NCBI RefSeq assembly: GCF_000355805.1
Contig: NZ_CM001837.1
Span: forward strand, 1,513,127-1,577,126
Source of the DNA: Dokdonia sp. PRO95
Lineage (GTDB): Bacteria; Bacteroidota; Bacteroidia; Flavobacteriales; Flavobacteriaceae
Length of the DNA stretch: 64,000 bases
Direction: 5' to 3'
Positions within the stretch are counted from its first letter, which is position 1; every line of letters starts with the position of its first letter. Below are positions 1 to 64,000 of the stretch, one piece after another. The notes under the pieces are model-generated. The model saw only the letters and a list, made by a program, of their open reading frames with translations, searched no databases and had not been told where the DNA came from. Both the position numbers and the translations under genes were made by a program.

Positions 1-111
1 ATAAGCTCAAATGATGGATTTGTACTAGAGCCTTGGGAGTTTTATATCTTAGAGCCTGTGAATACACTTATCTTTGACACTCGTATTGTACCAGATGTCG
101 CACATGAATAA
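1..111 (+). CDS. C-terminal fragment of an upstream gene
   Basis: Frame 1 is open from the first base to a TAA at 109-111 and gives 36 residues, including LEPWEFYILEP near the start. The gene begins outside the window. The Leu-Glu-Pro-Trp-Glu motif resembles the C-terminal beta-domain of some alpha-amylase-type glycoside hydrolases, but this is too short to assign. It overlaps the next gene by 8 bases (ATGAATAA), which fits a compact operon. The overlap also means that TATCTTTG at 69-76 lies inside coding sequence. Confidence 0.6.
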   Translation: MSSNDGFVLEPWEFYILEPVNTLIFDTRIVPDVAHE

Positions 112-1345
112 ATTTGATATACTTATAGTAGGTGGAGGAGCAGCCGGTTTTTTTACAGCTATTAATATAGCCGAGAAGAGACCATCGCTTAAAATTGCCA
201 TTTTAGAACGAGGCAAGGATGTGCTTACCAAGGTGAAAATCTCTGGAGGTGGGCGTTGTAATGTGACTCACGCCGAGTTTATACCTAAAGAACTTTCAAA
301 AAAATATCCTCGTGGTCAAAAAGAGTTGCTAGGGCCATTTCATACGTTTATGACTGGTGATACTATTGCTTGGTTTGAAGAGCGCGGTGTCGAACTGAAA
401 ATTGAGGAAGATGGGAGGATGTTCCCCATTACAGACTCTTCATCTACCATTGTAGATTGTTTTTTAAGGGAGGCTCGTAAGCACAATATTGAAGTACTTA
501 CTAATCATTCTGTGCAAGATGTTGGTTTTGATTCCGCTTTCGCGAAAGCGAGAATTTCAAATAAAGATCCCTTTTATGTAAAGACGAGTAAAGGTGATTT
601 CACATGTGAGCACCTTGTAATGACTACTGGAAGTAATCCTAAAATGTGGTCATTATTGCAAAAATTAGGTCACTCTATTACAGATGCAGTGCCATCACTT
701 TTTACTTTTAATATCAAGGATAAAAAGATAGAGGGTCTAATGGGGCTGGCAACTAATGTCACAGTAAAGGTGCTAGGAACCAAACAGAAATCTGAAGGTC
801 CTTTGCTTATAACTCACTGGGGAATGAGTGGTCCAGCTATTTTAAAACTCTCTGCATGGGGAGCAAGAGAACTTGCCGACCTGAAATATCAATTTGAGAT
901 TCAAGTAAACTGGCTGCAGTTTCTTACACAAGAAGATGCTTTAGATGAGCTTTTAGAGCTCAAGTTGAAACACGCAAAACAGTCTCCGTTTACCTATGCA
1001 CAACTTGAGTTGCCTAAGCGTTTATGGCATAATTTATTAACGGCCTCAGGGATTCAGCAGGCTACCAAGTGGGCAGAACTCACGAAGGCGCAATTACAGT
1101 CATTAAGCCGAGAGCTCACGCAATCCCGTTTTCGCGTAAGCGGGAAAAGTACTTTTAAAGAGGAGTTTGTAACTGCGGGAGGTGTTAACCTAAAGGAGGT
1201 GAACTTTAAAACCTTTGAAAGTAAAAAAGTACCAAGTCTTTATCTTGCAGGTGAGGTGCTCAATATAGATGCAATTACGGGTGGTTTTAATTTTCAAAAT
1301 GCATGGACGGGAGGCTATCTTGCTGCTCAGGCTATAGATTCTTAA
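104..1345 (+). CDS. BaiN/HI0933-family FAD-dependent oxidoreductase
   Basis: Flavoprotein of the BaiN (HI0933, TIGR00275) family; the physiological substrate of most members is unknown. An N-terminal Rossmann motif GGGAAG (residues 10-15) binds FAD. The family signatures ISGGGRCN, WGMSGPAIL and the C-terminal YLAGEVLNIDAITGGFN and AWTGGY are all present, and the length of 413 residues is normal. The frame extends upstream to TTG 74 and ATG 95, but ATG 104 puts the Rossmann strand at the usual distance from the N-terminus and gives an 8-base overlap with the preceding gene. Residues 145-149 (AFAKA) are encoded by a copy of the dispersed palindrome, and a degenerate copy lies at 1127-1142. Confidence 0.88.
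   Translation: MNKFDILIVGGGAAGFFTAINIAEKRPSLKIAILERGKDVLTKVKISGGGRCNVTHAEFIPKELSKKYPRGQKELLGPFHTFMTGDTIAWFEERGVELKIEEDGRMFPITDSSSTIVDCFLREARKHNIEVLTNHSVQDVGFDSAFAKARISNKDPFYVKTSKGDFTCEHLVMTTGSNPKMWSLLQKLGHSITDAVPSLFTFNIKDKKIEGLMGLATNVTVKVLGTKQKSEGPLLITHWGMSGPAILKLSAWGARELADLKYQFEIQVNWLQFLTQEDALDELLELKLKHAKQSPFTYAQLELPKRLWHNLLTASGIQQATKWAELTKAQLQSLSRELTQSRFRVSGKSTFKEEFVTAGGVNLKEVNFKTFESKKVPSLYLAGEVLNIDAITGGFNFQNAWTGGYLAAQAIDS
535..550. repeat. AFAKA palindrome copy 1 (coding)
   Basis: Perfect CGCTTTCGCGAAAGCG inside the BaiN-family gene. It is read in the AFAKA phase (residues 145-149). Confidence 0.95.
1127..1142. repeat. Degenerate palindrome copy (coding)
   Basis: CGTTTTCGCGTAAGCG matches the consensus at 14 of 16 positions and is flanked by CC and GG, so the palindrome extends outward. 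It is read as RFRVS, a phase different from the usual AFAKA phase. Confidence 0.55.
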
Positions 1346-1355
1346 TAGAAGATGT

Positions 1356-1886
1356 ATGAATACGTATATATGTTTGCTGCGCGGAATTAATGTAGGAGGT
1401 CATAGAAAAATCAAAATGGCAGACCTCAAAGCTCTTTTTACTTCGCTAGGATATACAGAGGTAGTGACCTATATACAAAGTGGGAATATTGTATTTAAAT
1501 CTCACGAGAAAGATATAGACGAGGTAACAACTGTTTTAAAGAAAACTATTGTGGACACATACGGTTTTGAGTTGCCAGTGTTTGTTTTAACTCGTAAAAT
1601 GCTCACTCAGGTTTATGAGAACTATGCGCTCTCACTAGAATATATAGAGTCAAGTTATTTTACATTGTTGCATACCATACCTAGCACAGAACATAAAGCG
1701 CTTGTAAATAATTTAGAGCTACCTAACGAACATTTTGTAGCTACTCAAAACTGTGTTTACCTTTATCCGGAGAAAGGGTACGGGAAAGCAAAGGCGACAA
1801 ATACTTTTTTTGAAAAGAAATTAAGCGTGGTCGCTACAACCCGCAATTATAAAACCATCGTAAAATTGTTAGAACTTTCTAGTTAA
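1356..1886 (+). CDS. DUF1697 family protein
   Basis: Small cytosolic protein of 176 residues matching DUF1697 over its length. The family hallmark MNTYICLLRGINVGGHRKI is at the N-terminus, followed by LKALFTSLGY and YIQSGNIVF. The biochemical function of the family is not established. It starts 10 bases after the flavoprotein gene and is probably cotranscribed with it. Its last 8 bases overlap the 3' end of the convergent tspO gene, leaving no room for a conventional terminator between them. Confidence 0.85.
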   Translation: MNTYICLLRGINVGGHRKIKMADLKALFTSLGYTEVVTYIQSGNIVFKSHEKDIDEVTTVLKKTIVDTYGFELPVFVLTRKMLTQVYENYALSLEYIESSYFTLLHTIPSTEHKALVNNLELPNEHFVATQNCVYLYPEKGYGKAKATNTFFEKKLSVVATTRNYKTIVKLLELSS

Positions 1887-2355
1887 GACGCCAGATTTCA
1901 AAATTAAGAGCCGACGCAAATGCAAGCCATAATAAATAAGGAATAAGTAATGCTGCGCTCCATCTGTCTACAACTTTGAACCATTTTATGGTTAGTATGA
2001 CTAAGATAAAAAGGCTGCAAATGGTGAGTAAGGCAAAGAATGGCTGTTCTAGCCCGAAGAAAATGATGCTCCACAATCCATTAAGTATAAGCTGAAAACC
2101 AAAATGGTATAAAGCTACTTTTACCCACTTGTGATAAAAACCTCTATTCCACACAATACCTGCGGCTATACCCATCATGATATAAAGTACAATCCATACG
2201 GGTGCAAATATCCAGTTAGGCGGACTCCAGCTAGGTTTCATAAGACCTACATACCATGTGTCTATGCTGCTTTGTGTTGCCAGTGCACCTATAGTTCCTA
2301 TGAGAAGGCAAATGATTATGCTCAGAACAATGCGAATCAATAAATCTTTGTCCAT
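1879..2355 (-). CDS. tspO: TspO/MBR family membrane protein
   Basis: Tryptophan-rich sensory protein/TspO homologue of 158 residues, an inner-membrane protein that binds porphyrins and other hydrophobic ligands in characterised members. Five hydrophobic helices are visible. The conserved segment WYVGLMKPSWSPPNWIFAPVW (split here only by residue numbering, about 33-53) is diagnostic, and NGLWSIIFFGL and a final WLAFASALNFEIWRLN-like tail follow. The gene converges on the DUF1697 gene with an 8-base overlap. The upstream gap to mvaD is 95 bases and must hold divergent promoters. Confidence 0.9.
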   Translation of the reverse strand: MDKDLLIRIVLSIIICLLIGTIGALATQSSIDTWYVGLMKPSWSPPNWIFAPVWIVLYIMMGIAAGIVWNRGFYHKWVKVALYHFGFQLILNGLWSIIFFGLEQPFFALLTICSLFILVILTIKWFKVVDRWSAALLIPYLLWLAFASALNFEIWRLN

Positions 2356-2420
2356 AAAATAAATTGGTTAAGACTTAAAGGTAGTAAATAATCTTAGACG
2401 TCTCTAAAGGTTGATATTGC

Positions 2421-2428
2421 TATCTTTG
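2421..2428 (+). promoter_or_regulatory. Flavobacterial -7 element for mvaD operon
   Basis: TATCTTTG matches the Bacteroidetes -7 consensus TAnnTTTG and lies 22 bases before the mvaD ATG. No convincing TTG -33 element is at the expected distance. Confidence 0.55.
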
Positions 2429-2450
2429 TATAAATTTCTACTCAAACTCA

Positions 2451-3533
2451 ATGACCGAAAGCGATTTTATACCCTCTGGTGATTATCAGGTATTACCTGC
2501 AGGATCTGTAAGTTATCAATCTCCTAGCAATATAGCCCTTGTTAAATATTGGGGTAAATATGGTGAGCAGTTACCTCAAAATCCAAGCATAAGTTTTACC
2601 TTATCTAACTGCCATACAACAACAACGCTATCTTATAAAAAGAATAGTAATAGCTCTGGCGAGATTCCTTTTGAGATCTTTTTAGATGGAGAAGCAGCGC
2701 CAGATTTCAAGCCAAAAATTGCCAAATTTTTTGAGCGTATAGCTATTTATATGCCTTTTGTAAAGGAATATGAGTATAAAATTGAGACGTCTAACTCTTT
2801 TCCTCATAGCTCTGGTATTGCGAGTTCTGCATCTGGTATGAGTGCGCTTGCTCTCTGTCTTATGGAAATGGAGCGAGGTATGGAGGGAGCCATGACAGAT
2901 GCTTTCTTTAATGAGAAGGCAAGTTTTCTTGCTAGACTAGGTTCTGGAAGTGCGTGTAGAAGTATAGAGGGGCCTCTTGTGGTTTGGGGTAAGCATGCGG
3001 AGATAGAAGGGAGTACAAACTTTTATGGAACATCTTACGAAGGAGAAATTCATGAGAAATTCCACAATTATCAAGATACCATCTTGCTTGTAGATAAAGG
3101 CGAGAAGCAAGTAAGTAGTACTGTAGGGCATGATTTAATGCATGGTCACGCTTTCGCGAAAGCGAGATTTACCCAAGCACATGAAAACTTATCAAGCTTG
3201 ATGCAAGTTTTTAAGGAAGGTGATGTTGATCAGTTCATTAAAATTGTGGAAAGTGAGGCGCTCACACTGCATGCTATGATGATGACGAGTCATCCTTACT
3301 TTATCTTGATGAAGCCTAAAACACTCGAGATAATAAATGAAATCTGGGCTTACCGCAATGAAACAGACTCAAAAATTTGCTTTACACTTGACGCTGGAGC
3401 AAATGTTCATGTGTTGTATCCAGAAAATGAAAAGGAATCTGTTCAGAAATTTATAGCTAGTAAGCTTTCAAAATTTTGCCAAAATAGCCACTATATTGAT
3501 GATTGTGTGGGTAATGGAGCAAAAAAACTGTAA
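2451..3533 (+). CDS. mvaD: Diphosphomevalonate decarboxylase
   Basis: Last enzyme of the mevalonate pathway: ATP-dependent decarboxylation of mevalonate 5-diphosphate to isopentenyl diphosphate. GHMP-superfamily protein of 360 residues. The substrate-binding SPSNIALVKYWGKY is near residues 24-37, the phosphate-loop region SSGIASSASGMSALAL is near 122-137, and GSGSACRSIEGPLVVW follows. It is first of a tight operon with mevalonate kinase (30-base gap) and a UbiA prenyltransferase. Residues 234-238 (AFAKA, in HGHAFAKARF) are encoded by the dispersed palindrome. From memory of the family, that position is usually a similar HxxAxAR segment, so no extra residues seem to have been inserted. Confidence 0.93.
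   Translation: MTESDFIPSGDYQVLPAGSVSYQSPSNIALVKYWGKYGEQLPQNPSISFTLSNCHTTTTLSYKKNSNSSGEIPFEIFLDGEAAPDFKPKIAKFFERIAIYMPFVKEYEYKIETSNSFPHSSGIASSASGMSALALCLMEMERGMEGAMTDAFFNEKASFLARLGSGSACRSIEGPLVVWGKHAEIEGSTNFYGTSYEGEIHEKFHNYQDTILLVDKGEKQVSSTVGHDLMHGHAFAKARFTQAHENLSSLMQVFKEGDVDQFIKIVESEALTLHAMMMTSHPYFILMKPKTLEIINEIWAYRNETDSKICFTLDAGANVHVLYPENEKESVQKFIASKLSKFCQNSHYIDDCVGNGAKKL
3149..3164. repeat. AFAKA palindrome copy 2 (coding)
   Basis: Perfect CGCTTTCGCGAAAGCG in mvaD, in the AFAKA phase (residues 234-238). Confidence 0.95.
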
Positions 3534-3563
3534 ATTTGTGTAACTCATTAGGAGAACCCCATT

Positions 3564-4502
3564 ATGAAAGGTCCACTTTTTTATTCTAAAATCTTACTTT
3601 TTGGCGAGTATGGAATCATAAAAGATTCCAAAGGACTTGCTATACCATATAACTTCTATAATGGAGCTCTTAAGATAGAGGAGAATCCGTCTGAAGAAGC
3701 AATTGCATCAAACGGGCATCTTGCACGTTTTGTCACCTATCTGAAAGACTTAGGGGCGGAGCAGCCAGAGCTTGTTTCATTTGATATTGATCAAATGCAA
3801 GCAGATGTAGCTGCAGGTATGTACTTTGATTCTAGTATACCTCAAGGTTACGGAGTGGGAAGTAGTGGTGCGCTAGTAGCGGCTATTTATGATAAATATG
3901 CGGTAGATAAAATCACAGTATTAGAAAATCTTACGCGAGAGAAGTTGCTTAACTTAAAGCAAATCTTTGGTGGAATGGAATCTTTCTTTCATGGCAATTC
4001 TTCTGGATTAGACCCTCTTAATAGTTATTTAAGTTTACCTATTCTCATCAATAGTAAAGATCACATTGAAGCTGCAGGAATTCCCTCTCAAGCGCAAACG
4101 GGTACAGGTGCTGTTTTCTTATTAGATAGTGGTATCGTAGGTGAGACTGCTCCTATGGTAAATATCTTTATGGAAAGTATGAAGCAAGATGGCTTTAGAG
4201 CAATGCTTAAAGATCAGTTTGTAAAACATACAGATGCTTGTGTAGATGATTTTTTGAAGGGAGACGTAAAATCACTTTTTGGTAATGTGAAGCAATTATC
4301 TAAAGTGGTGCTTAGCAACTTTAAACCTATGATCCCTGCAAAATTTCATGACCTATGGAAGCAAGGAATAGAGAGTAACGACTATTATCTAAAGCTTTGT
4401 GGCTCTGGCGGTGGTGGTTATATGCTCGGGTTTACAGAGAACTTAGAAAAAGCGCAGCAAGCCCTTAAGGGACACAAGTTAGAAGTGGTTTACACTTTCT
4501 AG
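3564..4502 (+). CDS. Mevalonate kinase (GHMP kinase)
   Basis: GHMP kinase of 312 residues, very probably mevalonate kinase: ATP-dependent phosphorylation of mevalonate in isoprenoid synthesis. The N-terminus SKILLFGEYGII is the family signature, YGVGSSGALVAAI near residue 92 is the ATP phosphate loop, and CGSGGGGYMLGF near 279 is the third GHMP motif. It lies between mvaD and a prenyltransferase gene, which supports the pathway assignment. Phosphomevalonate kinase is the alternative, but the FGEYG start and genomic position favour mevalonate kinase. Confidence 0.85.
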   Translation: MKGPLFYSKILLFGEYGIIKDSKGLAIPYNFYNGALKIEENPSEEAIASNGHLARFVTYLKDLGAEQPELVSFDIDQMQADVAAGMYFDSSIPQGYGVGSSGALVAAIYDKYAVDKITVLENLTREKLLNLKQIFGGMESFFHGNSSGLDPLNSYLSLPILINSKDHIEAAGIPSQAQTGTGAVFLLDSGIVGETAPMVNIFMESMKQDGFRAMLKDQFVKHTDACVDDFLKGDVKSLFGNVKQLSKVVLSNFKPMIPAKFHDLWKQGIESNDYYLKLCGSGGGGYMLGFTENLEKAQQALKGHKLEVVYTF

Positions 4503-4533
4503 TAATTCTTACTACTTACATAAAAGGTAACTG

Positions 4534-5439
4534 ATGCTTTCGAGAAAAAACAAACGTTTTATCCTTAAGTTAATCAGTCTCTTTTCTGTGGTGCGTGGTT
4601 ATAATATTCTTGTAATTGTCATTGCACAGTATCTTACTTCTATATTTATACTAGCTCCAGATTTACGCTTACGCGAAATTATATTTGATCTCAATCTCTT
4701 ATTTCTAGTGCTCGCTGGAGTTTTTACCATCGCAGCGGGTTATATTATCAATAGCTTTTACGATTCTGAAAAAGATCTGATTAATAGGCCTAAAAAGACC
4801 ATGTTAGACAGGCTCGTGAGTCAAAACACAAAGCTGTCTATATATTTTGTACTCAATTTTCTAGCCGTAATCGCAGCTAGCTATGTGTCTTTTAGAGCGG
4901 TAATATTTTATGCCCTTTATATTTTTGGAATATGGATTTACTCACATAAACTCAAAAAATATCCTTTTGTAGGTAATCTAGTAGCGGCAACACTCGCGAT
5001 TACTCCATTCTTTGCTGTATTTATCTATTACGGGAACCTAGCGCCTGTAATTTTTGTACACGGTTCATTTTTATTTCTAGTAATAGCCATGCGAGAGATG
5101 GTAAAAGATCTGGAAAATTTGAAAGGCGATCTCGTGCAGAATTATAGAACAATTCCCGTGATTTATGGTACAACTACTTCGAAGTGGTTGCTTACGATAT
5201 TGGCAGGCTTAACCATAATCCCTATCTTTTTTCTAATTAATCGTTTTAAGTTAGGAGATATGAGTTACTACTTTTATGGAAGTGTTGCTCTGTTATTATT
5301 GTTTCTAGCCGTTTTATGGAGATCTGTAGCGAGACCTCATTATGTGTTACTACATAATATTTTGAAGTTTATTATCGTAGCTGGGGTGTTCTGTATTGTG
5401 CTTCTGGACGCGAGTGTGGTGCTTAATAGAATATTTTAA
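4534..5439 (+). CDS. UbiA-family prenyltransferase (GGGP synthase type)
   Basis: Polytopic membrane prenyltransferase of 301 residues. The first Asp-rich motif, NSFYDSEKDLINRPKKT (about residues 73-89), binds prenyl diphosphate and magnesium, and the second is DLENLKGDLVQNYRT. About eight hydrophobic helices are visible. Such proteins in Flavobacteriaceae are usually annotated geranylgeranylglycerol-phosphate geranylgeranyltransferase, but substrate specificity cannot be read from sequence. Its place after mvaD and mevalonate kinase (31-base gap) ties it to use of the isoprenoids made there. A bidirectional terminator follows. Confidence 0.82.
   Translation: MLSRKNKRFILKLISLFSVVRGYNILVIVIAQYLTSIFILAPDLRLREIIFDLNLLFLVLAGVFTIAAGYIINSFYDSEKDLINRPKKTMLDRLVSQNTKLSIYFVLNFLAVIAASYVSFRAVIFYALYIFGIWIYSHKLKKYPFVGNLVAATLAITPFFAVFIYYGNLAPVIFVHGSFLFLVIAMREMVKDLENLKGDLVQNYRTIPVIYGTTTSKWLLTILAGLTIIPIFFLINRFKLGDMSYYFYGSVALLLLFLAVLWRSVARPHYVLLHNILKFIIVAGVFCIVLLDASVVLNRIF
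4666..4681. repeat. Weak degenerate palindrome-like site (coding)
   Basis: CGCTTACGCGAAATTA matches the 16-base consensus at 12 positions, within the prenyltransferase gene (LRLREI). It may be a decayed copy or chance similarity. Confidence 0.25.
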
Positions 5440-5469
5440 GTTAAGGGTTTAAAGGAATTGATCTAAACG

Positions 5470-5497
5470 AAAAAAGCCCGCCATAGGCGAGCTTTTG
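5470..5497. terminator. Bidirectional terminator between UbiA gene and csp
   Basis: AAAAAGCCCGCC, loop ATA, then GGCGAGCTTTT gives a GC-rich stem with one mismatch, flanked by an A-run on one side and a T-run on the other. It lies between convergent genes. Confidence 0.75.
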
Positions 5498-5530
5498 TAA
5501 TCGTAAAAAAGTATCTATCTATCTTGATTA

Positions 5531-5722
5531 CTACAATACACGTACTTGTGCAGCAGTCAATCCTTTTCTTCCTTCTTCTTCTACGTACTCAACTTTGTCT
5601 CCTTCGTTGATAGTTTCCCCGTTAAGACCTGTAACGTGTACAAAAATGTCTTTACCGGTGTCGTCATTAGTTATAAAACCATAACCTTTTGACTCATTGA
5701 AAAATTTTACTGTTCCTTCCAT
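5531..5722 (-). CDS. Cold-shock domain protein (CspA family)
   Basis: Single cold-shock domain of 63 residues; binds single-stranded RNA/DNA and acts as an RNA chaperone. The start MEGTVKFFNESKGYGFI holds RNP1 (KGYGFI), and DIFVHV is RNP2. The frame continues upstream by nine codons, but ATG 5722 gives the canonical N-terminus and lies 20 bases after the predicted transcription start, so the leader is short, unlike the long thermosensing leader of E. coli cspA. It stands alone between terminator 5470-5497 and its own promoter. Confidence 0.92.
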   Translation of the reverse strand: MEGTVKFFNESKGYGFITNDDTGKDIFVHVTGLNGETINEGDKVEYVEEEGRKGLTAAQVRVL

Positions 5723-5746
5723 TATAAAATATGTATTAATAAAGTG

Positions 5747-5774
5747 CAAACTTACACTTTTATTTGGTAACCAA
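5747..5774 (-). promoter_or_regulatory. Promoter of the cold-shock gene
   Basis: On the minus strand, TTG (5774-5772), a 17-base spacer, then TAAGTTTG (5754-5747) match the Bacteroidetes -33/-7 pattern (TTG, TAnnTTTG). The -7 box ends 24 bases before the ATG. Confidence 0.6.
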
Positions 5775-5813
5775 AACTTTTGCTAATATTATATTAATGT
5801 AAACTCTTTAAAT

Positions 5814-6080
5814 TCAGCGCTTTTTATCTTTGGAATTGTTAAATTCTTTCATTCTTTTAAAAGCGTCATCTGTGAGCATATAGTCTGCCACTTTGCGATC
5901 TTTCCAGCGGTGATAAATAAAAGTGGGCATTAAAATGAAAAAACCACCTGCAATAGAAAGGCCAATAAACTTATGACCCAAAGCTGCGTCTACATTGTCT
6001 TTGCAGTAAAAGCCATATGCAAGCATCGCTGCTAGAATAAAGAAAAGAACAATGATGAAAATACGTCGAGCTTTGTTCAT
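5814..6080 (-). CDS. Small two-helix membrane protein, unknown function
   Basis: Protein of 88 residues with a basic start (MNKARR), a transmembrane helix at about residues 7-24, a second at about 38-56, then a charged cytoplasmic tail ending NNSKDKKR. I recognise no named family. Its ATG follows directly on the stop codon of an upstream 43-residue frame (TAAATG), so the two are probably translated together. They lie downstream of aspS on the same strand. Confidence 0.7.
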   Translation of the reverse strand: MNKARRIFIIVLFFILAAMLAYGFYCKDNVDAALGHKFIGLSIAGGFFILMPTFIYHRWKDRKVADYMLTDDAFKRMKEFNNSKDKKR

Positions 6081-6212
6081 TTATTCAAAGAATGTAATGG
6101 TTATAAAAAAAGCAATGATAGCTAGTACCAAGATGCTAACCATCGTGATTGCTATCGTTTTTAAAACAGTTTTAAATACTTTAGAGTTGCTTTGATTTTC
6201 TTCTGTTTCCAA
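6081..6212 (-). CDS. Predicted single-helix membrane peptide, 43 residues
   Basis: An open frame from TTG 6212 to TAA 6081 encodes a charged start (LETEENQSNSKVF) followed by a hydrophobic stretch (IAITMVSILVLAIIAFFITITFF), a convincing single transmembrane helix. The stop abuts the ATG of the next gene with no gap, typical of translational coupling. Against it: the start is TTG and no homologue is recalled. It fills the 150-base gap between aspS and the 88-residue membrane protein. Confidence 0.5.
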   Translation of the reverse strand: METEENQSNSKVFKTVLKTIAITMVSILVLAIIAFFITITFFE

Positions 6213-6239
6213 GACTTGGTTTTGTTAAGTAGGAGTTTG

Positions 6240-8003
6240 TTAGTGTTTTGACTTTTGATCACGTAACTTCAAATTCAATTCCTTCATTTGCTCATCATCA
6301 AGAAAAGCAGGTGCGTCTATCATGACATCACGACCACTATTATTTTTAGGGAAAGCAATAAAGTCACGTATAGTTTCTTGTCCTCCTAGAATAGCAACAA
6401 GTCTATCTAGCCCAAAAGCAAGACCTCCGTGTGGTGGCGCTCCATACTCAAAAGCATCCATAAGGAAGCCAAACTGTGTCTTAGCTTCTTCTTCAGAGAA
6501 GCCTAAGTGGCGTAGCATGATAGCTTGCGTTTCTTTATCGTGTATACGTATAGATCCTCCTCCTATTTCGTTACCGTTAAGTACTAGGTCGTATGCGTTT
6601 GCTTTTACCTCTCCAGGTTTTGTATCTAGTAGTTCTATCTGTCCAGGCTTAGGAGATGTAAATGGGTGGTGCATTGCGTGGTAATGCCCAGTCTCTTCAT
6701 CTAGTTCAAGTAATGGGAAATCTATTACCCATAATGGAGCAAATACCTTAGGATCTCTTAGTCCTAAACGTGTTGCTAGCTCCATACGTAATGCACTCAT
6801 TTGAGCGCGAACTTTTGAAGTTTCTCCAGAAAGGATGCAGATAAGATCTCCTTTTTGAGCTCCAGTTACTTCTGCCCATTTTGCTAGATCTTCTTGGTCA
6901 TAAAATTTATCTACAGAAGACTTGAATGATCCATCGTCATTGCAACGAGAGTACACCATTCCTAGTGCACCTACCTGCGGGCGCTTTACCCAGTCTATAA
7001 GTTTATCTATTTCTTTACGAGTATAGCTATTTCCTCCTGGGACAGCAATACCTACTACGAGCTCTGCGTTATTAAAAACGCCAAAGTCCTTATGTTGTGC
7101 TACCTCATTAAGTTCTCCGAATTCCATCCCAAAGCGGATGTCTGGTTTGTCATTACCATATAAACGCATTGCATCATCATACAGCATGCGAGGGAACTTC
7201 TCAATCTCAACACCATTTACTTCTTTAAGTAAGTGGCGTGTAAGTCCTTCAAAGATGTTCAAGATATCCTCCTGCTCTACAAAAGCCATCTCACAGTCTA
7301 TTTGTGTAAACTCCGGCTGTCTATCTGCACGTAAATCTTCATCACGGAAACATTTTACAATCTGGAAGTATTTGTCCATTCCTCCCACCATAAGCAATTG
7401 CTTGAAGGTTTGCGGAGATTGTGGTAATGCATAAAATTGTCCTTCGTTCATGCGAGAAGGAACTACAAAGTCACGAGCTCCCTCAGGAGTAGACTTGATT
7501 AAGTATGGTGTTTCTACCTCAATAAAATCTTGGTCAGAAAGATATTTACGTACTTCTAATGCAACTTTATGTCTAAAGATCAAGCTGTCACGCACTGGCT
7601 TACGGCGTATATCTAGGTAACGGTATTTCATGCGTACATCCTCACCACCATCAGTTTCATCTTCTATGGTAAAAGGAGGAGTAAGTGATGCGTTAAGCAC
7701 TTCTAGTTTTGATACTAAAATCTCGATATCTCCTGTAGCAATATTTGGATTTTTTGAATCACGCTCTATTACGGTTCCAGTAACTTGAATTACAAATTCG
7801 CGTCCTAGTTTACGTGCTTGCTCCATAATAGATGCATCGGTACGCTCCTCATCAAAAACAAGTTGCGTCATTCCGTAACGATCACGTAGATCTACCCAAA
7901 TAATAAATCCTTTATCTCTAGATTTTTGAACCCATCCTGCGAGGGTAACTTCCTTATTTACATCGGCAGCTCTTAGGCTTCCATTATTGTGCGTTCTGTA
8001 CAT
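6240..8003 (-). CDS. aspS: Aspartate--tRNA ligase
   Basis: Class II aminoacyl-tRNA synthetase charging tRNA-Asp, 587 residues, the usual bacterial length including the GAD insertion domain. The N-terminal OB-fold has [24 protein letters not shown]. Motif 1 region is [19 protein letters not shown], motif 2 [18 protein letters not shown], and motif 3 [12 protein letters not shown] near the C-terminus. Start ATG 8003 gives the family's normal [10 protein letters not shown] opening. The small membrane proteins downstream are on the same strand. A -7-like TATTTTTG (minus strand, 8033-8026) lies 23 bases before the start codon. Confidence 0.97.
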
Positions 8004-8025
8004 TTCTTGCTCTGTTTGAGATGTG

Positions 8026-8033
8026 CAAAAATA
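8026..8033 (-). promoter_or_regulatory. -7 element upstream of aspS
   Basis: Minus-strand TATTTTTG fits TAnnTTTG and ends 22 bases before the aspS ATG. No -33 TTG at a usual distance was found. Confidence 0.4.
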
Positions 8034-8103
8034 AATATATCAAAGGGGATTTAAACAGTAACTGTCTATAAATGTTAAGGAAGTGTTTTTTATGGTTTAA
8101 TTA

Positions 8104-8119
8104 CGCTTTCGCGAAAGCG
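8104..8119. repeat. AFAKA palindrome copy 3 (intergenic)
   Basis: CGCTTTCGCGAAAGCG, extended to a perfect 22-base palindrome at 8101-8122 (TTA on the left, TAA on the right), in the gap between divergent aspS and the DUF3050 gene. Confidence 0.95.
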
Positions 8120-8148
8120 TAAAAATTCAATTTACCTTCTTAAAAACG

Positions 8149-8156
8149 TAAATTTG
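8149..8156 (+). promoter_or_regulatory. -7 element upstream of the DUF3050 gene
   Basis: TAAATTTG fits TAnnTTTG and lies 64 bases before the ATG at 8221, downstream of palindrome copy 3. Confidence 0.4.
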
Positions 8157-8220
8157 TCGTCTGTTTACAAGAACCGAAACGCGCTTATATGCGTATTATA
8201 TATGATAAAATAGATTGAAA

Positions 8221-8994
8221 ATGATTGCACAAGTTACACGAGAAATACAACCGCTTCAAGAACAGTTGCTTAGTCATTCTTTATATAAAGAGATAAAAAC
8301 GCCTGAAGATCTTTTGGTCTTTATGGAGCATCACGTATTTGCCGTTTGGGATTTTATGTCTTTGTTGAAGGCATTGCAAAATGGATTAACATGTACAAAA
8401 ACTCCATGGAAACCAATAGGAAGTGCCGAAACTAGATATTTAATCAATGAAATTGTTCTTGCTGAGGAGACGGATATTAATGCAAAAGGGGAGCGACAGA
8501 GTCATTATGAGATGTACATCGATGCTATGCAAAAAGCTGGTGCGAGTACGGTTGCAATAGATCGTCTAGTTACTACAGATTTTGATGTAATTGCAATACA
8601 TGAGGCTATCGAAAATCTGCCAGCTGGGGTAAGTCAGTTTTTAAAATTTACATTTGATATTATAGATAGGGGTAATTTGCATGAGATAGCAGCGGCATTC
8701 ACTTTTGGCCGTGAAAATTTAATTCCAGCAATGTTTAGTGCAATTATTGGGGAAATAGAAGATAATTTTCCAGCTAAAGACTTATCTGATTTTAAGTATT
8801 ATTTTGATCGTCATATTGAGCTGGATGAAGATGAGCATGGGCCTATGGCTTTGCAGATGATTGAACATTTATGTGGAGAGGATAATAATAAATGGGATGA
8901 AGTGATTACAGTCTCTAAGGAGGCTTTAAAAGTAAGATTAAATCTTTGGGATGGTATATTAAGTGAGATTAAGCGTGAAGAGATTTTTGCTTAG
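8221..8994 (+). CDS. DUF3050 family (heme-oxygenase-like fold) protein
   Basis: Cytosolic protein of 257 residues matching DUF3050, a family placed among helical heme-oxygenase-like proteins; the function is not established. It has the early segment HSLYKEIKTPEDLLVFMEHHVFAVWDFMSLLK, LINEIVLAEETD, and the later acidic/His-rich HIELDEDEHGPMALQM, positions that could bind metal. An upstream TTG at 8215 adds two residues; ATG 8221 is preferred. It stands alone between palindrome copy 3 and a strong terminator. Confidence 0.85.
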   Translation: MIAQVTREIQPLQEQLLSHSLYKEIKTPEDLLVFMEHHVFAVWDFMSLLKALQNGLTCTKTPWKPIGSAETRYLINEIVLAEETDINAKGERQSHYEMYIDAMQKAGASTVAIDRLVTTDFDVIAIHEAIENLPAGVSQFLKFTFDIIDRGNLHEIAAAFTFGRENLIPAMFSAIIGEIEDNFPAKDLSDFKYYFDRHIELDEDEHGPMALQMIEHLCGEDNNKWDEVITVSKEALKVRLNLWDGILSEIKREEIFA

Positions 8995-9028
8995 ATAAAT
9001 GGGGTAGTATACTTTACTAACGTCCATA

Positions 9029-9058
9029 AAAAAACCTGCTCACTGAGCAGGTTTTTTA
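9029..9058. terminator. Terminator between DUF3050 gene and hemD
   Basis: AAAAAACCTGCTC, loop ACT, GAGCAGGTTTTTT: a perfect stem flanked by A- and T-runs. It serves both convergent genes. Confidence 0.85.
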
Positions 9059-9077
9059 TATATGTGATGGAAGAATA

Positions 9078-9824
9078 TTACTTCTTGTTTACATCTTTAA
9101 TGTACTTCTCTAATGCCATAGTCATAGAAGGAGTTTCTGGTGTAGGTGCTTGGATATTTACTTTAAGCCCTGCTTCTTCGGCAGCTTTTACCGTGGTGTT
9201 ACCAAAAGCGGCAATACGTGTGTCGTTCTGTTTAAAGTTAGGGAAGTTTTCAAATAATGATTGAATACCACTTGGACTAAAAAATACTAATATGTCGTAA
9301 AATACATTTTCATATTCAGAAAGATCACTTACTACGGTTTTATAAAAAGTAGATTGCATCCATTTTACACCTAAAGCATCGAGAAGTTCTGGCACATTAG
9401 GCTTGAACTTATCTGATGATGGCAATAAGAATGTCTCATTCTTATGCTTTTTGATTAATGGGATAAGCTCTGGAAATGTGCGTTTACCTACATATATTTT
9501 ACGCTTACGGTATACCACGTATTTCTGAAGGTAGTAAGCAACAGCTTCACTCTGACAAAAATATTTTAAGGTATCTGGAACTTTAAAACGCATTTCCTCT
9601 GCAATTCTAAAGAAGTGATCAACGGCATTGCGACTTGTGAGTATGATTGCTGTGTAGTCTTTAAGATCTACTTTTTGCAATCTAACTTCTTTTCCTGAGA
9701 CACCCTCTACATGGATGAAAGGGATGAAGTCTATTTTAACGCGTTGTCTTTGTTCTAGCTCAAAATAAGGTGAGTTTTCAACCTTAGGCTTTGGTTGCGA
9801 AACGAGGATAGTTTTCACTTTCAT
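9078..9824 (-). CDS. hemD: Uroporphyrinogen-III synthase
   Basis: Converts hydroxymethylbilane to uroporphyrinogen III in tetrapyrrole synthesis. The protein has 248 residues with the two-domain HemD layout: N-terminal KVKTILVSQPKP, the segment YTAIILTSRNAVDHFF near residue 70, and the C-terminal VFFSPSGIQSLFENFPNF and RIAAFGNTTVKAAEEAGLKV. Sequence conservation in HemD is low, but these motifs are characteristic of the Bacteroidetes form. A GTG at 9830 would add two residues; ATG 9824 is preferred. The gene follows a DUF4271 membrane protein, a usual pairing in this group. Confidence 0.88.
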   Translation of the reverse strand: MKVKTILVSQPKPKVENSPYFELEQRQRVKIDFIPFIHVEGVSGKEVRLQKVDLKDYTAIILTSRNAVDHFFRIAEEMRFKVPDTLKYFCQSEAVAYYLQKYVVYRKRKIYVGKRTFPELIPLIKKHKNETFLLPSSDKFKPNVPELLDALGVKWMQSTFYKTVVSDLSEYENVFYDILVFFSPSGIQSLFENFPNFKQNDTRIAAFGNTTVKAAEEAGLKVNIQAPTPETPSMTMALEKYIKDVNKK

Positions 9825-9847
9825 AAACACTCATTTTTTTAATTGGG

Positions 9848-10507
9848 CTACTGTTTTGCGATGAATGAGTACAAAATAAAGTAGGGCCCAATTTCGAGAG
9901 TGCAAAAATACAAAATAAAATAAAAAGGAAACCTAAAAAAGTCACTCTTGTATTTACGAATGAGCCAAAATTGTGAAATAGTGTAAATAGTTATGATTAT
10001 ACCTAGGATGCTGTAAATGAAATACAAAGGAATTTGCAGTTGGTATACGATAAAGGCACTTCCTAAAAGCGCAAAGAGTCCTAAGAGGTGTTTAACATTA
10101 AGTCGTTTGTAAAAAAAAGACTGCATCTTTTTGTCAAAATTTAAAACATATGCTATAAATCGTTCTAACAAGAATTTTATAATCTCAAAGGCGGCATAGC
10201 CTATTAATATATACTTGAAAATATCAAAGTTGTCTGAAAAAGTGAGGCCTTGAAAGGTGCAGTATGTTAAGTAGAAGAGAAGCGAGATGCCTGTAAATTG
10301 TATTATCAATAGTGCAAGCTGTAATGGATGTAGTATAAAAACTCCTTTCGATCTTGTGCTGAAAAATCGATCTGCACCTATCACTTTTATAAAATCTGTG
10401 AATCTAGCCTGATAAAAAAACTTAATTGTAGCTAGTAATATCAAGCAGCTAACTATGGTTATTGTTATCCAGTTTTGATATGTAATAAGACGTAGGCTGC
10501 TTTCCAA
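9848..10507 (-). CDS. DUF4271 membrane protein
   Basis: Polytopic inner-membrane protein of 219 residues with about six hydrophobic helices, matching the Bacteroidetes family DUF4271, whose function is unknown. The segment GADRFFSTRSKGVFILHPLQLALL near residues 44-67 fits the family. It ends 23 bases before hemD and is probably cotranscribed; a link to heme synthesis is inferred only from this pairing. Confidence 0.8.
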   Translation of the reverse strand: MESSLRLITYQNWITITIVSCLILLATIKFFYQARFTDFIKVIGADRFFSTRSKGVFILHPLQLALLIIQFTGISLLFYLTYCTFQGLTFSDNFDIFKYILIGYAAFEIIKFLLERFIAYVLNFDKKMQSFFYKRLNVKHLLGLFALLGSAFIVYQLQIPLYFIYSILGIIITIYTISQFWLIRKYKSDFFRFPFYFILYFCTLEIGPYFILYSFIAKQ

Positions 10508-10592
10508 ATCGAGGAGTTTTTTTAGAGCGTTAAAAATACTACAAATTCTACCAAAAGGTGCTCTCGAGGTGTAATGACCTTATTAAAATAAG

Positions 10593-10600
10593 TACATTTG
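10593..10600 (+). promoter_or_regulatory. -7 element of the mannosyltransferase-dihydroorotase operon
   Basis: TACATTTG fits TAnnTTTG, 16 bases before the ATG at 10617; no clear -33 TTG. Confidence 0.5.
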
Positions 10601-10616
10601 CCTCAAACAAGATTGC

Positions 10617-11339
10617 ATGGCAAACGCTGTAGTTATCATACCCACCTACAACGAGATTGAGAATATTGAGAGACTATTGCGCAATATATTTGCGCTACAA
10701 CGAGCTTTCCATATTTTAGTTGTTGATGATAATTCTCCAGATGGAACAGCTGCTACTGTAAAAGAACTTCAAGAATCTTATAAAGGGAAACTATTTCTTT
10801 TAAATAGACCTAAGAAAAATGGGCTTGGTACTGCATATATAGCGGGCTTCAAATGGGCTCTTGATCAAGAATATGAATATGTTTTTGAGATGGATGCAGA
10901 TTTTTCACATAACCCTAATGATTTGATTAGGCTTTATAATGCATGTGTTAAAGATGGTGCAGATCTTGCTATAGGATCTAGATACGTAACGGGAGTTAAT
11001 GTTGTAAACTGGCCCATGGGGAGGGTATTGCTTTCTTGGGGAGCCTCCAGATATGTTAGGTTTATAACAAGGATGAACATATATGATACTACAGCTGGAT
11101 TTATTTGCTATCATCGTAAGGTGTTAAAAGCAATAAATCTTGAAAATATTAAATTTGTAGGGTATGCGTTTCAAATAGAGATGAAGTATAAAGCATATCT
11201 CAAAAAGTTTAAAATAGTTGAAGTTCCTGTAGTCTTTACAGATAGAACTAAAGGTGAAAGTAAAATGAGCTCAGGTATTATCTCTGAGGCTATTTTTGGT
11301 GTTGTTAAAATGCGATTACAACACCTTTTTAAAAAGTGA
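10617..11339 (+). CDS. Polyprenol-monophosphomannose synthase (GT2)
   Basis: GT2-family glycosyltransferase of 240 residues, like dolichol-phosphate mannose synthase: transfers mannose from GDP-mannose to a polyprenyl phosphate at the membrane. Motifs are the nucleotide-binding [13 protein letters not shown] (5-17), [10 protein letters not shown] (41-50), the metal-binding [13 protein letters not shown] (93-105) and the acceptor-side [13 protein letters not shown]. There are no C-terminal transmembrane helices, as in the soluble subclass. The stop codon overlaps the start region of the dihydroorotase gene, so these are cotranscribed. Confidence 0.88.
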
Positions 11340-11341
11340 TT

Positions 11342-12682
11342 ATGGAAAAGATTTTAATAAAAGATGCTCATATTGTTAACGAAGGAACCATTTTTAGAGG
11401 GGACGTATTAATACATGATGGCATTATAGAGGAAATTGCAGAAAGTATAAGTGCAAAATCTGGTGATGTGCACATTTTTGATGCAGAGGGTACTTATCTT
11501 ATACCTGGAATTATAGATGACCAAGTGCATTTTAGAGAGCCTGGACTTACTCATAAAGCAAATATTGCGACAGAATCTAAAGCGGCTGTTGCTGGAGGTA
11601 TTACATCTTTTATCGAAATGCCTAACACAAACCCACAAACTACTACTGTTGAGAAGTTGGAAGAAAAGTTTGAAATTGCAGCAAACTCATCTGCAGCAAA
11701 CTATTCTTTTATGTTTGGAGGGACTAATGACAACCTTGATGAGATCTTAAAAGTTGATAAGAAAAGTGTTGCCGGACTTAAGTTGTTTTTAGGGAGCTCT
11801 ACTGGTAATATGCTGGTAGATAATGAGGCAGTGCTTGAAAAAATATTTAAGTCTACAGATATGGTTATTTCAACCCACTGTGAAGACGAGGAGACCATTA
11901 GAAAAAACCTGGCCATTTATAAAGAGCGCTATGGTGATGATATACCTATGAATCTCCACCCTATCATAAGAAGTGAGGAGGCATGTTATATATCTTCATC
12001 TAGAGCAATAGCGCTTGCAAAGAAAACTGGAGCTAGACTTCACGTTTTTCACTTATCTACAGGTAAGGAAACAGAGTTGTTTGATAACAGCATTCCACTA
12101 GCCGAAAAGAAAATTACAGCAGAGGTTTGCATACATCACCTATGGTTTTCTGATGCAGATTATGATGAGAAGGGCTCTAGGATAAAATGGAATCCAGCTG
12201 TAAAAACCGCTCAAGATCGTGATATGCTCTTTCAAGCATTGCTAGATGATAAGATTGATGTTATAGCAACAGATCACGCTCCACATACTCTAGAAGAAAA
12301 AAATAACGTTTATACAAAAGCTCCTAGTGGCGGCCCATTAGTACAACATGCTTTACCGGCAATGTTAGAGTTTTATCATCAGGGAAAAATCTCTTTAGAG
12401 AAGATTGTAGAAAAGATGTGTCATAATCCAGCAATACTTTTTCAAGTAGAAAAGAGAGGGTATATACGTAAGGGTTATAAGGCAGATCTTGTGCTTGTAG
12501 ATCTTAATGCACCGTGGACTGTACAAAAAGACAATATTCTTTATAAGTGCGGTTGGTCTCCTTTTGAAGGAACTACATTCAAGTCTAGAATAACACACAC
12601 TTTTGTAAATGGGCGCCTTGCTCATAAAAACTTTAAGGTGTACGATGAACTTTTTGGTGAACGTCTTACGTTTGATAGATAA
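11342..12682 (+). CDS. pyrC: Dihydroorotase
   Basis: Amidohydrolase of 446 residues cyclising carbamoyl-aspartate to dihydroorotate in pyrimidine synthesis. Visible are [10 protein letters not shown] (metal site 1), the likely carboxylated lysine in [31 protein letters not shown], and the catalytic Asp in ATDHAPHT. The usual first-site HxH is QxH here, so the first histidine is replaced by glutamine; I recall the same in other Bacteroidetes dihydroorotases. A GTG at 11336 would add two residues; ATG 11342 is preferred. It overlaps the following lipoprotein gene by one base. Confidence 0.88.
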
Positions 12683-13197
12683 TGAGAGGATTATATGCTT
12701 TATTTCTAGGTTTTATGTGCTTGATGAGTTGTCAAGACATTCCGCCTGTAGAAAAGCCAGATAATTTCATTAATCAGAAAACCATGGAGAATATATTATA
12801 TGAATCTGTACTTATTTCTAGTGCTAGAGGTTATAATATTGCACAGCTTAAACTCTTGGGGATCCAGCCAGAAACTTATATTTATGATAAATTTGATATT
12901 GACAGCCTTACGTATGCAAAGAATCTAGCTTATTACACAGCAGATGTAGATGCTTACAAATCTTTAAATGCTAAAGTGCTAGAGAGAGTCAAAGCAGAAT
13001 TGAAAGTGAATGACTCGATAGAAAGAGTGCAGAAAAAAGAGCAAGATTCTTTGCGAACATTAAAAGCAAGAGAAGTACAAGCAAAATTTAAACAAAATGA
13101 TTCTGCAAAGTTTAAAGAAATTCCAAGGCGTTTAATTACAGATACTTTTAGCAGAAAAAAGATACGGGTAAAAGAAGATTTTAGCGAGTCTGATTAA
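12682..13197 (+). CDS. DUF4296 lipoprotein
   Basis: Exported lipoprotein of 171 residues. The signal peptide [17 protein letters not shown] ends in a lipobox (LMSC), and the mature part matches DUF4296 (MENILYESVLISSARGYN, YIYDKFDIDSLTYAKN). The C-terminal third is highly charged and probably helical. Function unknown. Its ATG shares the last A of the dihydroorotase stop codon. Its 3' end overlaps the convergent epimerase gene by 17 bases. Confidence 0.85.
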   Translation: MRGLYALFLGFMCLMSCQDIPPVEKPDNFINQKTMENILYESVLISSARGYNIAQLKLLGIQPETYIYDKFDIDSLTYAKNLAYYTADVDAYKSLNAKVLERVKAELKVNDSIERVQKKEQDSLRTLKAREVQAKFKQNDSAKFKEIPRRLITDTFSRKKIRVKEDFSESD

Positions 13198-14176
13198 TAT
13201 GCACTGCTATACGTGATAATGTCTCATCCAGTGGCGTGGGAACATAATTAAATGCCTCTACTATTTTGTTATTATTGTACAGCGTCTGTGTTTGCAATGA
13301 CTTGTACCCTATTTTAGTTATTTGTCTTTTGCGAGTAAATATGCCTCTTATAAAGTCTAAGAAGTTTAAAAACTGTAGTAAGCTACTGCTTAGAGGTCTA
13401 GTAGGTGCTTTCTTGCCTAAAGTCTGTGCTATTTCTTTTAGTAGCTCACGATAAGTGATATTGTAAGCAGTCGCGATGTATCTTTCTTGCGCTAGAGGAG
13501 TGATCATAACTTTCTCCATTAATGCTACTAGGTCCTTTACATCTATCACAGCGCTACTTCCAGTAGGGTATAAATCTTTTCTTTCAAGAATATGATTAAA
13601 GAATTTTCCGCTGCCAGCTTGGTAGTTTCCTTCACCTATTATAATTCCGGGATTTAAAATAATTGCGTTTAAGCCTTCTTGTGTTCCTCTCCATACTTCC
13701 ATCTCTGCGCCATTTTTTGTGAGCGCATATACCGAATTTTTGGCGTCGGGATCCCAGAAATTTTCTTCTGTAATTGGATTGTTTGGTGTGTTTGCCAGCG
13801 TAGCAATAGAGCTTATATGGACTAGCTTTTTTATATTATTTGCTAGGCATAGGTTTACAATATTTGCCGTTCCTTCAATATTTATTTTAGTAAGCTTTTT
13901 AAATTGGTAGGGGTCAAATGAAATAAGTGCCGCACAATGATACACATGGGTTATACCCTCAAAGGCTGTGGCGAGGCTGGGTATTTCTGTAATATCCCCT
14001 TGAACCCAATCTATACGTTGTAATTGAGATTCCGCTTTCGCGAAAGCAAAAAAAGAAACAACCTCTTCCTTCTTAGATTCACTTCTGTATAATGCTCTAA
14101 CGCTATCACCTTTTTGTGTGAGGCTTAACAGTAAATGCGTGCCTACAAGTCCAGTACTCCCCGTAACTAAAATCAT
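13181..14176 (-). CDS. NAD-dependent epimerase/dehydratase family protein
   Basis: Extended short-chain dehydrogenase of 331 residues. The N-terminus MILVTGSTGLVGTHL holds the glycine-rich NAD(P) site (GSTGLVG), and the active-site pattern YALTKNGAE (YxxxK) lies near residue 149 after HISSIATLA. The substrate is not predictable; nucleotide sugars or hydroxysteroid-like compounds are both handled by relatives. Upstream in-frame codons exist, but ATG 14176 puts the Rossmann strand at the N-terminus. Residues 44-48 (AFAKA) come from the dispersed palindrome. Confidence 0.85.
   Translation of the reverse strand: MILVTGSTGLVGTHLLLSLTQKGDSVRALYRSESKKEEVVSFFAFAKAESQLQRIDWVQGDITEIPSLATAFEGITHVYHCAALISFDPYQFKKLTKINIEGTANIVNLCLANNIKKLVHISSIATLANTPNNPITEENFWDPDAKNSVYALTKNGAEMEVWRGTQEGLNAIILNPGIIIGEGNYQAGSGKFFNHILERKDLYPTGSSAVIDVKDLVALMEKVMITPLAQERYIATAYNITYRELLKEIAQTLGKKAPTRPLSSSLLQFLNFLDFIRGIFTRKRQITKIGYKSLQTQTLYNNNKIVEAFNYVPTPLDETLSRIAVHINQTR
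14033..14048. repeat. AFAKA palindrome copy 4 (coding)
   Basis: CGCTTTCGCGAAAGCA, 15 of 16 matches, in the epimerase gene in the AFAKA phase on the minus strand. Confidence 0.92.
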
Positions 14177-14277
14177 ATGGTAAAGATACATCTCAGGGAT
14201 TAATTCTTAATTATATGAAGTATATACATGATTTGTCTTTTTAATAGAAACAATAGCCGTGGTCACACGCTTCTTTT

Positions 14278-14285
14278 TATATTTG
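14278..14285 (+). promoter_or_regulatory. -7 element of tyrS
   Basis: TATATTTG fits TAnnTTTG and lies 22 bases before the tyrS ATG. Confidence 0.5.
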
Positions 14286-14307
14286 CTATTGCCTAAATAC
14301 AATAGCA

Positions 14308-15603
14308 ATGATTAAGAATTTTGTAGAAGAATTAAAGTGGCGTGGGATGATACACGATGTGATGCCACAAACCGAAGAGCATTTAATGGAAGCGATGCGC
14401 TCTGCATATGTAGGTTTTGACCCTACAGCAGACTCATTACACATTGGAAATTTAGTTCCTATTATGTTGCTGGCACATTATCAAAGATCTGGTCATAGAC
14501 CTGTCGCACTGGTGGGAGGAGCTACGGGTATGATAGGGGATCCATCTGGAAAATCTTCTGAGCGTAATCTTCTTGACGAAAAAACATTGCGTCATAATCA
14601 AGAGTGTGTGAAAAACCAATTGTCGCAATTTCTTGACTTTACTTCGGGTGCAGAAAATCAGGCACTTTTAGTGAATAACTATGACTGGATGAAGGAGTTT
14701 TCTTTTCTAGACTTCATTCGTGATATAGGTAAGCATATTACGGTTAATTATATGATGGCAAAAGATTCTGTAAAAAACCGACTTACCGGTGAAGATGCAG
14801 ATGGTATGTCATTTACAGAGTTTACCTACCAGATGGTTCAAGGATATGACTTCTTGCACTTGTATAAAAACGAAGGAATCACGCTCCAAATGGGAGGAAG
14901 TGACCAATGGGGTAATATTACTACAGGTACAGAATTAGTTCGTCGCATAGGAGGCGGAAAAGGATATGCACTTACATGCCCGCTTATTACCAAGTCTGAT
15001 GGAAGTAAATTTGGTAAAAGTGAAGGAGGAAATGTATGGCTAGATGCAAAAAGAACATCACCATATAAATTTTACCAGTACTGGTTAAATACAACAGATG
15101 AGGATGCAGAGAAGTACATTAAGATCTTCACATTTTTAGATAGAGAAGAGATTGAGGCACTTGTTGCAGCTCATAAGGAAGCTCCACACCAGAGAGCTTT
15201 ACAAAAGAGACTGGCAGAAGAGGTAACTACTACGGTACATGATGCAGAGGCGCTAGAAAAAGCAATTGCAGCTTCAAATATATTATTTGGTAAGAGTACG
15301 AGTGATGACTTGAAATCTCTTGACGAAGCAACCTTTCTAGATGTTTTTGAAGGTGTGCCACAAGCAGAGATCGACAAAGCAGACATAGAAGGTGGCTTAG
15401 ATATCATTGCAGCACTAGCGGAGAAGACTGGATTTTTGAAGTCTAATGGAGAAGCAAGACGTGCGCTTAAAGAAAATTCCATTTCAATTAATAAGGAAAA
15501 AGTAGGAGAGGATTATACCATCCAGACTACAGATTTAATAAATGGAACCTTTGTACTGCTTCAAAGAGGTAAGAAAAACTATTTTGTTATTAGAGCAGTC
15601 TAG
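14308..15603 (+). CDS. tyrS: Tyrosine--tRNA ligase
   Basis: Class I aminoacyl-tRNA synthetase for tyrosine, 431 residues, the usual bacterial TyrS length. The HIGH-type motif is SLHIGNL near residue 45, the tyrosine pocket has MGGSDQWGN, and the KMSKS equivalent is [10 protein letters not shown]-terminal S4 RNA-binding domain is seen in [22 protein letters not shown] 14308 follows a flavobacterial -7 box by 22 bases. It is a single-gene unit closed by a strong terminator. Confidence 0.97.
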
Positions 15604-15632
15604 TTAAGTAAAAACTTTACTAATAAATATAT

Positions 15633-15669
15633 GAAAGCCCCAGTGTTCAAGTGAACATCTGGGGCTTTC
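15633..15669. terminator. Terminator after tyrS
   Basis: GAAAGCCCCAG and CTGGGGCTTTC pair around an inner GTTCA/TGAAC helix. A long symmetric hairpin between convergent tyrS and the YHS gene. Confidence 0.85.
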
Positions 15670-15702
15670 TAACTAACTAACCAATCTATTATGAAGTCGT
15701 TA

Positions 15703-16152
15703 TTAATGTTTAGTCCTTACACTCTTCCACTCAATATCTGCTTTTTTCTTTAAAGCGGCTGCGCCCTCTTCATTCCATTTTTCTAAGGTGTTTACTCCCC
15801 ATGAATTATAAAAGAGATATAATTTGCCATCTCTTATTTCAAAAGTTTCTGGATCTATAGACACTTTTTTTCCTTTATCTGCAATGGCGTAAGCACAATA
15901 GCCTCCGTATTGAGGGATGAATTTTTCTGGAGTCAGCAAGAAAGCCTCTAAGTTTTCATGGCTGGCAAATTTGAATTTTGCACCATCATAGGTTGTGGTA
16001 AACTCCTTGTTTCCTTCTATTGCCTTATTATTAAAATACTCTGTCACGTCATATCCTTCGGCTACATATCCTTTTTTGAGGTTGTAATCCGTTTTTTGGG
16101 CAGTAGCGGCAATTGTAAACAATGCTACGAGAATAAATGATAGTGATTTCAT
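15703..16152 (-). CDS. Exported YHS-domain protein
   Basis: Secreted protein of 149 residues. A signal peptide (MKSLSFILVALFTIAATAQ) is followed by a YHS domain: YDVTEYFNNKAIEG, TYDGAKFKFASHENLEAFL and KFIPQYGGYCAYAIADKGK. YHS domains bind metals in some proteins, and this class is common in marine bacteria, but its function is unknown. It is transcribed toward the tyrS terminator. The gap to the LuxE-like gene upstream on the same strand is about 60 bases, so cotranscription is possible. Confidence 0.85.
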   Translation of the reverse strand: MKSLSFILVALFTIAATAQKTDYNLKKGYVAEGYDVTEYFNNKAIEGNKEFTTTYDGAKFKFASHENLEAFLLTPEKFIPQYGGYCAYAIADKGKKVSIDPETFEIRDGKLYLFYNSWGVNTLEKWNEEGAAALKKKADIEWKSVRTKH

Positions 16153-16215
16153 AAACTTGCTATTTTAGTAATACGTACGTAAGGTAAGTCGTATTAGTTT
16201 TAGCAGGATTACATT

Positions 16216-17193
16216 TTATAGGGACATGAGGTTGCAGCCCCGAATATCTGAGTTGTCAAAACGACCTATTACGGTAAAGCTGCCATCTTTGTATACTCGC
16301 CCAAGATCTTGAGTGGCTATAAAGGGGCAAGAAAATCTATTAGCCAAGTCAATCACATTGAGACCTCCGGTTTTCGTTCCTTCTAGTAGGCTTAGAGCAT
16401 CTTCTGTGTCTCGAGTGTATATTTTCATCCATGGAGGTGTGGTAAATATCCCGTTGCCATTAGAATACCCTTGACTTAACAGCTCGGTCATGCCATACTC
16501 ACTATGTATTGAAGACACGCCAAAACCATTACGAAGTATTTCATGCAGCTCTTCACGCACTAGTTCTTTGCGACGCCCTTTCATCCCTCCAGTTTCCATT
16601 ATGATGGTGTTCTTAAGATTAAAGCGATGGGATTCTACTAGGTCTAAAAGCGCAAATGATACTCCTATGAGTAACACTTTTTGTCCAGACTTGTCTAATG
16701 AGTTTAGCTTTTTTGCTAGTTCGTCGAGGTTATTTAAATAAAACCCACTGTCAGGGTGATTACTGGTCTTTATTAAATCATCTACCATGTAAATAAGTGA
16801 AGAACCAGTTCTTTCTAGATAGGAGGGTAGTAAGGCTAGGATTACATAATCTTTTGGGTTGCCGTACGCTTTCGCGAAAGCGTGCCTAAAACTATCCTCA
16901 TATAAACTCAAGTCTGCAACATTGTGCTTGCTAGTAATGCTCCCCGTAGTCCCACTACTACTAAAAACAACTGAAGGCTCTGATCCAGACGTGAGAATGG
17001 TGTGTGATTTAAAAAACTGAATAGGTAAAAAAGGGATGTCTCTACTTTTTGTAATCTCACTGGGATGTTTATAAAGTAAATCACAGAAAGATCTATAAGT
17101 GCTATTATTCTCAAATTGAAAGCGGAATGATTCTAGTGCAGCTTCTTCAAATTGTGCATCTGTAGTGATATCGAAAATAGACCGTTGAGGCAT
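16216..17193 (-). CDS. LuxE-like acyl-protein synthetase/acyltransferase
   Basis: Protein of 325 residues of the LuxE/acyl-protein synthetase family, related to ANL adenylate-forming enzymes that activate or transfer acyl groups. Seen are the Ser/Thr/Gly-rich VVFSSSGTTGS near residue 74, ALLPSYLERTGSSLIYMV, METGGMKGRRKELVREE, SEYGMTELLSQ (the adenylating A5-like motif) and DLGRVY near the C-terminus. The frame runs 11 codons further upstream, but ATG 17193 (MPQRSIFDI) matches the usual start. No luciferase genes are nearby, so the acyl acceptor is unknown. Residues 105-109 come from the dispersed palindrome. Confidence 0.82.
   Translation of the reverse strand: MPQRSIFDITTDAQFEEAALESFRFQFENNSTYRSFCDLLYKHPSEITKSRDIPFLPIQFFKSHTILTSGSEPSVVFSSSGTTGSITSKHNVADLSLYEDSFRHAFAKAYGNPKDYVILALLPSYLERTGSSLIYMVDDLIKTSNHPDSGFYLNNLDELAKKLNSLDKSGQKVLLIGVSFALLDLVESHRFNLKNTIIMETGGMKGRRKELVREELHEILRNGFGVSSIHSEYGMTELLSQGYSNGNGIFTTPPWMKIYTRDTEDALSLLEGTKTGGLNVIDLANRFSCPFIATQDLGRVYKDGSFTVIGRFDNSDIRGCNLMSL
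16867..16882. repeat. AFAKA palindrome copy 5 (coding)
   Basis: Perfect CGCTTTCGCGAAAGCG (18 bases with flanking A and T) in the LuxE-like gene, in the AFAKA phase on the minus strand. Confidence 0.95.
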
Positions 17194-17506
17194 TGAGAGT
17201 AGTGTTTGTGCAAAGATATAAAACATATCTACCCATATTTATGTCAGTTTTAAGGATAAATTAATGGCAGGTGAGTAGTTTTTAGCATGAATATAGCTTA
17301 ATGGAAAAACTCTTTTGTCATTGATGTGTTGTTTATCATGCAGTTAAATGCTTTAATTTTACCTTGCCAATTGTTGTCGTTGTAGAAAAACTTAACGAAT
17401 TCTTAATGCTCTTAACATGAGAAAGGATAATATTGCTAATACATTGCAGGGTAAATCAAAAGATTAAAACAACGTATATTTACAGTAGGCGTATAATATT
17501 TAAAGC
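17194..17506. other. Intergenic region upstream of the two-component system
   Basis: A 313-base gap between the divergent LuxE-like and response-regulator genes, with no convincing coding frame. It holds three direct CTTAA-type repeats at 17391-17416, likely a regulator site. No clean TAnnTTTG box was found close to the response-regulator ATG. Confidence 0.6.
17391..17416 (+). promoter_or_regulatory. Tandem CTTAAC repeats, candidate regulator box
   Basis: CTTAAC (17391), CTTAAT (17402) and CTTAAC (17411) are direct repeats 11 and 9 bases apart, about one helical turn. OmpR/PhoB-type regulators bind such repeats, and the gene 90 bases downstream is one, so autoregulation is inferred. Confidence 0.4.
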
Positions 17507-18190
17507 ATGAAAAAAAAGGACCTAAAAATACTTCTTGTAGATGATGAACCGGATATTCTTGAAATTGTAGGTTATAATTTATCTAATGAAGGTTACCAAG
17601 TTATAACTGGGTCAAATGGTGTAGAGGCTGTAAAACTTGCAAAAAAACATTCACCTCATTTAATCATTCTCGATGTGATGATGCCAGAGATGGACGGTAT
17701 AGAAGCTTGTGAAGTGATAAGAGCAAATAGCGATCTAGATCAAACTATAATTACATTCTTTACAGCTAGAGGAGAAGATTACTCACAAGTAGCAGGATTT
17801 GATGCTGGCGCAGACGATTATATTACAAAGCCTATTAAACCTAAGGTCTTAATAAGTAAGGTAAAAGCATTGCTAAGAAGATTTAAGGAAGAAGAAGTAG
17901 CTTCTCAAGTTACAAAAGTTGGTAATCTCGTAATCAATAGAGAGGAATATAAGGTGTATAAGGGTAAAGAAGAATTGTCTTTGCCGCGTAAAGAGTTTGA
18001 ATTATTGTCGCTATTAACATCAAAACCAGGTAAAGTGTTTACTCGAGAAGATATACTTGATAAAGTCTGGGGTCTGGAAGTTGTAGTGGGCGGGAGAACT
18101 ATAGACGTACACATACGTAAGCTTAGAGAAAAAATAGGAGATGCGTCTTTTAAAACTGTAAAAGGTGTAGGCTATAAATTTGTGATTTAA
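17507..18190 (+). CDS. OmpR/PhoB-family response regulator
   Basis: DNA-binding response regulator of 227 residues. The receiver domain (about 6-122) has acidic DDE near 16-18, the phospho-acceptor Asp in LIILDVMMPEMDG and the conserved Lys in DYITKPIKP. A C-terminal winged helix (about 135-227) has LSLPRKEFELLSLL, REDILDKVWG and GRTIDVHIRKLREKIG. It shares one base with the histidine kinase gene downstream, so this is a two-component pair of the PhoB/PhoR type; phosphate as the signal is not shown. Confidence 0.92.
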   Translation: MKKKDLKILLVDDEPDILEIVGYNLSNEGYQVITGSNGVEAVKLAKKHSPHLIILDVMMPEMDGIEACEVIRANSDLDQTIITFFTARGEDYSQVAGFDAGADDYITKPIKPKVLISKVKALLRRFKEEEVASQVTKVGNLVINREEYKVYKGKEELSLPRKEFELLSLLTSKPGKVFTREDILDKVWGLEVVVGGRTIDVHIRKLREKIGDASFKTVKGVGYKFVI

Positions 18191-19245
18191 TGGCCGCAGG
18201 AGATAAGCAGTCGTACTCATTCTCTCTTATTACGGCAAGTTATATATCAATAGTATTTGCGATACTTATTGTTACACTTGAGTTGTTGCGGGAGGGCGAG
18301 CCATCCTGGCAGGCGCCAGCGATAGGTGTGGGGCTATGCTTTGTTATTTCTTTTTTAATTATCCATTATAGAACTCAGTTTTTTATTATAAAGGGAGTTA
18401 AAGAGATTTATGATAACATAAAACTGCTTGAGGATGTGAGTTTTGTGCCAGATAATATTACCACAGACATGGCTTCCTTATCTGAGGAAGTAGAGCGTTA
18501 TGCAAAACGTAAGAAAATAGAAATATCATCTTTACGTATTCAAGATGAATATAGACGTGACTTTCTTGGAAACGTAGCACATGAATTAAAAACACCTCTT
18601 TTTACTGTACAAGGATATATTCTCACGCTTTTGGATGGAGCTATAAATGATAAAGCAGTACGTAAAAAATATCTACAACGTGCCGAAAAAGGTGTGGAGC
18701 GTCTCATTTACCTAGTAAATGATTTGGACATGATTACAAAGCTGGAAGTGGGCGACCTCAATATAAACTATGAGTATTTTGACATTATAGAGCTGGTGGA
18801 AAATACCTTTGAAATGTTAGAAATGAAAGCTGCAAGGAGGAATATCACACTTGCTTTTGATGCGCCTTACGATGATGGCGTGATGGTCAATGCAGATAAA
18901 GAACGTATGCAACAACTACTTACTAACCTTATAGAAAACTCTATAAAGTATGGTAAAGAAAACGGAACGACAGAAGTAAGCGTGCAAGATCTAATTCAGA
19001 ATAAAGTCCTGGTGCGCATTACAGATAATGGTGAGGGAGTAGAGAGTGTACATATCCCTAGACTTTTTGAGCGTTTTTATCGTGTAGATAAATCTGGTAA
19101 TCGTAAAGTAGGAGGTTCGGGTCTAGGCCTGTCTATTGTCAAGCACATCATTGAAGCGCATGAAGAAAGAGTGTATGTTGAAAGTGAATTTGGGGTGGGC
19201 TCTGAGTTCTCTTTTACCATTGAAAAGGCCGAAGAATTGAGTTAA
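18190..19245 (+). CDS. Sensor histidine kinase (PhoR-like architecture)
   Basis: Membrane histidine kinase of 351 residues, partner of the preceding regulator. Two hydrophobic segments near the N-terminus (about 9-30 and 38-58) leave almost no periplasmic domain. The H-box is NVAHELKTPLFTV, N-box LLTNLIENSIKYG, G1 ITDNGEGV and G2 GGSGLGLSIVKHIIE. The short sensor part suggests that it senses the membrane or a partner protein. Its last 123 bases are also covered, on the other strand, by the C-terminal coding region of the convergent glycosyltransferase, an unusually long overlap. Confidence 0.9.
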   Translation: MAAGDKQSYSFSLITASYISIVFAILIVTLELLREGEPSWQAPAIGVGLCFVISFLIIHYRTQFFIIKGVKEIYDNIKLLEDVSFVPDNITTDMASLSEEVERYAKRKKIEISSLRIQDEYRRDFLGNVAHELKTPLFTVQGYILTLLDGAINDKAVRKKYLQRAEKGVERLIYLVNDLDMITKLEVGDLNINYEYFDIIELVENTFEMLEMKAARRNITLAFDAPYDDGVMVNADKERMQQLLTNLIENSIKYGKENGTTEVSVQDLIQNKVLVRITDNGEGVESVHIPRLFERFYRVDKSGNRKVGGSGLGLSIVKHIIEAHEERVYVESEFGVGSEFSFTIEKAEELS

Positions 19246-20295
19246 ATCATAAGCAGGTAGTCCTTGCTCAAAGCCAGGATATACTTTAAGCCTAGGTAGC
19301 TCTTTGCTTTTAAAACTGTCTTGTGTGCAGTAAGGCGCAATCTTTTTTGTTTTCAATACCTCGGCAAGGTATTCTTGCTCGGTTTGTCCAGGTGTAGGTA
19401 TAAAGAACACCTTTTTTCTCATTACGGCTAGATCCATAATTGTAGTGTAACCAGATCGTGCAATTACATAGCTACTCTGGTTAATCGCTTTTTCTAAAGC
19501 AATAGACGTTAGATAATTTACAACCTTTATGTGATGGCCTACGCTCTTAAATTCCTGCTCTGAGGATACTTTTCCTTGTACAATAAGGAGCTTTGAACTA
19601 GATTTTTTAAATAATGTAATAATAATTTCTTCTAGCATGCTGCGCTGTGGCTCTGGTCCAGATAATACAGCGATATAGTCATAGATAATCTCTTCCTTGC
19701 GAGATTGCATCCTGCTCAAAGGTCCTATGTACTTGGTAGGTATAGAGAGTTTTTTTTGTGGATGCCCTAAAATTCCACTTAAATTTATATCGTCAGCTAC
19801 GTCAGGAACCCAACATTCATTAAACCTCTGAAGATACATTCTATGAGCGGCAGATGAGAACCATGTGGTTTTACCACTCAAGACTTGCAGCTGGTGACTT
19901 ATTATAACACACGGAACTTTTTTAGTGTATAGCCCAAGTCTGTTGTCAGATATTACACCATCTATATTTAATTTATAGATGAGTTCTTCAAGATCTCTGT
20001 GCTCCTCTTTTATCGTTCTTCGTATGGAAGGCAAATCTGCAATTAGTTTTCTTTTAAAATGCGATCCTTTCTCAGAATACTCAATATTATACGAAGGTAA
20101 AGTAACTGTAGCAAGGTCTGGAAATTCCTTTATAAGGAGTTTTAAGGCTTGGCCATCACTAGCGATGGTTACCTTATACTCTTGAGATAATAAAGTGCGA
20201 ATTATAGGGATGCATCGCGTAGCGTGACCCAGTCCCCAGTTGAGGGGTGCAACTAGTATGTGTTTTTTATAATTCACAATGCAAATATCTAACAC
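19123..20295 (-). CDS. MurG-like glycosyltransferase (GT28-type)
   Basis: GT-B-fold glycosyltransferase of 390 residues resembling MurG/UDP-glycosyltransferases. The N-terminal donor/acceptor loop is APLNWGLGHATRCIPI, followed by the SDNRLGLY region, and the C-terminal nucleotide-sugar site is VIARSGYTTIMDLAVMRKKVFFIPTPGQTEQEYLA. The sugar and acceptor are unknown. The final ~40 residues (after LFNGKRELRA) look like an extension, and they lie antisense to the histidine kinase gene. The start at ATG 20295 is upstream of the trmB start on the other strand; GTG 20277 is an alternative. Confidence 0.8.
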   Translation of the reverse strand: MLDICIVNYKKHILVAPLNWGLGHATRCIPIIRTLLSQEYKVTIASDGQALKLLIKEFPDLATVTLPSYNIEYSEKGSHFKRKLIADLPSIRRTIKEEHRDLEELIYKLNIDGVISDNRLGLYTKKVPCVIISHQLQVLSGKTTWFSSAAHRMYLQRFNECWVPDVADDINLSGILGHPQKKLSIPTKYIGPLSRMQSRKEEIIYDYIAVLSGPEPQRSMLEEIIITLFKKSSSKLLIVQGKVSSEQEFKSVGHHIKVVNYLTSIALEKAINQSSYVIARSGYTTIMDLAVMRKKVFFIPTPGQTEQEYLAEVLKTKKIAPYCTQDSFKSKELPRLKVYPGFEQGLPAYDLTQFFGLFNGKRELRAHPKFTFNIHSFFMRFNDVLDNRQA

Positions 20296-20345
20296 TTCTA
20301 ACTACTAAAAGTTTCCTTAATTTTACCAAAACATTAAATATACCT

Positions 20346-21020
20346 GTGGGAAGTAAAAATAAGCTTAAGCGTTTTAGAGAAAATGAGACTTTTTCAAATG
20401 TAGTACAACCTACAAGGGAAGAACTCGTAGATGGTACATTCCCATTAAAGGGTAAATGGAATAAAGACTTTTTTAAAAATGAGAACCCTATCGTAGTCGA
20501 GCTAGGTTGTGGTAAAGGAGAATATTCTGTGGGGCTCGCGCAATCTTATCCAGATAAAAACTTTGTGGGTATTGATATAAAAGGTGCCCGTTTTTGGAGA
20601 GGAGCAAAAACAGCAATAGAAGACAACTTGACTAACGTAGGTTTTATGCGTACGCAAATTGAGTTGATTGAGCACGCTTTCGCGAAAGCGGAAATAGATG
20701 AAATATGGATTACTTTTCCAGATCCTCAAATTAAGTACAAGCGCACAAAACACAGAATGACTAATACGGAGTTTCTCCAAAAGTATAAGCGTGTGCTTAA
20801 ACCAGGCGGTTGTGTAAACTTAAAAACTGACTCTGAGTTTATGCATGGTTACACCTTAGGGTTACTTCACGGCGAAGGTCACGAGATTTTAGAGGCAAAT
20901 CATAATGTGTATAAGAATGAATACTCTCCTAAGGAAGTGGTAGGTATTCAAACTTTTTATGAAAAACAATATCTAGAACAAGGAAAACCAATTACTTATA
21001 TTAAATTTAGAGTTAAGTAA
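20346..21020 (+). CDS. trmB: tRNA (guanine-N7-)-methyltransferase
   Basis: SAM-dependent methyltransferase making m7G46 in tRNA, 224 residues. The SAM-binding VVELGCGKGEYSVGLA, FVGIDIKGARFWRGA and the family hallmark IDEIWITFPDPQIKYKR are present. GTG 20346 is chosen because MGSKNKLKRF is the usual N-terminus in this group; the frame extends 33 codons further upstream but that would overlap the divergent glycosyltransferase. Residues 111-115 (AFAKA, in IEHAFAKAEIDEIW) are encoded by the palindrome, at a position where family members normally have a similar Phe-Ala segment. Confidence 0.93.
   Translation: MGSKNKLKRFRENETFSNVVQPTREELVDGTFPLKGKWNKDFFKNENPIVVELGCGKGEYSVGLAQSYPDKNFVGIDIKGARFWRGAKTAIEDNLTNVGFMRTQIELIEHAFAKAEIDEIWITFPDPQIKYKRTKHRMTNTEFLQKYKRVLKPGGCVNLKTDSEFMHGYTLGLLHGEGHEILEANHNVYKNEYSPKEVVGIQTFYEKQYLEQGKPITYIKFRVK
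20675..20690. repeat. AFAKA palindrome copy 6 (coding)
   Basis: Perfect CGCTTTCGCGAAAGCG in trmB, in the AFAKA phase. Confidence 0.95.
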
Positions 21021-21029
21021 CCGCTAGCC

Positions 21030-21659
21030 TTGGAGATAACAAAACTCTTCTTAATTACATTTTTTGCTGCTTTAGCAGGAGTTATCCCTCCTGGTCTAAT
21101 AAATATGTCGGTTGCAAAAACCTGTGTAGAACGTGGTCGCAATAATGGATTGCTAGTTGCTATAGGGGCATCATTTATTGTAATTATACAGGCACTTATT
21201 GCTGTACTGCTGGCTAAATATATTTTTGGCAATCCATTTGTTCAAAATATGTTATTGAGAACAGGGCTTGTAATTTTCTTAATAATGGCGGTGTTCTTCT
21301 TTATGAAGGCAAAGCGGGGGAAGGTTCCTAAAGTAAAGCTATCTAAAAATAGAGGACTCAAGAGTCTAGGTAAAGGGATGATGATCTCTGTCCTTAATAT
21401 CCTGCCCATACCATATTTTTGTGCCCTAGGCGCTGCCTTAAATGTGAGTGGTAAAGTAGAGTACGATATTGTAGCTATTACGTTTTTTGTGCTAGCGGCA
21501 GCATTGGGAACCTTTACGGCGCTTTATTTTTATGTGATATTTTTTGCAAGAATTCAGAGTAGAGCAACCACTTTTACAAAGTATTCTAATTACTTTATGG
21601 CTGGTCTTATGGTGATATTAATGATTATTACACTAGTAAGAACTATCTACTTCGAATGA
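21030..21659 (+). CDS. LysE-family amino-acid exporter
   Basis: Inner-membrane exporter of 209 residues with about six hydrophobic helices, matching the LysE/RhtB family. The N-terminal FFAALAGVIPPGLINMSVAKTCVERGRNNGLLVAIGAS is the family's conserved region. The substrate is unknown. The start is TTG 21030, 9 bases after trmB; no ATG is available before the first helix. The TGA overlaps the ATG of the following alkyltransferase-like gene (ATGA), so trmB, this gene and the next form an operon. Confidence 0.85.
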   Translation: MEITKLFLITFFAALAGVIPPGLINMSVAKTCVERGRNNGLLVAIGASFIVIIQALIAVLLAKYIFGNPFVQNMLLRTGLVIFLIMAVFFFMKAKRGKVPKVKLSKNRGLKSLGKGMMISVLNILPIPYFCALGAALNVSGKVEYDIVAITFFVLAAALGTFTALYFYVIFFARIQSRATTFTKYSNYFMAGLMVILMIITLVRTIYFE

Positions 21660-22006
21660 ATTATACACCAAAAACCGAAAATTTCTTTACAAAGGTCTAC
21701 GCGGTTGCTGCCCAGATACCTTATGGTCGTGTAACAAGTTATGGGGCTATTGCAAAGTACTTAGGAGCTGCGAGAAGTAGCCGTATGGTGGGGTGGGCAA
21801 TGAATGGTGCACATACACATAGTGAAGTCCCTGCTCACAGAGTTGTAAATCGGGTGGGTCTACTTACGGGTAAGCATCATTTTGCACAAACTAATCTTAT
21901 GCAACAGCTACTAGAAAACGAGGGTGTAGAGGTGGTAGATGATAAGATTGTGGCATTTAAAAAGCACTTCTGGGACCCTAGTGTGGAGTTGTCACCATAC
22001 TTCTAG
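21656..22006 (+). CDS. Alkyltransferase-like protein (MGMT family, no active Cys)
   Basis: Protein of 116 residues with only the DNA-binding domain of O6-alkylguanine-DNA alkyltransferases. PYGRVTSYGAIAKYLG is the helix-turn-helix approach, with MVGWAMNG following. The active-site PCHR is replaced by PAHR (VPAHRVVNRVG), so it cannot accept the alkyl group and belongs to the ATL class, which bind O6-alkylguanine and hand lesions to nucleotide excision repair in studied species. It overlaps the LysE-family gene by 4 bases. Confidence 0.88.
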   Translation: MNYTPKTENFFTKVYAVAAQIPYGRVTSYGAIAKYLGAARSSRMVGWAMNGAHTHSEVPAHRVVNRVGLLTGKHHFAQTNLMQQLLENEGVEVVDDKIVAFKKHFWDPSVELSPYF

Positions 22007-22091
22007 CGCTAGGCAGAGAATCCCTAAAAATCAATAAAATATTTTGTGATTAAACAAACTTGAAATGTCAAATAATTTGAAATTTCAAAGG

Positions 22092-22123
22092 TTGGAATAT
22101 ACATGCTCGCGGTTGTATCTTTG
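22092..22123 (+). promoter_or_regulatory. Promoter of the mrp-nifU operon
   Basis: TTG (22092-22094), a 21-base spacer, then TATCTTTG (22116-22123): a good match to the Bacteroidetes -33/-7 promoter, 51 bases before the mrp ATG. Confidence 0.65.
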
Positions 22124-22174
22124 CATTTAGAATCAGTCTAATTAGAGATTATTCAGAATTGCTTAAACACAACA

Positions 22175-23311
22175 ATGAAACTACAAAAAAACGATATTCT
22201 TGAGGCTTTAAAAACCATAACAGCTCCAGGTGCTGGAGAAAACATGGTAGATAGTGGTGCTGTTACAAACGTACTTACGTTTGGTGATGAGGTGATAGTA
22301 GATATTACTATTAATAACCCAACGTTACAAGCACGTAAAAAGGCAGAGGTTGATATTATGAAAACCATACACGATAAAGTGTTTGCAAAAGCACAAGTGA
22401 AGGTTAATGTAAAAGTCAACGCACCAGCCAAAGATGAAAGCAACGAGATAAAAGGAAAGGAAATTCCAGGTATTAAAAATATCGTAGCTATTGCTTCTGG
22501 AAAAGGAGGAGTGGGTAAATCTACAGTGACTTCAAATATCGCGGTTACACTTGCAAAAATGGGATTCAAAGTAGGAATTCTAGATGCAGATATCTATGGT
22601 CCTTCTGTACCTATTATGTTTGATGTAGCAAATGAGAGACCACTTTCTGTTACCGTAGATGGTAAGTCAAAAATGAAGCCTGTAGAGAGTTACGGAGTAA
22701 AAGTACTGTCTATCGGATTTTTTACTAAGCCAGATCAAGCGGTTATCTGGAGAGGGCCTATGGCGGCAAAAGCTCTTAATCAAATGATTTTTGATGCTGC
22801 TTGGGGTGAACTAGATTTCTTACTGTTAGACCTTCCTCCGGGAACTGGAGACATACACTTGAGCATTATGCAATCACTACCTATTACAGGAGCGGTTGTT
22901 GTGAGTACACCTCAAAATGTGGCACTTGCAGATGCAAAGAAAGGTGTAGCGATGTTCCAGCAAGAAAGTATCAATGTCCCAGTACTTGGTATCGTTGAGA
23001 ACATGGCTTACTTTACGCCAGATGAGTTACCAGATAATAAATATTACATCTTCGGAAAGGAAGGAGCAAAGAATCTTGCCGATGATTTAGGCGTACGTTT
23101 ACTGGGAGAAATACCATTAGTACAGAGTATACGTGAAGCAGGAGATGTAGGTCGTCCAGCTGCATTACAAGCAAACACGCCTACAATGCTAGCCTTTGAT
23201 GAGCTTACTAAAAATGTTGTTGAAGAAACTGTACGCCGCAACAAAAGCCTACCAGCAACAGAGGCTATAAAGATTACTACCATGGCAGGTTGTTCTGCTG
23301 TAAAGAATTAA
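22175..23311 (+). CDS. mrp: Mrp/ApbC-family iron-sulfur carrier ATPase
   Basis: P-loop ATPase of 378 residues that carries Fe-S clusters to apo-proteins. An N-terminal DUF59/MIP18-like domain (about 1-85) precedes the deviant Walker A GKGGVGKST near residue 110, then DADIYGPSVP, and LLLDLPPGTGDIHL (Walker B). The MIP18-Mrp fusion is the normal bacterial arrangement. Near residue 70 it has VFAKAQ, the same peptide as the dispersed repeat but with different codons. The NifU-domain gene starts 2 bases after it, followed by ferredoxin reductase and ferredoxin genes. Confidence 0.93.
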   Translation: MKLQKNDILEALKTITAPGAGENMVDSGAVTNVLTFGDEVIVDITINNPTLQARKKAEVDIMKTIHDKVFAKAQVKVNVKVNAPAKDESNEIKGKEIPGIKNIVAIASGKGGVGKSTVTSNIAVTLAKMGFKVGILDADIYGPSVPIMFDVANERPLSVTVDGKSKMKPVESYGVKVLSIGFFTKPDQAVIWRGPMAAKALNQMIFDAAWGELDFLLLDLPPGTGDIHLSIMQSLPITGAVVVSTPQNVALADAKKGVAMFQQESINVPVLGIVENMAYFTPDELPDNKYYIFGKEGAKNLADDLGVRLLGEIPLVQSIREAGDVGRPAALQANTPTMLAFDELTKNVVEETVRRNKSLPATEAIKITTMAGCSAVKN

Positions 23312-23313
23312 TT

Positions 23314-23556
23314 ATGACCGGAGCAGAGTTAACCCAAAAAGTAGAAGAGGCACTTCAAGAAATTCGTCCGTTTTTACAGAGTGACGGTGGAGATATTACC
23401 CTTTTGGGCATAGATAACGATACCGTTGTACGTGTCCAATTGCAAGGGGCTTGTGTAGGATGCTCTGTAAATCAAATGACACTTAAAAGTGGCGTGGAGA
23501 TGACTATAAAAAAGCATGCTCCGCAGATAGAAGAAGTCATTAATGTTAAGGCTTAA
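23314..23556 (+). CDS. NifU C-terminal-domain Fe-S scaffold protein
   Basis: Small scaffold of 80 residues consisting of the NifU C-terminal domain, which binds a 4Fe-4S cluster between subunits. The motif GACVGCSVNQMTLKSGVE (CxxC) is intact, and PFLQSDGGDITLLGI precedes it. ATG 23314 is chosen over in-frame codons that overlap mrp; it begins 2 bases after the mrp stop. It probably supplies clusters to Mrp or directly to targets. Confidence 0.93.
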   Translation: MTGAELTQKVEEALQEIRPFLQSDGGDITLLGIDNDTVVRVQLQGACVGCSVNQMTLKSGVEMTIKKHAPQIEEVINVKA

Positions 23557-23600
23557 GACTGATAATAGTCATCTTTTTAGATAGAGGATGTATTTATTTT

Positions 23601-23616
23601 TGCTTTCGCGAAAGCG
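23601..23616. repeat. AFAKA palindrome copy 7 (intergenic)
   Basis: TGCTTTCGCGAAAGCG, 15 of 16, between the NifU-domain gene and the ferredoxin reductase gene, 15 bases before the latter's ATG. Confidence 0.92.
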
Positions 23617-23631
23617 TATTAATAAGAATCA

Positions 23632-24684
23632 ATGATTAAAACAGATATACTCATTATAGGTGCTGGTCCAACAGGACTTTTTGCCGTATTTGAAGCAGGA
23701 TTATTAAAGTTGAAATGTCATCTTATTGACGCACTACCGCAACCAGGAGGGCAGTGTTCTGAGATTTATCCTAAGAAACCTATCTATGATATCCCTGCAT
23801 TTCCAGAAGTGCTTGCGGGAGATCTTGTAGATAATTTAATGAAACAAATTGAGCCTTTCCAGCCAGGATTTACACTAGGTGAGCGTGCTCAAACTATAGA
23901 TAAACAAGAGGACGGTAGCTTTATAGTAACCACAAATAAAGGAACAAAACACCACGCGCCAGTTGTTGCAATTGCGGGAGGTTTAGGGAGTTTTGAGCCT
24001 CGCAAGCCGCCTATTCCTAATATTGCCAACTATGAAGATATTGGGGTAGAATATATCATAAGAGATCCTGAGTTGTACCGTGACAAGAAGGTAATTATTG
24101 CTGGTGGTGGAGATAGTGCTTTAGACTGGAGTATTTTTCTAGCAGATGTTGCTAGTGAAGTGACGCTAGTACACCGTCGTAATGAATTCCGTGGAGCTCT
24201 TGATAGTGTAGAGAAAGTTCAAGAGCTAAAAAATCAAGGACGCATTAAGTTAATCACCCCAGCAGAGGTGGTTGATGTACTAGGAGATACACATGTAAGT
24301 GGGGTAACCATAAAACAAGGTGAGGAAACATTTAATGAAGCTTGTGATCACTTTATACCGCTCTTTGGATTAGCTCCTAAATTAGGTCCTATAGGAGACT
24401 GGGGGCTTGAGATTGAGAAAAATGCTATTAAAGTGGATAATAGTTTGGACTACCAAACAAATATCCCTGGTATATATGCAATAGGAGACGTAAATACTTA
24501 TCCAGGTAAATTGAAGTTAATCCTTTGTGGTTTTCACGAAGCGACGTTAATGTGCCAGAGTGCTTACCAGCGTATCTTTCCAGATAAACGTTATGTGATG
24601 AAATATACGACCGTAGGTGGAGTCACTGGGTTTGACGGAACAAAGAAAGAAGCCCCTAAGGCTGTAGTAAAAGCAATAGACTAG
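23632..24684 (+). CDS. Ferredoxin--NADP+ reductase, thioredoxin-reductase type
   Basis: FAD- and NADP-binding flavoprotein of 350 residues of the low-GC/YumC ferredoxin-NADP reductase class. FAD motif IIGAGPTGLFA at the N-terminus, second Rossmann motif VIIAGGGDSALDW near residue 157, and GIYAIGDVNTYPGKLKLI near the C-terminus. It lacks the CxxC redox pair of thioredoxin reductase. The ferredoxin gene 53 bases downstream is a likely electron partner. The palindrome copy at 23601 lies just before its start. Confidence 0.92.
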   Translation: MIKTDILIIGAGPTGLFAVFEAGLLKLKCHLIDALPQPGGQCSEIYPKKPIYDIPAFPEVLAGDLVDNLMKQIEPFQPGFTLGERAQTIDKQEDGSFIVTTNKGTKHHAPVVAIAGGLGSFEPRKPPIPNIANYEDIGVEYIIRDPELYRDKKVIIAGGGDSALDWSIFLADVASEVTLVHRRNEFRGALDSVEKVQELKNQGRIKLITPAEVVDVLGDTHVSGVTIKQGEETFNEACDHFIPLFGLAPKLGPIGDWGLEIEKNAIKVDNSLDYQTNIPGIYAIGDVNTYPGKLKLILCGFHEATLMCQSAYQRIFPDKRYVMKYTTVGGVTGFDGTKKEAPKAVVKAID

Positions 24685-24737
24685 TAATAGGTTAATCGTA
24701 AAGTTATTATAGAGGGTTAACCTATAAATCGCTATCC

Positions 24738-25067
24738 ATGATAGATATTAAAATTACAATTACAGATCGCGATGGCGTTGCTCACGAGATTGATGCTCCT
24801 ACAGATATGAATATGAACTTAATGGAGGTTGTGCGCTCTTATGAGCTCGCTCCAGAAGGTACTATAGGTATTTGTGGTGGTATGGCGATGTGTGCATCAT
24901 GTCAATGTTATGTGGAGAGTGATCATGACTTACCTGAAATGGGTGATGATGAGGAAGCAATGCTTGCCGAGGCCTTTCATGTACAAGATAATAGCCGTTT
25001 GGGCTGCCAGCTACATATACATCAAGATATGGATGGATTAAGAGTAACCTTAGCTCCAGAAGAATAG
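24738..25067 (+). CDS. 2Fe-2S ferredoxin
   Basis: Electron-transfer protein of 109 residues of the adrenodoxin-like type. The cluster ligands are CGGMAMCASCQCYVE plus a final Cys in NSRLGCQLHI, giving the Cys-x5-Cys-x2-Cys spacing. The acidic ELPEMGDDEEAML-type segment matches the partner-binding region of vertebrate-type ferredoxins. It follows its likely reductase. A long hairpin ends the unit at 25101-25134. Confidence 0.93.
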   Translation: MIDIKITITDRDGVAHEIDAPTDMNMNLMEVVRSYELAPEGTIGICGGMAMCASCQCYVESDHDLPEMGDDEEAMLAEAFHVQDNSRLGCQLHIHQDMDGLRVTLAPEE

Positions 25068-25100
25068 AAGGAGTAAAGTATATTATTAAAAATTATATCG

Positions 25101-25134
25101 AGGGATTATAAGGCTAGCTAGTTTTATAATCCCT
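25101..25134. terminator. Terminator shared by ferredoxin and metallophosphoesterase genes
   Basis: AGGGATTATAA pairs with TTATAATCCCT (11 bp, 12-base loop), followed by AATTTTTTG. The stop codon of the minus-strand gene lies in the loop, so the hairpin overlaps its last codons. Confidence 0.75.
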
Positions 25135-26010
25135 AATTTTTTGAGGGCCTTCTAGTAATACACGGTTTACATGCAGGTGACCTTCTTCTGTAGTGGTAAT
25201 ATGCCATTTTATAAGGGAGATAGCCCCTTTCTCTATTTCTAAACCTGTAATACTACGTGGGTGAACACAACTACCATCATTAAAAAAAGCAATATCCCCG
25301 GGTTCTGGAAATCGAGGTCTATGTGTGTGACCCGTAATGGTAAGTAGATTGTTATTTTCTGTAATCCACTTTTTAATACGGCGCTCTACTTTTATGAGCT
25401 CTTTGTAATTTTTTGCAGGACTCGTAGGGTCAGAAATACCAAATATTTGAAGAGGTTTCCATAAAACTCTAACGAGAAATCTATTAAACCGCCAGCCGTG
25501 ATAATTGAGCCAGTCGGCTTGATGACCATGGCATAAAAATAGTTCTTGAGCGCTCTCTTGATGTTTTAATATCAATGCCTCATGATACTCTAGATCTTTA
25601 AATAAAACCTCTTCTCTGCCATCCTTTGGGTCAAAATAGGTGCTCAAATGCTTTTGAACGTAGTTCTTATCGCGATATACCATATCATGATTTCCCCAGA
25701 TGAGGTGAAGTCGTTTTTCAAAGTGAAACTTCTGCAGTAATGTATATACATTTTTATGAGCGCGTAAGATGCTTTCAAAGGTGCTATTTTCCCATAATTC
25801 ATCACCATCCCCTAGCTCGCAGTAGGTGAACCCTTCCTTGTAATAATGTTTTAGAGCGTGGTAATAGATATTTTCATTTCTCGCAAAATCATCGGCAAAG
25901 CTTTTGTCTCCGCGGTGACAGTCAGAAAAGAAAACTAGTTTATCAGCATCAGAAAATGGTATTTCCTTTGCTGCTTTATAAGCTCTGTCTAAACGCTGTC
26001 TTGTATTCAC
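25114..26010 (-). CDS. Calcineurin-like metallophosphoesterase
   Basis: Cytosolic metallophosphoesterase of 298 residues. All five blocks are visible: FFSDCHRGD (DxH), ELGDGDELW (GDxxD/E), IWGNHDMVY (GNHD), LFLCHGHQAD (GH) and TITGHTHRP (GHxH). The substrate is not predictable; UDP-2,3-diacylglucosamine hydrolases and nucleotide phosphatases share this layout. It begins 95 bases before the tRNA-Pro gene's 3' end, with palindrome copy 8 in that gap. Confidence 0.87.
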   Translation of the reverse strand: MNTRQRLDRAYKAAKEIPFSDADKLVFFSDCHRGDKSFADDFARNENIYYHALKHYYKEGFTYCELGDGDELWENSTFESILRAHKNVYTLLQKFHFEKRLHLIWGNHDMVYRDKNYVQKHLSTYFDPKDGREEVLFKDLEYHEALILKHQESAQELFLCHGHQADWLNYHGWRFNRFLVRVLWKPLQIFGISDPTSPAKNYKELIKVERRIKKWITENNNLLTITGHTHRPRFPEPGDIAFFNDGSCVHPRSITGLEIEKGAISLIKWHITTTEEGHLHVNRVLLEGPQKIRDYKTS

Positions 26011-26059
26011 AGGTTAAATATCTTAAAAAAGACTGAGATTAATAGGGTTGAGAGGAGTA

Positions 26060-26075
26060 CGCTTTCGCGAAAGCG
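26060..26075. repeat. AFAKA palindrome copy 8 (intergenic)
   Basis: Perfect CGCTTTCGCGAAAGCG (flanked by A and T, 18 bases symmetric at 26059-26076) between the metallophosphoesterase gene and tRNA-Pro(GGG). Confidence 0.95.
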
Positions 26076-26104
26076 TAAAATAAATACATCCTATCTATTT
26101 TATG

Positions 26105-26179
26105 TCGGGTAGAGAGGATTCGAACCTCCGATCTCTGGTCCCCCAGACCAGCACTTTAACCGGACTAAGCTACTACCCG
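26105..26179 (-). tRNA. tRNA-Pro (anticodon GGG)
   Basis: Read on the minus strand the 75 bases fold as a cloverleaf: acceptor CGGGTAG with CTACCCG, anticodon stem CTGGT/ACCAG with loop CTGGGGG (anticodon GGG), T arm GGAGG-TTCGAAT-CCTCT, discriminator A. The 3' CCA is not encoded. Confidence 0.95.
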
Positions 26180-26315
26180 TTTTTATGCGCATAAATATAA
26201 CAAAGCTTAATCATTAAGAAAATAGCGTGGTTGAAAAAACCCTCAACACATGGCTTATTAATTTTTTTGTAACTTAAAGTATTGGAAAATAAATTATTAA
26301 CTAAACCCAAATATT

Positions 26316-26762
26316 ATGAAAACACTAATGATGATTTGCTTTTATGTGATGGGTGCTACACTTATAACGAGTGATGGATGGAATACGGATGAACCTACAA
26401 TGAGCCTTGAAGGGGTATGGGAATTAGAAAACCAGCAGATGTATGAAAATGGGATGCTCTCAGAAATGCTGCCCAATGAGAATGGGTATAGGCAGGTGAA
26501 GATGTATAGTAAAGGGAAGGTGATGTGGACACGTAATGATCCATCAGATAGTAATGAGTGGTTTGGCTATGGTACATATACCGTAGCAGATGGTTTTCTA
26601 GAAGAACGGTTGGAGTATGCCTCTGGCCCTATGATGAATATTGTAGACACGACTCAAATTTTCAGATTTGAATTAGTAATGGGAGCAAACAGTTACCAGC
26701 AAATACAGCTAGATGAAGATGGACATAGAGCAGAAGGCGAGAGTTATATAAGAATAGAGTAA
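26316..26762 (+). CDS. Exported protein of unknown function, lipocalin-like
   Basis: Protein of 148 residues with a probable signal peptide (MKTLMMICFYVMGATLITS). The mature part has GVWELENQQ, then alternating hydrophobic strands with GKVMWTR and WFGYGTYTV, which resembles small calycin/lipocalin-type beta-barrels such as DUF4488; this is pattern similarity only. It lies alone between two oppositely oriented tRNA-Pro genes. No -7 box is obvious immediately upstream. Confidence 0.65.
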   Translation: MKTLMMICFYVMGATLITSDGWNTDEPTMSLEGVWELENQQMYENGMLSEMLPNENGYRQVKMYSKGKVMWTRNDPSDSNEWFGYGTYTVADGFLEERLEYASGPMMNIVDTTQIFRFELVMGANSYQQIQLDEDGHRAEGESYIRIE

Positions 26763-26788
26763 GATTTATAATTATTGATCAATAAAGC

Positions 26789-26820
26789 TTGTGATTATAT
26801 AATAGATTTTATTATATTTG
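26789..26820 (+). promoter_or_regulatory. Promoter of tRNA-Pro(UGG)
   Basis: TTG (26789-26791), a 21-base spacer, then TATATTTG (26813-26820), ending 16 bases before the tRNA 5' end. Confidence 0.65.
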
Positions 26821-26836
26821 CACCCCGTTAAATACT

Positions 26837-26911
26837 CGGGGTATAGCGTAGCCCGGTTATCGCGCCTCGTTTGGGACGAGGAGGTCGCAAGTTCGAATCT
26901 TGCTACCCCGA
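26837..26911 (+). tRNA. tRNA-Pro (anticodon UGG)
   Basis: Cloverleaf of 75 bases: acceptor CGGGGTA with TACCCCG, anticodon stem CCTCG/CGAGG with loop TTTGGGA (anticodon TGG), T arm GCAAG-TTCGAAT-CTTGC, discriminator A. CCA is not encoded. Confidence 0.95.
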
Positions 26912-26912
26912 C

Positions 26913-26941
26913 AAAAACCAGCCTTTTTAGGCTGGTTTTTT
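26913..26941 (+). terminator. Terminator after tRNA-Pro(UGG)
   Basis: AAAAACCAGCC, loop TTTTTA, GGCTGGTTTTTT: an 11-bp stem with T-run starting 2 bases after the tRNA. Confidence 0.88.
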
Positions 26942-26997
26942 CATTTTAAAAGGTTTTGGATATTCATAATCTTTTATATTATGAAATTGTTTAAAGC

Positions 26998-27029
26998 AAA
27001 AATGCGAGCCTGTGAGGGCTCGCATTTTT
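26998..27029 (-). terminator. Terminator of the DUF3078 genes
   Basis: AAAAATGCGAGCC, loop TGTGAG, GGCTCGCATTTTT: a perfect 13-bp stem with A/T runs, 43 bases past the end of the minus-strand DUF3078 gene. Confidence 0.82.
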
Positions 27030-27071
27030 ATTATGTATCACTAGCCTTAAAGCTAGTAGTATTGCAATTAC

Positions 27072-28013
27072 TTAGAATGCATACGTAAGTCCTAATAGGT
27101 AGTATGATTGTATTTTGTTATCTACAGCGCTATCACCTACTTCAAAAGGAATAGCCGTTGGATCTTCAGCAAGTAAATTGTTATTTGCGAAGTTTACTGC
27201 CTCTTGTCTGTTTCCTCTTAAACCAAATTCAAAACCAACACCGATTTGATTAAACAATTTGTAGCTGAAAGAGTTAATCCATGTGAAGTTTGATAAGTCG
27301 CTGCTCTTGTAGCTTGCAAATGCTGATAAGTTAGATTTGAATGCAATTTTACCAATCTGACGTGTATAATCTGCAACGATTTTTGCTCCTAAAGAAGATT
27401 CAAATACTGCGTCGTTATCAGAGAATACAAAGTTGTAGTTAAGTGGGTGTACTACAACTACAAGGTTTGTAATAGGAGTCCATGTAGCACCAACACCTAA
27501 ATCTAAGTATCCTGGATCGTTAAAGTTATTTAATATCGTAGTTCTGTATTCACCTAATGCAGATACAGCAATCTTGTCAGTTAACTTGTAACCGTATAAA
27601 GATGAAACATTAAAAACATCTGTAGCTTCTTGAAAGCCTTCTTCTTCCTCACCTTCTTCATCAAATTTTACCCATCCTAAGTTTACGTTTAGGCTGTTTC
27701 TCCAGAAGTATTTTTCTTCTAGTTTATTTGCAAATACGTTACCGGTAATACCTATGTTACCTGAAGATACGTTAGGTGCACCTTGAGAATACCAATCGCT
27801 AAATTTAGAGAAATTTCCTCCTATTGTTCCAAATGCTCCGTATTTCCATCCTGGAAGAGCATCGATTTGTGCTTGTAAACTATTTACTTCTCCTTGAAGC
27901 TTTGCAATTTCTGCTTTCTTAGGAGCTTGTTGCGCTTTTAATTCTTCTTCTGTTTGTGCTTGCGCGCTGATTGTGAGGAGTATAGCTGCTCCTAAAACAA
28001 TAAGTCTTTTCAT
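27072..28013 (-). CDS. DUF3078 outer-membrane-like protein (second copy)
   Basis: Exported protein of 313 residues. Signal peptide MKRLIVLGAAILLTISAQAQ, a short coiled-coil (KKAEIAKLQGEVNSLQAQID), then a beta-strand-rich domain matching DUF3078 (GNFSKFSDWYSQGAPN, WRNSLNVNLGWVKF) that ends in an aromatic residue (LLGLTYAF), typical of outer-membrane beta-barrels. Function unknown. It is the last gene downstream of the suf region, after a second DUF3078 gene, and has its own -7 box. Confidence 0.85.
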   Translation of the reverse strand: MKRLIVLGAAILLTISAQAQTEEELKAQQAPKKAEIAKLQGEVNSLQAQIDALPGWKYGAFGTIGGNFSKFSDWYSQGAPNVSSGNIGITGNVFANKLEEKYFWRNSLNVNLGWVKFDEEGEEEEGFQEATDVFNVSSLYGYKLTDKIAVSALGEYRTTILNNFNDPGYLDLGVGATWTPITNLVVVVHPLNYNFVFSDNDAVFESSLGAKIVADYTRQIGKIAFKSNLSAFASYKSSDLSNFTWINSFSYKLFNQIGVGFEFGLRGNRQEAVNFANNNLLAEDPTAIPFEVGDSAVDNKIQSYYLLGLTYAF

Positions 28014-28040
28014 AATAATAATTAGTTAAGATTTGTAGCG

Positions 28041-28048
28041 CAAAGATA
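28041..28048 (-). promoter_or_regulatory. -7 element of the second DUF3078 gene
   Basis: Minus-strand TATCTTTG fits TAnnTTTG and lies 27 bases before the ATG. Confidence 0.5.
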
Positions 28049-28166
28049 TAATTAAATAAAAACTGCTACGCGTAATCTCGCTAATTTAATGGTATTGCCT
28101 CTTTATCGATTAAATGTGACATTAAACGTTAGCTTGTAAGTATAGTTTGTGAAAGTAGCTTGCTAT

Positions 28167-29123
28167 CTAAGATTTCCACTCGAGAAAAGCGTATTTAAGA
28201 CCTACTCCAAGTACTTCTCGTACCTGTAAACCGCTTACTGCATTTTCATCATAAATGAGTTGTAATGCAAGATTTGTAGTAACATATTTATTTACTTGCA
28301 TGGCAACATTGAGTGTGTAATCTAAATCGACATTCTTTACTTTTTCCAGGTAATCTGCATAAAGGTTGAGGGTGTTCTCAAATACGACATTTTCAAACAG
28401 CTCTTCTTTATAATAGACACTTAGTGATGAACCTAATTCAAAACGAGTATTTTCATTTGCTTCAACACCAAAAAATGGTTCGTAAGCTGCTACGGCTTCA
28501 GGGTCGCTCTCATCAACTCTCGTAAACTTAGAATGCACAAAAATAAGTCTAGACGTAGCGGGTGCTAGGTTTATTGTAAAGTCATTGCTTTTTTTCCAAA
28601 GAATACCAGGCCCTGCTTGAATGTAAGCTGGAGAAAAGGCATCTGTTATCTCTCTTCTGTCTTGTACGGTGTTGATAATTTCTCCCTCTTCATCAAGCAC
28701 ATTGCGGTCAAAAAATTCATAACCAGGTGCCATTTGTGTTCTAAAGTTAAACACGCCAGAATAGTACCAGTTTGATTTATTGATTCTACTACCCACAAGG
28801 CTGTTTAACTCGAGTCTGTCTGTTGTTTTACGTACAAATTTTTGATCTTTTGTGGCAGCAAGACCAAGTATAGAGGTAAGTCTGGTGTCCCATGCAAGTT
28901 TATTGCGTTTATAATTGAGATCCCAGCTTATATTAAAGTTACCTGCGATGTTAGAGGTACCTCCACCTTGCCATTCTTTATTAAAGGCGCTTTGGCTAAA
29001 AAGTAATTCGGCAAGTCCTTTACTTTTCCATCCATCAGGAAGAGAATCTTTTTTCTTAGTCTTCGTTTGGGCGACTAGAATACTACTTGTAGCTAGTAGT
29101 ATTATAAAAAGATATGTTCTCAT
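28167..29123 (-). CDS. DUF3078 outer-membrane-like protein (first copy)
   Basis: Exported protein of 318 residues with signal peptide MRTYLFIILLATSSILVAQ and a DUF3078 beta-rich domain (LFSQSAFNKEWQGGGTSNIAGNFNISWDLNYKRNKLAWDTRLT). Nineteen more codons are open upstream, but ATG 29123 gives a proper signal peptide. It differs from the downstream paralogue in lacking the coiled-coil segment. Position next to DUF2480 and the suf genes is common in this group; a role in envelope or metal transport is speculation. Confidence 0.85.
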   Translation of the reverse strand: MRTYLFIILLATSSILVAQTKTKKKDSLPDGWKSKGLAELLFSQSAFNKEWQGGGTSNIAGNFNISWDLNYKRNKLAWDTRLTSILGLAATKDQKFVRKTTDRLELNSLVGSRINKSNWYYSGVFNFRTQMAPGYEFFDRNVLDEEGEIINTVQDRREITDAFSPAYIQAGPGILWKKSNDFTINLAPATSRLIFVHSKFTRVDESDPEAVAAYEPFFGVEANENTRFELGSSLSVYYKEELFENVVFENTLNLYADYLEKVKNVDLDYTLNVAMQVNKYVTTNLALQLIYDENAVSGLQVREVLGVGLKYAFLEWKS

Positions 29124-29188
29124 AGGGACTTGCTTAAAAATTAAGAAAGTAAATATACACAGGGAGTCTGTGGATGTCAAGACAATTT

Positions 29189-29698
29189 TTAAGCGCGCTT
29201 CTTAAATAGAGGAACGGTAGAGCATGCTTCTCCAAACATAAGGCTACGTACCACAGGTTGAAGTTTTTCTATAAGCAGTAAATATGCGTTAGGAGGTACT
29301 GGTTTATTTGAGCATCCTTTTACGATTAAAGGTACGCCTTGATAAGGTGTTGTGTCAAGATTTGCAATAGCCGTTGTGTAAAGAACAGTTTCTAGAAGCT
29401 CTAAAGAGCCCACGATCGTCTTTTGTGCAATATCTTGTAGCTGAGTAGAAACAAGCATATAGGCCCATGCTGGAACAATAGCGTCTGTACTGCAATGTAA
29501 CGCTACAAACGAGCCTTTATATTGCTGCCAGTCGTGATTTTTTATGCTTTCGCGAAACTGAGTTTCACGTAAAATAAAACCTTGGTCTAGCCATTCAGAA
29601 ATGTCTAGTGTTTCTCTCTTCCCTTTAGGATATAAATCTTCCAAATCAAAGGTGATGAGTTTACTTCCAGCGACTCTATTGATAATTTCTTCTGCCAT
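29189..29698 (-). CDS. DUF2480 family protein
   Basis: Cytosolic protein of 169 residues matching DUF2480, a Bacteroidetes family of unknown function usually found beside suf genes. Motifs are VAGSKLITFDLEDLYPKGKR at the start, HCSTDAIVPAWAYMLV, VPLIVKGCSNKPVPPNAY and SLMFGEACSTVPLFKK. The three conserved Cys (in LHCS, KGCSN and EACST) could bind metal or a cluster. ATG 29698 is preferred to ATG 29704. A 13/16 degenerate palindrome copy lies within (FRES phase). Confidence 0.85.
   Translation of the reverse strand: MAEEIINRVAGSKLITFDLEDLYPKGKRETLDISEWLDQGFILRETQFRESIKNHDWQQYKGSFVALHCSTDAIVPAWAYMLVSTQLQDIAQKTIVGSLELLETVLYTTAIANLDTTPYQGVPLIVKGCSNKPVPPNAYLLLIEKLQPVVRSLMFGEACSTVPLFKKRA
29545..29560. 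repeat. Degenerate palindrome copy (coding)
   Basis: TGCTTTCGCGAAACTG matches the consensus at 13 of 16. On the minus strand it is read as FRES in the DUF2480 gene. Confidence 0.5.
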
Positions 29699-29718
29699 AA
29701 TCATGTAATTAAAAAGTG

Positions 29719-29755
29719 ATGATGCGTTTTAATCCATAAGCTTAAAACGCATCAT
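29719..29755 (-). terminator. Hairpin between the DUF59 and DUF2480 genes
   Basis: ATGATGCGTTTTAA pairs perfectly with TTAAAACGCATCAT (14 bp, 9-base loop). Reading the minus strand, it follows the DUF59 gene and is trailed by CACTTTTTAATT, so it may end or attenuate the sufS-sufE-DUF59 transcript. Confidence 0.55.
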
Positions 29756-29762
29756 AATACTT

Positions 29763-30080
29763 TTATAACATTCCTAATTCTAGTTTTGCTTCTTCACTCA
29801 TGAGGTCTTGTGTCCATGGTGGGTCAAAAGTGATTTCCACTTCGCAATCTTTTACTTCTTTGAGAGATTTTACTTTCTCTTCTACCTCAAGTGGTAGTGT
29901 TTCGGCTACTGGGCAGTTAGGTGTAGTAAGTGTCATAAGGATTTTGGTATCCATGTCTTCGTTTACAAAAACATCGTAAATCAATCCTAACTCATAAATA
30001 TCTACAGGAATTTCTGGATCGTAAATGGTTTTTAGTACTCGTACAATCTTATCTCCTAACTCTTCTGTGTTTACTTCCAT
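29763..30080 (-). CDS. sufT: DUF59/MIP18 Fe-S assembly factor (SufT-like)
   Basis: Small protein of 105 residues of the DUF59/MIP18/SufT family, which helps Fe-S cluster maturation. Conserved VLKTIYDPEIPVDIYELGLIYDV, TLTTPNCPVAETLP (with the reactive Cys) and EITFDPPWTQDLMSEEAK are intact. It follows sufE on the same strand with an 87-base gap containing a degenerate palindrome copy. Confidence 0.9.
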   Translation of the reverse strand: MEVNTEELGDKIVRVLKTIYDPEIPVDIYELGLIYDVFVNEDMDTKILMTLTTPNCPVAETLPLEVEEKVKSLKEVKDCEVEITFDPPWTQDLMSEEAKLELGML

Positions 30081-30140
30081 ATGTATTGTGGTACTGCAAT
30101 GCAGTCTCTTTTATTTAGTTAATAATGGTGAATTACATCA

Positions 30141-30156
30141 CATTTTCGCGCAAGCG
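30141..30156. repeat. Degenerate palindrome copy (intergenic)
   Basis: CATTTTCGCGCAAGCG matches the consensus at 13 of 16, in the sufE-DUF59 gap. Confidence 0.45.
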
Positions 30157-30167
30157 TAATTGATAAT

Positions 30168-30593
30168 TTAATTCAGTTGTGTTTGATAAGCTACAGCATA
30201 TAGCTTTATCTGCTTGATCATGCTCACAAGCCCGTTTGCACGGGTAGGAGAGAGGTGGTCTTTAAGTCCTATCTCGTCTATAAACGAAGTGTCTGCATCT
30301 ATAATTGCTTGTGGTGGTTGCCCAGAAAAAGCACGTATAAGTATCGCTATGATTCCTTTTGTGATAATCGCATCACTATCTGCAGTAAAGGCAATCTCAC
30401 CGTCTTTCATATCTGCATGTACCCATACTTTGCTCTGGCAGCCTTTTATGATGTAATCATCAGTTTTAAACTGATCATCAATCATAGGAAGTGATTTTCC
30501 TAAGTCTATCATATACTCATAACGTTGCATCCAGTCTTCAAACATGCTGAACTCATCAACGATTTCATCTTGTATTTCTTGTATACTTGCCAT
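30168..30593 (-). CDS. sufE: SufE family sulfur acceptor
   Basis: Accepts persulfide sulfur from SufS for Fe-S assembly; 141 residues, the usual SufE size. DEFSMFEDWMQRYEYMIDLG is the family start, and the active Cys is in YIIKGCQSKVWVHA near residue 50; SPTRANGLVSMIKQIK closes the domain. It lies 2 bases after the META-domain gene and downstream of sufS. Confidence 0.93.
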   Translation of the reverse strand: MASIQEIQDEIVDEFSMFEDWMQRYEYMIDLGKSLPMIDDQFKTDDYIIKGCQSKVWVHADMKDGEIAFTADSDAIITKGIIAILIRAFSGQPPQAIIDADTSFIDEIGLKDHLSPTRANGLVSMIKQIKLYAVAYQTQLN

Positions 30594-30595
30594 AA

Positions 30596-31024
30596 TTATA
30601 TTGCTGTTGATGTTGCTTTAAAAAGTACTTGGTCTTTGTTATATAAAGTAAGTGTTCCGTTTTTGAGAGTGTATCTATTTACCTTTAGGAGATTTTGGAA
30701 AATTTTTTTCTCTAAATCCATAGCCTCCGCAGGACATGCTTTTTTAGTAGATAACGGATCTGTAATATCTAATTTATCCTTTGTGAGTGTAAACGCTGCA
30801 TTATAAGAATTACATCCAGAAAAACCAGTTATTCTCCTTTTTTGATTTTCTATGTTAAAGGTGATTCCTTGTTTTGTGATTGGATTTTCTGCGACACTCG
30901 TAAGTGTGTAGTATCCAGAAAATCTAGGTGCTTTCACGTCCGGTTCGCTTTCCTTTTTTTCGGTTGCGCAGCTGCTTAAAAAGAGGCCTAGCATTAAAGC
31001 GATGATGTAATATGTGTGTTTCAT
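30596..31024 (-). CDS. META-domain lipoprotein
   Basis: Exported lipoprotein of 142 residues. Signal peptide with lipobox (LFLSSC), then a META/HslJ-like domain with ITGFSGCNSYNAAFTL and LSTKKACPAEAMDLEKKIF. The two Cys of these motifs are typical of the family, which is linked to heat-shock or novobiocin phenotypes in E. coli HslJ. It sits between a GNAT gene and sufE on the same strand, with its own -7 box (minus strand, 31048-31041), so it is likely an insertion into the suf order rather than a Suf component. Confidence 0.85.
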   Translation of the reverse strand: MKHTYYIIALMLGLFLSSCATEKKESEPDVKAPRFSGYYTLTSVAENPITKQGITFNIENQKRRITGFSGCNSYNAAFTLTKDKLDITDPLSTKKACPAEAMDLEKKIFQNLLKVNRYTLKNGTLTLYNKDQVLFKATSTAI

Positions 31025-31040
31025 AGTAAAATAGTATTTG

Positions 31041-31048
31041 CAAAGATA
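31041..31048 (-). promoter_or_regulatory. -7 element of the META-domain gene
   Basis: Minus-strand TATCTTTG fits TAnnTTTG and lies 16 bases before the ATG. Confidence 0.5.
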
Positions 31049-31067
31049 GTGCCCAGAAGATTAACTG

Positions 31068-31616
31068 TCATTCTGTCGAGTCTAGCATTTTATGCATATA
31101 CCACATAGGGCGGTATTCATCATGTAATAATGTAAAGTCTAGTTTTTGCTGTTCTGTTTTTTGAAATCCTAATTTCTTATAAAATTGCTGTGCTTGCGTA
31201 TGTTTATCCATAGCGTCTAGCCAGATCAGGGTGTGTTTTTGTGCTATTGCAATTTGTTCTGCATAACCCATCAGAGCATAGCCAACACCTTTGCCTTGAA
31301 CAGATGTGTCTAGGTATATACGATGTACTTTAAAAGCTTTGTGAGATGCTAGCGGTGCATACTCGCAGTCATCAATGAGCTTTAATATACCTACTATCTT
31401 ATCGTTATAGTGCACAAAGTAGTATAGGCTATTATCATCACTAAGCTCTTGAGCTAAGTTTTTTTTGCCATAAATCTGATCGAGATACCATAAGCCTTCG
31501 TCTTTCCAAAAATGCGCATATGCAGATGGATACACCCTCTTCATCAAATTATATAAACGTTCTTGATCTATAAGCTCAATAGACGTTAGTGTAATATGTG
31601 AATTTACCTGTATCAA
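31068..31616 (-). CDS. GNAT-family N-acetyltransferase
   Basis: Acetyl-CoA-dependent acetyltransferase of 182 residues. Motif A is VHRIYLDTSVQGKGVGYALMGYAEQIA (Q/RxxGxG/A: QGKGVG), and motif B is WLDAMDKHTQAQQFYKKLGFQ. The substrate is not predictable. It is 35 bases downstream of sufS on the same strand and probably cotranscribed. Confidence 0.88.
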   Translation of the reverse strand: MIQVNSHITLTSIELIDQERLYNLMKRVYPSAYAHFWKDEGLWYLDQIYGKKNLAQELSDDNSLYYFVHYNDKIVGILKLIDDCEYAPLASHKAFKVHRIYLDTSVQGKGVGYALMGYAEQIAIAQKHTLIWLDAMDKHTQAQQFYKKLGFQKTEQQKLDFTLLHDEYRPMWYMHKMLDSTE

Positions 31617-31651
31617 TATGGCAATGTCTAAAAATGATGTACTATAAGATA

Positions 31652-32866
31652 TTATGAGAGCATGGTAACTGCTCGTTTTAATCCAGTTACAAAGGTGTCT
31701 ATTTCTTCCTTGGTATTATAAAAAGAAAAAGAAGCGCGTACTGTTCCTGGTATTTTATAATACTCCATAATAGGCTGTGCACAGTGATGACCAGTACGCA
31801 CTGCAATGCCTAGTTTGTCAAGTATCGTCCCTATATCATAAGGGTGTATATTTCCTACATTAAAAGAAATAACGGCAGTTTTGTGTGCAGAAGTACCATA
31901 AATCTTTAGACCTTCTATTTCTAGTAATTTCTTCGTTCCATACTGTAAAAGCTCATCTTCATAGCTCGCTATGTTATCGAAGCCTATAGTGTTCATGTAA
32001 TCGAGTCCTGCGGCTGTAGCAATCCCTCCACAAATGTTAGGCGTTCCGGCTTCAAATTTGTGAGGTAAACCAGCATAGGTGGTTTTTTCAAAACTTACTT
32101 GATCTATCATCTCGCCACCACCTTGATAAGGAGGTAGTTTAGTAAGCCATTCTTCTTTTCCGTATAGAATTCCCACTCCAGTAGGGCCGCAAATTTTATG
32201 TGCAGAACATACGTAGAAGTCGGCGTCTAGTGCTTGTACATCTGGTTTGATGTGAGGAGTAGCTTGTGCGCCATCTATAAGAACTGCAGCACCTACTTTA
32301 TGAGCTTCCTCAATGATGTGCTCTATAGGGTTTATAGTTCCTAATGCGTTAGATACGTGGTTTACAAAGACTAGTTTTAAGTTAGGAGATAACGCTTTCG
32401 CGAAAGCGTCCATATCCAGCTCACCACTTTCTGTCTGAGGTATTACTTTAAGTATAGCTCCAGTTTTTTCGCAAAGCATTTGCCATGGTACAATGTTACT
32501 ATGGTGCTCTAGTGCCGAAACTAAAACCTCTTCACCTTCTTTTAGTATTGAGGCAAAACCATGTGCCACAAGATTAATAGCATGTGTAGTTCCTGCAGTG
32601 AGAATGATCTCGTAAGGCTTTGCTGCGTTAAAATGCTTTTGAATTTTAATACGCGCCTCCTCATAAGCGTCTGTTGCTTCTTGAGAAAGTGAGTGTACGC
32701 CGCGATGGATATTTGCATTATAGTTTGAGTAGTAGTCTACAATAGCATCTATAACCACTTGTGGTGTTTGTGAAGTGGCGGCATTATCAAAATAAATAAG
32801 CGGATTTCCATTTACTTCTCTTTTGAGAATAGGGAAGTCATTGCGTATTTTCTTAACGTCTAGCAT
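31652..32866 (-). CDS. sufS: Cysteine desulfurase SufS
   Basis: PLP-dependent group II cysteine desulfurase of 404 residues, releasing sulfur from cysteine for Fe-S assembly. YFDNAATSQTP, HRGVHSLS, VLIDGAQATPH, the PLP lysine in CSAHKICGPTGVGILYG, GTPNICGG and the active-site Cys in RTGHHCAQPIM are all present. Residues 154-158 (AFAKA in MDAFAKALSPN) are encoded by the palindrome at a position where SufS proteins usually have a Phe-x-Lys-Ala-Leu segment. It begins a transcription unit separate from sufD: a terminator and a -7 box lie between. Confidence 0.95.
   Translation of the reverse strand: MLDVKKIRNDFPILKREVNGNPLIYFDNAATSQTPQVVIDAIVDYYSNYNANIHRGVHSLSQEATDAYEEARIKIQKHFNAAKPYEIILTAGTTHAINLVAHGFASILKEGEEVLVSALEHHSNIVPWQMLCEKTGAILKVIPQTESGELDMDAFAKALSPNLKLVFVNHVSNALGTINPIEHIIEEAHKVGAAVLIDGAQATPHIKPDVQALDADFYVCSAHKICGPTGVGILYGKEEWLTKLPPYQGGGEMIDQVSFEKTTYAGLPHKFEAGTPNICGGIATAAGLDYMNTIGFDNIASYEDELLQYGTKKLLEIEGLKIYGTSAHKTAVISFNVGNIHPYDIGTILDKLGIAVRTGHHCAQPIMEYYKIPGTVRASFSFYNTKEEIDTFVTGLKRAVTMLS
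32393..32408. repeat. AFAKA palindrome copy 9 (coding)
   Basis: Perfect CGCTTTCGCGAAAGCG in sufS, in the AFAKA phase on the minus strand. Confidence 0.95.
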
Positions 32867-32883
32867 AGCATTTTTCTTTGTTA

Positions 32884-32891
32884 CAAAGATA
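32884..32891 (-). promoter_or_regulatory. -7 element of the sufS unit
   Basis: Minus-strand TATCTTTG fits TAnnTTTG, 17 bases before the sufS ATG and downstream of the sufD terminator. Confidence 0.55.
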
Positions 32892-32941
32892 CAAACTGGA
32901 CTACTTTTAGGCTACTCCAGTATGTGTTGAGTTTAAAATGA

Positions 32942-32971
32942 AAAAGCCGTTACTGGAGAGTAACGGCTTTT
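32942..32971 (-). terminator. Terminator between sufD and sufS
   Basis: AAAAGCCGTTACT, loop GGAG, AGTAACGGCTTTT: a perfect 13-bp stem whose minus-strand 3' side ends in TTTT, 19 bases after sufD. Confidence 0.85.
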
Positions 32972-32990
32972 AATATATGGTACTAATTAC

Positions 32991-34304
32991 CTATTGCTCG
33001 AAGCCGATGTTTACACCGATTTTCTTAGCAATAAGTTTTGTGATTCTATCCTTTAACTGAGGGATTTTTACACTTGACAGCACTGTGTTTGCAAAAGCAT
33101 ACATCAATAAAGCACGCCCTTCTTTCTCTGCTATACCACGTGATTGTAAATAGAACAGAGCACTCTCGTCTAGTTGACCTATGGTACAACCATGAGAACA
33201 ACGTACATCATCTGCAAAAATCTCTAATTGAGGTTTTGAGTTGATAGTTGCAGTGTCATCTAATAAAATGTTGTTATTAGATTGGTAAGCATTTGTTTTT
33301 TGAGCTTCTTTCTCAACAACTACTTTCCCATTAAATACACCTACAGATTTATCTGCAAAAATACCTTTGTAATCCTGGTGGCTCTCGCAGTTAGGGGTAA
33401 TGTGGTGTACTAGTGTGTTGTGGTCTACGTGCTGTTTTCCTTCTATAATCGTAATACCTTTAAGGATAGAGTCCATGTACTCTCCTTTTTGATAAAAGTT
33501 AAGGTTGTTACGAGTGATGTTTCCACCTAGAGAAAAAGTATGTACAGAAACAATACTTTCTTTGTGCTGCTCTATCTCTGTAGTATCTACAAGGGAAGCA
33601 CTTAGGTTATCGTTCTGAATCTTATAGTAATCTACAAGCGCTCTTTTGTCTGCAAAGATTTCTGTTACAACATTAGTAAGCACTTTCTTGTCTGTAAGAC
33701 TCTGGTGGCGCTCTATAATTTGTACTTCAGAATTTTCTTCGGCAACAATAAGGTTACGTGGTTGTAGCATCATTGCATCATTTGCTCCTGTAGCAAAGTG
33801 TACAATCTGGATAGGCTTTTGTGCTACTTTTCCTTTTGGGATGTAAATGTAAGCACCATCTTTTGCAAATGCAGTGTTAAGAGAATCCATAGATTCACCC
33901 TTTGCAATCTTATTAAAGTAAACGTCTATAACTTGTTTGTACTTTGGCTTTGATAGTGCTGCACCCATTGTACATACATCAATACCATCATGCGTAGTTT
34001 CTGAAAGAAATGAGCTATAAACCCCATCTACAAAAACGATTTTATAAGTGTCTACATCATTAAGAAAATACTGCTTTACATCTTTAAAGTCTAGTGCAGC
34101 TTCTTTACTAGGGAAGATGTTGTAATCTTCCTTAAGAATGCTGTTAAGAGATGTGTATTTCCAGTTTTCTAATTTCTTTGTAGGAAACCCTTCTGCTTCA
34201 AAAGTCTTGATGGCCTCGTTACGAATGTCGTATATATGAGAATCTGCATCAATACTTTCTTGAAGTACGATATGGTTACTTACTAATTTATCTTTTAAAC
34301 TCAT
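32991..34304 (-). CDS. sufD: Fe-S cluster assembly protein SufD
   Basis: SufBCD scaffold subunit of 437 residues. NWKYTSLNSIL at the N-terminus, NTAFAKDGAYIYIPKGKV, HNTLVHHITPNCESHQDYKGIF and the C-terminal SKPQLEIFADDVRCSHGCTIGQLDESALFYLQSRGI carry the SufB/D beta-helix and dimer signatures. Its AFAK is family-typical and is not encoded by the repeat. It follows sufC by 81 bases and is closed by a terminator. Confidence 0.95.
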   Translation of the reverse strand: MSLKDKLVSNHIVLQESIDADSHIYDIRNEAIKTFEAEGFPTKKLENWKYTSLNSILKEDYNIFPSKEAALDFKDVKQYFLNDVDTYKIVFVDGVYSSFLSETTHDGIDVCTMGAALSKPKYKQVIDVYFNKIAKGESMDSLNTAFAKDGAYIYIPKGKVAQKPIQIVHFATGANDAMMLQPRNLIVAEENSEVQIIERHQSLTDKKVLTNVVTEIFADKRALVDYYKIQNDNLSASLVDTTEIEQHKESIVSVHTFSLGGNITRNNLNFYQKGEYMDSILKGITIIEGKQHVDHNTLVHHITPNCESHQDYKGIFADKSVGVFNGKVVVEKEAQKTNAYQSNNNILLDDTATINSKPQLEIFADDVRCSHGCTIGQLDESALFYLQSRGIAEKEGRALLMYAFANTVLSSVKIPQLKDRITKLIAKKIGVNIGFEQ

Positions 34305-34385
34305 CTTTTCTAAGTTATGAATCTAGACAGTTAAGTATAAGGGATATTTTTATTGGGCATATCTCTTATGAGTTGTCTAAACGTA

Positions 34386-35138
34386 TTACGCTCCCACTTC
34401 TTCTTTTAACCAGTCGTATCCTTTTTCTTCAAGTTCAAGAGCAAGCTCTTTTCCTCCAGAACGTACAATTTTACCATTCATAAGAACGTGTACAAAATCT
34501 GGAACGATATAGTCTAGAAGACGCTGGTAGTGAGTGATCACTAGTACTGCGTTGTCTTTGCTCTTTAATTTATTTACGCCATTTGCAACAATACGTAGTG
34601 CATCTATGTCAAGACCAGAATCCGTTTCGTCTAGAATAGCGAGTTTAGGCTCTAGCATTGCCATTTGGAAAATCTCATTACGCTTCTTCTCTCCTCCAGA
34701 AAACCCTACGTTTAATGATCTAGAAAGAAACTTACGATCCATCTCAAGAAGTTCTGCCTTCTCTTTTATCTTTTTAAGCATATCGCTAGCTGGCATATTT
34801 TCTAAGCCTTTAGCTTTGCGAGTTTCATTTATGGCAGTCTTGATAAAGTTAGTCACAGAAACTCCAGGGATCTCTACAGGATATTGAAAAGATAAGAAAA
34901 CACCTTCGTGTGCTCTCTCTTCTGGATCCATTTCTAGTATAGATTCTCCTTCAAGTTCGATGTCTCCATCGCTTACTTCATACTCTTCTTTTCCTGCAAT
35001 AACAGAAGCGAGTGTACTTTTTCCAGAACCGTTAGGTCCCATGATAGCGTGCACTTCGCCAGCTTTTATCTCAAGATTAATACCTTTAAGGATATCCTTC
35101 TCTTCAATTCGTGCGTGTAAATCTTTAACTGATAACAT
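34386..35138 (-). CDS. sufC: Fe-S cluster assembly ATPase SufC
   Basis: ABC-type ATPase of the SufBCD complex, 250 residues. Walker [10 protein letters not shown] near residue 35, Q-loop region [11 protein letters not shown], signature SGGEKKRNE, Walker [15 protein letters not shown] and the switch His in [10 protein letters not shown]. Normal length. A small lipoprotein gene separates it from the metallo-beta-lactamase gene upstream. Confidence 0.96.
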
Positions 35139-35161
35139 AATTCTACGTTCTTATTGTGCGA

Positions 35162-35581
35162 TTATTTACCGCTTTCTACTTTAATGGAAGCGCCCTCTGT
35201 CTTGAGTTTGTCTCCTGCTTCTAATTTAATCGAAGTGTCAGCAGTTGGTGCTTTGACTTCTACTATTTCTTTTATGGTAACTATATAATCCCAACCTTCC
35301 TCACTAGTAGGCTTAGGATTAATGATTCCTTTTATAACAACTGGCACCATATCATATTCATCACGTTGTAATGGTTTTACAATAGTTGCTAGTTCTTGCA
35401 TTTTTTCATCTATAACTACGCCGTGTATAAAGGAATCTCCCTTAATAATAGCGGCATCTTCTAGATATATAAACTCACCTTCGATAGTCTCATATGAGGA
35501 AGAAGACGAGTCCTGGCTAGATTTCTGATTACAGGATACAAGTGCAAGACTTGTTATCAATAAAAAGATAATCTTCTTCAT
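35162..35581 (-). CDS. Lipoprotein of unknown function in the suf operon
   Basis: Lipoprotein of 139 residues with signal peptide and lipobox (LALVSC), a Ser-rich linker (SSQDSSSSSYE), then a small beta-rich domain (EGEFIYLEDAAIIKGDSFIHGVVIDE, VPVVIKGIIN, WDYIVTIKEIVEV). No family recognised. It lies 23 bases before sufC and 3 bases after the metallo-beta-lactamase gene, so the two exported proteins form a pair between sufB and sufC. Confidence 0.75.
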   Translation of the reverse strand: MKKIIFLLITSLALVSCNQKSSQDSSSSSYETIEGEFIYLEDAAIIKGDSFIHGVVIDEKMQELATIVKPLQRDEYDMVPVVIKGIINPKPTSEEGWDYIVTIKEIVEVKAPTADTSIKLEAGDKLKTEGASIKVESGK

Positions 35582-35584
35582 ATT

Positions 35585-36472
35585 TTAATTAAGTATTGCA
35601 GGTGTTTGTGCAAAGTTTCCTGCATCATGCTGGATAATTACCTTGGCATTTTCCGCTTTCGCGAAAGCTTCAAAATCCTTTATACTTTTATCTGTTGCTG
35701 GAATATCATAATTAAACTGAGGTACAATCGCATCTTTGCGGTTTTGCTCAAAATGATAAATATCTCCAGACAACAAGGTTGGTCCGTTATCTTTTAAACG
35801 TAAAAACAATACTTGGTGACCTGGTGTGTGCCCTGGCATAGATTTGATAACTACAGTGCCATCTCCAAAAACGTCTCTATCTCCATTCAGTTTCTCTACG
35901 TTTGTAAGCTTGTTAAAGCTATCTGGCGCATAAAATGAATTTCCTTTGATGTCTTCTCCTTTTGCAAAATCATATTCTGATTCTTGAACCAACCATGTTG
36001 CGTTTGCAAAATGTTTTGCCGCTCCTGTGTGATCAAAATGTATATGAGAAAACGCAATCATATCGATATCCTCAGTAGTCATATCGATACTTTTAAGTTG
36101 ATTTTTTATAGAGTCCTTACGCGTGATTGTAAAAGCCCCTCCTTCTGGAGTATATGGTTCTTGTCCTACCAGCATTTCTGGTAATCCTGTGTCCCATAAA
36201 AGAGTTCCTTTAGGATGCTTGATTACAAAAAATGCATCTGCAAGCTGCTTAGATTCTCCTTTGTAGGTGTCGCCCTGAGCAAATAGGTTTAAGTTATTTG
36301 CCATTACGGTACCACCATCTAGTTTGTATAATGTAACCTCAGGTGAGACTGCTGCAGCTGCTGCCTCTTTTTGGTCTTCTGCTTTTTGCTTTCCATCTTC
36401 ATACCCTTTCTTGAATTCTTCGCAAGAAACAGTAGTTATGGCAAGGGCAGCAATTAATAATATATTTTTCAT
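35585..36472 (-). CDS. Metallo-beta-lactamase-fold lipoprotein (lactonase-like)
   Basis: Exported MBL-fold hydrolase of 295 residues. The signal peptide ends in a lipobox (ITTVSC), followed by an Ala/Glu-rich linker. Metal ligands are visible in FSHIHFDHTGAAKHF (HxHxDH), MPGHTPGHQVLFL, LLSGDIYHF and a final IIQHDAGNF. This layout is closest to N-acyl-homoserine lactonase-type enzymes, but the substrate is unknown. It is inserted between sufB and sufC. Residues 269-273 (AFAKA, in FEAFAKAENAK) come from the dispersed palindrome. Confidence 0.85.
   Translation of the reverse strand: MKNILLIAALAITTVSCEEFKKGYEDGKQKAEDQKEAAAAAVSPEVTLYKLDGGTVMANNLNLFAQGDTYKGESKQLADAFFVIKHPKGTLLWDTGLPEMLVGQEPYTPEGGAFTITRKDSIKNQLKSIDMTTEDIDMIAFSHIHFDHTGAAKHFANATWLVQESEYDFAKGEDIKGNSFYAPDSFNKLTNVEKLNGDRDVFGDGTVVIKSMPGHTPGHQVLFLRLKDNGPTLLSGDIYHFEQNRKDAIVPQFNYDIPATDKSIKDFEAFAKAENAKVIIQHDAGNFAQTPAILN
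35654..35669. repeat. AFAKA palindrome copy 10 (coding)
   Basis: CGCTTTCGCGAAAGCT, 15 of 16, in the metallo-beta-lactamase gene, in the AFAKA phase on the minus strand. Confidence 0.92.
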
Positions 36473-36516
36473 TGTTTTGATAATCTTGGTTTAGAACTCA
36501 ATTGTAATAGTGGATA

Positions 36517-37962
36517 CTATCCTACAGACCCCTCAAGACTAATCTCAAGTAATTTTTGGGCTTCTACAGCAAACTCCATAGGGAGTTTATTAAGTACTTC
36601 TTTTGAGAATCCGTTTACAATTAAAGCAATTGCCTTTTCCGTATCAATACCACGTTGATTACAGTAAAATATCTGGTCTTCACCTATCTTACTAGTGGTT
36701 GCTTCATGTTCTACTTGAGCAGTTTTGTTTTTAGTCTCAATATATGGGAAGGTGTGTGCTCCACACTCGTTACCCATTAATAAAGAATCACACTGCGAGA
36801 AGTTACGTGCATTTGTCGCTCCTGAGTTAATCTTTACTAGACCTCTATATGAGTTTTGAGATTTTCCTGCAGAGATACCTTTTGATATGATTGTACTCTT
36901 GGTGTTTTTTCCAAGGTGTATCATCTTAGTTCCTGTGTCTGCCTGCTGGTGATTGTTTGTCACTGCGATAGAGTAAAACTCACCTATAGAGTTGTCTCCT
37001 TTAAGAATACAAGAAGGGTATTTCCATGTAACTGCGGATCCTGTTTCTACTTGTGTCCATGAGATTTTTGCATTCTTCTCACAAAGACCACGCTTTGTTA
37101 CAAAGTTGTAAACTCCACCTTTTCCTTCTTCATTACCAGGGTACCAGTTTTGAACGGTACTATATTTAATTTCTGCATCGTCCATTGCAATAAGTTCTAC
37201 AACGGCAGCGTGCAGTTGATTCTCATCACGACTAGGAGCGGTACAGCCTTCAAGGTAACTTACATAGCTGCCTTCATCTGCTACAAGTAGTGTTCTTTCA
37301 AACTGTCCAGTTCCTCCTTGATTAATTCGGAAATAGGTAGAAAGTTCCATAGGGCATTTTACACCTTTAGGAATGTAACAGAAAGAACCGTCAGAAAATA
37401 CAGCACTGTTTAATGCTGCGTAGTAATTGTCTTTTACTGGAACTATTGTTCCTAAGTGCTTACGTACTAGTTCTGGGTGTTCTTTTATGGCCTCAGAGAT
37501 ACTCATGAAAATGATTCCTTTCTCTGCAAGTGTCTCTTTAAATGTAGTGGCTACAGAGACAGAGTCTACCACGATATCCATCGCGATATTGTTCATTTTC
37601 TTTTGCTCATCTACAGAGATTCCTAATTTTTTATACATAGCGAGTAGATCTGGATCTACATCGTCTAGTGTTTTGTTAGGGTCTACAGCTACGGGAGCAG
37701 AGTAGTAAGCTATTGATTGAAAATCTGGCTTTTCGTAATTTACGTTTGCCCAGTCTGGCTCTTCCATAGATAACCAAACCTTGTATGCATCAAGTCTCCA
37801 CTCAGTCATCCACGCTGGCTCTTCCTTTTTCTTAGAAATCGCTCGTATGATGTCCTCATTTAATCCTACTGGAAACGTTTCAGACTCAATATCTGTAAAA
37901 AAACCATATTCGTATTCTTTGGTTTTTAGTTCTTCCCTTAAATCATCTTCAGTATATGCCAT
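36517..37962 (-). CDS. sufB: Fe-S cluster assembly protein SufB
   Basis: Main scaffold subunit of SufBCD, 481 residues. [55 protein letters not shown]-like segment, [26 protein letters not shown] and the C-terminal [25 protein letters not shown] are the family blocks, with the conserved cysteines. Start ATG 37962. The gap upstream to the SufA-type gene is 151 bases and holds palindrome copy 11. Confidence 0.96.
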
Positions 37963-38082
37963 GTTTCTTATTTCAATGTGTGATAGAAAAGTATTCCTGC
38001 CCTAAGGGTGCCTTTTCAAAGTATGCTCGCTTTCTTGTTTTAGGGTGTTGTCAAGAAAACTATAATGAGTTTTAAGTAGTTA

Positions 38083-38098
38083 CGCTTTCGCGAAAGCG
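38083..38098. repeat. AFAKA palindrome copy 11 (intergenic)
   Basis: CGCTTTCGCGAAAGCG extended to a perfect 24-base palindrome (38079-38102; outer arms GTTA and TAAC) between sufA and sufB. Confidence 0.95.
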
Positions 38099-38113
38099 TA
38101 ACCAACCAATTTA

Positions 38114-38443
38114 TTATAGAGAAAAGCTTTCTCCGCATCCACAGGTGCGCTGTGCATTTGGATTATTAAAAACAAATCCTTTTCCATTAAGTCCGCCACT
38201 ATATTCTAGTGTAGTACCTATTAAGTAAAGGAAGCTCTTCTTGTCTACGATGAGCTTTACGTCATTGTCTTCAAAAACTTTGTCATCTTCGTGATGTGTT
38301 TTGTCAAAATGAAGGTCGTATGATAAACCACTACAACCACCACTCTTTACGCCTACACGTACATAGTCTGTAGTTACATCAAAACCGTCTTCCTGCATGA
38401 GGCTTGCGATTTTAGTTTTTGCTTGTGAATCTACTTTAATCAT
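38114..38443 (-). CDS. sufA: A-type Fe-S carrier (SufA/IscA/HesB)
   Basis: A-type carrier of 109 residues. The three conserved cysteines are in KSGGCSGLSYDLHF and the C-terminal RTCGCGESFSL. ATG 38443 (MIKVDSQAKTKI) gives the family start; seven further codons are open upstream. It heads the suf gene series and has a well-formed promoter 19 bases upstream. Confidence 0.93.
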   Translation of the reverse strand: MIKVDSQAKTKIASLMQEDGFDVTTDYVRVGVKSGGCSGLSYDLHFDKTHHEDDKVFEDNDVKLIVDKKSFLYLIGTTLEYSGGLNGKGFVFNNPNAQRTCGCGESFSL

Positions 38444-38461
38444 ATCGTTATAAATAGTTTG

Positions 38462-38494
38462 CAAATATAAGGCTTAGGTCTCGTTTTTACACAA
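38462..38494 (-). promoter_or_regulatory. Promoter of the sufA-sufB region
   Basis: On the minus strand, TTG (38494-38492), a 22-base spacer, then TATATTTG (38469-38462), 19 bases before the sufA ATG. No Rrf2/IscR-type palindrome was recognised. Confidence 0.6.
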
Positions 38495-38734
38495 ATCCTA
38501 ACATATAACTAATGCATAGTGCGATAGGGTTTTCTTATAGGTTATTTAAAAGTCTTCTAAAGTTGTTTTTAAGGATATGAGATGTAAAATAACTAGAAAT
38601 TCTATGGTTCTTTTGCTAAAGCTTTGTGTGTGCGGTCTTCTCTAAAATGAGAAGTCATTTTTACTTGAAATGACTCTTGAAACCTAATTTAATCCCGAAG
38701 TTTTTTGAGTAAGTTTTCCACACCGCAATGTTGA

Positions 38735-38742
38735 TAGATTTG
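38735..38742 (+). promoter_or_regulatory. -7-like element in the nrd upstream region
   Basis: TAGATTTG fits TAnnTTTG, 8 bases before GTG 38751 and about 190 bases before nrdB. Either the small frame or nrdB could be its target. Confidence 0.35.
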
Positions 38743-38750
38743 TGTAAATC

Positions 38751-38909
38751 GTGTTACCATATGGAAATAGACTTGATGACAGAGATATGCGTGAAAATGA
38801 AACCTTTGCGAAGGCTAGTAAAATGGCAATTGTGAATATCCTGTTGAAAACGTTGAAAGATAAACGGTTGTTTGAGCCCATAAAAAGTAGACCTTTATTA
38901 TCCGCATAA
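38751..38909 (+). CDS. Possible small protein, 52 residues
   Basis: A frame from GTG 38751 to TAA 38907-38909 encodes a hydrophilic start (LPYGNRLDDRDMRENE), then TFAKASKMAIVNILLKTLKDKRLFEPIK, a probable amphipathic helix. It starts 8 bases after a -7-like box. It contains FAKA, with codons differing from the palindrome only at synonymous sites. There is no homologue I recognise, and a minus-strand frame of similar length overlaps it, so it may be spurious or a gene remnant. Confidence 0.25.
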   Translation: MLPYGNRLDDRDMRENETFAKASKMAIVNILLKTLKDKRLFEPIKSRPLLSA

Positions 38910-38935
38910 TTCTAATCATAATACTCAATTTAGCT

Positions 38936-40213
38936 ATGGAAATTACTCACATCGTCAAGCGCGATTTTCAAACGAAACCTTTTCACCAAGAGAAGATTAC
39001 AAGTGCTATTCTTAAAGCAATGACTGCCATTGAGCATGGAGGTCCTGAAGATGCACAACGTATTTCTGATATGGTTTATAGCGACCTTAAGAAGAGAAAA
39101 GAGCTTGATGCAACTTACATTCCTACTATTGAGCAAATACAAGATCTCGTAGAGCGCAAGTTAATGTTAAGTGAGGAGTTTGTAGATGTTGCAAAAACAT
39201 ACATATTGTACCGTGACGAGCAAGCTCAAAAGCGTAAAACAAACATCTTTGAAAAGAGAATTAATCTTAAGCCGTACGAGTATCCACAATTATACGATTA
39301 TGTGCCAGCGATAAGACACTCTTACTGGATACATACAGAGTATAACTTTACGAGTGATATACAAGATTTTAAAACGCGTATTACAGATGTGGAGCGTAGC
39401 GCGATTAAAAATACAATGCTAGCAATCTCTCAAATAGAAGTTGCGGTAAAAGGTTTTTGGGGAGATATCTACCACAAAATGCCTAAACCAGAAGTAGGAG
39501 CAGTGGGAGCGACGTTTGCAGAGAGTGAGGTGAGACATGCAGATGCATACTCGCACCTTCTTGAAATATTAGGTCTTAATAAAGAGTTTAAGTTACTTAA
39601 GAAAAAGCCTGTAATGATGAAGCGTGTGCAGTACCTAGAGACTGCGCTCAAGAATGCAAAGAGTGAAGACAATAAAGAGTACTCAGAGTCTATATTACTA
39701 TTTTCTCTATTTATAGAGCACGTATCACTGTTTTCTCAGTTCTTAATTATCATGGCTTTTAATAAGCATAAAAATATGCTTAAAGGAATCTCAAACGTAG
39801 TAGAGGCAACTTCTAAGGAGGAGCAAATACACGGAGATTTTGGTATTGATATTATAAAAATTATTAAAGCAGAAAATCCAGAGTGGTTTGATGCAGAGCA
39901 TAGCGCAACCGTACAAGAAATGTGTAAAGAAGCATTCAAAGCAGAAAGCAATATTGTAGACTGGATTTTTGAAGCTGGAGAATTAGACTTCTTACCTAAA
40001 GCGCTTGTAAACGAATTCATAAAAGACAGATTCAATAAATCTCTTACGAGTATTGGTATTGACCCTGTATTTGAAGTTGACCAGAATTTATTAAAAGACG
40101 CAGAGTGGTTTGATGATGAAATCATAGGGACCAAACATGGCGATTTCTTTGTAAAGAGATCTGTTAACTACACAAAAAGAGCACAAAGTATAACCGAAGA
40201 CGACCTATTTTAA
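38936..40213 (+). CDS. nrdB: Ribonucleotide reductase beta subunit with N-terminal ATP-cone
   Basis: Class I ribonucleotide reductase small subunit of 425 residues, which supplies the radical for deoxyribonucleotide synthesis. Residues about 1-100 form an ATP-cone (VKRDFQTKPFHQEKITSAILKAM, PTIEQIQDLVERKLM, VAKTYILYRDEQAQKR), the nucleotide-sensing domain normally found on NrdA. The ferritin-like domain follows, with metal ligands in SQIEVAVK, ESEVRHADAYSH (ExxH), LFIEHVSLFSQF and KEEQIHGDFG (ExxH). This architecture matches the Leeuwenhoekiella blandensis NrdB characterised as an ATP-cone-regulated dimanganese enzyme (class Id). The nrdA ATG follows its stop directly. Confidence 0.93.
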   Translation: MEITHIVKRDFQTKPFHQEKITSAILKAMTAIEHGGPEDAQRISDMVYSDLKKRKELDATYIPTIEQIQDLVERKLMLSEEFVDVAKTYILYRDEQAQKRKTNIFEKRINLKPYEYPQLYDYVPAIRHSYWIHTEYNFTSDIQDFKTRITDVERSAIKNTMLAISQIEVAVKGFWGDIYHKMPKPEVGAVGATFAESEVRHADAYSHLLEILGLNKEFKLLKKKPVMMKRVQYLETALKNAKSEDNKEYSESILLFSLFIEHVSLFSQFLIIMAFNKHKNMLKGISNVVEATSKEEQIHGDFGIDIIKIIKAENPEWFDAEHSATVQEMCKEAFKAESNIVDWIFEAGELDFLPKALVNEFIKDRFNKSLTSIGIDPVFEVDQNLLKDAEWFDDEIIGTKHGDFFVKRSVNYTKRAQSITEDDLF

Positions 40214-42004
40214 ATGAACGATCAAGAACTAATGAAAGACCAAGTTTCTGCATCAACAGCAGGAAAAGAAAATGAACTGTTAACTGCTCGTAAAGAAGCG
40301 TTGTCTAATAAAACAGAAAGTGAAGGAGCCGGATTCAAGTGGCTTACAGAAAATAGTCGTAAGTTTTTAGGTGCAGGATATCTAAGTCCTGGAGTATCTC
40401 CAGAGCAAAGAATAAGAGAAGTTGCAGATAGAGCCGAACAAATTCTAGGAATGCCTGGGTTTAGTGATAAATTCTATGGGTATATGTCTGAAGGGTTTTA
40501 CTCACTTGCTTCTCCAGTATGGTCAAATTTTGGAAAAGAAAGAGGACTCCCTATAAGCTGTTTTGGTTCACATATCTCTGATGATATGGGTAACATTCTA
40601 TACACTCAATCTGAGGTAGGAATGATGTCAAAACTAGGAGGAGGAACTTCTGGTTATTTTGGAAAAATAAGACCAAGAGGTGCAGAGGTGAAGAACAATG
40701 GGCAAGCGTCTGGTTCTGTACACATCATGCAACTTTTTGAATCAATGGTGGATGTGGTAAGTCAAGGGTCTGTAAGACGTGGTCGTTTTTCTCCTTACTT
40801 GCCTATTGAGCATGCAGATATTGAAGAGTTCTTAAAAATAGGAACAGAAGGAAATAGCATCCAAGAGCTTACACACGGTGTTACTGTGACAAGTAAGTGG
40901 ATGGAAGAAATGATCGAGGGTGACAGTGCAAAACGCTCATTATGGGCAAAAGTATTGCAGTCTAGAGGAGAAATGGGATACCCGTATATATTCTTTACAG
41001 ACAACGCAAATAATGGTGCTGCAGATGTATATAAGGATAATAATCACAAAATCTATGCAAGTAACCTTTGTACAGAGATCATGTTACCTTCTAATGATGA
41101 CTGGTCATTCGTATGTGTCCTTTCATCTGTAAACGTACTTCACTATGATAAGTGGAAGGATACAGATGCTGTTGAGACAATGGTATACTTCTTAGATGCT
41201 GTAATTACTGAGTTCCTTGAGAAATTAGAAACTTATAGAGATTCAGACTCTAGAGAAGATCGCCAGACATTCTTATTTATGGAACGTGCTTATAATTTTG
41301 CAAAGTCTAACCGTTCATTAGGGTTAGGAGTATTAGGATGGCACTCATTACTGCAGTCTAGAATGTTACCTTTTAATAGTCAAGAAGCATATAACTTAAA
41401 CAGCGAAATCTTTAAGGCAATTAAAGATAAGTCTTATAAAGCATCAGAAGAGCTTGCAAAGACATTTGGAGAGCCAGAAGTACTTAAAGGATATGGTAGA
41501 CGTAATGCGACACTTAATGCAGTTGCACCTACAACATCATCTGCTTTCATTTTAGGTCAAGTGTCTCAAGGTATTGAGCCTATCTGGTCAAATATTTATG
41601 TAAAAGATATAGCAAAGATTAAGACTACGATTAAGAATCCATTCTTAGAAGAACTTCTTGAAGAAAAAGGAATGAATACTACAGAGGTGTGGAGAAGTAT
41701 CCGTGATATGGATGGGTCTGTGCAGCACTTAGAATTTTTGAATGAAAATGAGAAAGATACTTTCAAAACATATTCAGAAATTGATCAAATGGATATTATC
41801 TATCAAGCAGCAAACCGTCAAAATCACATTGATCAAGGGCAGTCTGTAAATATTATTGTGCACCCAGAAATGCCAGTAAAAGAGATTAACAAAATCCACG
41901 TAACAGCATGGAAGCTAGGATTAAAATCTTTATACTACCAGCACAGTATGAATGCAGCTCAAAAATTCAAGCAGAAGAAAGACTGCGCAAGTTGTGAAGC
42001 ATAA
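40214..42004 (+). CDS. nrdA: Ribonucleotide reductase alpha subunit lacking an ATP-cone
   Basis: Catalytic large subunit, 596 residues, shorter than E. coli NrdA because no N-terminal ATP-cone is present. Catalytic residues are visible: substrate-site Cys in LPISCFGSH, NLCTEIMLP (radical Cys and Glu), partner Cys in FVCVLSSVN, radical-transfer tyrosines in LYYQHSMNAA, and a C-terminal CASC pair for re-reduction. Allosteric overall activity control is therefore expected to come from the ATP-cone on NrdB. ATG 40214 abuts the nrdB stop. Confidence 0.95.
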   Translation: MNDQELMKDQVSASTAGKENELLTARKEALSNKTESEGAGFKWLTENSRKFLGAGYLSPGVSPEQRIREVADRAEQILGMPGFSDKFYGYMSEGFYSLASPVWSNFGKERGLPISCFGSHISDDMGNILYTQSEVGMMSKLGGGTSGYFGKIRPRGAEVKNNGQASGSVHIMQLFESMVDVVSQGSVRRGRFSPYLPIEHADIEEFLKIGTEGNSIQELTHGVTVTSKWMEEMIEGDSAKRSLWAKVLQSRGEMGYPYIFFTDNANNGAADVYKDNNHKIYASNLCTEIMLPSNDDWSFVCVLSSVNVLHYDKWKDTDAVETMVYFLDAVITEFLEKLETYRDSDSREDRQTFLFMERAYNFAKSNRSLGLGVLGWHSLLQSRMLPFNSQEAYNLNSEIFKAIKDKSYKASEELAKTFGEPEVLKGYGRRNATLNAVAPTTSSAFILGQVSQGIEPIWSNIYVKDIAKIKTTIKNPFLEELLEEKGMNTTEVWRSIRDMDGSVQHLEFLNENEKDTFKTYSEIDQMDIIYQAANRQNHIDQGQSVNIIVHPEMPVKEINKIHVTAWKLGLKSLYYQHSMNAAQKFKQKKDCASCEA

Positions 42005-42056
42005 TCTGTAAAAGATTAAGAATATTGCTTAATGTATGTTGAGCAAACCATATAAT

Positions 42057-42090
42057 AAGAAAGACCTGCTGTGATAGCGGGTCTTTCTTT
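42057..42090. terminator. Terminator after nrdA
   Basis: AAGAAAGACC-T-GCT, loop GTGAT, AGC-G-GGTCTTTCTT then a run of T. It also faces the convergent hydrolase gene, with palindrome copy 12 just beyond. Confidence 0.82.
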
Positions 42091-42116
42091 TTTTTGTGTT
42101 TATACTGTTTTTAATA

Positions 42117-42132
42117 CGCTTTCGCGAAAGCG
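42117..42132. repeat. AFAKA palindrome copy 12 (intergenic)
   Basis: Perfect CGCTTTCGCGAAAGCG (18 bases with A and T, 42116-42133) between the nrdA terminator and the 3' end of the hydrolase gene. Confidence 0.95.
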
Positions 42133-42141
42133 TAGTTTATA

Positions 42142-44523
42142 TCACAACCTGTTCATAAAACCTACATTGTCTATAATGATCACACCTTCTTTCGTATTAT
42201 CAAAAACGAATGTGATACTCATAATTTCTTTTAAGTTAATAGCCTTGTTGCGATCTTGGAAGTCCTTTAATGGAAAATAATACGTCTGAAATACATTTTC
42301 TGAGAGTGTTTCCTCTCCTATAAATTGAGATTTCCACACTCTCACACCTATCTCATTTTGCAATGCAGTGAAGTCACTTAAACACATAGAAGCTGTGTTT
42401 CCAGTAGCGTCCTCAATACTAATTGTAAAGTCAATAGGTTCTTCTGGGAGCTCTGTGTCTTCACCATAATCTATATTATCTTCGGTAGTTTCCTCACTGC
42501 TGTTAGCGATGTTGTTAGTCGGTACTGGTTTATTGTTTATAGTGTTGTCTTCATTGTTTATCCATTTTCCACCAGATTTTGGATTAGTACTTTCGTTGGA
42601 TTCTGCTAGTGAAAATGTAAATACCTTGCTGCTGTCTATGGTGCTGAGCGGCTTTTTAAAAACAAATGAATAACTAGCAACGAGGCTATCGGGAAGGTCA
42701 GTCCCTTCTTCAATATCATCGTAGTGCCAACCCACATATGCCGCGCGACTACCTTTCTCTCCCCATTTTAGTGCTATTTCTTGTTCTCTCCAGACGCTTA
42801 GGTGTTGCGTTGTTATTGTCGTGGTGGTGTCTATAGTAGTCACAACATCAAAATCTTCATCAAAAGTAGCAATGGCATCAAAAGAGCTATCCTCATATTG
42901 ATTAAGGTAGATGGTTTCTGGAAGCCATTCTTTCCCTTTGCGAGCATCTATAAATAGTGGTAGGTATTCCTTTCGATTTTTAAGAGTTGTTTCTAGAAAG
43001 GCACTTATATAAACCTTAGCGATTTGTTCTTGATCTTCTTTGGGAAGTAATTGCTTGTTATTTAAAAACGGAGTAACAGAAAGCCCTGCATCATTAGCTC
43101 CCCAGCTAGTATTAAACTGTCCGTGATTTGCTCCTTGTATATAAAGTCCGCTTTTTATGTAATCTGTACTATCAGAAAATGTGATGCGTTCATATTGCTT
43201 GGATCCTGCATAAGAACTTACATCACCATCTTGAGCGCCATGCATCACAAAGTAGTTGATGTCTTTAAGTGATGTGCGGGTATTCCCAGGTTCGTACTGT
43301 CCGTCTACAGGAGCAATCGCAATAATAGTGTTGATATTGTAGTTATAATCCATGGCGATGGTTGCATCATCAGGGTAATGAGTAAACTTGTTTAGTAAGG
43401 CGGTATGTGCCACGGCTTCGCCACCTCTAGAGTGACCTAGTAATGCTATCTGGGTGGTGTCGACTTTTTTGTAAAAACTACTTTCTGAATCTTCATTCCA
43501 CTCATGCCATGCTTTTAGATGTTCTAGAAGTATCCAGCCACGAGCATCATTTTCTTCGTTAAGACCTTCAGGAATATCTGACCAACTGCTATTGATGAAA
43601 TTTTGATCTACAGATGCAAAAATGAATCCTCTTGATGCCATTAATTCTCCTAGATACGCATAACCTTGGTCTGAGAAGTCGTGCATGGAGTGATTACCGT
43701 GAACAATTAATGCAAGCGGGAACGGGCCTTCTCCCTCTGGATACCACACCCTGCCGTTTACTGGAAGTTCTCTAGCGTCAAATCCCCAAAAGCGTTCTCT
43801 ATACCATCCGCTCATTCCTTCCCAATTATCTAAAAACGGTATTCCGTTTATAGTGTTTGTGATTATAGTGGCGTCTTCTCCATATTCAGGTCTGTGTTTG
43901 TCAGTACCGCTACCGTACGTTAATGTCTGTACTTTGTAATTACCATTTAGGGATGGAGATGGAGCTTCAATTGGTGCAATATTATCTGAACTTAGAGCAG
44001 CCGCATTTGCTATTGGTTGCATGTCAAAACCGTCAGGCGCAAGTCCTAAAATCGCGAGTGTACATCCAGTAATTGCGAGTACTCCTCCCAGAAGTGTTAT
44101 TGTTTTTTTTATAATAGTCTTCTGTCTAAATCCTTTATTAGTAAGAACTGCAATAGTAGCTCCTCCAAATGCAAGTGTAACCACAGCCCACAACCAATAA
44201 ACGAGTTCTTCTGATAATGATAGCAGAAGGAGTGGTGTAGTGATCAGTAGTGCTAGCTGAAGAATTTTAGGAATGCGAGCAAGCTTTTTGAGTACCCATA
44301 ATCCTAAGTATACAGATAGTACAATCCCTATAAGAATAGCGAGCTGTAACAATATGAGTGTACTGTCACCCATCGTTTGTATGGCGTGTATCGCAAAAAT
44401 CAAAAATATAATGGAGGCCCCTATGAGGAGTCCTCTTGCGGCACCCTTAGTGGCAATTGCACCAGGAGTGATTGTCTTTAATTGCTTATAAATCCATTTT
44501 TTAAGTTGTAATAATCGTTTCAT
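42142..44523 (-). CDS. Membrane-anchored alpha/beta hydrolase, multidomain
   Basis: Large protein of 793 residues. The N-terminal ~165 residues have about five hydrophobic helices. An alpha/beta-hydrolase domain follows: VWYPEGEGPFPLALIVHGNHSMHDFSDQ (oxyanion region), the nucleophile elbow LLGHSRGGEAVA, an Asp region HGAQDGDVSSY and the His in QGANHGQFN. A C-terminal beta-rich part (TNPKSGGKWINNEDN to the end) resembles a carbohydrate-binding or jelly-roll domain. It looks like a lipase/polyesterase-type enzyme facing the periplasm; the substrate is unknown. Confidence 0.8.
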   Translation of the reverse strand: MKRLLQLKKWIYKQLKTITPGAIATKGAARGLLIGASIIFLIFAIHAIQTMGDSTLILLQLAILIGIVLSVYLGLWVLKKLARIPKILQLALLITTPLLLLSLSEELVYWLWAVVTLAFGGATIAVLTNKGFRQKTIIKKTITLLGGVLAITGCTLAILGLAPDGFDMQPIANAAALSSDNIAPIEAPSPSLNGNYKVQTLTYGSGTDKHRPEYGEDATIITNTINGIPFLDNWEGMSGWYRERFWGFDARELPVNGRVWYPEGEGPFPLALIVHGNHSMHDFSDQGYAYLGELMASRGFIFASVDQNFINSSWSDIPEGLNEENDARGWILLEHLKAWHEWNEDSESSFYKKVDTTQIALLGHSRGGEAVAHTALLNKFTHYPDDATIAMDYNYNINTIIAIAPVDGQYEPGNTRTSLKDINYFVMHGAQDGDVSSYAGSKQYERITFSDSTDYIKSGLYIQGANHGQFNTSWGANDAGLSVTPFLNNKQLLPKEDQEQIAKVYISAFLETTLKNRKEYLPLFIDARKGKEWLPETIYLNQYEDSSFDAIATFDEDFDVVTTIDTTTTITTQHLSVWREQEIALKWGEKGSRAAYVGWHYDDIEEGTDLPDSLVASYSFVFKKPLSTIDSSKVFTFSLAESNESTNPKSGGKWINNEDNTINNKPVPTNNIANSSEETTEDNIDYGEDTELPEEPIDFTISIEDATGNTASMCLSDFTALQNEIGVRVWKSQFIGEETLSENVFQTYYFPLKDFQDRNKAINLKEIMSITFVFDNTKEGVIIIDNVGFMNRL

Positions 44524-44599
44524 ATCATGAACATGTTTACATAAGTAAATGTAGCTTTATTTTGAGTTTCTTCTTATAGGCAGTACTTTTCGCCAAAAA

Positions 44600-46660
44600 T
44601 TGCTACCCTTGAAAAATATTATCACCTCTTTTATCTGTTCGATTGCATTCTTTTATGGTGCCTTTAGTCAGACGGGATCTATACCTATTCAGACTATTGA
44701 TACTATTGTAATTTCTTCATCGAGAATTAAGAGTACAGCACAGCAAATACCTGCAGCCGTTTCTGTTATTACTACGAGCAAAGAAGATGCTACTAGACAG
44801 CAACTGTCCTTACAAGAGTATGTGCAGCAAGTGCCAGGTGTGTTTACTCAAAATGCAAATAACTTTGCTCAGGATTTACGAATATCCATTCGTGGTTTTG
44901 GAGCACGGTCTAGTTTTGGGATACGAGGTATAAAACTTATTGTAGATGGGATTCCTGAGACTACTCCAGATGGACAAGGGCAACTTGATAATCTTAATCT
45001 AGGTATAATAGACCGTATTGAGATTACAAAAGGAGCAAGTGCTAGTCTTTACGGTAATGCCTCTGGTGGTGTGGTTGATATAACCACAAAATCTTTTGAC
45101 ACACTGGAGGGAAATAGCACCTCAGTAAAAGCAGGAATAGGTGCTTTTGGATTTCAAAATTATCAAGCAACGGCCACCATAGGAGATGCAAATGCAAACT
45201 ATACCTTCCACGGTAATTATGCGACTAGCGATGGTTATAGAGATCAAAGTGGTTTTGAGCAAATAAACACCAATTTTAAAGGGCAATTTAAACTAGGGGA
45301 GAATACTTCTTTAACGGCTATTCTTAATTATGCAGATTCACCACAGGCAGATGATCCTGGTGGATTAACGCTAGAGGAAGTTAATACTAATAGAAGACAG
45401 GCAAGAGATAGAAATGCGCAGTTTAAAACAGGTGAGGCTGTAGAGCAGTTTAAAGTAGGAGCGAGCCTAGCGTGGAATAAGAATGAGAATACTACCGTAA
45501 ATACATATGCTTTTTATAGCAACCGACAGTTTAATGGGCTGTTGCCATTTGAGTTTGGTGGTATTGTAGATTTATCACGCAATTACTTAGGGCAAGGAAC
45601 GAGTATTACTTACAAGAAAAATAAGAATACCATACGCGCAGGATACGACTTTGCTTATCAGAATGATCGCAGGAACAGGTTTAGAAACCTTGATGGAGAA
45701 GAGGGAGGTCAAACGCTAGGACAGCGCGAGAAATTTACTAACCTAGGTATTTATGTTACAGACCACCTTTCGCTAGGTAAATTATTGATTACAGCCGGAG
45801 CGAGGTTTGATTACAACAAACTTTCGGCAGATGATGATTTTCTGGATAACGGGGATGATTCTGGAAGTCTTACATTAAATTCTTTTAATCCTAGTGTTGG
45901 TGTTAGTTACGCTTTCGCGAAAGCGTTATCTCCATACATCAATGTCGCAACAAGTTTTGAGACACCGTCATTATCAGAATTATCGTCAAATCCTGATGGG
46001 TCTATAGGATTTAATGAGAATTTAAAAGCGCAAAAAGCAACTAGCTTTGAGGTGGGTTTAAAAGGGACTATTGCAAGCAAGTTGCAATATCAACTCGCTG
46101 CGTTTTTGATAAACACAAAAGATGATTTAGTGCCTTTTGAGTTGGCTCAATTTCCAGATCGTGAGTTTTTTAGAAATGCAGGAAAAACCGAGCGTCATGG
46201 TGTTGAGGTTGAGGCTTCATATAGAGCATTACCCTTAGGGAGTGGTTGGTTAAACGCTACGGGCTCTTACACCTACTCAAACTTTACGTATGATGATTTT
46301 GAAACTCCAAACGGAGATTTTGACGGTAACTACTTGCCAGGGATAGCAAGACACATGTCTAGTGTAGGGTTACAATATGCAGGTGAAACTGGTATAAGTG
46401 CAAGCATAAACACAAATTTTATAGGAGAGCAATTTGCTCAAGATAGCAACGAGACTACTATAGATGGATATGAGCTTGTTAATGTGAGAGCAAGCTACGA
46501 GACATTATTTAGAGAGGTCAGGTTAAAGCCTTACATTGGGATAAATAACGTGCTAGACCAAAAATACACGGATAATGTGCGTATTAATGCCTTTGGAGGA
46601 AGGTTTTATGAGCCTGCGCCGGGACTCACTATTTTTGGAGGAATCACACTTGAATTTTAA
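44600..46660 (+). CDS. TonB-dependent outer-membrane receptor
   Basis: Outer-membrane receptor of 686 residues. Signal peptide (NIITSFICSIAFFYGAFSQ), plug domain with IPAAVSVITTSKEDA, LRISIRGFGARSSFGIRGIKLIVDGIPETTPDGQGQ and IDRIEITKGASASLYGNASGGVVDI, then a beta-barrel ending in Phe (FGGITLEF). There is no carboxypeptidase-like domain and no SusD neighbour, so siderophore or metal uptake is likelier than glycans. The start is TTG 44600. Residues 438-442 (AFAKA) come from the palindrome. Confidence 0.88.
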   Translation: MLPLKNIITSFICSIAFFYGAFSQTGSIPIQTIDTIVISSSRIKSTAQQIPAAVSVITTSKEDATRQQLSLQEYVQQVPGVFTQNANNFAQDLRISIRGFGARSSFGIRGIKLIVDGIPETTPDGQGQLDNLNLGIIDRIEITKGASASLYGNASGGVVDITTKSFDTLEGNSTSVKAGIGAFGFQNYQATATIGDANANYTFHGNYATSDGYRDQSGFEQINTNFKGQFKLGENTSLTAILNYADSPQADDPGGLTLEEVNTNRRQARDRNAQFKTGEAVEQFKVGASLAWNKNENTTVNTYAFYSNRQFNGLLPFEFGGIVDLSRNYLGQGTSITYKKNKNTIRAGYDFAYQNDRRNRFRNLDGEEGGQTLGQREKFTNLGIYVTDHLSLGKLLITAGARFDYNKLSADDDFLDNGDDSGSLTLNSFNPSVGVSYAFAKALSPYINVATSFETPSLSELSSNPDGSIGFNENLKAQKATSFEVGLKGTIASKLQYQLAAFLINTKDDLVPFELAQFPDREFFRNAGKTERHGVEVEASYRALPLGSGWLNATGSYTYSNFTYDDFETPNGDFDGNYLPGIARHMSSVGLQYAGETGISASINTNFIGEQFAQDSNETTIDGYELVNVRASYETLFREVRLKPYIGINNVLDQKYTDNVRINAFGGRFYEPAPGLTIFGGITLEF
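45910..45925. repeat. AFAKA palindrome copy 13 (coding)
   Basis: Perfect CGCTTTCGCGAAAGCG (18 bases with A and T) in the TonB receptor gene, in the AFAKA phase. Confidence 0.95.
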
Positions 46661-46664
46661 TATT

Positions 46665-47423
46665 GTGACAGAAGTACAAACATATATTATTGCTATAATA
46701 GGAGGTCTTATCGCTGGGGGGATCAATACCCTTGCAGGAAATGGAAGCGCCATTACCTTAACGATTCTTACGGAGGTGCTTGGGCTGCCAGGCAATATTG
46801 CAAATGGAACTAACCGTATTGGGATTTTTACACAATGTTCGGCTACTTCGTGGGTTTTTTATAAGAATGGAAGGCTTGATATTGCAAAGAACAAAAAATA
46901 TATCATTCCTATTTTTATAGGTGCTATTGCAGGTGCTATTCTTGCTATAAATGTAAGTAATGAGCAGTTTAGAGCAGTGTTTAAATTTATGATGGTGTTC
47001 ATGCTGCTAGCCGTGTTAGTGAAGCCTAAGCGCTGGTTAAGAGAAACAGATCTTAAGTTTAAACCTAAATGGTACATTTATATCCCATTGCTTTTTGCTC
47101 TTGGATTTTATGGAGGATTTATCCAGATGGGTATGGGCGTGTTTTTCCTTATAATCATGGTGTTAGGAATGCGCTTTAACATCATAGAAAGTAATGCGCT
47201 CAAAAGTTTTGTAATAGGACTTTATACGCTCTTTGTAATTGCAATTTTTCACTACCAAGGGCTCATTGATTGGAAACTGGGAGGCATTATGGCAATAGGA
47301 CAAACTACAGGTGGGTTTCTTACTGCTCGTTTTGCTAGTAAGAATAAATGGGCAGATCAAGTAGCATATTACGTTCTTATTATTGTACTCACAGGTGCTA
47401 TTGCAAAGATGTTTTTATTTTAA
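46665..47423 (+). CDS. TauE/SafE-family permease
   Basis: Inner-membrane protein of 252 residues with about eight hydrophobic helices, matching the sulfite exporter TauE/SafE family (DUF81). GGLIAGGINTLAGNGSAITLTIL near the start and GFYGGFIQMGMGVFFLI in the second half are the two internal-repeat signatures. The substrate is not predictable. GTG 46665, 4 bases after the TonB receptor stop, is chosen because further upstream codons lie within the receptor coding sequence and are not hydrophobic. Cotranscription with the receptor is likely. Confidence 0.82.
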   Translation: MTEVQTYIIAIIGGLIAGGINTLAGNGSAITLTILTEVLGLPGNIANGTNRIGIFTQCSATSWVFYKNGRLDIAKNKKYIIPIFIGAIAGAILAINVSNEQFRAVFKFMMVFMLLAVLVKPKRWLRETDLKFKPKWYIYIPLLFALGFYGGFIQMGMGVFFLIIMVLGMRFNIIESNALKSFVIGLYTLFVIAIFHYQGLIDWKLGGIMAIGQTTGGFLTARFASKNKWADQVAYYVLIIVLTGAIAKMFLF

Positions 47424-47428
47424 AAGTC

Positions 47429-47444
47429 CGCTTTCGCGAAAGCG
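47429..47444. repeat. AFAKA palindrome copy 14 (intergenic)
   Basis: Perfect CGCTTTCGCGAAAGCG six bases after the TauE-family stop codon. Confidence 0.95.
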
Positions 47445-47498
47445 TGCTTATCCACTTAATTATTTTGTAAGTATTTTTAGGAATCTAAATAAGATTTT

Positions 47499-48560
47499 AT
47501 GCACATCAAAATGTTACTCAAAATAAGTTTCTGTATACTATTTATTACTAGTTGCAATCAGGCTGAAGATAAGAAGCAGGTCATAGATGAACCAGTTAAG
47601 CAACTTAGAGCACTCATTGTAGACGGTCAAAACAATCATGGAGTATGGCCCAAAACAACAATGATGATGAAATCATATTTAGAAGAAACAGGTCTTTTTC
47701 AGGTTGATATTTATAGAACCGCTTATACATATCAAGGTCCACATCACGGTATTGTAGACGGACTCAATCACGACAGTATCACACAACTAGTTGAAAAGTA
47801 TAGAGTAGATGATGCACGAATACATGAAGTAAAAGACAGCATCATTGCAGATGCTTCTTTTAAGCCCGAATTTAATACATATGATGTGATCTTATCAAAC
47901 TTTGGTGACAAAACTGCAAATTGGCCTGAGGATACAAAAGAAGATTTTGAATCTTATATGAAGAATGGTGGCGGTCTTGTGGTTGTGCATGGAGCAAATA
48001 ATTCTTGGGGAGACTGGCCTGCATTTAATAAGATGATAGGTGTAGGTGGCTGGGGAAACCGCCCACACGATGGACTTAATCAGATTTACATTAACAAAGA
48101 AGAACAGCTTAAGATTGAACCAAGTAATGGTGAGGAATCTTCACACGGTCCAGAAACCGAATTTGTACTAACAGCCTGGGATACGTTACACCCTATCATG
48201 CGCGGATTACCTAAGCAATGGATGCATACTAAAGACGAACTCTATGACCGTTTACGCGGCCCTGCTAAGAATGTAAATGTATTATACTACGCCTATTCTG
48301 ATGTAGAGGGAAATGCACAACCGTGGGCTCCAGAAAATAAAGGATCCGGCAGGGGTGAGCCTCTTATTATGACTGTAAATTATGAAAGTGGACGTGTATT
48401 CCATACTGCCTTAGGACATATGGATATTTCTATGGAGAGTGTCGGCTTTATAACGACCTTGCAGCGAGGAGCAGAGTGGGCAGCCACCGGGAGAGTAACA
48501 CAAGAAGTGCCAAGAGATTTTCCAAAAAAAAAGAGCGCCGTAAAGCGCTCTTGGAAATAG
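47499..48560 (+). CDS. ThuA-domain lipoprotein
   Basis: Exported lipoprotein of 353 residues with lipobox (LFITSC) followed by a ThuA/class-I glutamine-amidotransferase-like domain (RALIVDGQNNHGVWPKT, YDVILSNFGDKTANWP, GGGLVVVHGANNSWGDWPAF, GRVFHTALGHMD). ThuA proteins are linked to sugar (trehalose, glucoside) use in other bacteria. The last codons overlap a terminator hairpin at 48531-48552. Confidence 0.87.
   Translation: MHIKMLLKISFCILFITSCNQAEDKKQVIDEPVKQLRALIVDGQNNHGVWPKTTMMMKSYLEETGLFQVDIYRTAYTYQGPHHGIVDGLNHDSITQLVEKYRVDDARIHEVKDSIIADASFKPEFNTYDVILSNFGDKTANWPEDTKEDFESYMKNGGGLVVVHGANNSWGDWPAFNKMIGVGGWGNRPHDGLNQIYINKEEQLKIEPSNGEESSHGPETEFVLTAWDTLHPIMRGLPKQWMHTKDELYDRLRGPAKNVNVLYYAYSDVEGNAQPWAPENKGSGRGEPLIMTVNYESGRVFHTALGHMDISMESVGFITTLQRGAEWAATGRVTQEVPRDFPKKKSAVKRSWK
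48531..48552. terminator. Terminator overlapping the 3' end of the ThuA gene
   Basis: AAGAGCGC, loop CGTAAA, GCGCTCTT: a perfect 8-bp stem preceded by A9. It lies within the last codons of the ThuA gene and 25 bases past the end of the opposing small gene, for which the A-run is a T-run. Confidence 0.65.
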
Positions 48561-48576
48561 TTGTATATATTACATA

Positions 48577-48798
48577 TTATGCGGCTAATCTGCCCTTAAT
48601 ACGTTTTTCAATTTTTTTCTTTTTTACAGTAAGGCGTTTCATAACGTCCATAAGTTTACTGTCTTTTGTTTTCTTGTATACTTCGTTAATAGCAAGAATC
48701 AATCTTTTACCTTCTCGTGATGCTGCTACTCGATCACTAGTAGACATATGACTCATTGTTCTATTTTCATATACTTCTGCTTGTTGTAAGAGGTCCAT
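48577..48798 (-). CDS. Conserved small basic protein, 73 residues
   Basis: Small basic, probably helical protein (QQAEVYENRTMSHMSTSDRVAASREGKRLILAINEVYKKTKDSKLMDVMKRLTVKKKKIEKRIKG). I recall close relatives in other Flavobacteriaceae of the same length, with no assigned function. A minus-strand TATATTTG box (48841-48834) lies 36 bases before the ATG. It ends facing the ThuA gene's terminator. Confidence 0.7.
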   Translation of the reverse strand: MDLLQQAEVYENRTMSHMSTSDRVAASREGKRLILAINEVYKKTKDSKLMDVMKRLTVKKKKIEKRIKGRLAA

Positions 48799-48833
48799 AG
48801 TAAATTGTTTAATTTTAGGTTAAATTACTTAAA

Positions 48834-48841
48834 CAAATATA
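48834..48841 (-). promoter_or_regulatory. -7 element of the 73-residue protein gene
   Basis: Minus-strand TATATTTG fits TAnnTTTG, 36 bases before the ATG. Confidence 0.45.
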
Positions 48842-49054
48842 ATTAGCCTAGGTAATAGAGAGCTTTTAAGAATACTTTATGAAAATATGGCCGTTTTATC
48901 GATAATGTTCTAATTTTTCGGCTCTTTTCTCCCTTATAATTAGATAATTACTAAGATGTGCCACGTGAACGTAGGATTGAGTAAGGGTATTAGTATTATG
49001 CTACCTGTAGTGTGTGCTAGACAATTTTGAAAGTAATAAAAGAAGATGTTTAAG

Positions 49055-49062
49055 TATCTTTG
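49055..49062 (+). promoter_or_regulatory. -7 element just before thiL
   Basis: TATCTTTG fits TAnnTTTG and ends only 5 bases before the ATG at 49068, implying a leaderless or nearly leaderless mRNA. Confidence 0.5.
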
Positions 49063-49067
49063 CGGCT

Positions 49068-50120
49068 ATGTTAGAAGATAAAAATCAAGAGCGCACTTCG
49101 CTATCAGAATTAGGAGAATTTGGTCTAATTGATCACTTAACAAAGCATTTTAAAATTCATCATAAAAGTACCGTTGTTGGAGTAGGTGACGATACTGCAG
49201 TTTTAAAATTCCCTAAGAGTCAGGTTATTGTTACTACAGACCTTCTTGTAGAGGGAGTACATTTTGATTTGACCTACGTGCCTTTAAAACATTTAGGTTA
49301 CAAGGCTGTGATGGTAAACCTCTCTGATGTTTATGCTATGAATGCAGAAGCTACTCAGATTACCGTATCAATCGCAGTGTCTAATCGTTTCCCACTAGAG
49401 GCGCTAGAAGAATTATATGCTGGTATTCAAGCTGCTTGTGTTAATTATAAAGTAGACCTAGTAGGTGGAGATACTACCTCTTCTAATGTAGGTTTAGTAA
49501 TAAGTGTTACCGCAATAGGTCACGCAACTCCTAAGAACATAGCAAAAAGATCTACCGCAAACGCCGGAGATTTACTGGTAGTAACTGGAGATATAGGTGC
49601 AGCTTATATGGGATTACAGATACTAGAAAGGGAGAAGGCGGTTTTTACAGTAAATCCTAATAGCCAGCCAGATCTTGAGCAATATAGTTACTTGATTGAG
49701 CGCCAACTTAAACCTGAAGCGCGTAAAGATGTAAAAGGAATTTTAGAATCTTTAGAAGTGAAGCCTACATCTATGATTGATGTAAGCGATGGGTTATCTT
49801 CTGAGGTACTGCATATATGTAAAAACTCTGGTGTAGGATGTAATTTATATGAAGATAAGATACCACTAGATCCACAAGTTATAAGTAGTTGTGAGGAGTT
49901 TGAACTAGATAGTACTACTATCGCGCTAAGCGGTGGAGAAGATTATGAACTCTTATTTACAATTAGTCAAGAGGATTTTCCAAAAATAAAAGGAAATCCT
50001 AATTTTTCTATAATAGGTCACATGACAGAAGAAAAAGAAGGTGTACACCTCATCACACGAGCAAATACTAAAATACCATTAGTTGCCCGTGGATGGAATG
50101 CACTTCAAAAAGAAGACTAA
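49068..50120 (+). CDS. thiL: Thiamine-monophosphate kinase
   Basis: Phosphorylates thiamine monophosphate to the diphosphate cofactor. PurM-like fold protein of 350 residues: LGEFGLIDHL at the start, VGVGDDTAVL, VTTDLLVEGVHFDL, KAVMVNLSDVYAMNA (ATP/Mg site), LVGGDTTSSN and SMIDVSDGLSSE near residue 225, SGGEDYELLFT. The open frame extends 18 codons upstream, but ATG 49068 is the family start and lies right after a -7 box. No TPP riboswitch was seen. The final 4 bases overlap the convergent zinc-ribbon gene. Confidence 0.93.
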   Translation: MLEDKNQERTSLSELGEFGLIDHLTKHFKIHHKSTVVGVGDDTAVLKFPKSQVIVTTDLLVEGVHFDLTYVPLKHLGYKAVMVNLSDVYAMNAEATQITVSIAVSNRFPLEALEELYAGIQAACVNYKVDLVGGDTTSSNVGLVISVTAIGHATPKNIAKRSTANAGDLLVVTGDIGAAYMGLQILEREKAVFTVNPNSQPDLEQYSYLIERQLKPEARKDVKGILESLEVKPTSMIDVSDGLSSEVLHICKNSGVGCNLYEDKIPLDPQVISSCEEFELDSTTIALSGGEDYELLFTISQEDFPKIKGNPNFSIIGHMTEEKEGVHLITRANTKIPLVARGWNALQKED

Positions 50121-50371
50121 GAGGTGCGAGCGAGTTTACGCATGTAAAACTCTTCATAAACCTCGTTAATACGACGTAACTGAGGTGTTAACGGTGTGTA
50201 ATGGCCATAACCATCAAGCGTGTATTGTTTTTTACACTGTGAGCATTCAAATTCTTTTAGATTAGACTCATAACGTTTTATGATTCTATATTTATGTCCA
50301 AATAATTTGCAGCCTACAGTAGTAAGTGGGTTGGTACTTTGGTTTTCTGTTTTTAGGTTAAATGATTTCAT
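50117..50371 (-). CDS. Small zinc-ribbon protein (DUF1660-like)
   Basis: Cytosolic protein of 84 residues with a probable zinc ribbon: VGCKLFGHKYRIIKRY then FECSQCKKQYTLDGYGHYTPL, giving three Cys and nearby His. CKLFGHKY resembles DUF1660. ATG 50371 (MKSFNLKTENQ) is preferred to the frame start 17 codons upstream. Unknown function. It overlaps the thiL stop by 4 bases on the opposite strand. Confidence 0.7.
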   Translation of the reverse strand: MKSFNLKTENQSTNPLTTVGCKLFGHKYRIIKRYESNLKEFECSQCKKQYTLDGYGHYTPLTPQLRRINEVYEEFYMRKLARTS

Positions 50372-50533
50372 TTTAGGGGTGATTTGGGATACACAAATAA
50401 AGGAATCATCTGTGAAATACACAAATTTACCGATGAAATACTTTTAATTTTAACAATCAACCTCAATCTCCGCTATAAACCTATGTATATTTTAGTAAGA
50501 GATTTCTATTGTTTGTAATTATTAGTTGACTGA

Positions 50534-51310
50534 TTATGAGGATAGAAAATGAAGCATGGTATCTAGAGTTGCTGTAGTATTTGTAATGTGTGACATGTGA
50601 CCACTTTCTATGATACTGAAGAAATTTGTAGACCTTTTGTAACGCTGCTCTTGTAAATGAGCATCTATTAGCATATCCGACTTTCCTAAAATCATTCCAG
50701 TTGTTATAGAGGTTGTTTTCCAAAACTCAGAACTGTCTTGTCTATCTTTCATTCCAGAATTTGCGGCAATATACCCTTGTACAGGTGTGTTGAGTGCTTG
50801 TTCAAGTGCTTCGTTTATTTCGACCTTATGGGCTGAAGTTGCTTTTTTGTCAAAGAGATTTATAAATGACATTCTTACAAGTTGCTCATATTGTTTTTTT
50901 GCCATCACATTTGCACGTGATCTCAATTTTTTGCGAGTATCGTCGTCTGCTTCTGGAGTGGAGTTAAGAAGACATAATTTTGATACAAATTCTGGATACG
51001 CTTTCGCGAAAGCGAGACCTACATAACCTCCCATAGAGTGCCCTATTATTGCAATATCCTTAAGCCCTAACTGATTTGTTACTGCTGCAACTGCACCAGC
51101 CATTTCCTCCATGCTATGCACATAACCCACAGACTCCGAAAATCCGTGACCTAATAAATCTATGCATATAACGCGGTATTGATTGCACAAAACGCTAAGG
51201 AATTGGTCCCACATCTGGTGGTTTTCTAAGAATCCGTGAAGTAAAATTACAGGTGTTCCTGTTCCTTGATCTGTATAAAATATGGAAGCACCTTTGTGGT
51301 TAATAGTCAT
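50534..51310 (-). CDS. Alpha/beta-fold hydrolase
   Basis: Cytosolic hydrolase of 258 residues. Oxyanion region VILLHGFLENHQMWDQF, nucleophile elbow IIGHSMGGYVGLAFA (Ser near residue 90), and a C-terminal ESGHMSHI with the catalytic His. The substrate is unknown. ATG 51310 is preferred to an upstream TTG. Residues 100-104 (AFAKA, in VGLAFAKAYPEF) are encoded by the palindrome at a position where this family normally has an Ala-Phe-Ala-x-x-Tyr-Pro segment. Confidence 0.88.
   Translation of the reverse strand: MTINHKGASIFYTDQGTGTPVILLHGFLENHQMWDQFLSVLCNQYRVICIDLLGHGFSESVGYVHSMEEMAGAVAAVTNQLGLKDIAIIGHSMGGYVGLAFAKAYPEFVSKLCLLNSTPEADDDTRKKLRSRANVMAKKQYEQLVRMSFINLFDKKATSAHKVEINEALEQALNTPVQGYIAANSGMKDRQDSSEFWKTTSITTGMILGKSDMLIDAHLQEQRYKRSTNFFSIIESGHMSHITNTTATLDTMLHFLSS
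50999..51014. repeat. AFAKA palindrome copy 15 (coding)
   Basis: Perfect CGCTTTCGCGAAAGCG in the alpha/beta hydrolase gene, in the AFAKA phase on the minus strand. Confidence 0.95.
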
Positions 51311-51345
51311 TAGTTCTATATTGGTGGGCAAATATCACGCAACCT

Positions 51346-52620
51346 ATGAGAATGACCAAACAAACATTTATCACAGCTTTTGCTTTATTCTCCCTTTTTT
51401 TTGGCGCGGGTAATTTAATCCTGCCATCTTTTTTAGGTTTTAATGCGGGTAGCTCTTGGTTATTTGTATTAGCAGGGTTTCTTATTTCTGCCGTGGTTAT
51501 ACCTATTCTCGCGATTTATGGTCATGCGAGATTGCAAGGGACTTTGATTGATTTTGCAAAAAAAGTTTCACCACTTTTCGCACTTCTATATACAATTGTT
51601 GTTTATGCTATTTCTATAGCATTACCTGGCCCACGAACAGCTTCTGTTACTTATGAAATGGCAATAGCTCCATATTTTGATATTTCTAGTTGGCTGTGGA
51701 GTACGATATACTTTGGGCTAGTCTTGATATTTGTACTCAACAGGTCTAAAATGATGGACCTTGTGGGTAAGTATCTCACTCCTGCGATTCTCATTATTTT
51801 GGCATTGGTGATTGGTATTGGCATATTCGGAGAGTATGAGCCTATGCGTGCATCCATTTTCGATAGTACACTCACTAGCGGAATCTTAGAGGGTTATCAA
51901 ACCTTTGATGCCATTGGAGGAGTCGTGGTAGGCGGTGTTATTGTAATATCTCTTGGTTTTAAAAAGGGCTCCAGTGGTGCAAAGCAACGTTTATTAACTA
52001 GAGCGGGAATCATCGCAGGTATAGGATTATTACTAATTTATGGAGGACTTATCTATCTGGGAGCATTGAGAAGTGGAGGTATAGAGATGACAGATCGCAC
52101 GGCACTTCTCACACTTTTGAGTACAGATACATTAGGGGTTATAGGTACTAAGGTACTTGCTGTATTGGTTGGTTTGGCTTGTTTTACTACAGCTGTGGGA
52201 ATTGTAACAGGGACCGCAGATTTTGTTAAAGGTATCTTAGGTGATTCACAAGTAGCTTATACTATCACAGCAATTCTAGGAGCTATACTTGGGGTGGTGA
52301 TGGGACAACTAGATGTAAATTCTATCATTATAGTGGCTGTGCCAGCACTCATGTTTATCTACCCAATCACCATTGTGTTAATATTACTTAACGCAATGCC
52401 TAGAAGGTGGACATCTCCAGTAGTGTTCAAAGCAGTAGTGATTGCTACCATACTATTTAGCGCACCAGACTTTTGGGCCTCTGTGGGCTTTGGTGATCAG
52501 ATGAAAGTGGTGCAAGAAATGATTCCGCTAGGTACTGTAAGTTTGGGCTGGTTATTACCTGCTATTGTGACGTATGTAGTGGCGAGTGCTATTACGCTTT
52601 CGCGAAAGCGTACCACCTAA
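51346..52620 (+). CDS. brnQ: Branched-chain amino-acid carrier BrnQ
   Basis: LIVCS-family sodium/proton-coupled branched-chain amino-acid importer of 424 residues with about twelve hydrophobic helices. FALFSLFFGAGNLILPSFLG at the N-terminus is the family signature, with GPRTASVTYEMA and AIGGVVVGGVIV further in. The last residues (ITLSRKRTT) are encoded by a palindrome copy read out of the usual phase. It overlaps the convergent ACT-protein gene by 4 bases. ATG 51352 is an alternative start. Confidence 0.93.
   Translation: MRMTKQTFITAFALFSLFFGAGNLILPSFLGFNAGSSWLFVLAGFLISAVVIPILAIYGHARLQGTLIDFAKKVSPLFALLYTIVVYAISIALPGPRTASVTYEMAIAPYFDISSWLWSTIYFGLVLIFVLNRSKMMDLVGKYLTPAILIILALVIGIGIFGEYEPMRASIFDSTLTSGILEGYQTFDAIGGVVVGGVIVISLGFKKGSSGAKQRLLTRAGIIAGIGLLLIYGGLIYLGALRSGGIEMTDRTALLTLLSTDTLGVIGTKVLAVLVGLACFTTAVGIVTGTADFVKGILGDSQVAYTITAILGAILGVVMGQLDVNSIIIVAVPALMFIYPITIVLILLNAMPRRWTSPVVFKAVVIATILFSAPDFWASVGFGDQMKVVQEMIPLGTVSLGWLLPAIVTYVVASAITLSRKRTT
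52595..52610. repeat. AFAKA palindrome copy 16 (coding, out of phase)
   Basis: Perfect CGCTTTCGCGAAAGCG at the very end of brnQ, read as LSRKR rather than AFAKA. It is the only one of the intact coding copies in a different phase. Confidence 0.95.
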
Positions 52621-53273
52621 GATTGTAACTTTTTAATAGTAGAAAATGCACGGTCAACAAGATGGTCTTCTACAAGAATAATGAATTCATTAGTGGTCGA
52701 AATAACCTCTTGTAATGAAATACCTTCCCACGCCAAACGTTTAAATATCTGGTAGTACAAACCTGCAACCGCAGTGTTCCCTTGCGGAAGGCGTATGCTT
52801 ATAGCAGATAAGTTACCCTGAAACCCAAGAATGTTTTCTGTCTTAAAATGATTTCTAATATTTGCCTCCTCACTCGATGAGCTTATGAGTGTGCTTTCAT
52901 GGATACCACGCGTAAACGTGTAAAACACCTGTGTATTTGTGGCAATAGTGCTCAATATTTGAGCGTGATTCTGGATAAGTGTTCCAGAATTTTGAAATGT
53001 AAACACAATAAGCTTAGAGCGTACAGTAATATCACCTAGCGTACTTAGTACTTCCTTTAAGCGTAGCGATTTTTGTGTGTCTGTAGGTGATGCATAACGA
53101 CGTAGCGCCATTAAGATAGCTCCATCTTTTACAGGCTTCTTAAGTAATTGTGAGACCTGAGGATTAAGATTCTCAGCGAGAGCGGCATAGTTAATAATCT
53201 TCTGTGATAATGCCTCTTCTAAGTAAGGTTGCTGTGCGATAATTTCTGATACGCAGTCTGATATAGTGTTCAA
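52617..53273 (-). CDS. ACT-like domain protein divergent from aspartate kinase
   Basis: Protein of 218 residues. The N-terminal half is helical; the C-terminal half (GFQGNLSAISIRLPQGNTAVAGLYYQIFKRLAWEGISLQEVISTTNEFIILVEDHLVDRAFSTI) looks like an ACT-type regulatory domain, as in aspartate kinase. It is divergent from the lysC gene across a 99-base gap, so it may bind amino acids and influence lysine/threonine synthesis; this is inference from position. Convergent with brnQ (4-base overlap). Confidence 0.75.
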   Translation of the reverse strand: MNTISDCVSEIIAQQPYLEEALSQKIINYAALAENLNPQVSQLLKKPVKDGAILMALRRYASPTDTQKSLRLKEVLSTLGDITVRSKLIVFTFQNSGTLIQNHAQILSTIATNTQVFYTFTRGIHESTLISSSSEEANIRNHFKTENILGFQGNLSAISIRLPQGNTAVAGLYYQIFKRLAWEGISLQEVISTTNEFIILVEDHLVDRAFSTIKKLQS

Positions 53274-53372
53274 ATCGTTATATAGTTAACATTTTGTTCA
53301 AAATTAGTCTATTTTCTTCATTTTTATGGTGGTAATCTAACTCTGAAATACTTTTACCTAAAAATATCACGT

Positions 53373-54695
53373 ATGCAAGTTTTAAAATTTGGGGGTACCT
53401 CCGTTGGTTCTATTGAAAATATGATCGCTGTAAGACATATTATTGATACGCCAACTCCTAAAATAGTAGTGCTTTCTGCAATGTCTGGTACTACAAATGC
53501 TTTAGTCCAAATCGCAAATGCCGCAAGAGCATCAAATATTATGGAGGCAAGTGAGCTACGCAGCAGCCTGCAATCAAGGTATGATGATGTAGTGGAGCAG
53601 TTAATTACAGATAAAAGGCTAAAGCCTCTTGTAATAGGATATGTAGACGAAATATTTGCAGAGATAGAGCGACTTTCATCAGAAGACTTTAGTGATCAAA
53701 AAGCTGAGGCAATTGTAGCGCAAGGAGAATTACTTTCTACTTTTATTTTTTGTCATTTTCTAGAGCAAGAAGGACTTAAAGCTGTCTTGTTGCCAGCGTT
53801 AGAATTCATGCGAATTGATAAAGAGCATGAGCCAGATCAATTTTATATCGCACAGAATTTACGCCGAGTGATTGATCAAGTTGATGATAGCGTTGTATAT
53901 ATTACTCAAGGTTTTATATGTCGCAATTATTACGGTCAGATTTCAAACTTGCAACGTGGAGGAAGTGATTATACAGCAACTATTATAGGAGCTGCAATAC
54001 AGGCAAGTGAGGTTCAAATCTGGACAGATATAGATGGCTTTCATAATAACGACCCTAGGGAAGTTGAGAAAACAAAAGCTATAGGTGCACTCTCTTATGA
54101 TGAGGCGGCAGAGTTGGCCTATTTTGGAGCCAAAATCTTGCACCCGCAGACAGTGCAGCCATTACGAGAAGATCGCATACCATTGAGACTTAAAAACACG
54201 ATGGAGCCAGATGCCCCAGGTACAGTAATAACCCATAAATCTGAAGGTGAGGGAATAAAAGCAATCGCTGCCAAAGATGGAATTACAGCACTCAAAATAA
54301 AATCAAGCAAGATGTTACTTGCGCACGGATTTTTAAGTAAAGTGTTTGCAATCTTCCAGCGCTATGAGACATCTATAGATATGATTACCACTTCAGAAAT
54401 TGCGGTGTCACTCACGATTGATGATACTACGCATCTTGATGCCATACAAGCAGAGTTGTTACAATTTGCACAAGTGGTGGTAGATAAAAATCAGACTATT
54501 ATCTGTCTCGTAGGTAATGAGGTAAACCGCCATGCAGATACACATAAGTTATTTCAAGTACTCCAAGATGTGCAGGTGCGCATGATTTCTTACGGAGGAA
54601 GTGATCATAATATATCATTGCTAGTTGCAACAGAAGATAAGCGTAGTGCTCTAGAACTTTTACAGTGTTATGTATTTTCTCTTCCCGTAGCGTAG
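53373..54695 (+). CDS. lysC: Aspartate kinase (monofunctional)
   Basis: Phosphorylates aspartate in the pathway to lysine, threonine and methionine. Protein of 440 residues: MQVLKFGGTSVGS (phosphate site), RGGSDYTATIIGAAI, QIWTDIDGFHNNDPR, then two ACT domains in the last ~130 residues (MITTSEIAVSLTIDDT, MISYGGSDHNISLLV). No homoserine dehydrogenase part is fused. A strong terminator follows. Confidence 0.93.
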   Translation: MQVLKFGGTSVGSIENMIAVRHIIDTPTPKIVVLSAMSGTTNALVQIANAARASNIMEASELRSSLQSRYDDVVEQLITDKRLKPLVIGYVDEIFAEIERLSSEDFSDQKAEAIVAQGELLSTFIFCHFLEQEGLKAVLLPALEFMRIDKEHEPDQFYIAQNLRRVIDQVDDSVVYITQGFICRNYYGQISNLQRGGSDYTATIIGAAIQASEVQIWTDIDGFHNNDPREVEKTKAIGALSYDEAAELAYFGAKILHPQTVQPLREDRIPLRLKNTMEPDAPGTVITHKSEGEGIKAIAAKDGITALKIKSSKMLLAHGFLSKVFAIFQRYETSIDMITTSEIAVSLTIDDTTHLDAIQAELLQFAQVVVDKNQTIICLVGNEVNRHADTHKLFQVLQDVQVRMISYGGSDHNISLLVATEDKRSALELLQCYVFSLPVA

Positions 54696-54720
54696 CAAAC
54701 TAAGAAGTTCCTTTGATTGT

Positions 54721-54754
54721 AAAAGCCCGTTTTTCATATTGAAAACGGGCTTTT
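54721..54754. terminator. Terminator after lysC
   Basis: AAAAGCCCGTTTT, loop TCATATTG, AAAACGGGCTTTT: a 13-bp stem with T-run, between convergent lysC and pepP. Palindrome copy 17 is 10 bases beyond. Confidence 0.85.
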
Positions 54755-54764
54755 GTTATTTGGT

Positions 54765-54780
54765 AGCTTTCGCGAAAGCG
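54765..54780. repeat. AFAKA palindrome copy 17 (intergenic)
   Basis: AGCTTTCGCGAAAGCG, 15 of 16, just after the lysC terminator and 8 bases before the pepP 3' end. Confidence 0.92.
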
Positions 54781-54788
54781 TACTTATT

Positions 54789-56081
54789 TTACTTATTCAT
54801 AAGATCTTCAATCTCCTCAACTGTGATAGGAATGTCACCCATAAGATTTACGGGAGCTCCATTTTCTTGGATGACTAGATCATCCTCTAGACGTATTCCA
54901 AAACCTTCCTTAGGAATGTATATTCCAGGCTCTACAGTAAACACATTGTTTGCTTGCATAGGTTCGTGTAGCAATCCATAATCATGAGTATCAAGACCAA
55001 TATGGTGAGAAGTACCGTGCATAAAATACGTCTTATAAGCCGGCCAGTCTGGATTTTCATTCTGTACATCTGCTTTCTCTAGTAAGCCTAGACCCAATAA
55101 CTCTGAAGTCATTAGTTTGCCCACCTCTACGTGATATTGTTCCCACATAGTACCAGGTACAAGCATTTTTGTAGCCTCATCTTTTACGCGTAGCACTGCA
55201 TTATAAACATCTTTTTGTCTATCAGTAAACCTTCCGTTTACAGGGATTGTTCTTGTCATGTCACTCGAGTAGTTTGCATACTCTGCACCTACATCCATTA
55301 AGATAAGTTCTCCATCTTTACATTGATTGTTATTTTCAATGTAGTGAAGCACGTTTGCATTATTACCAGAAGCTATTATTGGTGTGTACGCAAACTTCTT
55401 AGAGCGATTGCGTAAGAATTCATGCATGTACTCTGCTTCAATCTCATACTCCCAAACTCCAGGTTTTACAAACCCAAGCACGCGACGAAAACCTTTGTTA
55501 GTAATATCACAAGCCTTCTGCATTAGATCTAGCTCGATAGGATCTTTTACAGAACGTAAGCGCTGTAAGATTGGGTTGCTTTTGGCAACACTATGTGCTG
55601 GGTATTTTGCTTTCCACCATTTTGTAAAACGATCTTCTCTTGTCTCAAGTGCTACAGACTGGCGATAGTGTTCATTAGTGTTTACATATACAGTATCTGC
55701 ATACGTCATAAGCTCTGCAAAAACTTTTTCTAAGTCTTGAAGCCAGAAAACTGTCTTAACTCCAGAAGTTGCTAGTGCTTTTTCCTTTGTAAGTTTTTCT
55801 CCTTCCCAAACTGCGATGTGATCATTAGTCTCTGTTAAGAAAAGAATCTCGCGATATTGCTCTTTAGGACAGTCTGGAAATAAAACAAGAATAGACTCTT
55901 CTTGATCAACGCCGCTTAAATAAAAAATATCACGGTGCTGCTCAAAAGGAAGCGTTGAGTCTGCGCTTACTGGGTAAGTGTCATTACTATTAAAAACAGC
56001 TAGACTTTTAGGCTTCATTTGAGCCATAAAGTTCTTGCGGTTTTTTATAAAAAGGGTGTTGTCTATTAAGTCGTATTTCAT
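54789..56081 (-). CDS. pepP: Aminopeptidase P family (Xaa-Pro) metallopeptidase
   Basis: Dimanganese aminopeptidase of the M24B family, 430 residues, releasing N-terminal residues before proline. Metal ligands: LMDVGAEYANYSSDMTRT (two Asp), FMHGTSHHIGLDTHD (His), FTVEPGIYIPKEG (Glu) and IRLEDDLVI (Glu). An N-terminal creatinase-like domain (MAQMKPKSLAVFNSND) precedes. No signal peptide, so cytosolic. Confidence 0.94.
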   Translation of the reverse strand: MKYDLIDNTLFIKNRKNFMAQMKPKSLAVFNSNDTYPVSADSTLPFEQHRDIFYLSGVDQEESILVLFPDCPKEQYREILFLTETNDHIAVWEGEKLTKEKALATSGVKTVFWLQDLEKVFAELMTYADTVYVNTNEHYRQSVALETREDRFTKWWKAKYPAHSVAKSNPILQRLRSVKDPIELDLMQKACDITNKGFRRVLGFVKPGVWEYEIEAEYMHEFLRNRSKKFAYTPIIASGNNANVLHYIENNNQCKDGELILMDVGAEYANYSSDMTRTIPVNGRFTDRQKDVYNAVLRVKDEATKMLVPGTMWEQYHVEVGKLMTSELLGLGLLEKADVQNENPDWPAYKTYFMHGTSHHIGLDTHDYGLLHEPMQANNVFTVEPGIYIPKEGFGIRLEDDLVIQENGAPVNLMGDIPITVEEIEDLMNK

Positions 56082-56321
56082 AATTGTGACCTTTTATACG
56101 GGTATATCTATTATTCATTAATCTACTATTGTAAAAGTACAAATTAGAACATGCTTTTTAATGGCAATAGCATAACAATAATTGACTGTCAATAGCAGTG
56201 TAGAAGAGCATATGAGTTAATTATTGGTTAAAATAACAGCATGAGTTTTAAAAATGAAAGTAATACTATTAAATTTGAAACTAGTTATGTCATTATGAAT
56301 AACTAAATAAAAATTAGAAAA

Positions 56322-57086
56322 ATGAGAAAGCTATTTAAAGTATCGCTAAGTGTAATGTGTATGATTTTTTTGAACTCTTGCAAAGAGAGCTCCCATGAGA
56401 TTGTACAAGACGAACAACGAACATCTGAGGTTATAGAAAACAAAGTCGTAGAAAGTATTATGACTGCCGAAGAACAAGCTGGAATGACTCCTGACGAAAT
56501 TATAAGTCGACTAAAAAAAGGAAATCAGAACTTTGTAGATAATAATTTAACACAACGTGACCACTCGGCGCAAAGGAGAAAAGCCACGATAGGTCAATAT
56601 CCTAAAGCCATTGTGCTTTCTTGTGTTGATAGTAGAGTGCCTGTAGAAGATGTATTTGACTTAGGTATAGGTGATATTTTTGTTGCAAGAGTTGCTGGTA
56701 ATATTGAAAATAGAGACATCGTAGGTTCTATGGAATTTGCTACGGCTGTTGCGGGATCAAAAGTAGTAATTGTAATGGGTCATACTGAATGTGGCGCTGT
56801 AAAACACGCTATAGATAATACGGACGCTGCGTCTATGGGTATGAATTCTCTTTCAAATTTACTTGATGAGATTAAACCATCTGTACTTGCAACCGAGAAA
56901 GATGGCGAGCTATCTTCTAAGAATGTTGTCTTTACTAATAATGTAATTCACAAAAATGCTATCAAAACGGTTCAAGACATCCGAGAGCTATCGCCTAAAA
57001 TGGCAGAAATGGAAAATGATGGTAAGATTAAAATTGTTTCGGCTGTTTATGACATGGAAACTGGTAAAGTAAATTTTATTGATTAA
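56322..57086 (+). CDS. Exported beta-carbonic anhydrase lipoprotein
   Basis: Beta-class carbonic anhydrase (CO2/bicarbonate interconversion) of 254 residues. Zinc ligands and dyad: LSCVDSRVPVEDVF (Cys, Asp-Ser-Arg) and VMGHTECGAVKHA (His, Cys). N-terminal signal peptide ends in a lipobox (FLNSC), so it is probably anchored in the envelope, unlike most cytosolic beta enzymes. It stands alone with a terminator after it. Confidence 0.9.
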   Translation: MRKLFKVSLSVMCMIFLNSCKESSHEIVQDEQRTSEVIENKVVESIMTAEEQAGMTPDEIISRLKKGNQNFVDNNLTQRDHSAQRRKATIGQYPKAIVLSCVDSRVPVEDVFDLGIGDIFVARVAGNIENRDIVGSMEFATAVAGSKVVIVMGHTECGAVKHAIDNTDAASMGMNSLSNLLDEIKPSVLATEKDGELSSKNVVFTNNVIHKNAIKTVQDIRELSPKMAEMENDGKIKIVSAVYDMETGKVNFID

Positions 57087-57125
57087 ATAATGTAGTCTCA
57101 CAATTGATGTTGTAATTGATTTTAT

Positions 57126-57170
57126 AGCTCTCCTAACTTTACTAAGTTTCGGAGAGCTTTTCTTTTTTTT
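57126..57170 (+). terminator. Terminator after the carbonic anhydrase gene
   Basis: AGCTCTCC and GGAGAGCT (8 bp, 17-base loop) followed by TTTCTTTTTTTT, 40 bases past the stop. Confidence 0.82.
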
Positions 57171-57280
57171 GTATTGAGGTTTCCAACCTCTTGTGTATGA
57201 TGACGTGTTAAACAAAAACCAAAAGTTTTCTTAAAATAAGTCCTTTCCGTATTTTCATTGCCTTATAAAATCCAAACCAA

Positions 57281-60151
57281 ATGAAATTACGTTATTTTCT
57301 TGCCTCAAGTGCGGTTCTTTTTGCACTTACTAAAGGGCAGTCACAACAACCAGCGACCTCGATACAATTACAAGAACAGGCAGTGCTTCAAAAAAAGCAG
57401 TCGCTTAGTAACAGTATTGTAAAAAATATCCCTTTTGAAAATATAGGGCCTTCGGTAATGAGTGGTCGTATTGTAGATATTGCAGTAAATCCAGATATGC
57501 CTTCAGAGTTTTATGCAGGCTATGCAAGTGGTGGTTTATGGTATACCAATAATAACGGAACCACTTTTACTCCAGTAATGGATAATGCTCCTACGCAAAA
57601 TGTAGGAGAAGTTACTGTAGACTGGAAAAGCGGAACTATATGGGTAGGTACTGGAGAAAATAACGCGTCTAGATCTAGTTATGCCGGGATAGGATTATTG
57701 AAATCTACAGATAAAGGAGCAACTTGGCAAAATATGGGGCTTATAGACAGTCATCATATTGGACGTATTTTAATAAATCCATCTAATCCTGATGAGGTTG
57801 TCGTAGGAGCATTGGGACACTTATACTCAGATAATGAAGAGCGAGGAATTTATAAAACAACAGACGGTGGTAAGACCTGGAAAAAAACCTTGTTTATTGA
57901 TAATAAAACGGGAATTATAGATATAGATAATGATCCGGCTAATTTTAATTTGATGTATGCCTCGGCATGGCAAAAGGACCGCAAGGCATGGAACTTCGAA
58001 GGAGCGGGTGCTGGATCTGGAATTTATAAGAGTACAGATGGTGGAGATACGTGGCAACAGCTCACTAATTTTCCATCTGGTGATGGTGTTGGTCGAATAG
58101 GGATTGCGGTATATGACCAGAATACGGTGTATGCAGTACATGATAGCCAGTTTCGTCGTGAGGGTGAGGGGAAAAAATCGTCATCAAGTAAATTAGAAAA
58201 AGATGATTTTAAGACGATGTCTAAGGAAGCATTCTTAGCACTAGATGATAAGAAGTTAGAGGACTACCTAAAGCGCAATGGTTTTCAAGAAAAATACCGT
58301 GCCGCAAATGTAAAATCTATGGTACGTCAAGGAGATGTACAACCAGTAGATCTCGCCACGTACTTAGAAACGGCAAATACACAAATGTTTGATACGCCAG
58401 TAGTAGGGGCAGAGGTCTACAGGTCTAATGACGGTGGAGCTACATGGAAGAAAACTCACAAGGGCTATATAGATGATTTATACTATAGCTACGGGTATTA
58501 TTTTGGAGAGATTAACGTAAACCCATCAGATGCTCAAGATATTTACATTTACGGTGTGCCTATTGTAAAGTCTAAAGATGGAGGAAAGACCTTCACAAGT
58601 ATTAATGCTCCTAACGTGCACTCAGATCACCACGCGCTGTGGATTAATCCTAAGAATGAAAAGCACCTTGTAAATGGTAATGATGGAGGTATTAATATAT
58701 CATACGATGATGGTGCTAGCTGGATAAAAGCAAATGATCCATCTGTTGGTCAGTTTTATTTTATTCAAGTAGATAATGAGGAGCCTTATAATATATATGG
58801 AGGATTACAAGATAATGGTGTGTGGGTAGCTCCTAGCACTGCACAAGAAAGTAGAGGCTGGTTACAAAGCGGGCAGTACCCTTGGGAAAGTATCATGGGT
58901 GGTGACGGTATGCAAGTACAAGTAGATAGTCGTGATGCAAATATTGTGTACACAGGATTTCAGTTTGGAAACTACTTCAGGATTAATCGCGAGACGGGAG
59001 AAAACAAGCGATTTGATATAAAGCACACCTTAGGAGAGAAGCCATATCGTTTTAATTGGCAAACGCCTATTTTACTGAGTTCTCATAACCAAGATATTTT
59101 ATATCTAGGAGGTAATAAACTCATGAGATCTATGGATCAAGGTGATAGTTGGACTGCAATAAGTCCAGACCTTACACATGGCGGTAAGCCTGGTAATGTG
59201 GCTTATGGAACTCTTACTTCAGTTTCAGAGTCTCCTTTTCAATTTGGGTTGATATACACAGGAAGTGATGATGGTAAGATTGCTGTAACAAAGAACGGTG
59301 GCAGCGACTGGCAAGTGATAAGTAACACATTGCCTAAAGATTTGTGGGTATCACGTGTCGTAGCTTCAGAGCATAAGAAGGAGCGAGTATATGCTACCTT
59401 AAATGGATATCGCTGGGATGATTTTGCAACATATATCTACGTTTCTGATAATTATGGACAAACATGGAAGAATATATCGGCAGGGATTCCTATGTCTCCT
59501 GTTAATGTGATTATCGAAGATCCTGTAAAAGAAAATATCATTTACGTAGGTACAGATAATGGTGCTTATGTGAGCATGAATGGCGGTGAGAGTTATAACG
59601 CTTTCGCGAAAGCGGTATCAGATAAAACCACTGCGCCACTACCGGCAGTAGCAGTTCATGATATGAAAATACAGAAAAAAGCAAATCACCTATTATTGGG
59701 AACGCACGGCCGAAGCATCTACAGAGCAGATCTAGCACCTATACAGCAAGTAAATACAGGGGCAAATACTCAAATATTTGACATTGCTAGTGTAAGATCA
59801 AGCGGGAGATGGGGCAATAGTTGGAGCAGCTGGTCTGAACCATATGAGCCAAGCGTAGCTATCAATTACTACACAAGCAATGCAAGTAAATTTGCTATGG
59901 TGGTAAAGAACGCAGAAGGTAAAGAAGTGCAGCGAGTGGCATTACTACCTTCGGCGGGACTTAATGTGTTTAATTACGATCTTTCAATTACAGAAAAAGG
60001 AAAGAAGTTACTTGAAAAAGGAAACTCTTCATTAGATATTCAGAAAGCCAAAAGTGGTAAGTATTATCTCCCAAAAGGGACTTATACAGTATCCCTTGAT
60101 GGGGGAGGAGGTAATAGTAATGCAGCGCAAACTACTTTAGAGATTAAATAA
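57281..60151 (+). CDS. VPS10/sortilin-like beta-propeller protein
   Basis: Large exported protein of 956 residues. A signal peptide (MKLRYFLASSAVLFALTKGQS) precedes a beta-propeller region with BNR/sortilin repeats (STDKGATWQNMG, TTDGGKTWKK, STDGGDTWQQL, SNDGGATWKKTH, MNGGESYN). VGTGENNASRSSYAG and VHSDHHALWINP are typical of the bacterial VPS10-domain family, whose role is unknown (some relatives are glycoside-hydrolase-like exoproteins). C-terminal beta domain. Residues 774-778 (AFAKA) come from the palindrome. Confidence 0.83.
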   Translation: MKLRYFLASSAVLFALTKGQSQQPATSIQLQEQAVLQKKQSLSNSIVKNIPFENIGPSVMSGRIVDIAVNPDMPSEFYAGYASGGLWYTNNNGTTFTPVMDNAPTQNVGEVTVDWKSGTIWVGTGENNASRSSYAGIGLLKSTDKGATWQNMGLIDSHHIGRILINPSNPDEVVVGALGHLYSDNEERGIYKTTDGGKTWKKTLFIDNKTGIIDIDNDPANFNLMYASAWQKDRKAWNFEGAGAGSGIYKSTDGGDTWQQLTNFPSGDGVGRIGIAVYDQNTVYAVHDSQFRREGEGKKSSSSKLEKDDFKTMSKEAFLALDDKKLEDYLKRNGFQEKYRAANVKSMVRQGDVQPVDLATYLETANTQMFDTPVVGAEVYRSNDGGATWKKTHKGYIDDLYYSYGYYFGEINVNPSDAQDIYIYGVPIVKSKDGGKTFTSINAPNVHSDHHALWINPKNEKHLVNGNDGGINISYDDGASWIKANDPSVGQFYFIQVDNEEPYNIYGGLQDNGVWVAPSTAQESRGWLQSGQYPWESIMGGDGMQVQVDSRDANIVYTGFQFGNYFRINRETGENKRFDIKHTLGEKPYRFNWQTPILLSSHNQDILYLGGNKLMRSMDQGDSWTAISPDLTHGGKPGNVAYGTLTSVSESPFQFGLIYTGSDDGKIAVTKNGGSDWQVISNTLPKDLWVSRVVASEHKKERVYATLNGYRWDDFATYIYVSDNYGQTWKNISAGIPMSPVNVIIEDPVKENIIYVGTDNGAYVSMNGGESYNAFAKAVSDKTTAPLPAVAVHDMKIQKKANHLLLGTHGRSIYRADLAPIQQVNTGANTQIFDIASVRSSGRWGNSWSSWSEPYEPSVAINYYTSNASKFAMVVKNAEGKEVQRVALLPSAGLNVFNYDLSITEKGKKLLEKGNSSLDIQKAKSGKYYLPKGTYTVSLDGGGGNSNAAQTTLEIK
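59599..59614. repeat. AFAKA palindrome copy 18 (coding)
   Basis: Perfect CGCTTTCGCGAAAGCG in the VPS10-like gene, in the AFAKA phase. Confidence 0.95.
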
Positions 60152-60171
60152 ATAAAAAAATAAGATTTTTT

Positions 60172-60201
60172 AAAACCCTGTGCCTAGTGTGCGGGGTTTT
60201 T
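60172..60201 (+). terminator. Terminator after the VPS10-like gene
   Basis: AAAACCC pairs with GGGTTTT around an inner segment, followed by TTTAA. Moderate strength. Confidence 0.6.
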
Positions 60202-60321
60202 AATTTTAAAAAGGTACTGATTATCGAAGAGATGATGGGATTCTTACTTACGTGAGGCCTGTTCATAAGTTTAAAATGTCATAGTAAATGTTACAGCACT
60301 AAGTTCTTATGGATGAAATCA

Positions 60322-60337
60322 CGCTTTCGCGAAAGCG
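60322..60337. repeat. AFAKA palindrome copy 19 (intergenic)
   Basis: CGCTTTCGCGAAAGCG extended to a perfect 24-base palindrome at 60318-60341 (outer arms ATCA and TGAT), upstream of sdhC. Confidence 0.95.
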
Positions 60338-60491
60338 TGATAACTTATAAATCTATCTTAAAAGTTTTCAATAATATTGAAAATGTTGAACGTAAAATGC
60401 CGTTTTTGCAATGTCTACCTTTTAGTGTTGAACATAGTTGTGTTTTTTTCTTATAATCATTCTAAATAATAACAATGCTTTCCTTGTATAG

Positions 60492-60522
60492 TTGCCAAAA
60501 CAACGTTTGCGCCGTATTTTTG
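60492..60522 (+). promoter_or_regulatory. Promoter of the sdhCAB operon
   Basis: TTG (60492-60494), a 20-base spacer, then TATTTTTG (60515-60522): Bacteroidetes -33/-7 pattern, 27 bases before the sdhC ATG. Confidence 0.65.
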
Positions 60523-60549
60523 TATAGATTATTCCAAACCAAAAATTAA

Positions 60550-61218
60550 ATGAGCGGATTATTAAAATCTTCGATTGGCCGAAAGGTAGCCATGGCGCTA
60601 TCAGGTCTTTTTCTAGTTGTCTTTTTAACACAGCACTTTGTAATTAACAGTACAGCGGTTATTGCGCCAGATACATTTAATGCGTGGTCGCATTTTATGG
60701 GTACAAACCCATTAGTACAATATGGATTGCAGCCTGTACTTATTTTCGGAGTGGTTTTTCACTTCGTGATGGGTTTTGTGTTAGAATTACAAAACCGAAA
60801 AGCACGTCCTGTAGGATATGCACAGTACAAAGGAAGTGCAAATGCACCTTGGACATCTCGTAACATGATCATTTCTGGACTTGTGGTACTTGCGTTCTTA
60901 GGACTTCACTTTTATGATTTCTGGATTCCAGAAATGGTACATAAATATGTAGAAACGCATCCAGAAGATCCTACAAGATATTATGCAGAGACTGTTCACA
61001 AATTTGAAAGCCCTGTACGTGTAGTACTATACGTGATTTCTTTTGTGTTACTAGCACTTCACTTATGGCACGGATTTGCATCGACATTCCAGTCTGTAGG
61101 ATTTAATAATAAGTATTCTGCTGGACTTTCAAAGTTTGCTAAAGTTTGGGCAATTACAATACCTGTAGGATTTATAATTATTGCAGTATACCTGCACTTT
61201 AATCAAATTCCTCACTAA
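60550..61218 (+). CDS. sdhC: Succinate dehydrogenase cytochrome b subunit
   Basis: Single fused membrane anchor of the B-type succinate:quinone reductase, 222 residues with about five transmembrane helices. [24 protein letters not shown] near the start and several helix histidines (QHF, FHFVMGF, LHLWHGF) are candidate heme b ligands. As in other Bacteroidetes it serves menaquinone. It starts the sdhCAB operon, 27 bases after a promoter. Confidence 0.93.
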
Positions 61219-61229
61219 AAAATAAAGCT

Positions 61230-63242
61230 ATGGCATTAGATTCTAAAATACCCCAAGGACCACTAGCTGATAAGTGGACTAACTATAAAAATGAAATTAA
61301 CCTTGTAAACCCTGCAAACAAGCGTCTTATTGATGTGATTGTAGTAGGTACAGGTCTTGCCGGAGGATCTGCAGCAGCAACGCTTGCAGAACTAGGCTAT
61401 AACGTAAAGGCTTTTTGCTTTCAAGATTCTCCACGTCGTGCGCACTCTATTGCAGCACAGGGAGGTATTAACGCAGCAAAGAACTATCAAGGAGATGGTG
61501 ACTCTACCTACCGTTTATTTTATGATACGGTAAAAGGTGGTGATTACCGCTCACGTGAGGCAAACGTTTATCGTCTTGCTGAGGTTTCTACAAACATTAT
61601 TGATCAGTGTGTAGCTCAAGGAGTTCCTTTTGCACGTGATTATGGTGGATTGTTAGATAACCGTTCTTTTGGTGGTGTACTTGTAAGTCGTACTTTTTAT
61701 GCAAAAGGACAAACAGGACAACAATTACTACTAGGAGCATATTCTGCAATGAACCGTCAGATAGGTCGTGGTAAAATAAAAATGTATAACCGTCACGAGA
61801 TGCTAGACGTCGTAAAGGTAGACGGTAAAGCTCGTGGTATTATCACTCGTAACCTTGTTACTGGAGAAATAGAGCGTCACTCTGCACACGCGGTTGTATT
61901 AGGAACAGGTGGTTATGGAAACGTATTCTACCTTTCTACAAACGCAATGGGTTCTAACGTAACGGCAGCATGGAAAGCACACAAACGTGGCGCTTACTTT
62001 GCAAACCCTTGTTATACTCAAATACACCCTACATGTATACCAGTTTCTGGTGATCACCAGTCTAAGTTAACGCTTATGTCTGAGTCACTACGTAATGATG
62101 GTCGTATATGGGTGCCTAAGAAAAAAGAAGATGCCATCGCAATACGCGAAGGGAAGAAGAAACCTACTGAGCTTGCTGAGGACGAGAGAGATTATTATCT
62201 AGAGCGTCGCTACCCAGCCTTTGGTAACCTAGTGCCACGTGATGTAGCATCTAGAGCTGCAAAAGAACGTTGTGATGCAGGTTTTGGAGTAAATAAAACT
62301 GGAGAAGCAGTATACTTAGACTTTGCAAGCGCAATCGAGCGTTACGGTAAAGAACAAGCATATGTACAGCATAAAGATGCAAATGACAAAGCTGTCGTAA
62401 CAGCATTAGGAACAGAAGTAGTACGTAACAAATACGGAAACTTATTCCAGATGTATGAGAAGATTGTAGATCAAAATCCATACAAAACACCTATGATGAT
62501 TTACCCAGCGGTACATTATACAATGGGAGGATTATGGGTTGATTATAACTTACAGACTTCTGTAGAAGGTCTATATGCGATAGGAGAAGCAAACTTCTCA
62601 GATCACGGTGCAAACCGTTTAGGAGCTTCGGCGCTTATGCAAGGTCTTGCAGATGGATACTTTGTATTACCATATACTATAGGTGACTACCTGTCTAACG
62701 ATATCCGTACGGGTCCTATCTCTACAGACTCTCCTGAGTTTGAAGAGGCAGAGCAAAACGTGCGTAAGCAAGTAGATGCTTTAGTAAATAACAATGGAAC
62801 AAAATCTGTAGACTACTTCCACAAGAAGTTAGGTAAGATTATGTGGAACAAATGTGGTATGTCACGTAACGCCACAGATCTACAAAGTGCTATTGACGAA
62901 ATCGCATCACTACGTGATGACTTTTATAAAGAAGTACGCGTACCAGGAGGGCAGAATGAGTTTAATGAAGAACTTGCAAAAGCACTCCGTGTAGCAGATT
63001 TCTTAGAGCTAGGTGAGTTATTTGCAAAAGATGCATTAACGCGTAACGAGTCTGCTGGTGGGCACTTTAGAGAAGAGTCTGTGGAGCTTGATGGTCCGCA
63101 AAAAGGAGAAGCATTACGTGATGATGAAAATTTCACATTTGTATCTGCTTGGGAATATAAAGGAGCACCTAAGGATGCTGTTCTTCATAAAGAAGAATTG
63201 AAGTTTGAGAATATTGAGTTAAAACAAAGAAGCTATAAATAA
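61230..63242 (+). CDS. sdhA: Succinate dehydrogenase/fumarate reductase flavoprotein
   Basis: Catalytic flavoprotein of 670 residues. FAD site [20 protein letters not shown], the His-FAD linkage region [24 protein letters not shown], substrate residues near [14 protein letters not shown] and the active RxxR-type region [26 protein letters not shown], with [22 protein letters not shown]. The longer type found in B-class quinone reductases. 11-base gap after sdhC, 7 to sdhB. Confidence 0.95.
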
Positions 63243-63249
63243 GAAGACA

Positions 63250-63996
63250 ATGAAACTAACGCTAAAGGTATGGCGCCAGAAAAACGCCACAGCTAAAGGA
63301 AGCATAGTAACGTACCCAATCGATGGTATCGACGGTGATATGTCTTTCTTAGAAATGATGGATGTGCTTAACAATAAGCTCATTAACGAAGGAGAGGAGC
63401 CTGTAACATTTGATCACGATTGTCGTGAGGGAATTTGTGGTTCATGTTCTATGTTTATTAATGGTGAGGCGCACGGTCCAGATAGACTTGTTACTACTTG
63501 CCAGTTACACATGCGTAAATTTAAAGACGGAGATACTATTACTATAGAGCCTTTTAGAGCAGCGGGATTCCCTGTAATAAAAGATCTTATGGTGGATCGT
63601 TCATCTTTTGACCGTATACAGCACGCAGGAGGATTTATATCTGTAAATACGTCTGGTAACACACAAGATGCAAACTCGATTCCTATCGAAAAGGAAAATG
63701 CAGACGACGCGTTTGCGGCGGCTACATGTATCGGTTGTGGAGCATGTGTTGCAAGTTGTAAGAACTCTAGTGCAATGCTATTTGTAGGAGCAAAGGTGAG
63801 TCAGTTTGCATTACTTCCACAAGGTGAAGTAGAGGCAACTACTCGTGTTCTTAACATGGTAAAGCAAATGGACGAAGAAGGTTTTGGTAACTGTACAAAT
63901 ACTGGTGCTTGTGAGGTTGAGTGTCCTAAAGGGATATCTCTAGAAAACATAGCACGTATGAACCGTGAGTACCTTTCTGCTTCACTAAAAGGATAA
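63250..63996 (+). CDS. sdhB: Succinate dehydrogenase iron-sulfur subunit
   Basis: Electron-transfer subunit of 248 residues. The 2Fe-2S domain has [24 protein letters not shown] with a later TTCQLHM; the bacterial-ferredoxin part has [15 protein letters not shown] and [15 protein letters not shown] for the 4Fe-4S and 3Fe-4S clusters. All expected cysteines are present. It completes sdhCAB; the stop lies 4 bases before the window end, so anything downstream is not visible. Confidence 0.95.
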
Positions 63997-64000
63997 TTTA

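Follow-up and report, generated by a model that had tools for sequence, protein, structure and literature searches.

Dokdonia sp. PRO95 carries an ATP-cone on the radical-generating subunit of the only ribonucleotide reductase detected in its genome

Two adjoining genes for a ribonucleotide reductase (RNR) lie on the forward strand of the window, by which we mean the whole stretch of DNA of the marine bacterium Dokdonia sp. PRO95 that was analyzed (64,000 nucleotides). The ORF coordinates place the ATG codon of nrdA directly 3' of the stop codon of nrdB, and the locus contains the following features.

38936..40213, + strand: nrdB, probable class Id (NrdBi-type) radical-generating subunit with an N-terminal ATP-cone, 425 aa
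38948..39223, + strand: ATP-cone domain, NrdB residues 5-96 (PF03477, E 2.6e-19)
39173..39175, + strand: codon of NrdB residue 80, a one-residue insertion in the alpha3-alpha4 loop (alignment of 80 loci, the best 80 of 90, and model)
39257..40081, + strand: radical-generating core, NrdB residues 108-382 (PF00268 Ribonuc_red_sm, E 2.8e-62)
40214..42004, + strand: nrdA, short catalytic subunit without an ATP-cone, 596 aa
42057..42089, + strand: terminator-like hairpin of 15 pairs followed by a T run, 3' of nrdA (consensus scan only)

The original prediction held that NrdB carries a complete N-terminal ATP-cone and that NrdA lacks one, and both parts of it stood up. The NrdB cone covers positions 2-86 of the 88 positions of the Pfam ATP-cone and scores 70 bits against a cut-off of 25.8. 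A second ATP-cone, on NrdA, was the counter-case named with that prediction; none was found in NrdA at E <= 1, either with Pfam or with a profile made from 18 coned NrdBs, which recovered 16 of 16 control loci. What Pfam does match in NrdA at E <= 1 is Ribonuc_red_lgC, Ribonuc_red_lgN (24.6 bits, slightly below the cut-off of 28) and, weakly, DnaJ-X (E 0.028). The protein belongs to TIGR02510 (NCBIfam, E 4.6e-230), its two best solved matches are 6dqx and 6dqw, and it contains C116, N284, C286, E288, C301, Y574 and Y575 as well as a C-terminal CASC motif at 591-594. Nine NrdA positions do not vary across any of the 80 loci (the best 80 of 90); their roles are presumed by analogy to the E. coli enzyme. 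The nearest relatives in this set are the uncultured Dokdonia loci L007 and L008, with NrdB identities of 99% and 88%, respectively.

Just upstream of nrdB, and divergent from it, lie SUF iron-sulphur assembly genes (SufE, SufBD-type and Fe-S_biosyn domains; 30168-38464, - strand). Rfam applied to the whole window returned two tRNAs, with no match in the region upstream of nrdB (38465-38935). As to a promoter in that region, only consensus-like matches were seen (19 across 38400-42250, versus 13.0 in shuffles), and TANNTTTG, which we take to be a flavobacterial promoter word, is no more frequent in the window than expected by chance (81 copies versus 81.3); no promoter is claimed. The consensus scan of 38400-42250 also gave five terminator-like sites, versus a mean of 1.6 in shuffles. 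Beyond the hairpin, a 16-base palindrome, CGCTTTCGCGAAAGCG, is present at 42117-42132 and at 14 other exact sites in the window (0.00 expected), together with four further window copies that have one mismatch; it recurs 577 times in the 3.3 Mb genome, versus 0 for a reversed control pattern. The 12-base core of this palindrome has 19 copies in the window, 11 of which lie inside listed ORFs, 10 of those 11 sharing one reading-frame offset. The core is also found in L007, L008 and two Nonlabens loci and is absent in the other 76 of L009-L086 (among the best 80 of 90). We take the palindrome to resemble the HIP1 palindrome of cyanobacteria; the 12-base string was not found in the literature text searched.

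The best solved match to NrdB is the full-length NrdB of Leeuwenhoekiella blandensis (5olk), and the E value of 5.2e-213 over residues 2-425 excludes a chance match. Kinship with this enzyme had been proposed in the original prediction, and it extends over the full length and down to the level of individual residues, with identities of 56% (cone) and 79% (core); the lower figure, that of the cone, counts against the likeness. After 5olk, the sequence search ranked a truncated version of the same protein and then further class Id NrdB structures. An AlphaFold2 model of NrdB, built from 21 sequences (mean pLDDT 76.6, pTM 0.66), gives a cone composed of a hairpin and helices 18-31, 37-57, 65-78 and 83-99. 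The best whole-chain structural match to the model is again 5olk (Z 39.1, rmsd 10.1 over 378 residues, with the domain angle not fixed by the model), and the best match to the core is 6sf5 (Z 36.6, rmsd 2.1 over 290 residues). The large rmsd to 5olk most likely reflects an uncertain cone-to-core angle in the model, as residues 101-115 have a pLDDT below 50.

According to the text of PMC5794259, the interface through which L. blandensis cones meet includes Asp73, residue 76, Met80, Lys89, Ile92 and Ile93, with Arg95 salt-bridged to Asp73 (residue 76 is printed there as Asp76 and is Glu in the chain). The corresponding residues here are D70, E73, M77, K87, I90, L91 and R93. Six of the seven are identical to those of 5olk, the seventh being Leu in place of Ile93; among the best 80 of 90 loci, the six are constant in all 80, and the seventh position has Leu in 73 loci and Ile in the other 7. 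The cone-cone interface is thus conserved, with a one-residue loop insertion beside it. As for nucleotide contacts, L. blandensis Arg102, which touches the gamma-phosphate in the account of PMC5794259, is equivalent to R100, and cone contacts of NrdR named in the text of PMC9110341 fall on K8, R9 and K20 by motif counting rather than by alignment. These four residues are the same in the window and in 5olk, in a comparison that covers the contacts named in the texts. By the same counting, NrdR contact Glu56 falls on Lys14, so the set of NrdR contacts is only partly shared.

The extra residue (position 80) is confined to three cones, those of the window, L007 and L008; the 78 other loci among the best 80 of 90 all lack it, as does 5olk. 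In the model, it lies within loop 79-82, which joins helices 65-78 and 83-99. An insertion in a loop joining two tetramer-interface helices could change the response of the cone, and both its presence in these three Dokdonia cones and its place in the model would suit a cone switch that has been weakened or retuned in Dokdonia, the insertion loosening the beta4 contact. Such a change seems rather improbable, however, since six of the seven interface residues and the nucleotide-contact residues checked are unchanged, and the insertion, because it is also present in the 88% identical L008, appears old and tolerated.

In the core, NrdB has the ligand set E168, E198, H201, E261, E296 and H299 (four Glu and two His), three of which (H201, E296 and H299) we take to be ligands from their ExxH motifs. 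The first three Glu are the counterparts of Glu170, Glu200 and Glu263, which the texts of PMC5794259 and PMC6754362 name as ligands in L. blandensis. The markers K172, W175, Y205 and T292 are also present, as is Y412, and all of these residues, ligands included, are identical in 47 of 47 chosen NrdB rows. A first-ligand Glu, a Trp and, in a subgroup, a Lys are described as NrdBi signatures in the text of PMC6754362, and NrdB shows this class Id pattern in E168 with K172 and W175 downstream. The pairing of a Tyr with a Thr that goes with class Id is likewise present, as judged from sequence positions, in Y205 and T292. Because Y205 stands at the radical-tyrosine position, as does L. blandensis Tyr207, one might think of a class Ia or Ib enzyme, with a tyrosyl radical and Fe or Mn, that merely gained a cone, but this is highly improbable given the Glu168, Lys172 and Trp175 signature and the fact that the eight best sequence matches and nine best fold matches are NrdBs of L. 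blandensis, Flavobacterium johnsoniae and Aggregatibacter, each of which has been described as class Id or dimanganese.

The locus would thus very probably encode a class Id (NrdAi/NrdBi-type) RNR of the L. blandensis design, to which Mn use, dATP inhibition and beta4 formation may be ascribed by homology. By analogy with characterized homologues, as set out in the texts of PMC5794259, PMC6754362, PMC8350387 and PMC6187632, NrdB would build a Mn2 cofactor that supplies a radical hole to NrdA, and a cysteine of NrdA would reduce ribonucleotides. With ATP in the NrdB cone, the enzyme could be active as alpha2beta2. If dATP built up, two molecules of it per cone would cause the cones of two NrdB dimers to stick together as beta4, which would bind NrdA unproductively, and dNTP synthesis would stop.

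Among known systems, the closest is that of L. blandensis (NrdAi/NrdBi; 5olk, 6sf4 and 6sf5; described in the texts of PMC5794259, PMC6754362 and PMC8350387), which has the same cone on NrdB, a cone-less NrdA, the same class Id ligands and markers and six of the seven interface residues. It differs in the sequence of its cone (the 56% noted above), in lacking the loop insertion and in having also a class II RNR (PMC5794259, in its text), whereas no second RNR was detected in the genome of the window. Facklamia ignava NrdAi/NrdBi likewise has an ATP-cone on a class Id NrdB, but that protein bears, in the account of PMC6187632, an extra N-terminal glutaredoxin domain that is missing here. The class Id RNR of F. 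johnsoniae (6cwo, 6cwp and 6cwq) provides a solved NrdB relative with the same class Id core and, unlike NrdB of the window, no ATP-cone according to the text of PMC6754362. Phages of Sporosarcina and Staphylococcus (L121 and L122) also have a coned NrdB and the order nrdB-nrdA, with whole-protein identities of 56.6% and 55.3%, respectively, but these loci are phage-borne. The Dokdonia locus is an ordinary and well-supported example of the L. blandensis design that adds two modest points, namely that it is the sole RNR detected in its genome and that its cone has a loop insertion. The placing of the cone on the radical-making instead of the catalytic subunit was known from a related bacterium, and this move of the activity switch is a known evolutionary surprise.

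All 80 of the best 80 of 90 loci are coned and have the order nrdB-nrdA, a frequency of cones that is biased because one search pattern lay in the cone. In a survey of the family (149 genomes, one per genus), 38 genomes have a full-length coned NrdB, with a match starting at residue 1-4; in six further genomes, a class Id-like NrdB matches at 44-48% identity, but only from residue 97-103 onward. Among 392 genomes of the phylum, a sample that overlaps that of the family and whose counts are kept separate, 35 matched at E <= 1e-20; nine of these are coned, all in the family of the window, and the remaining 26 matches begin at residue 98 or later. Coned NrdBs are also found in phages of Staphylococcus, Sporosarcina and Salicola (with the cone verified in L121, L122 and L125), and cone-less relatives with 57-63% identity in the core are carried by four viral contigs. 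In Staphylococcus phage CF5 (L122, 4362-7089), the annotation splits the nrdA 3' of the coned nrdB into two pieces, with an HNH endonuclease gene between them. In Salicola phage SCTP-2 (L125, 3797-6233), the nrdA beside the coned nrdB has an intein-like LAGLIDADG insert; the locus ends before this gene is complete.

An unrooted tree of NrdB cores was made from 47 rows. Besides the window and 5olk, it includes 45 selected loci: 12 from the set of 80, a single one from the nine coned loci L087-L095, all 21 of L096-L116, the four viral contigs and seven phage or plasmid stretches. The order nrdB-nrdA is found in 45 of the 45 loci, of which 16 have a cone and 29 do not; having nrdB first is thus not tied to having a cone. 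The cone profile recovered each of the 16 coned loci and detected no NrdB cone among the remaining 29, where its single hit, in L123 (E 0.00023, in a 166-aa frame), fits an annotated nrdR beside nrdB. On this tree, the flavobacterial coned proteins form one group of 15 rows with a support of 100/100. Cone state requires at least two changes on it, the second being forced by the Salicola phage row, which sits on a very long branch, and a topology that unites all coned rows is not rejected (p-AU 0.118). Gain and loss of the cone look alike on the tree because it is unrooted. A proposal put forward in the text of PMC9669993 is that NrdB gained its cone when nrdB was inserted inside a coned nrdA.

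NrdB and NrdA are the only RNR detected in the complete Dokdonia genome (one contig, 3,305,093 bases, 99.93% complete). The large-chain family PF02867 matched this NrdA alone (three pieces, one gene), the small-chain family PF00268 matched this NrdB alone, and the class III family (NRDD) had no match, in searches whose controls were positive in 11, 7 and 8 of 14 known genomes, respectively. The same state recurs in the family survey: the adjacent short NrdA is the only large-chain match in 14 of the 38 coned genomes, and the class III family is also absent in 12 of these 14, which leaves the coned enzyme as the sole RNR detected in 12 of 38. The other two, G024 and G146, have a class III gene and were not counted. 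Large-chain matches number four or five in 23 of the 24 remaining coned genomes, which exceeds the three pieces that this NrdA yields. The last of the 24, G051 (7% contamination, no PF02867 match), was kept among the 38 without being counted as a sole-RNR genome. According to the text of PMC5794259, all species with a coned NrdB also encode other RNRs. This generalization of 2018, which concerns carriers and not the enzyme, is at odds with what was detected in Dokdonia, and the 12 sole-RNR coned genomes do not fit it, as no other RNR was detected in them. We found no statement of this point for coned NrdB in the literature searched, which covered few subscription papers. Figures in the text of PMC5932025, in which a class II RNR is present in 2 of 35 proteorhodopsin-bearing versus 23 of 41 other marine flavobacterial genomes, fit a frequent lack of a second RNR.

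Apart from that of NrdB, a single ATP-cone match was obtained in the genome at E <= 1. It scores below the cut-off and lies in a protein with ATP-cone and Mrr_cat domains, so that no NrdR-like candidate is found among the ATP-cone matches of the genome. This protein (L002, 1483-2319) has 279 aa, with an N-terminal cone of 22 bits and an Mrr-type restriction endonuclease domain (E 6.2e-07), a combination that suggests a nucleotide-sensing nuclease. Similar-sized cone-bearing frames are present in G009, G024, G060, G123 and G130.

Because neither a second RNR nor a further RNR-linked cone was found, the NrdB cone is probably the only direct dATP brake on RNR in the cell. It is conceivable, though we hold it only tentatively, that in Dokdonia and about one-third of the coned genomes surveyed, dATP restrains the only RNR solely through the NrdB cone, that the dNTP supply of the whole cell is governed by oligomerization of the radical subunit, and that the brake in Dokdonia has been retuned by the interface-loop insertion. 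If so, such a strain would allow the beta-borne switch to be tested in vivo with no backup RNR. Contrary to the published generalization, a complete genome can have a coned-NrdB enzyme as its only detected RNR, and in such organisms deleting or mutating the cone would reveal what it does physiologically, as no second RNR would hide the effect.
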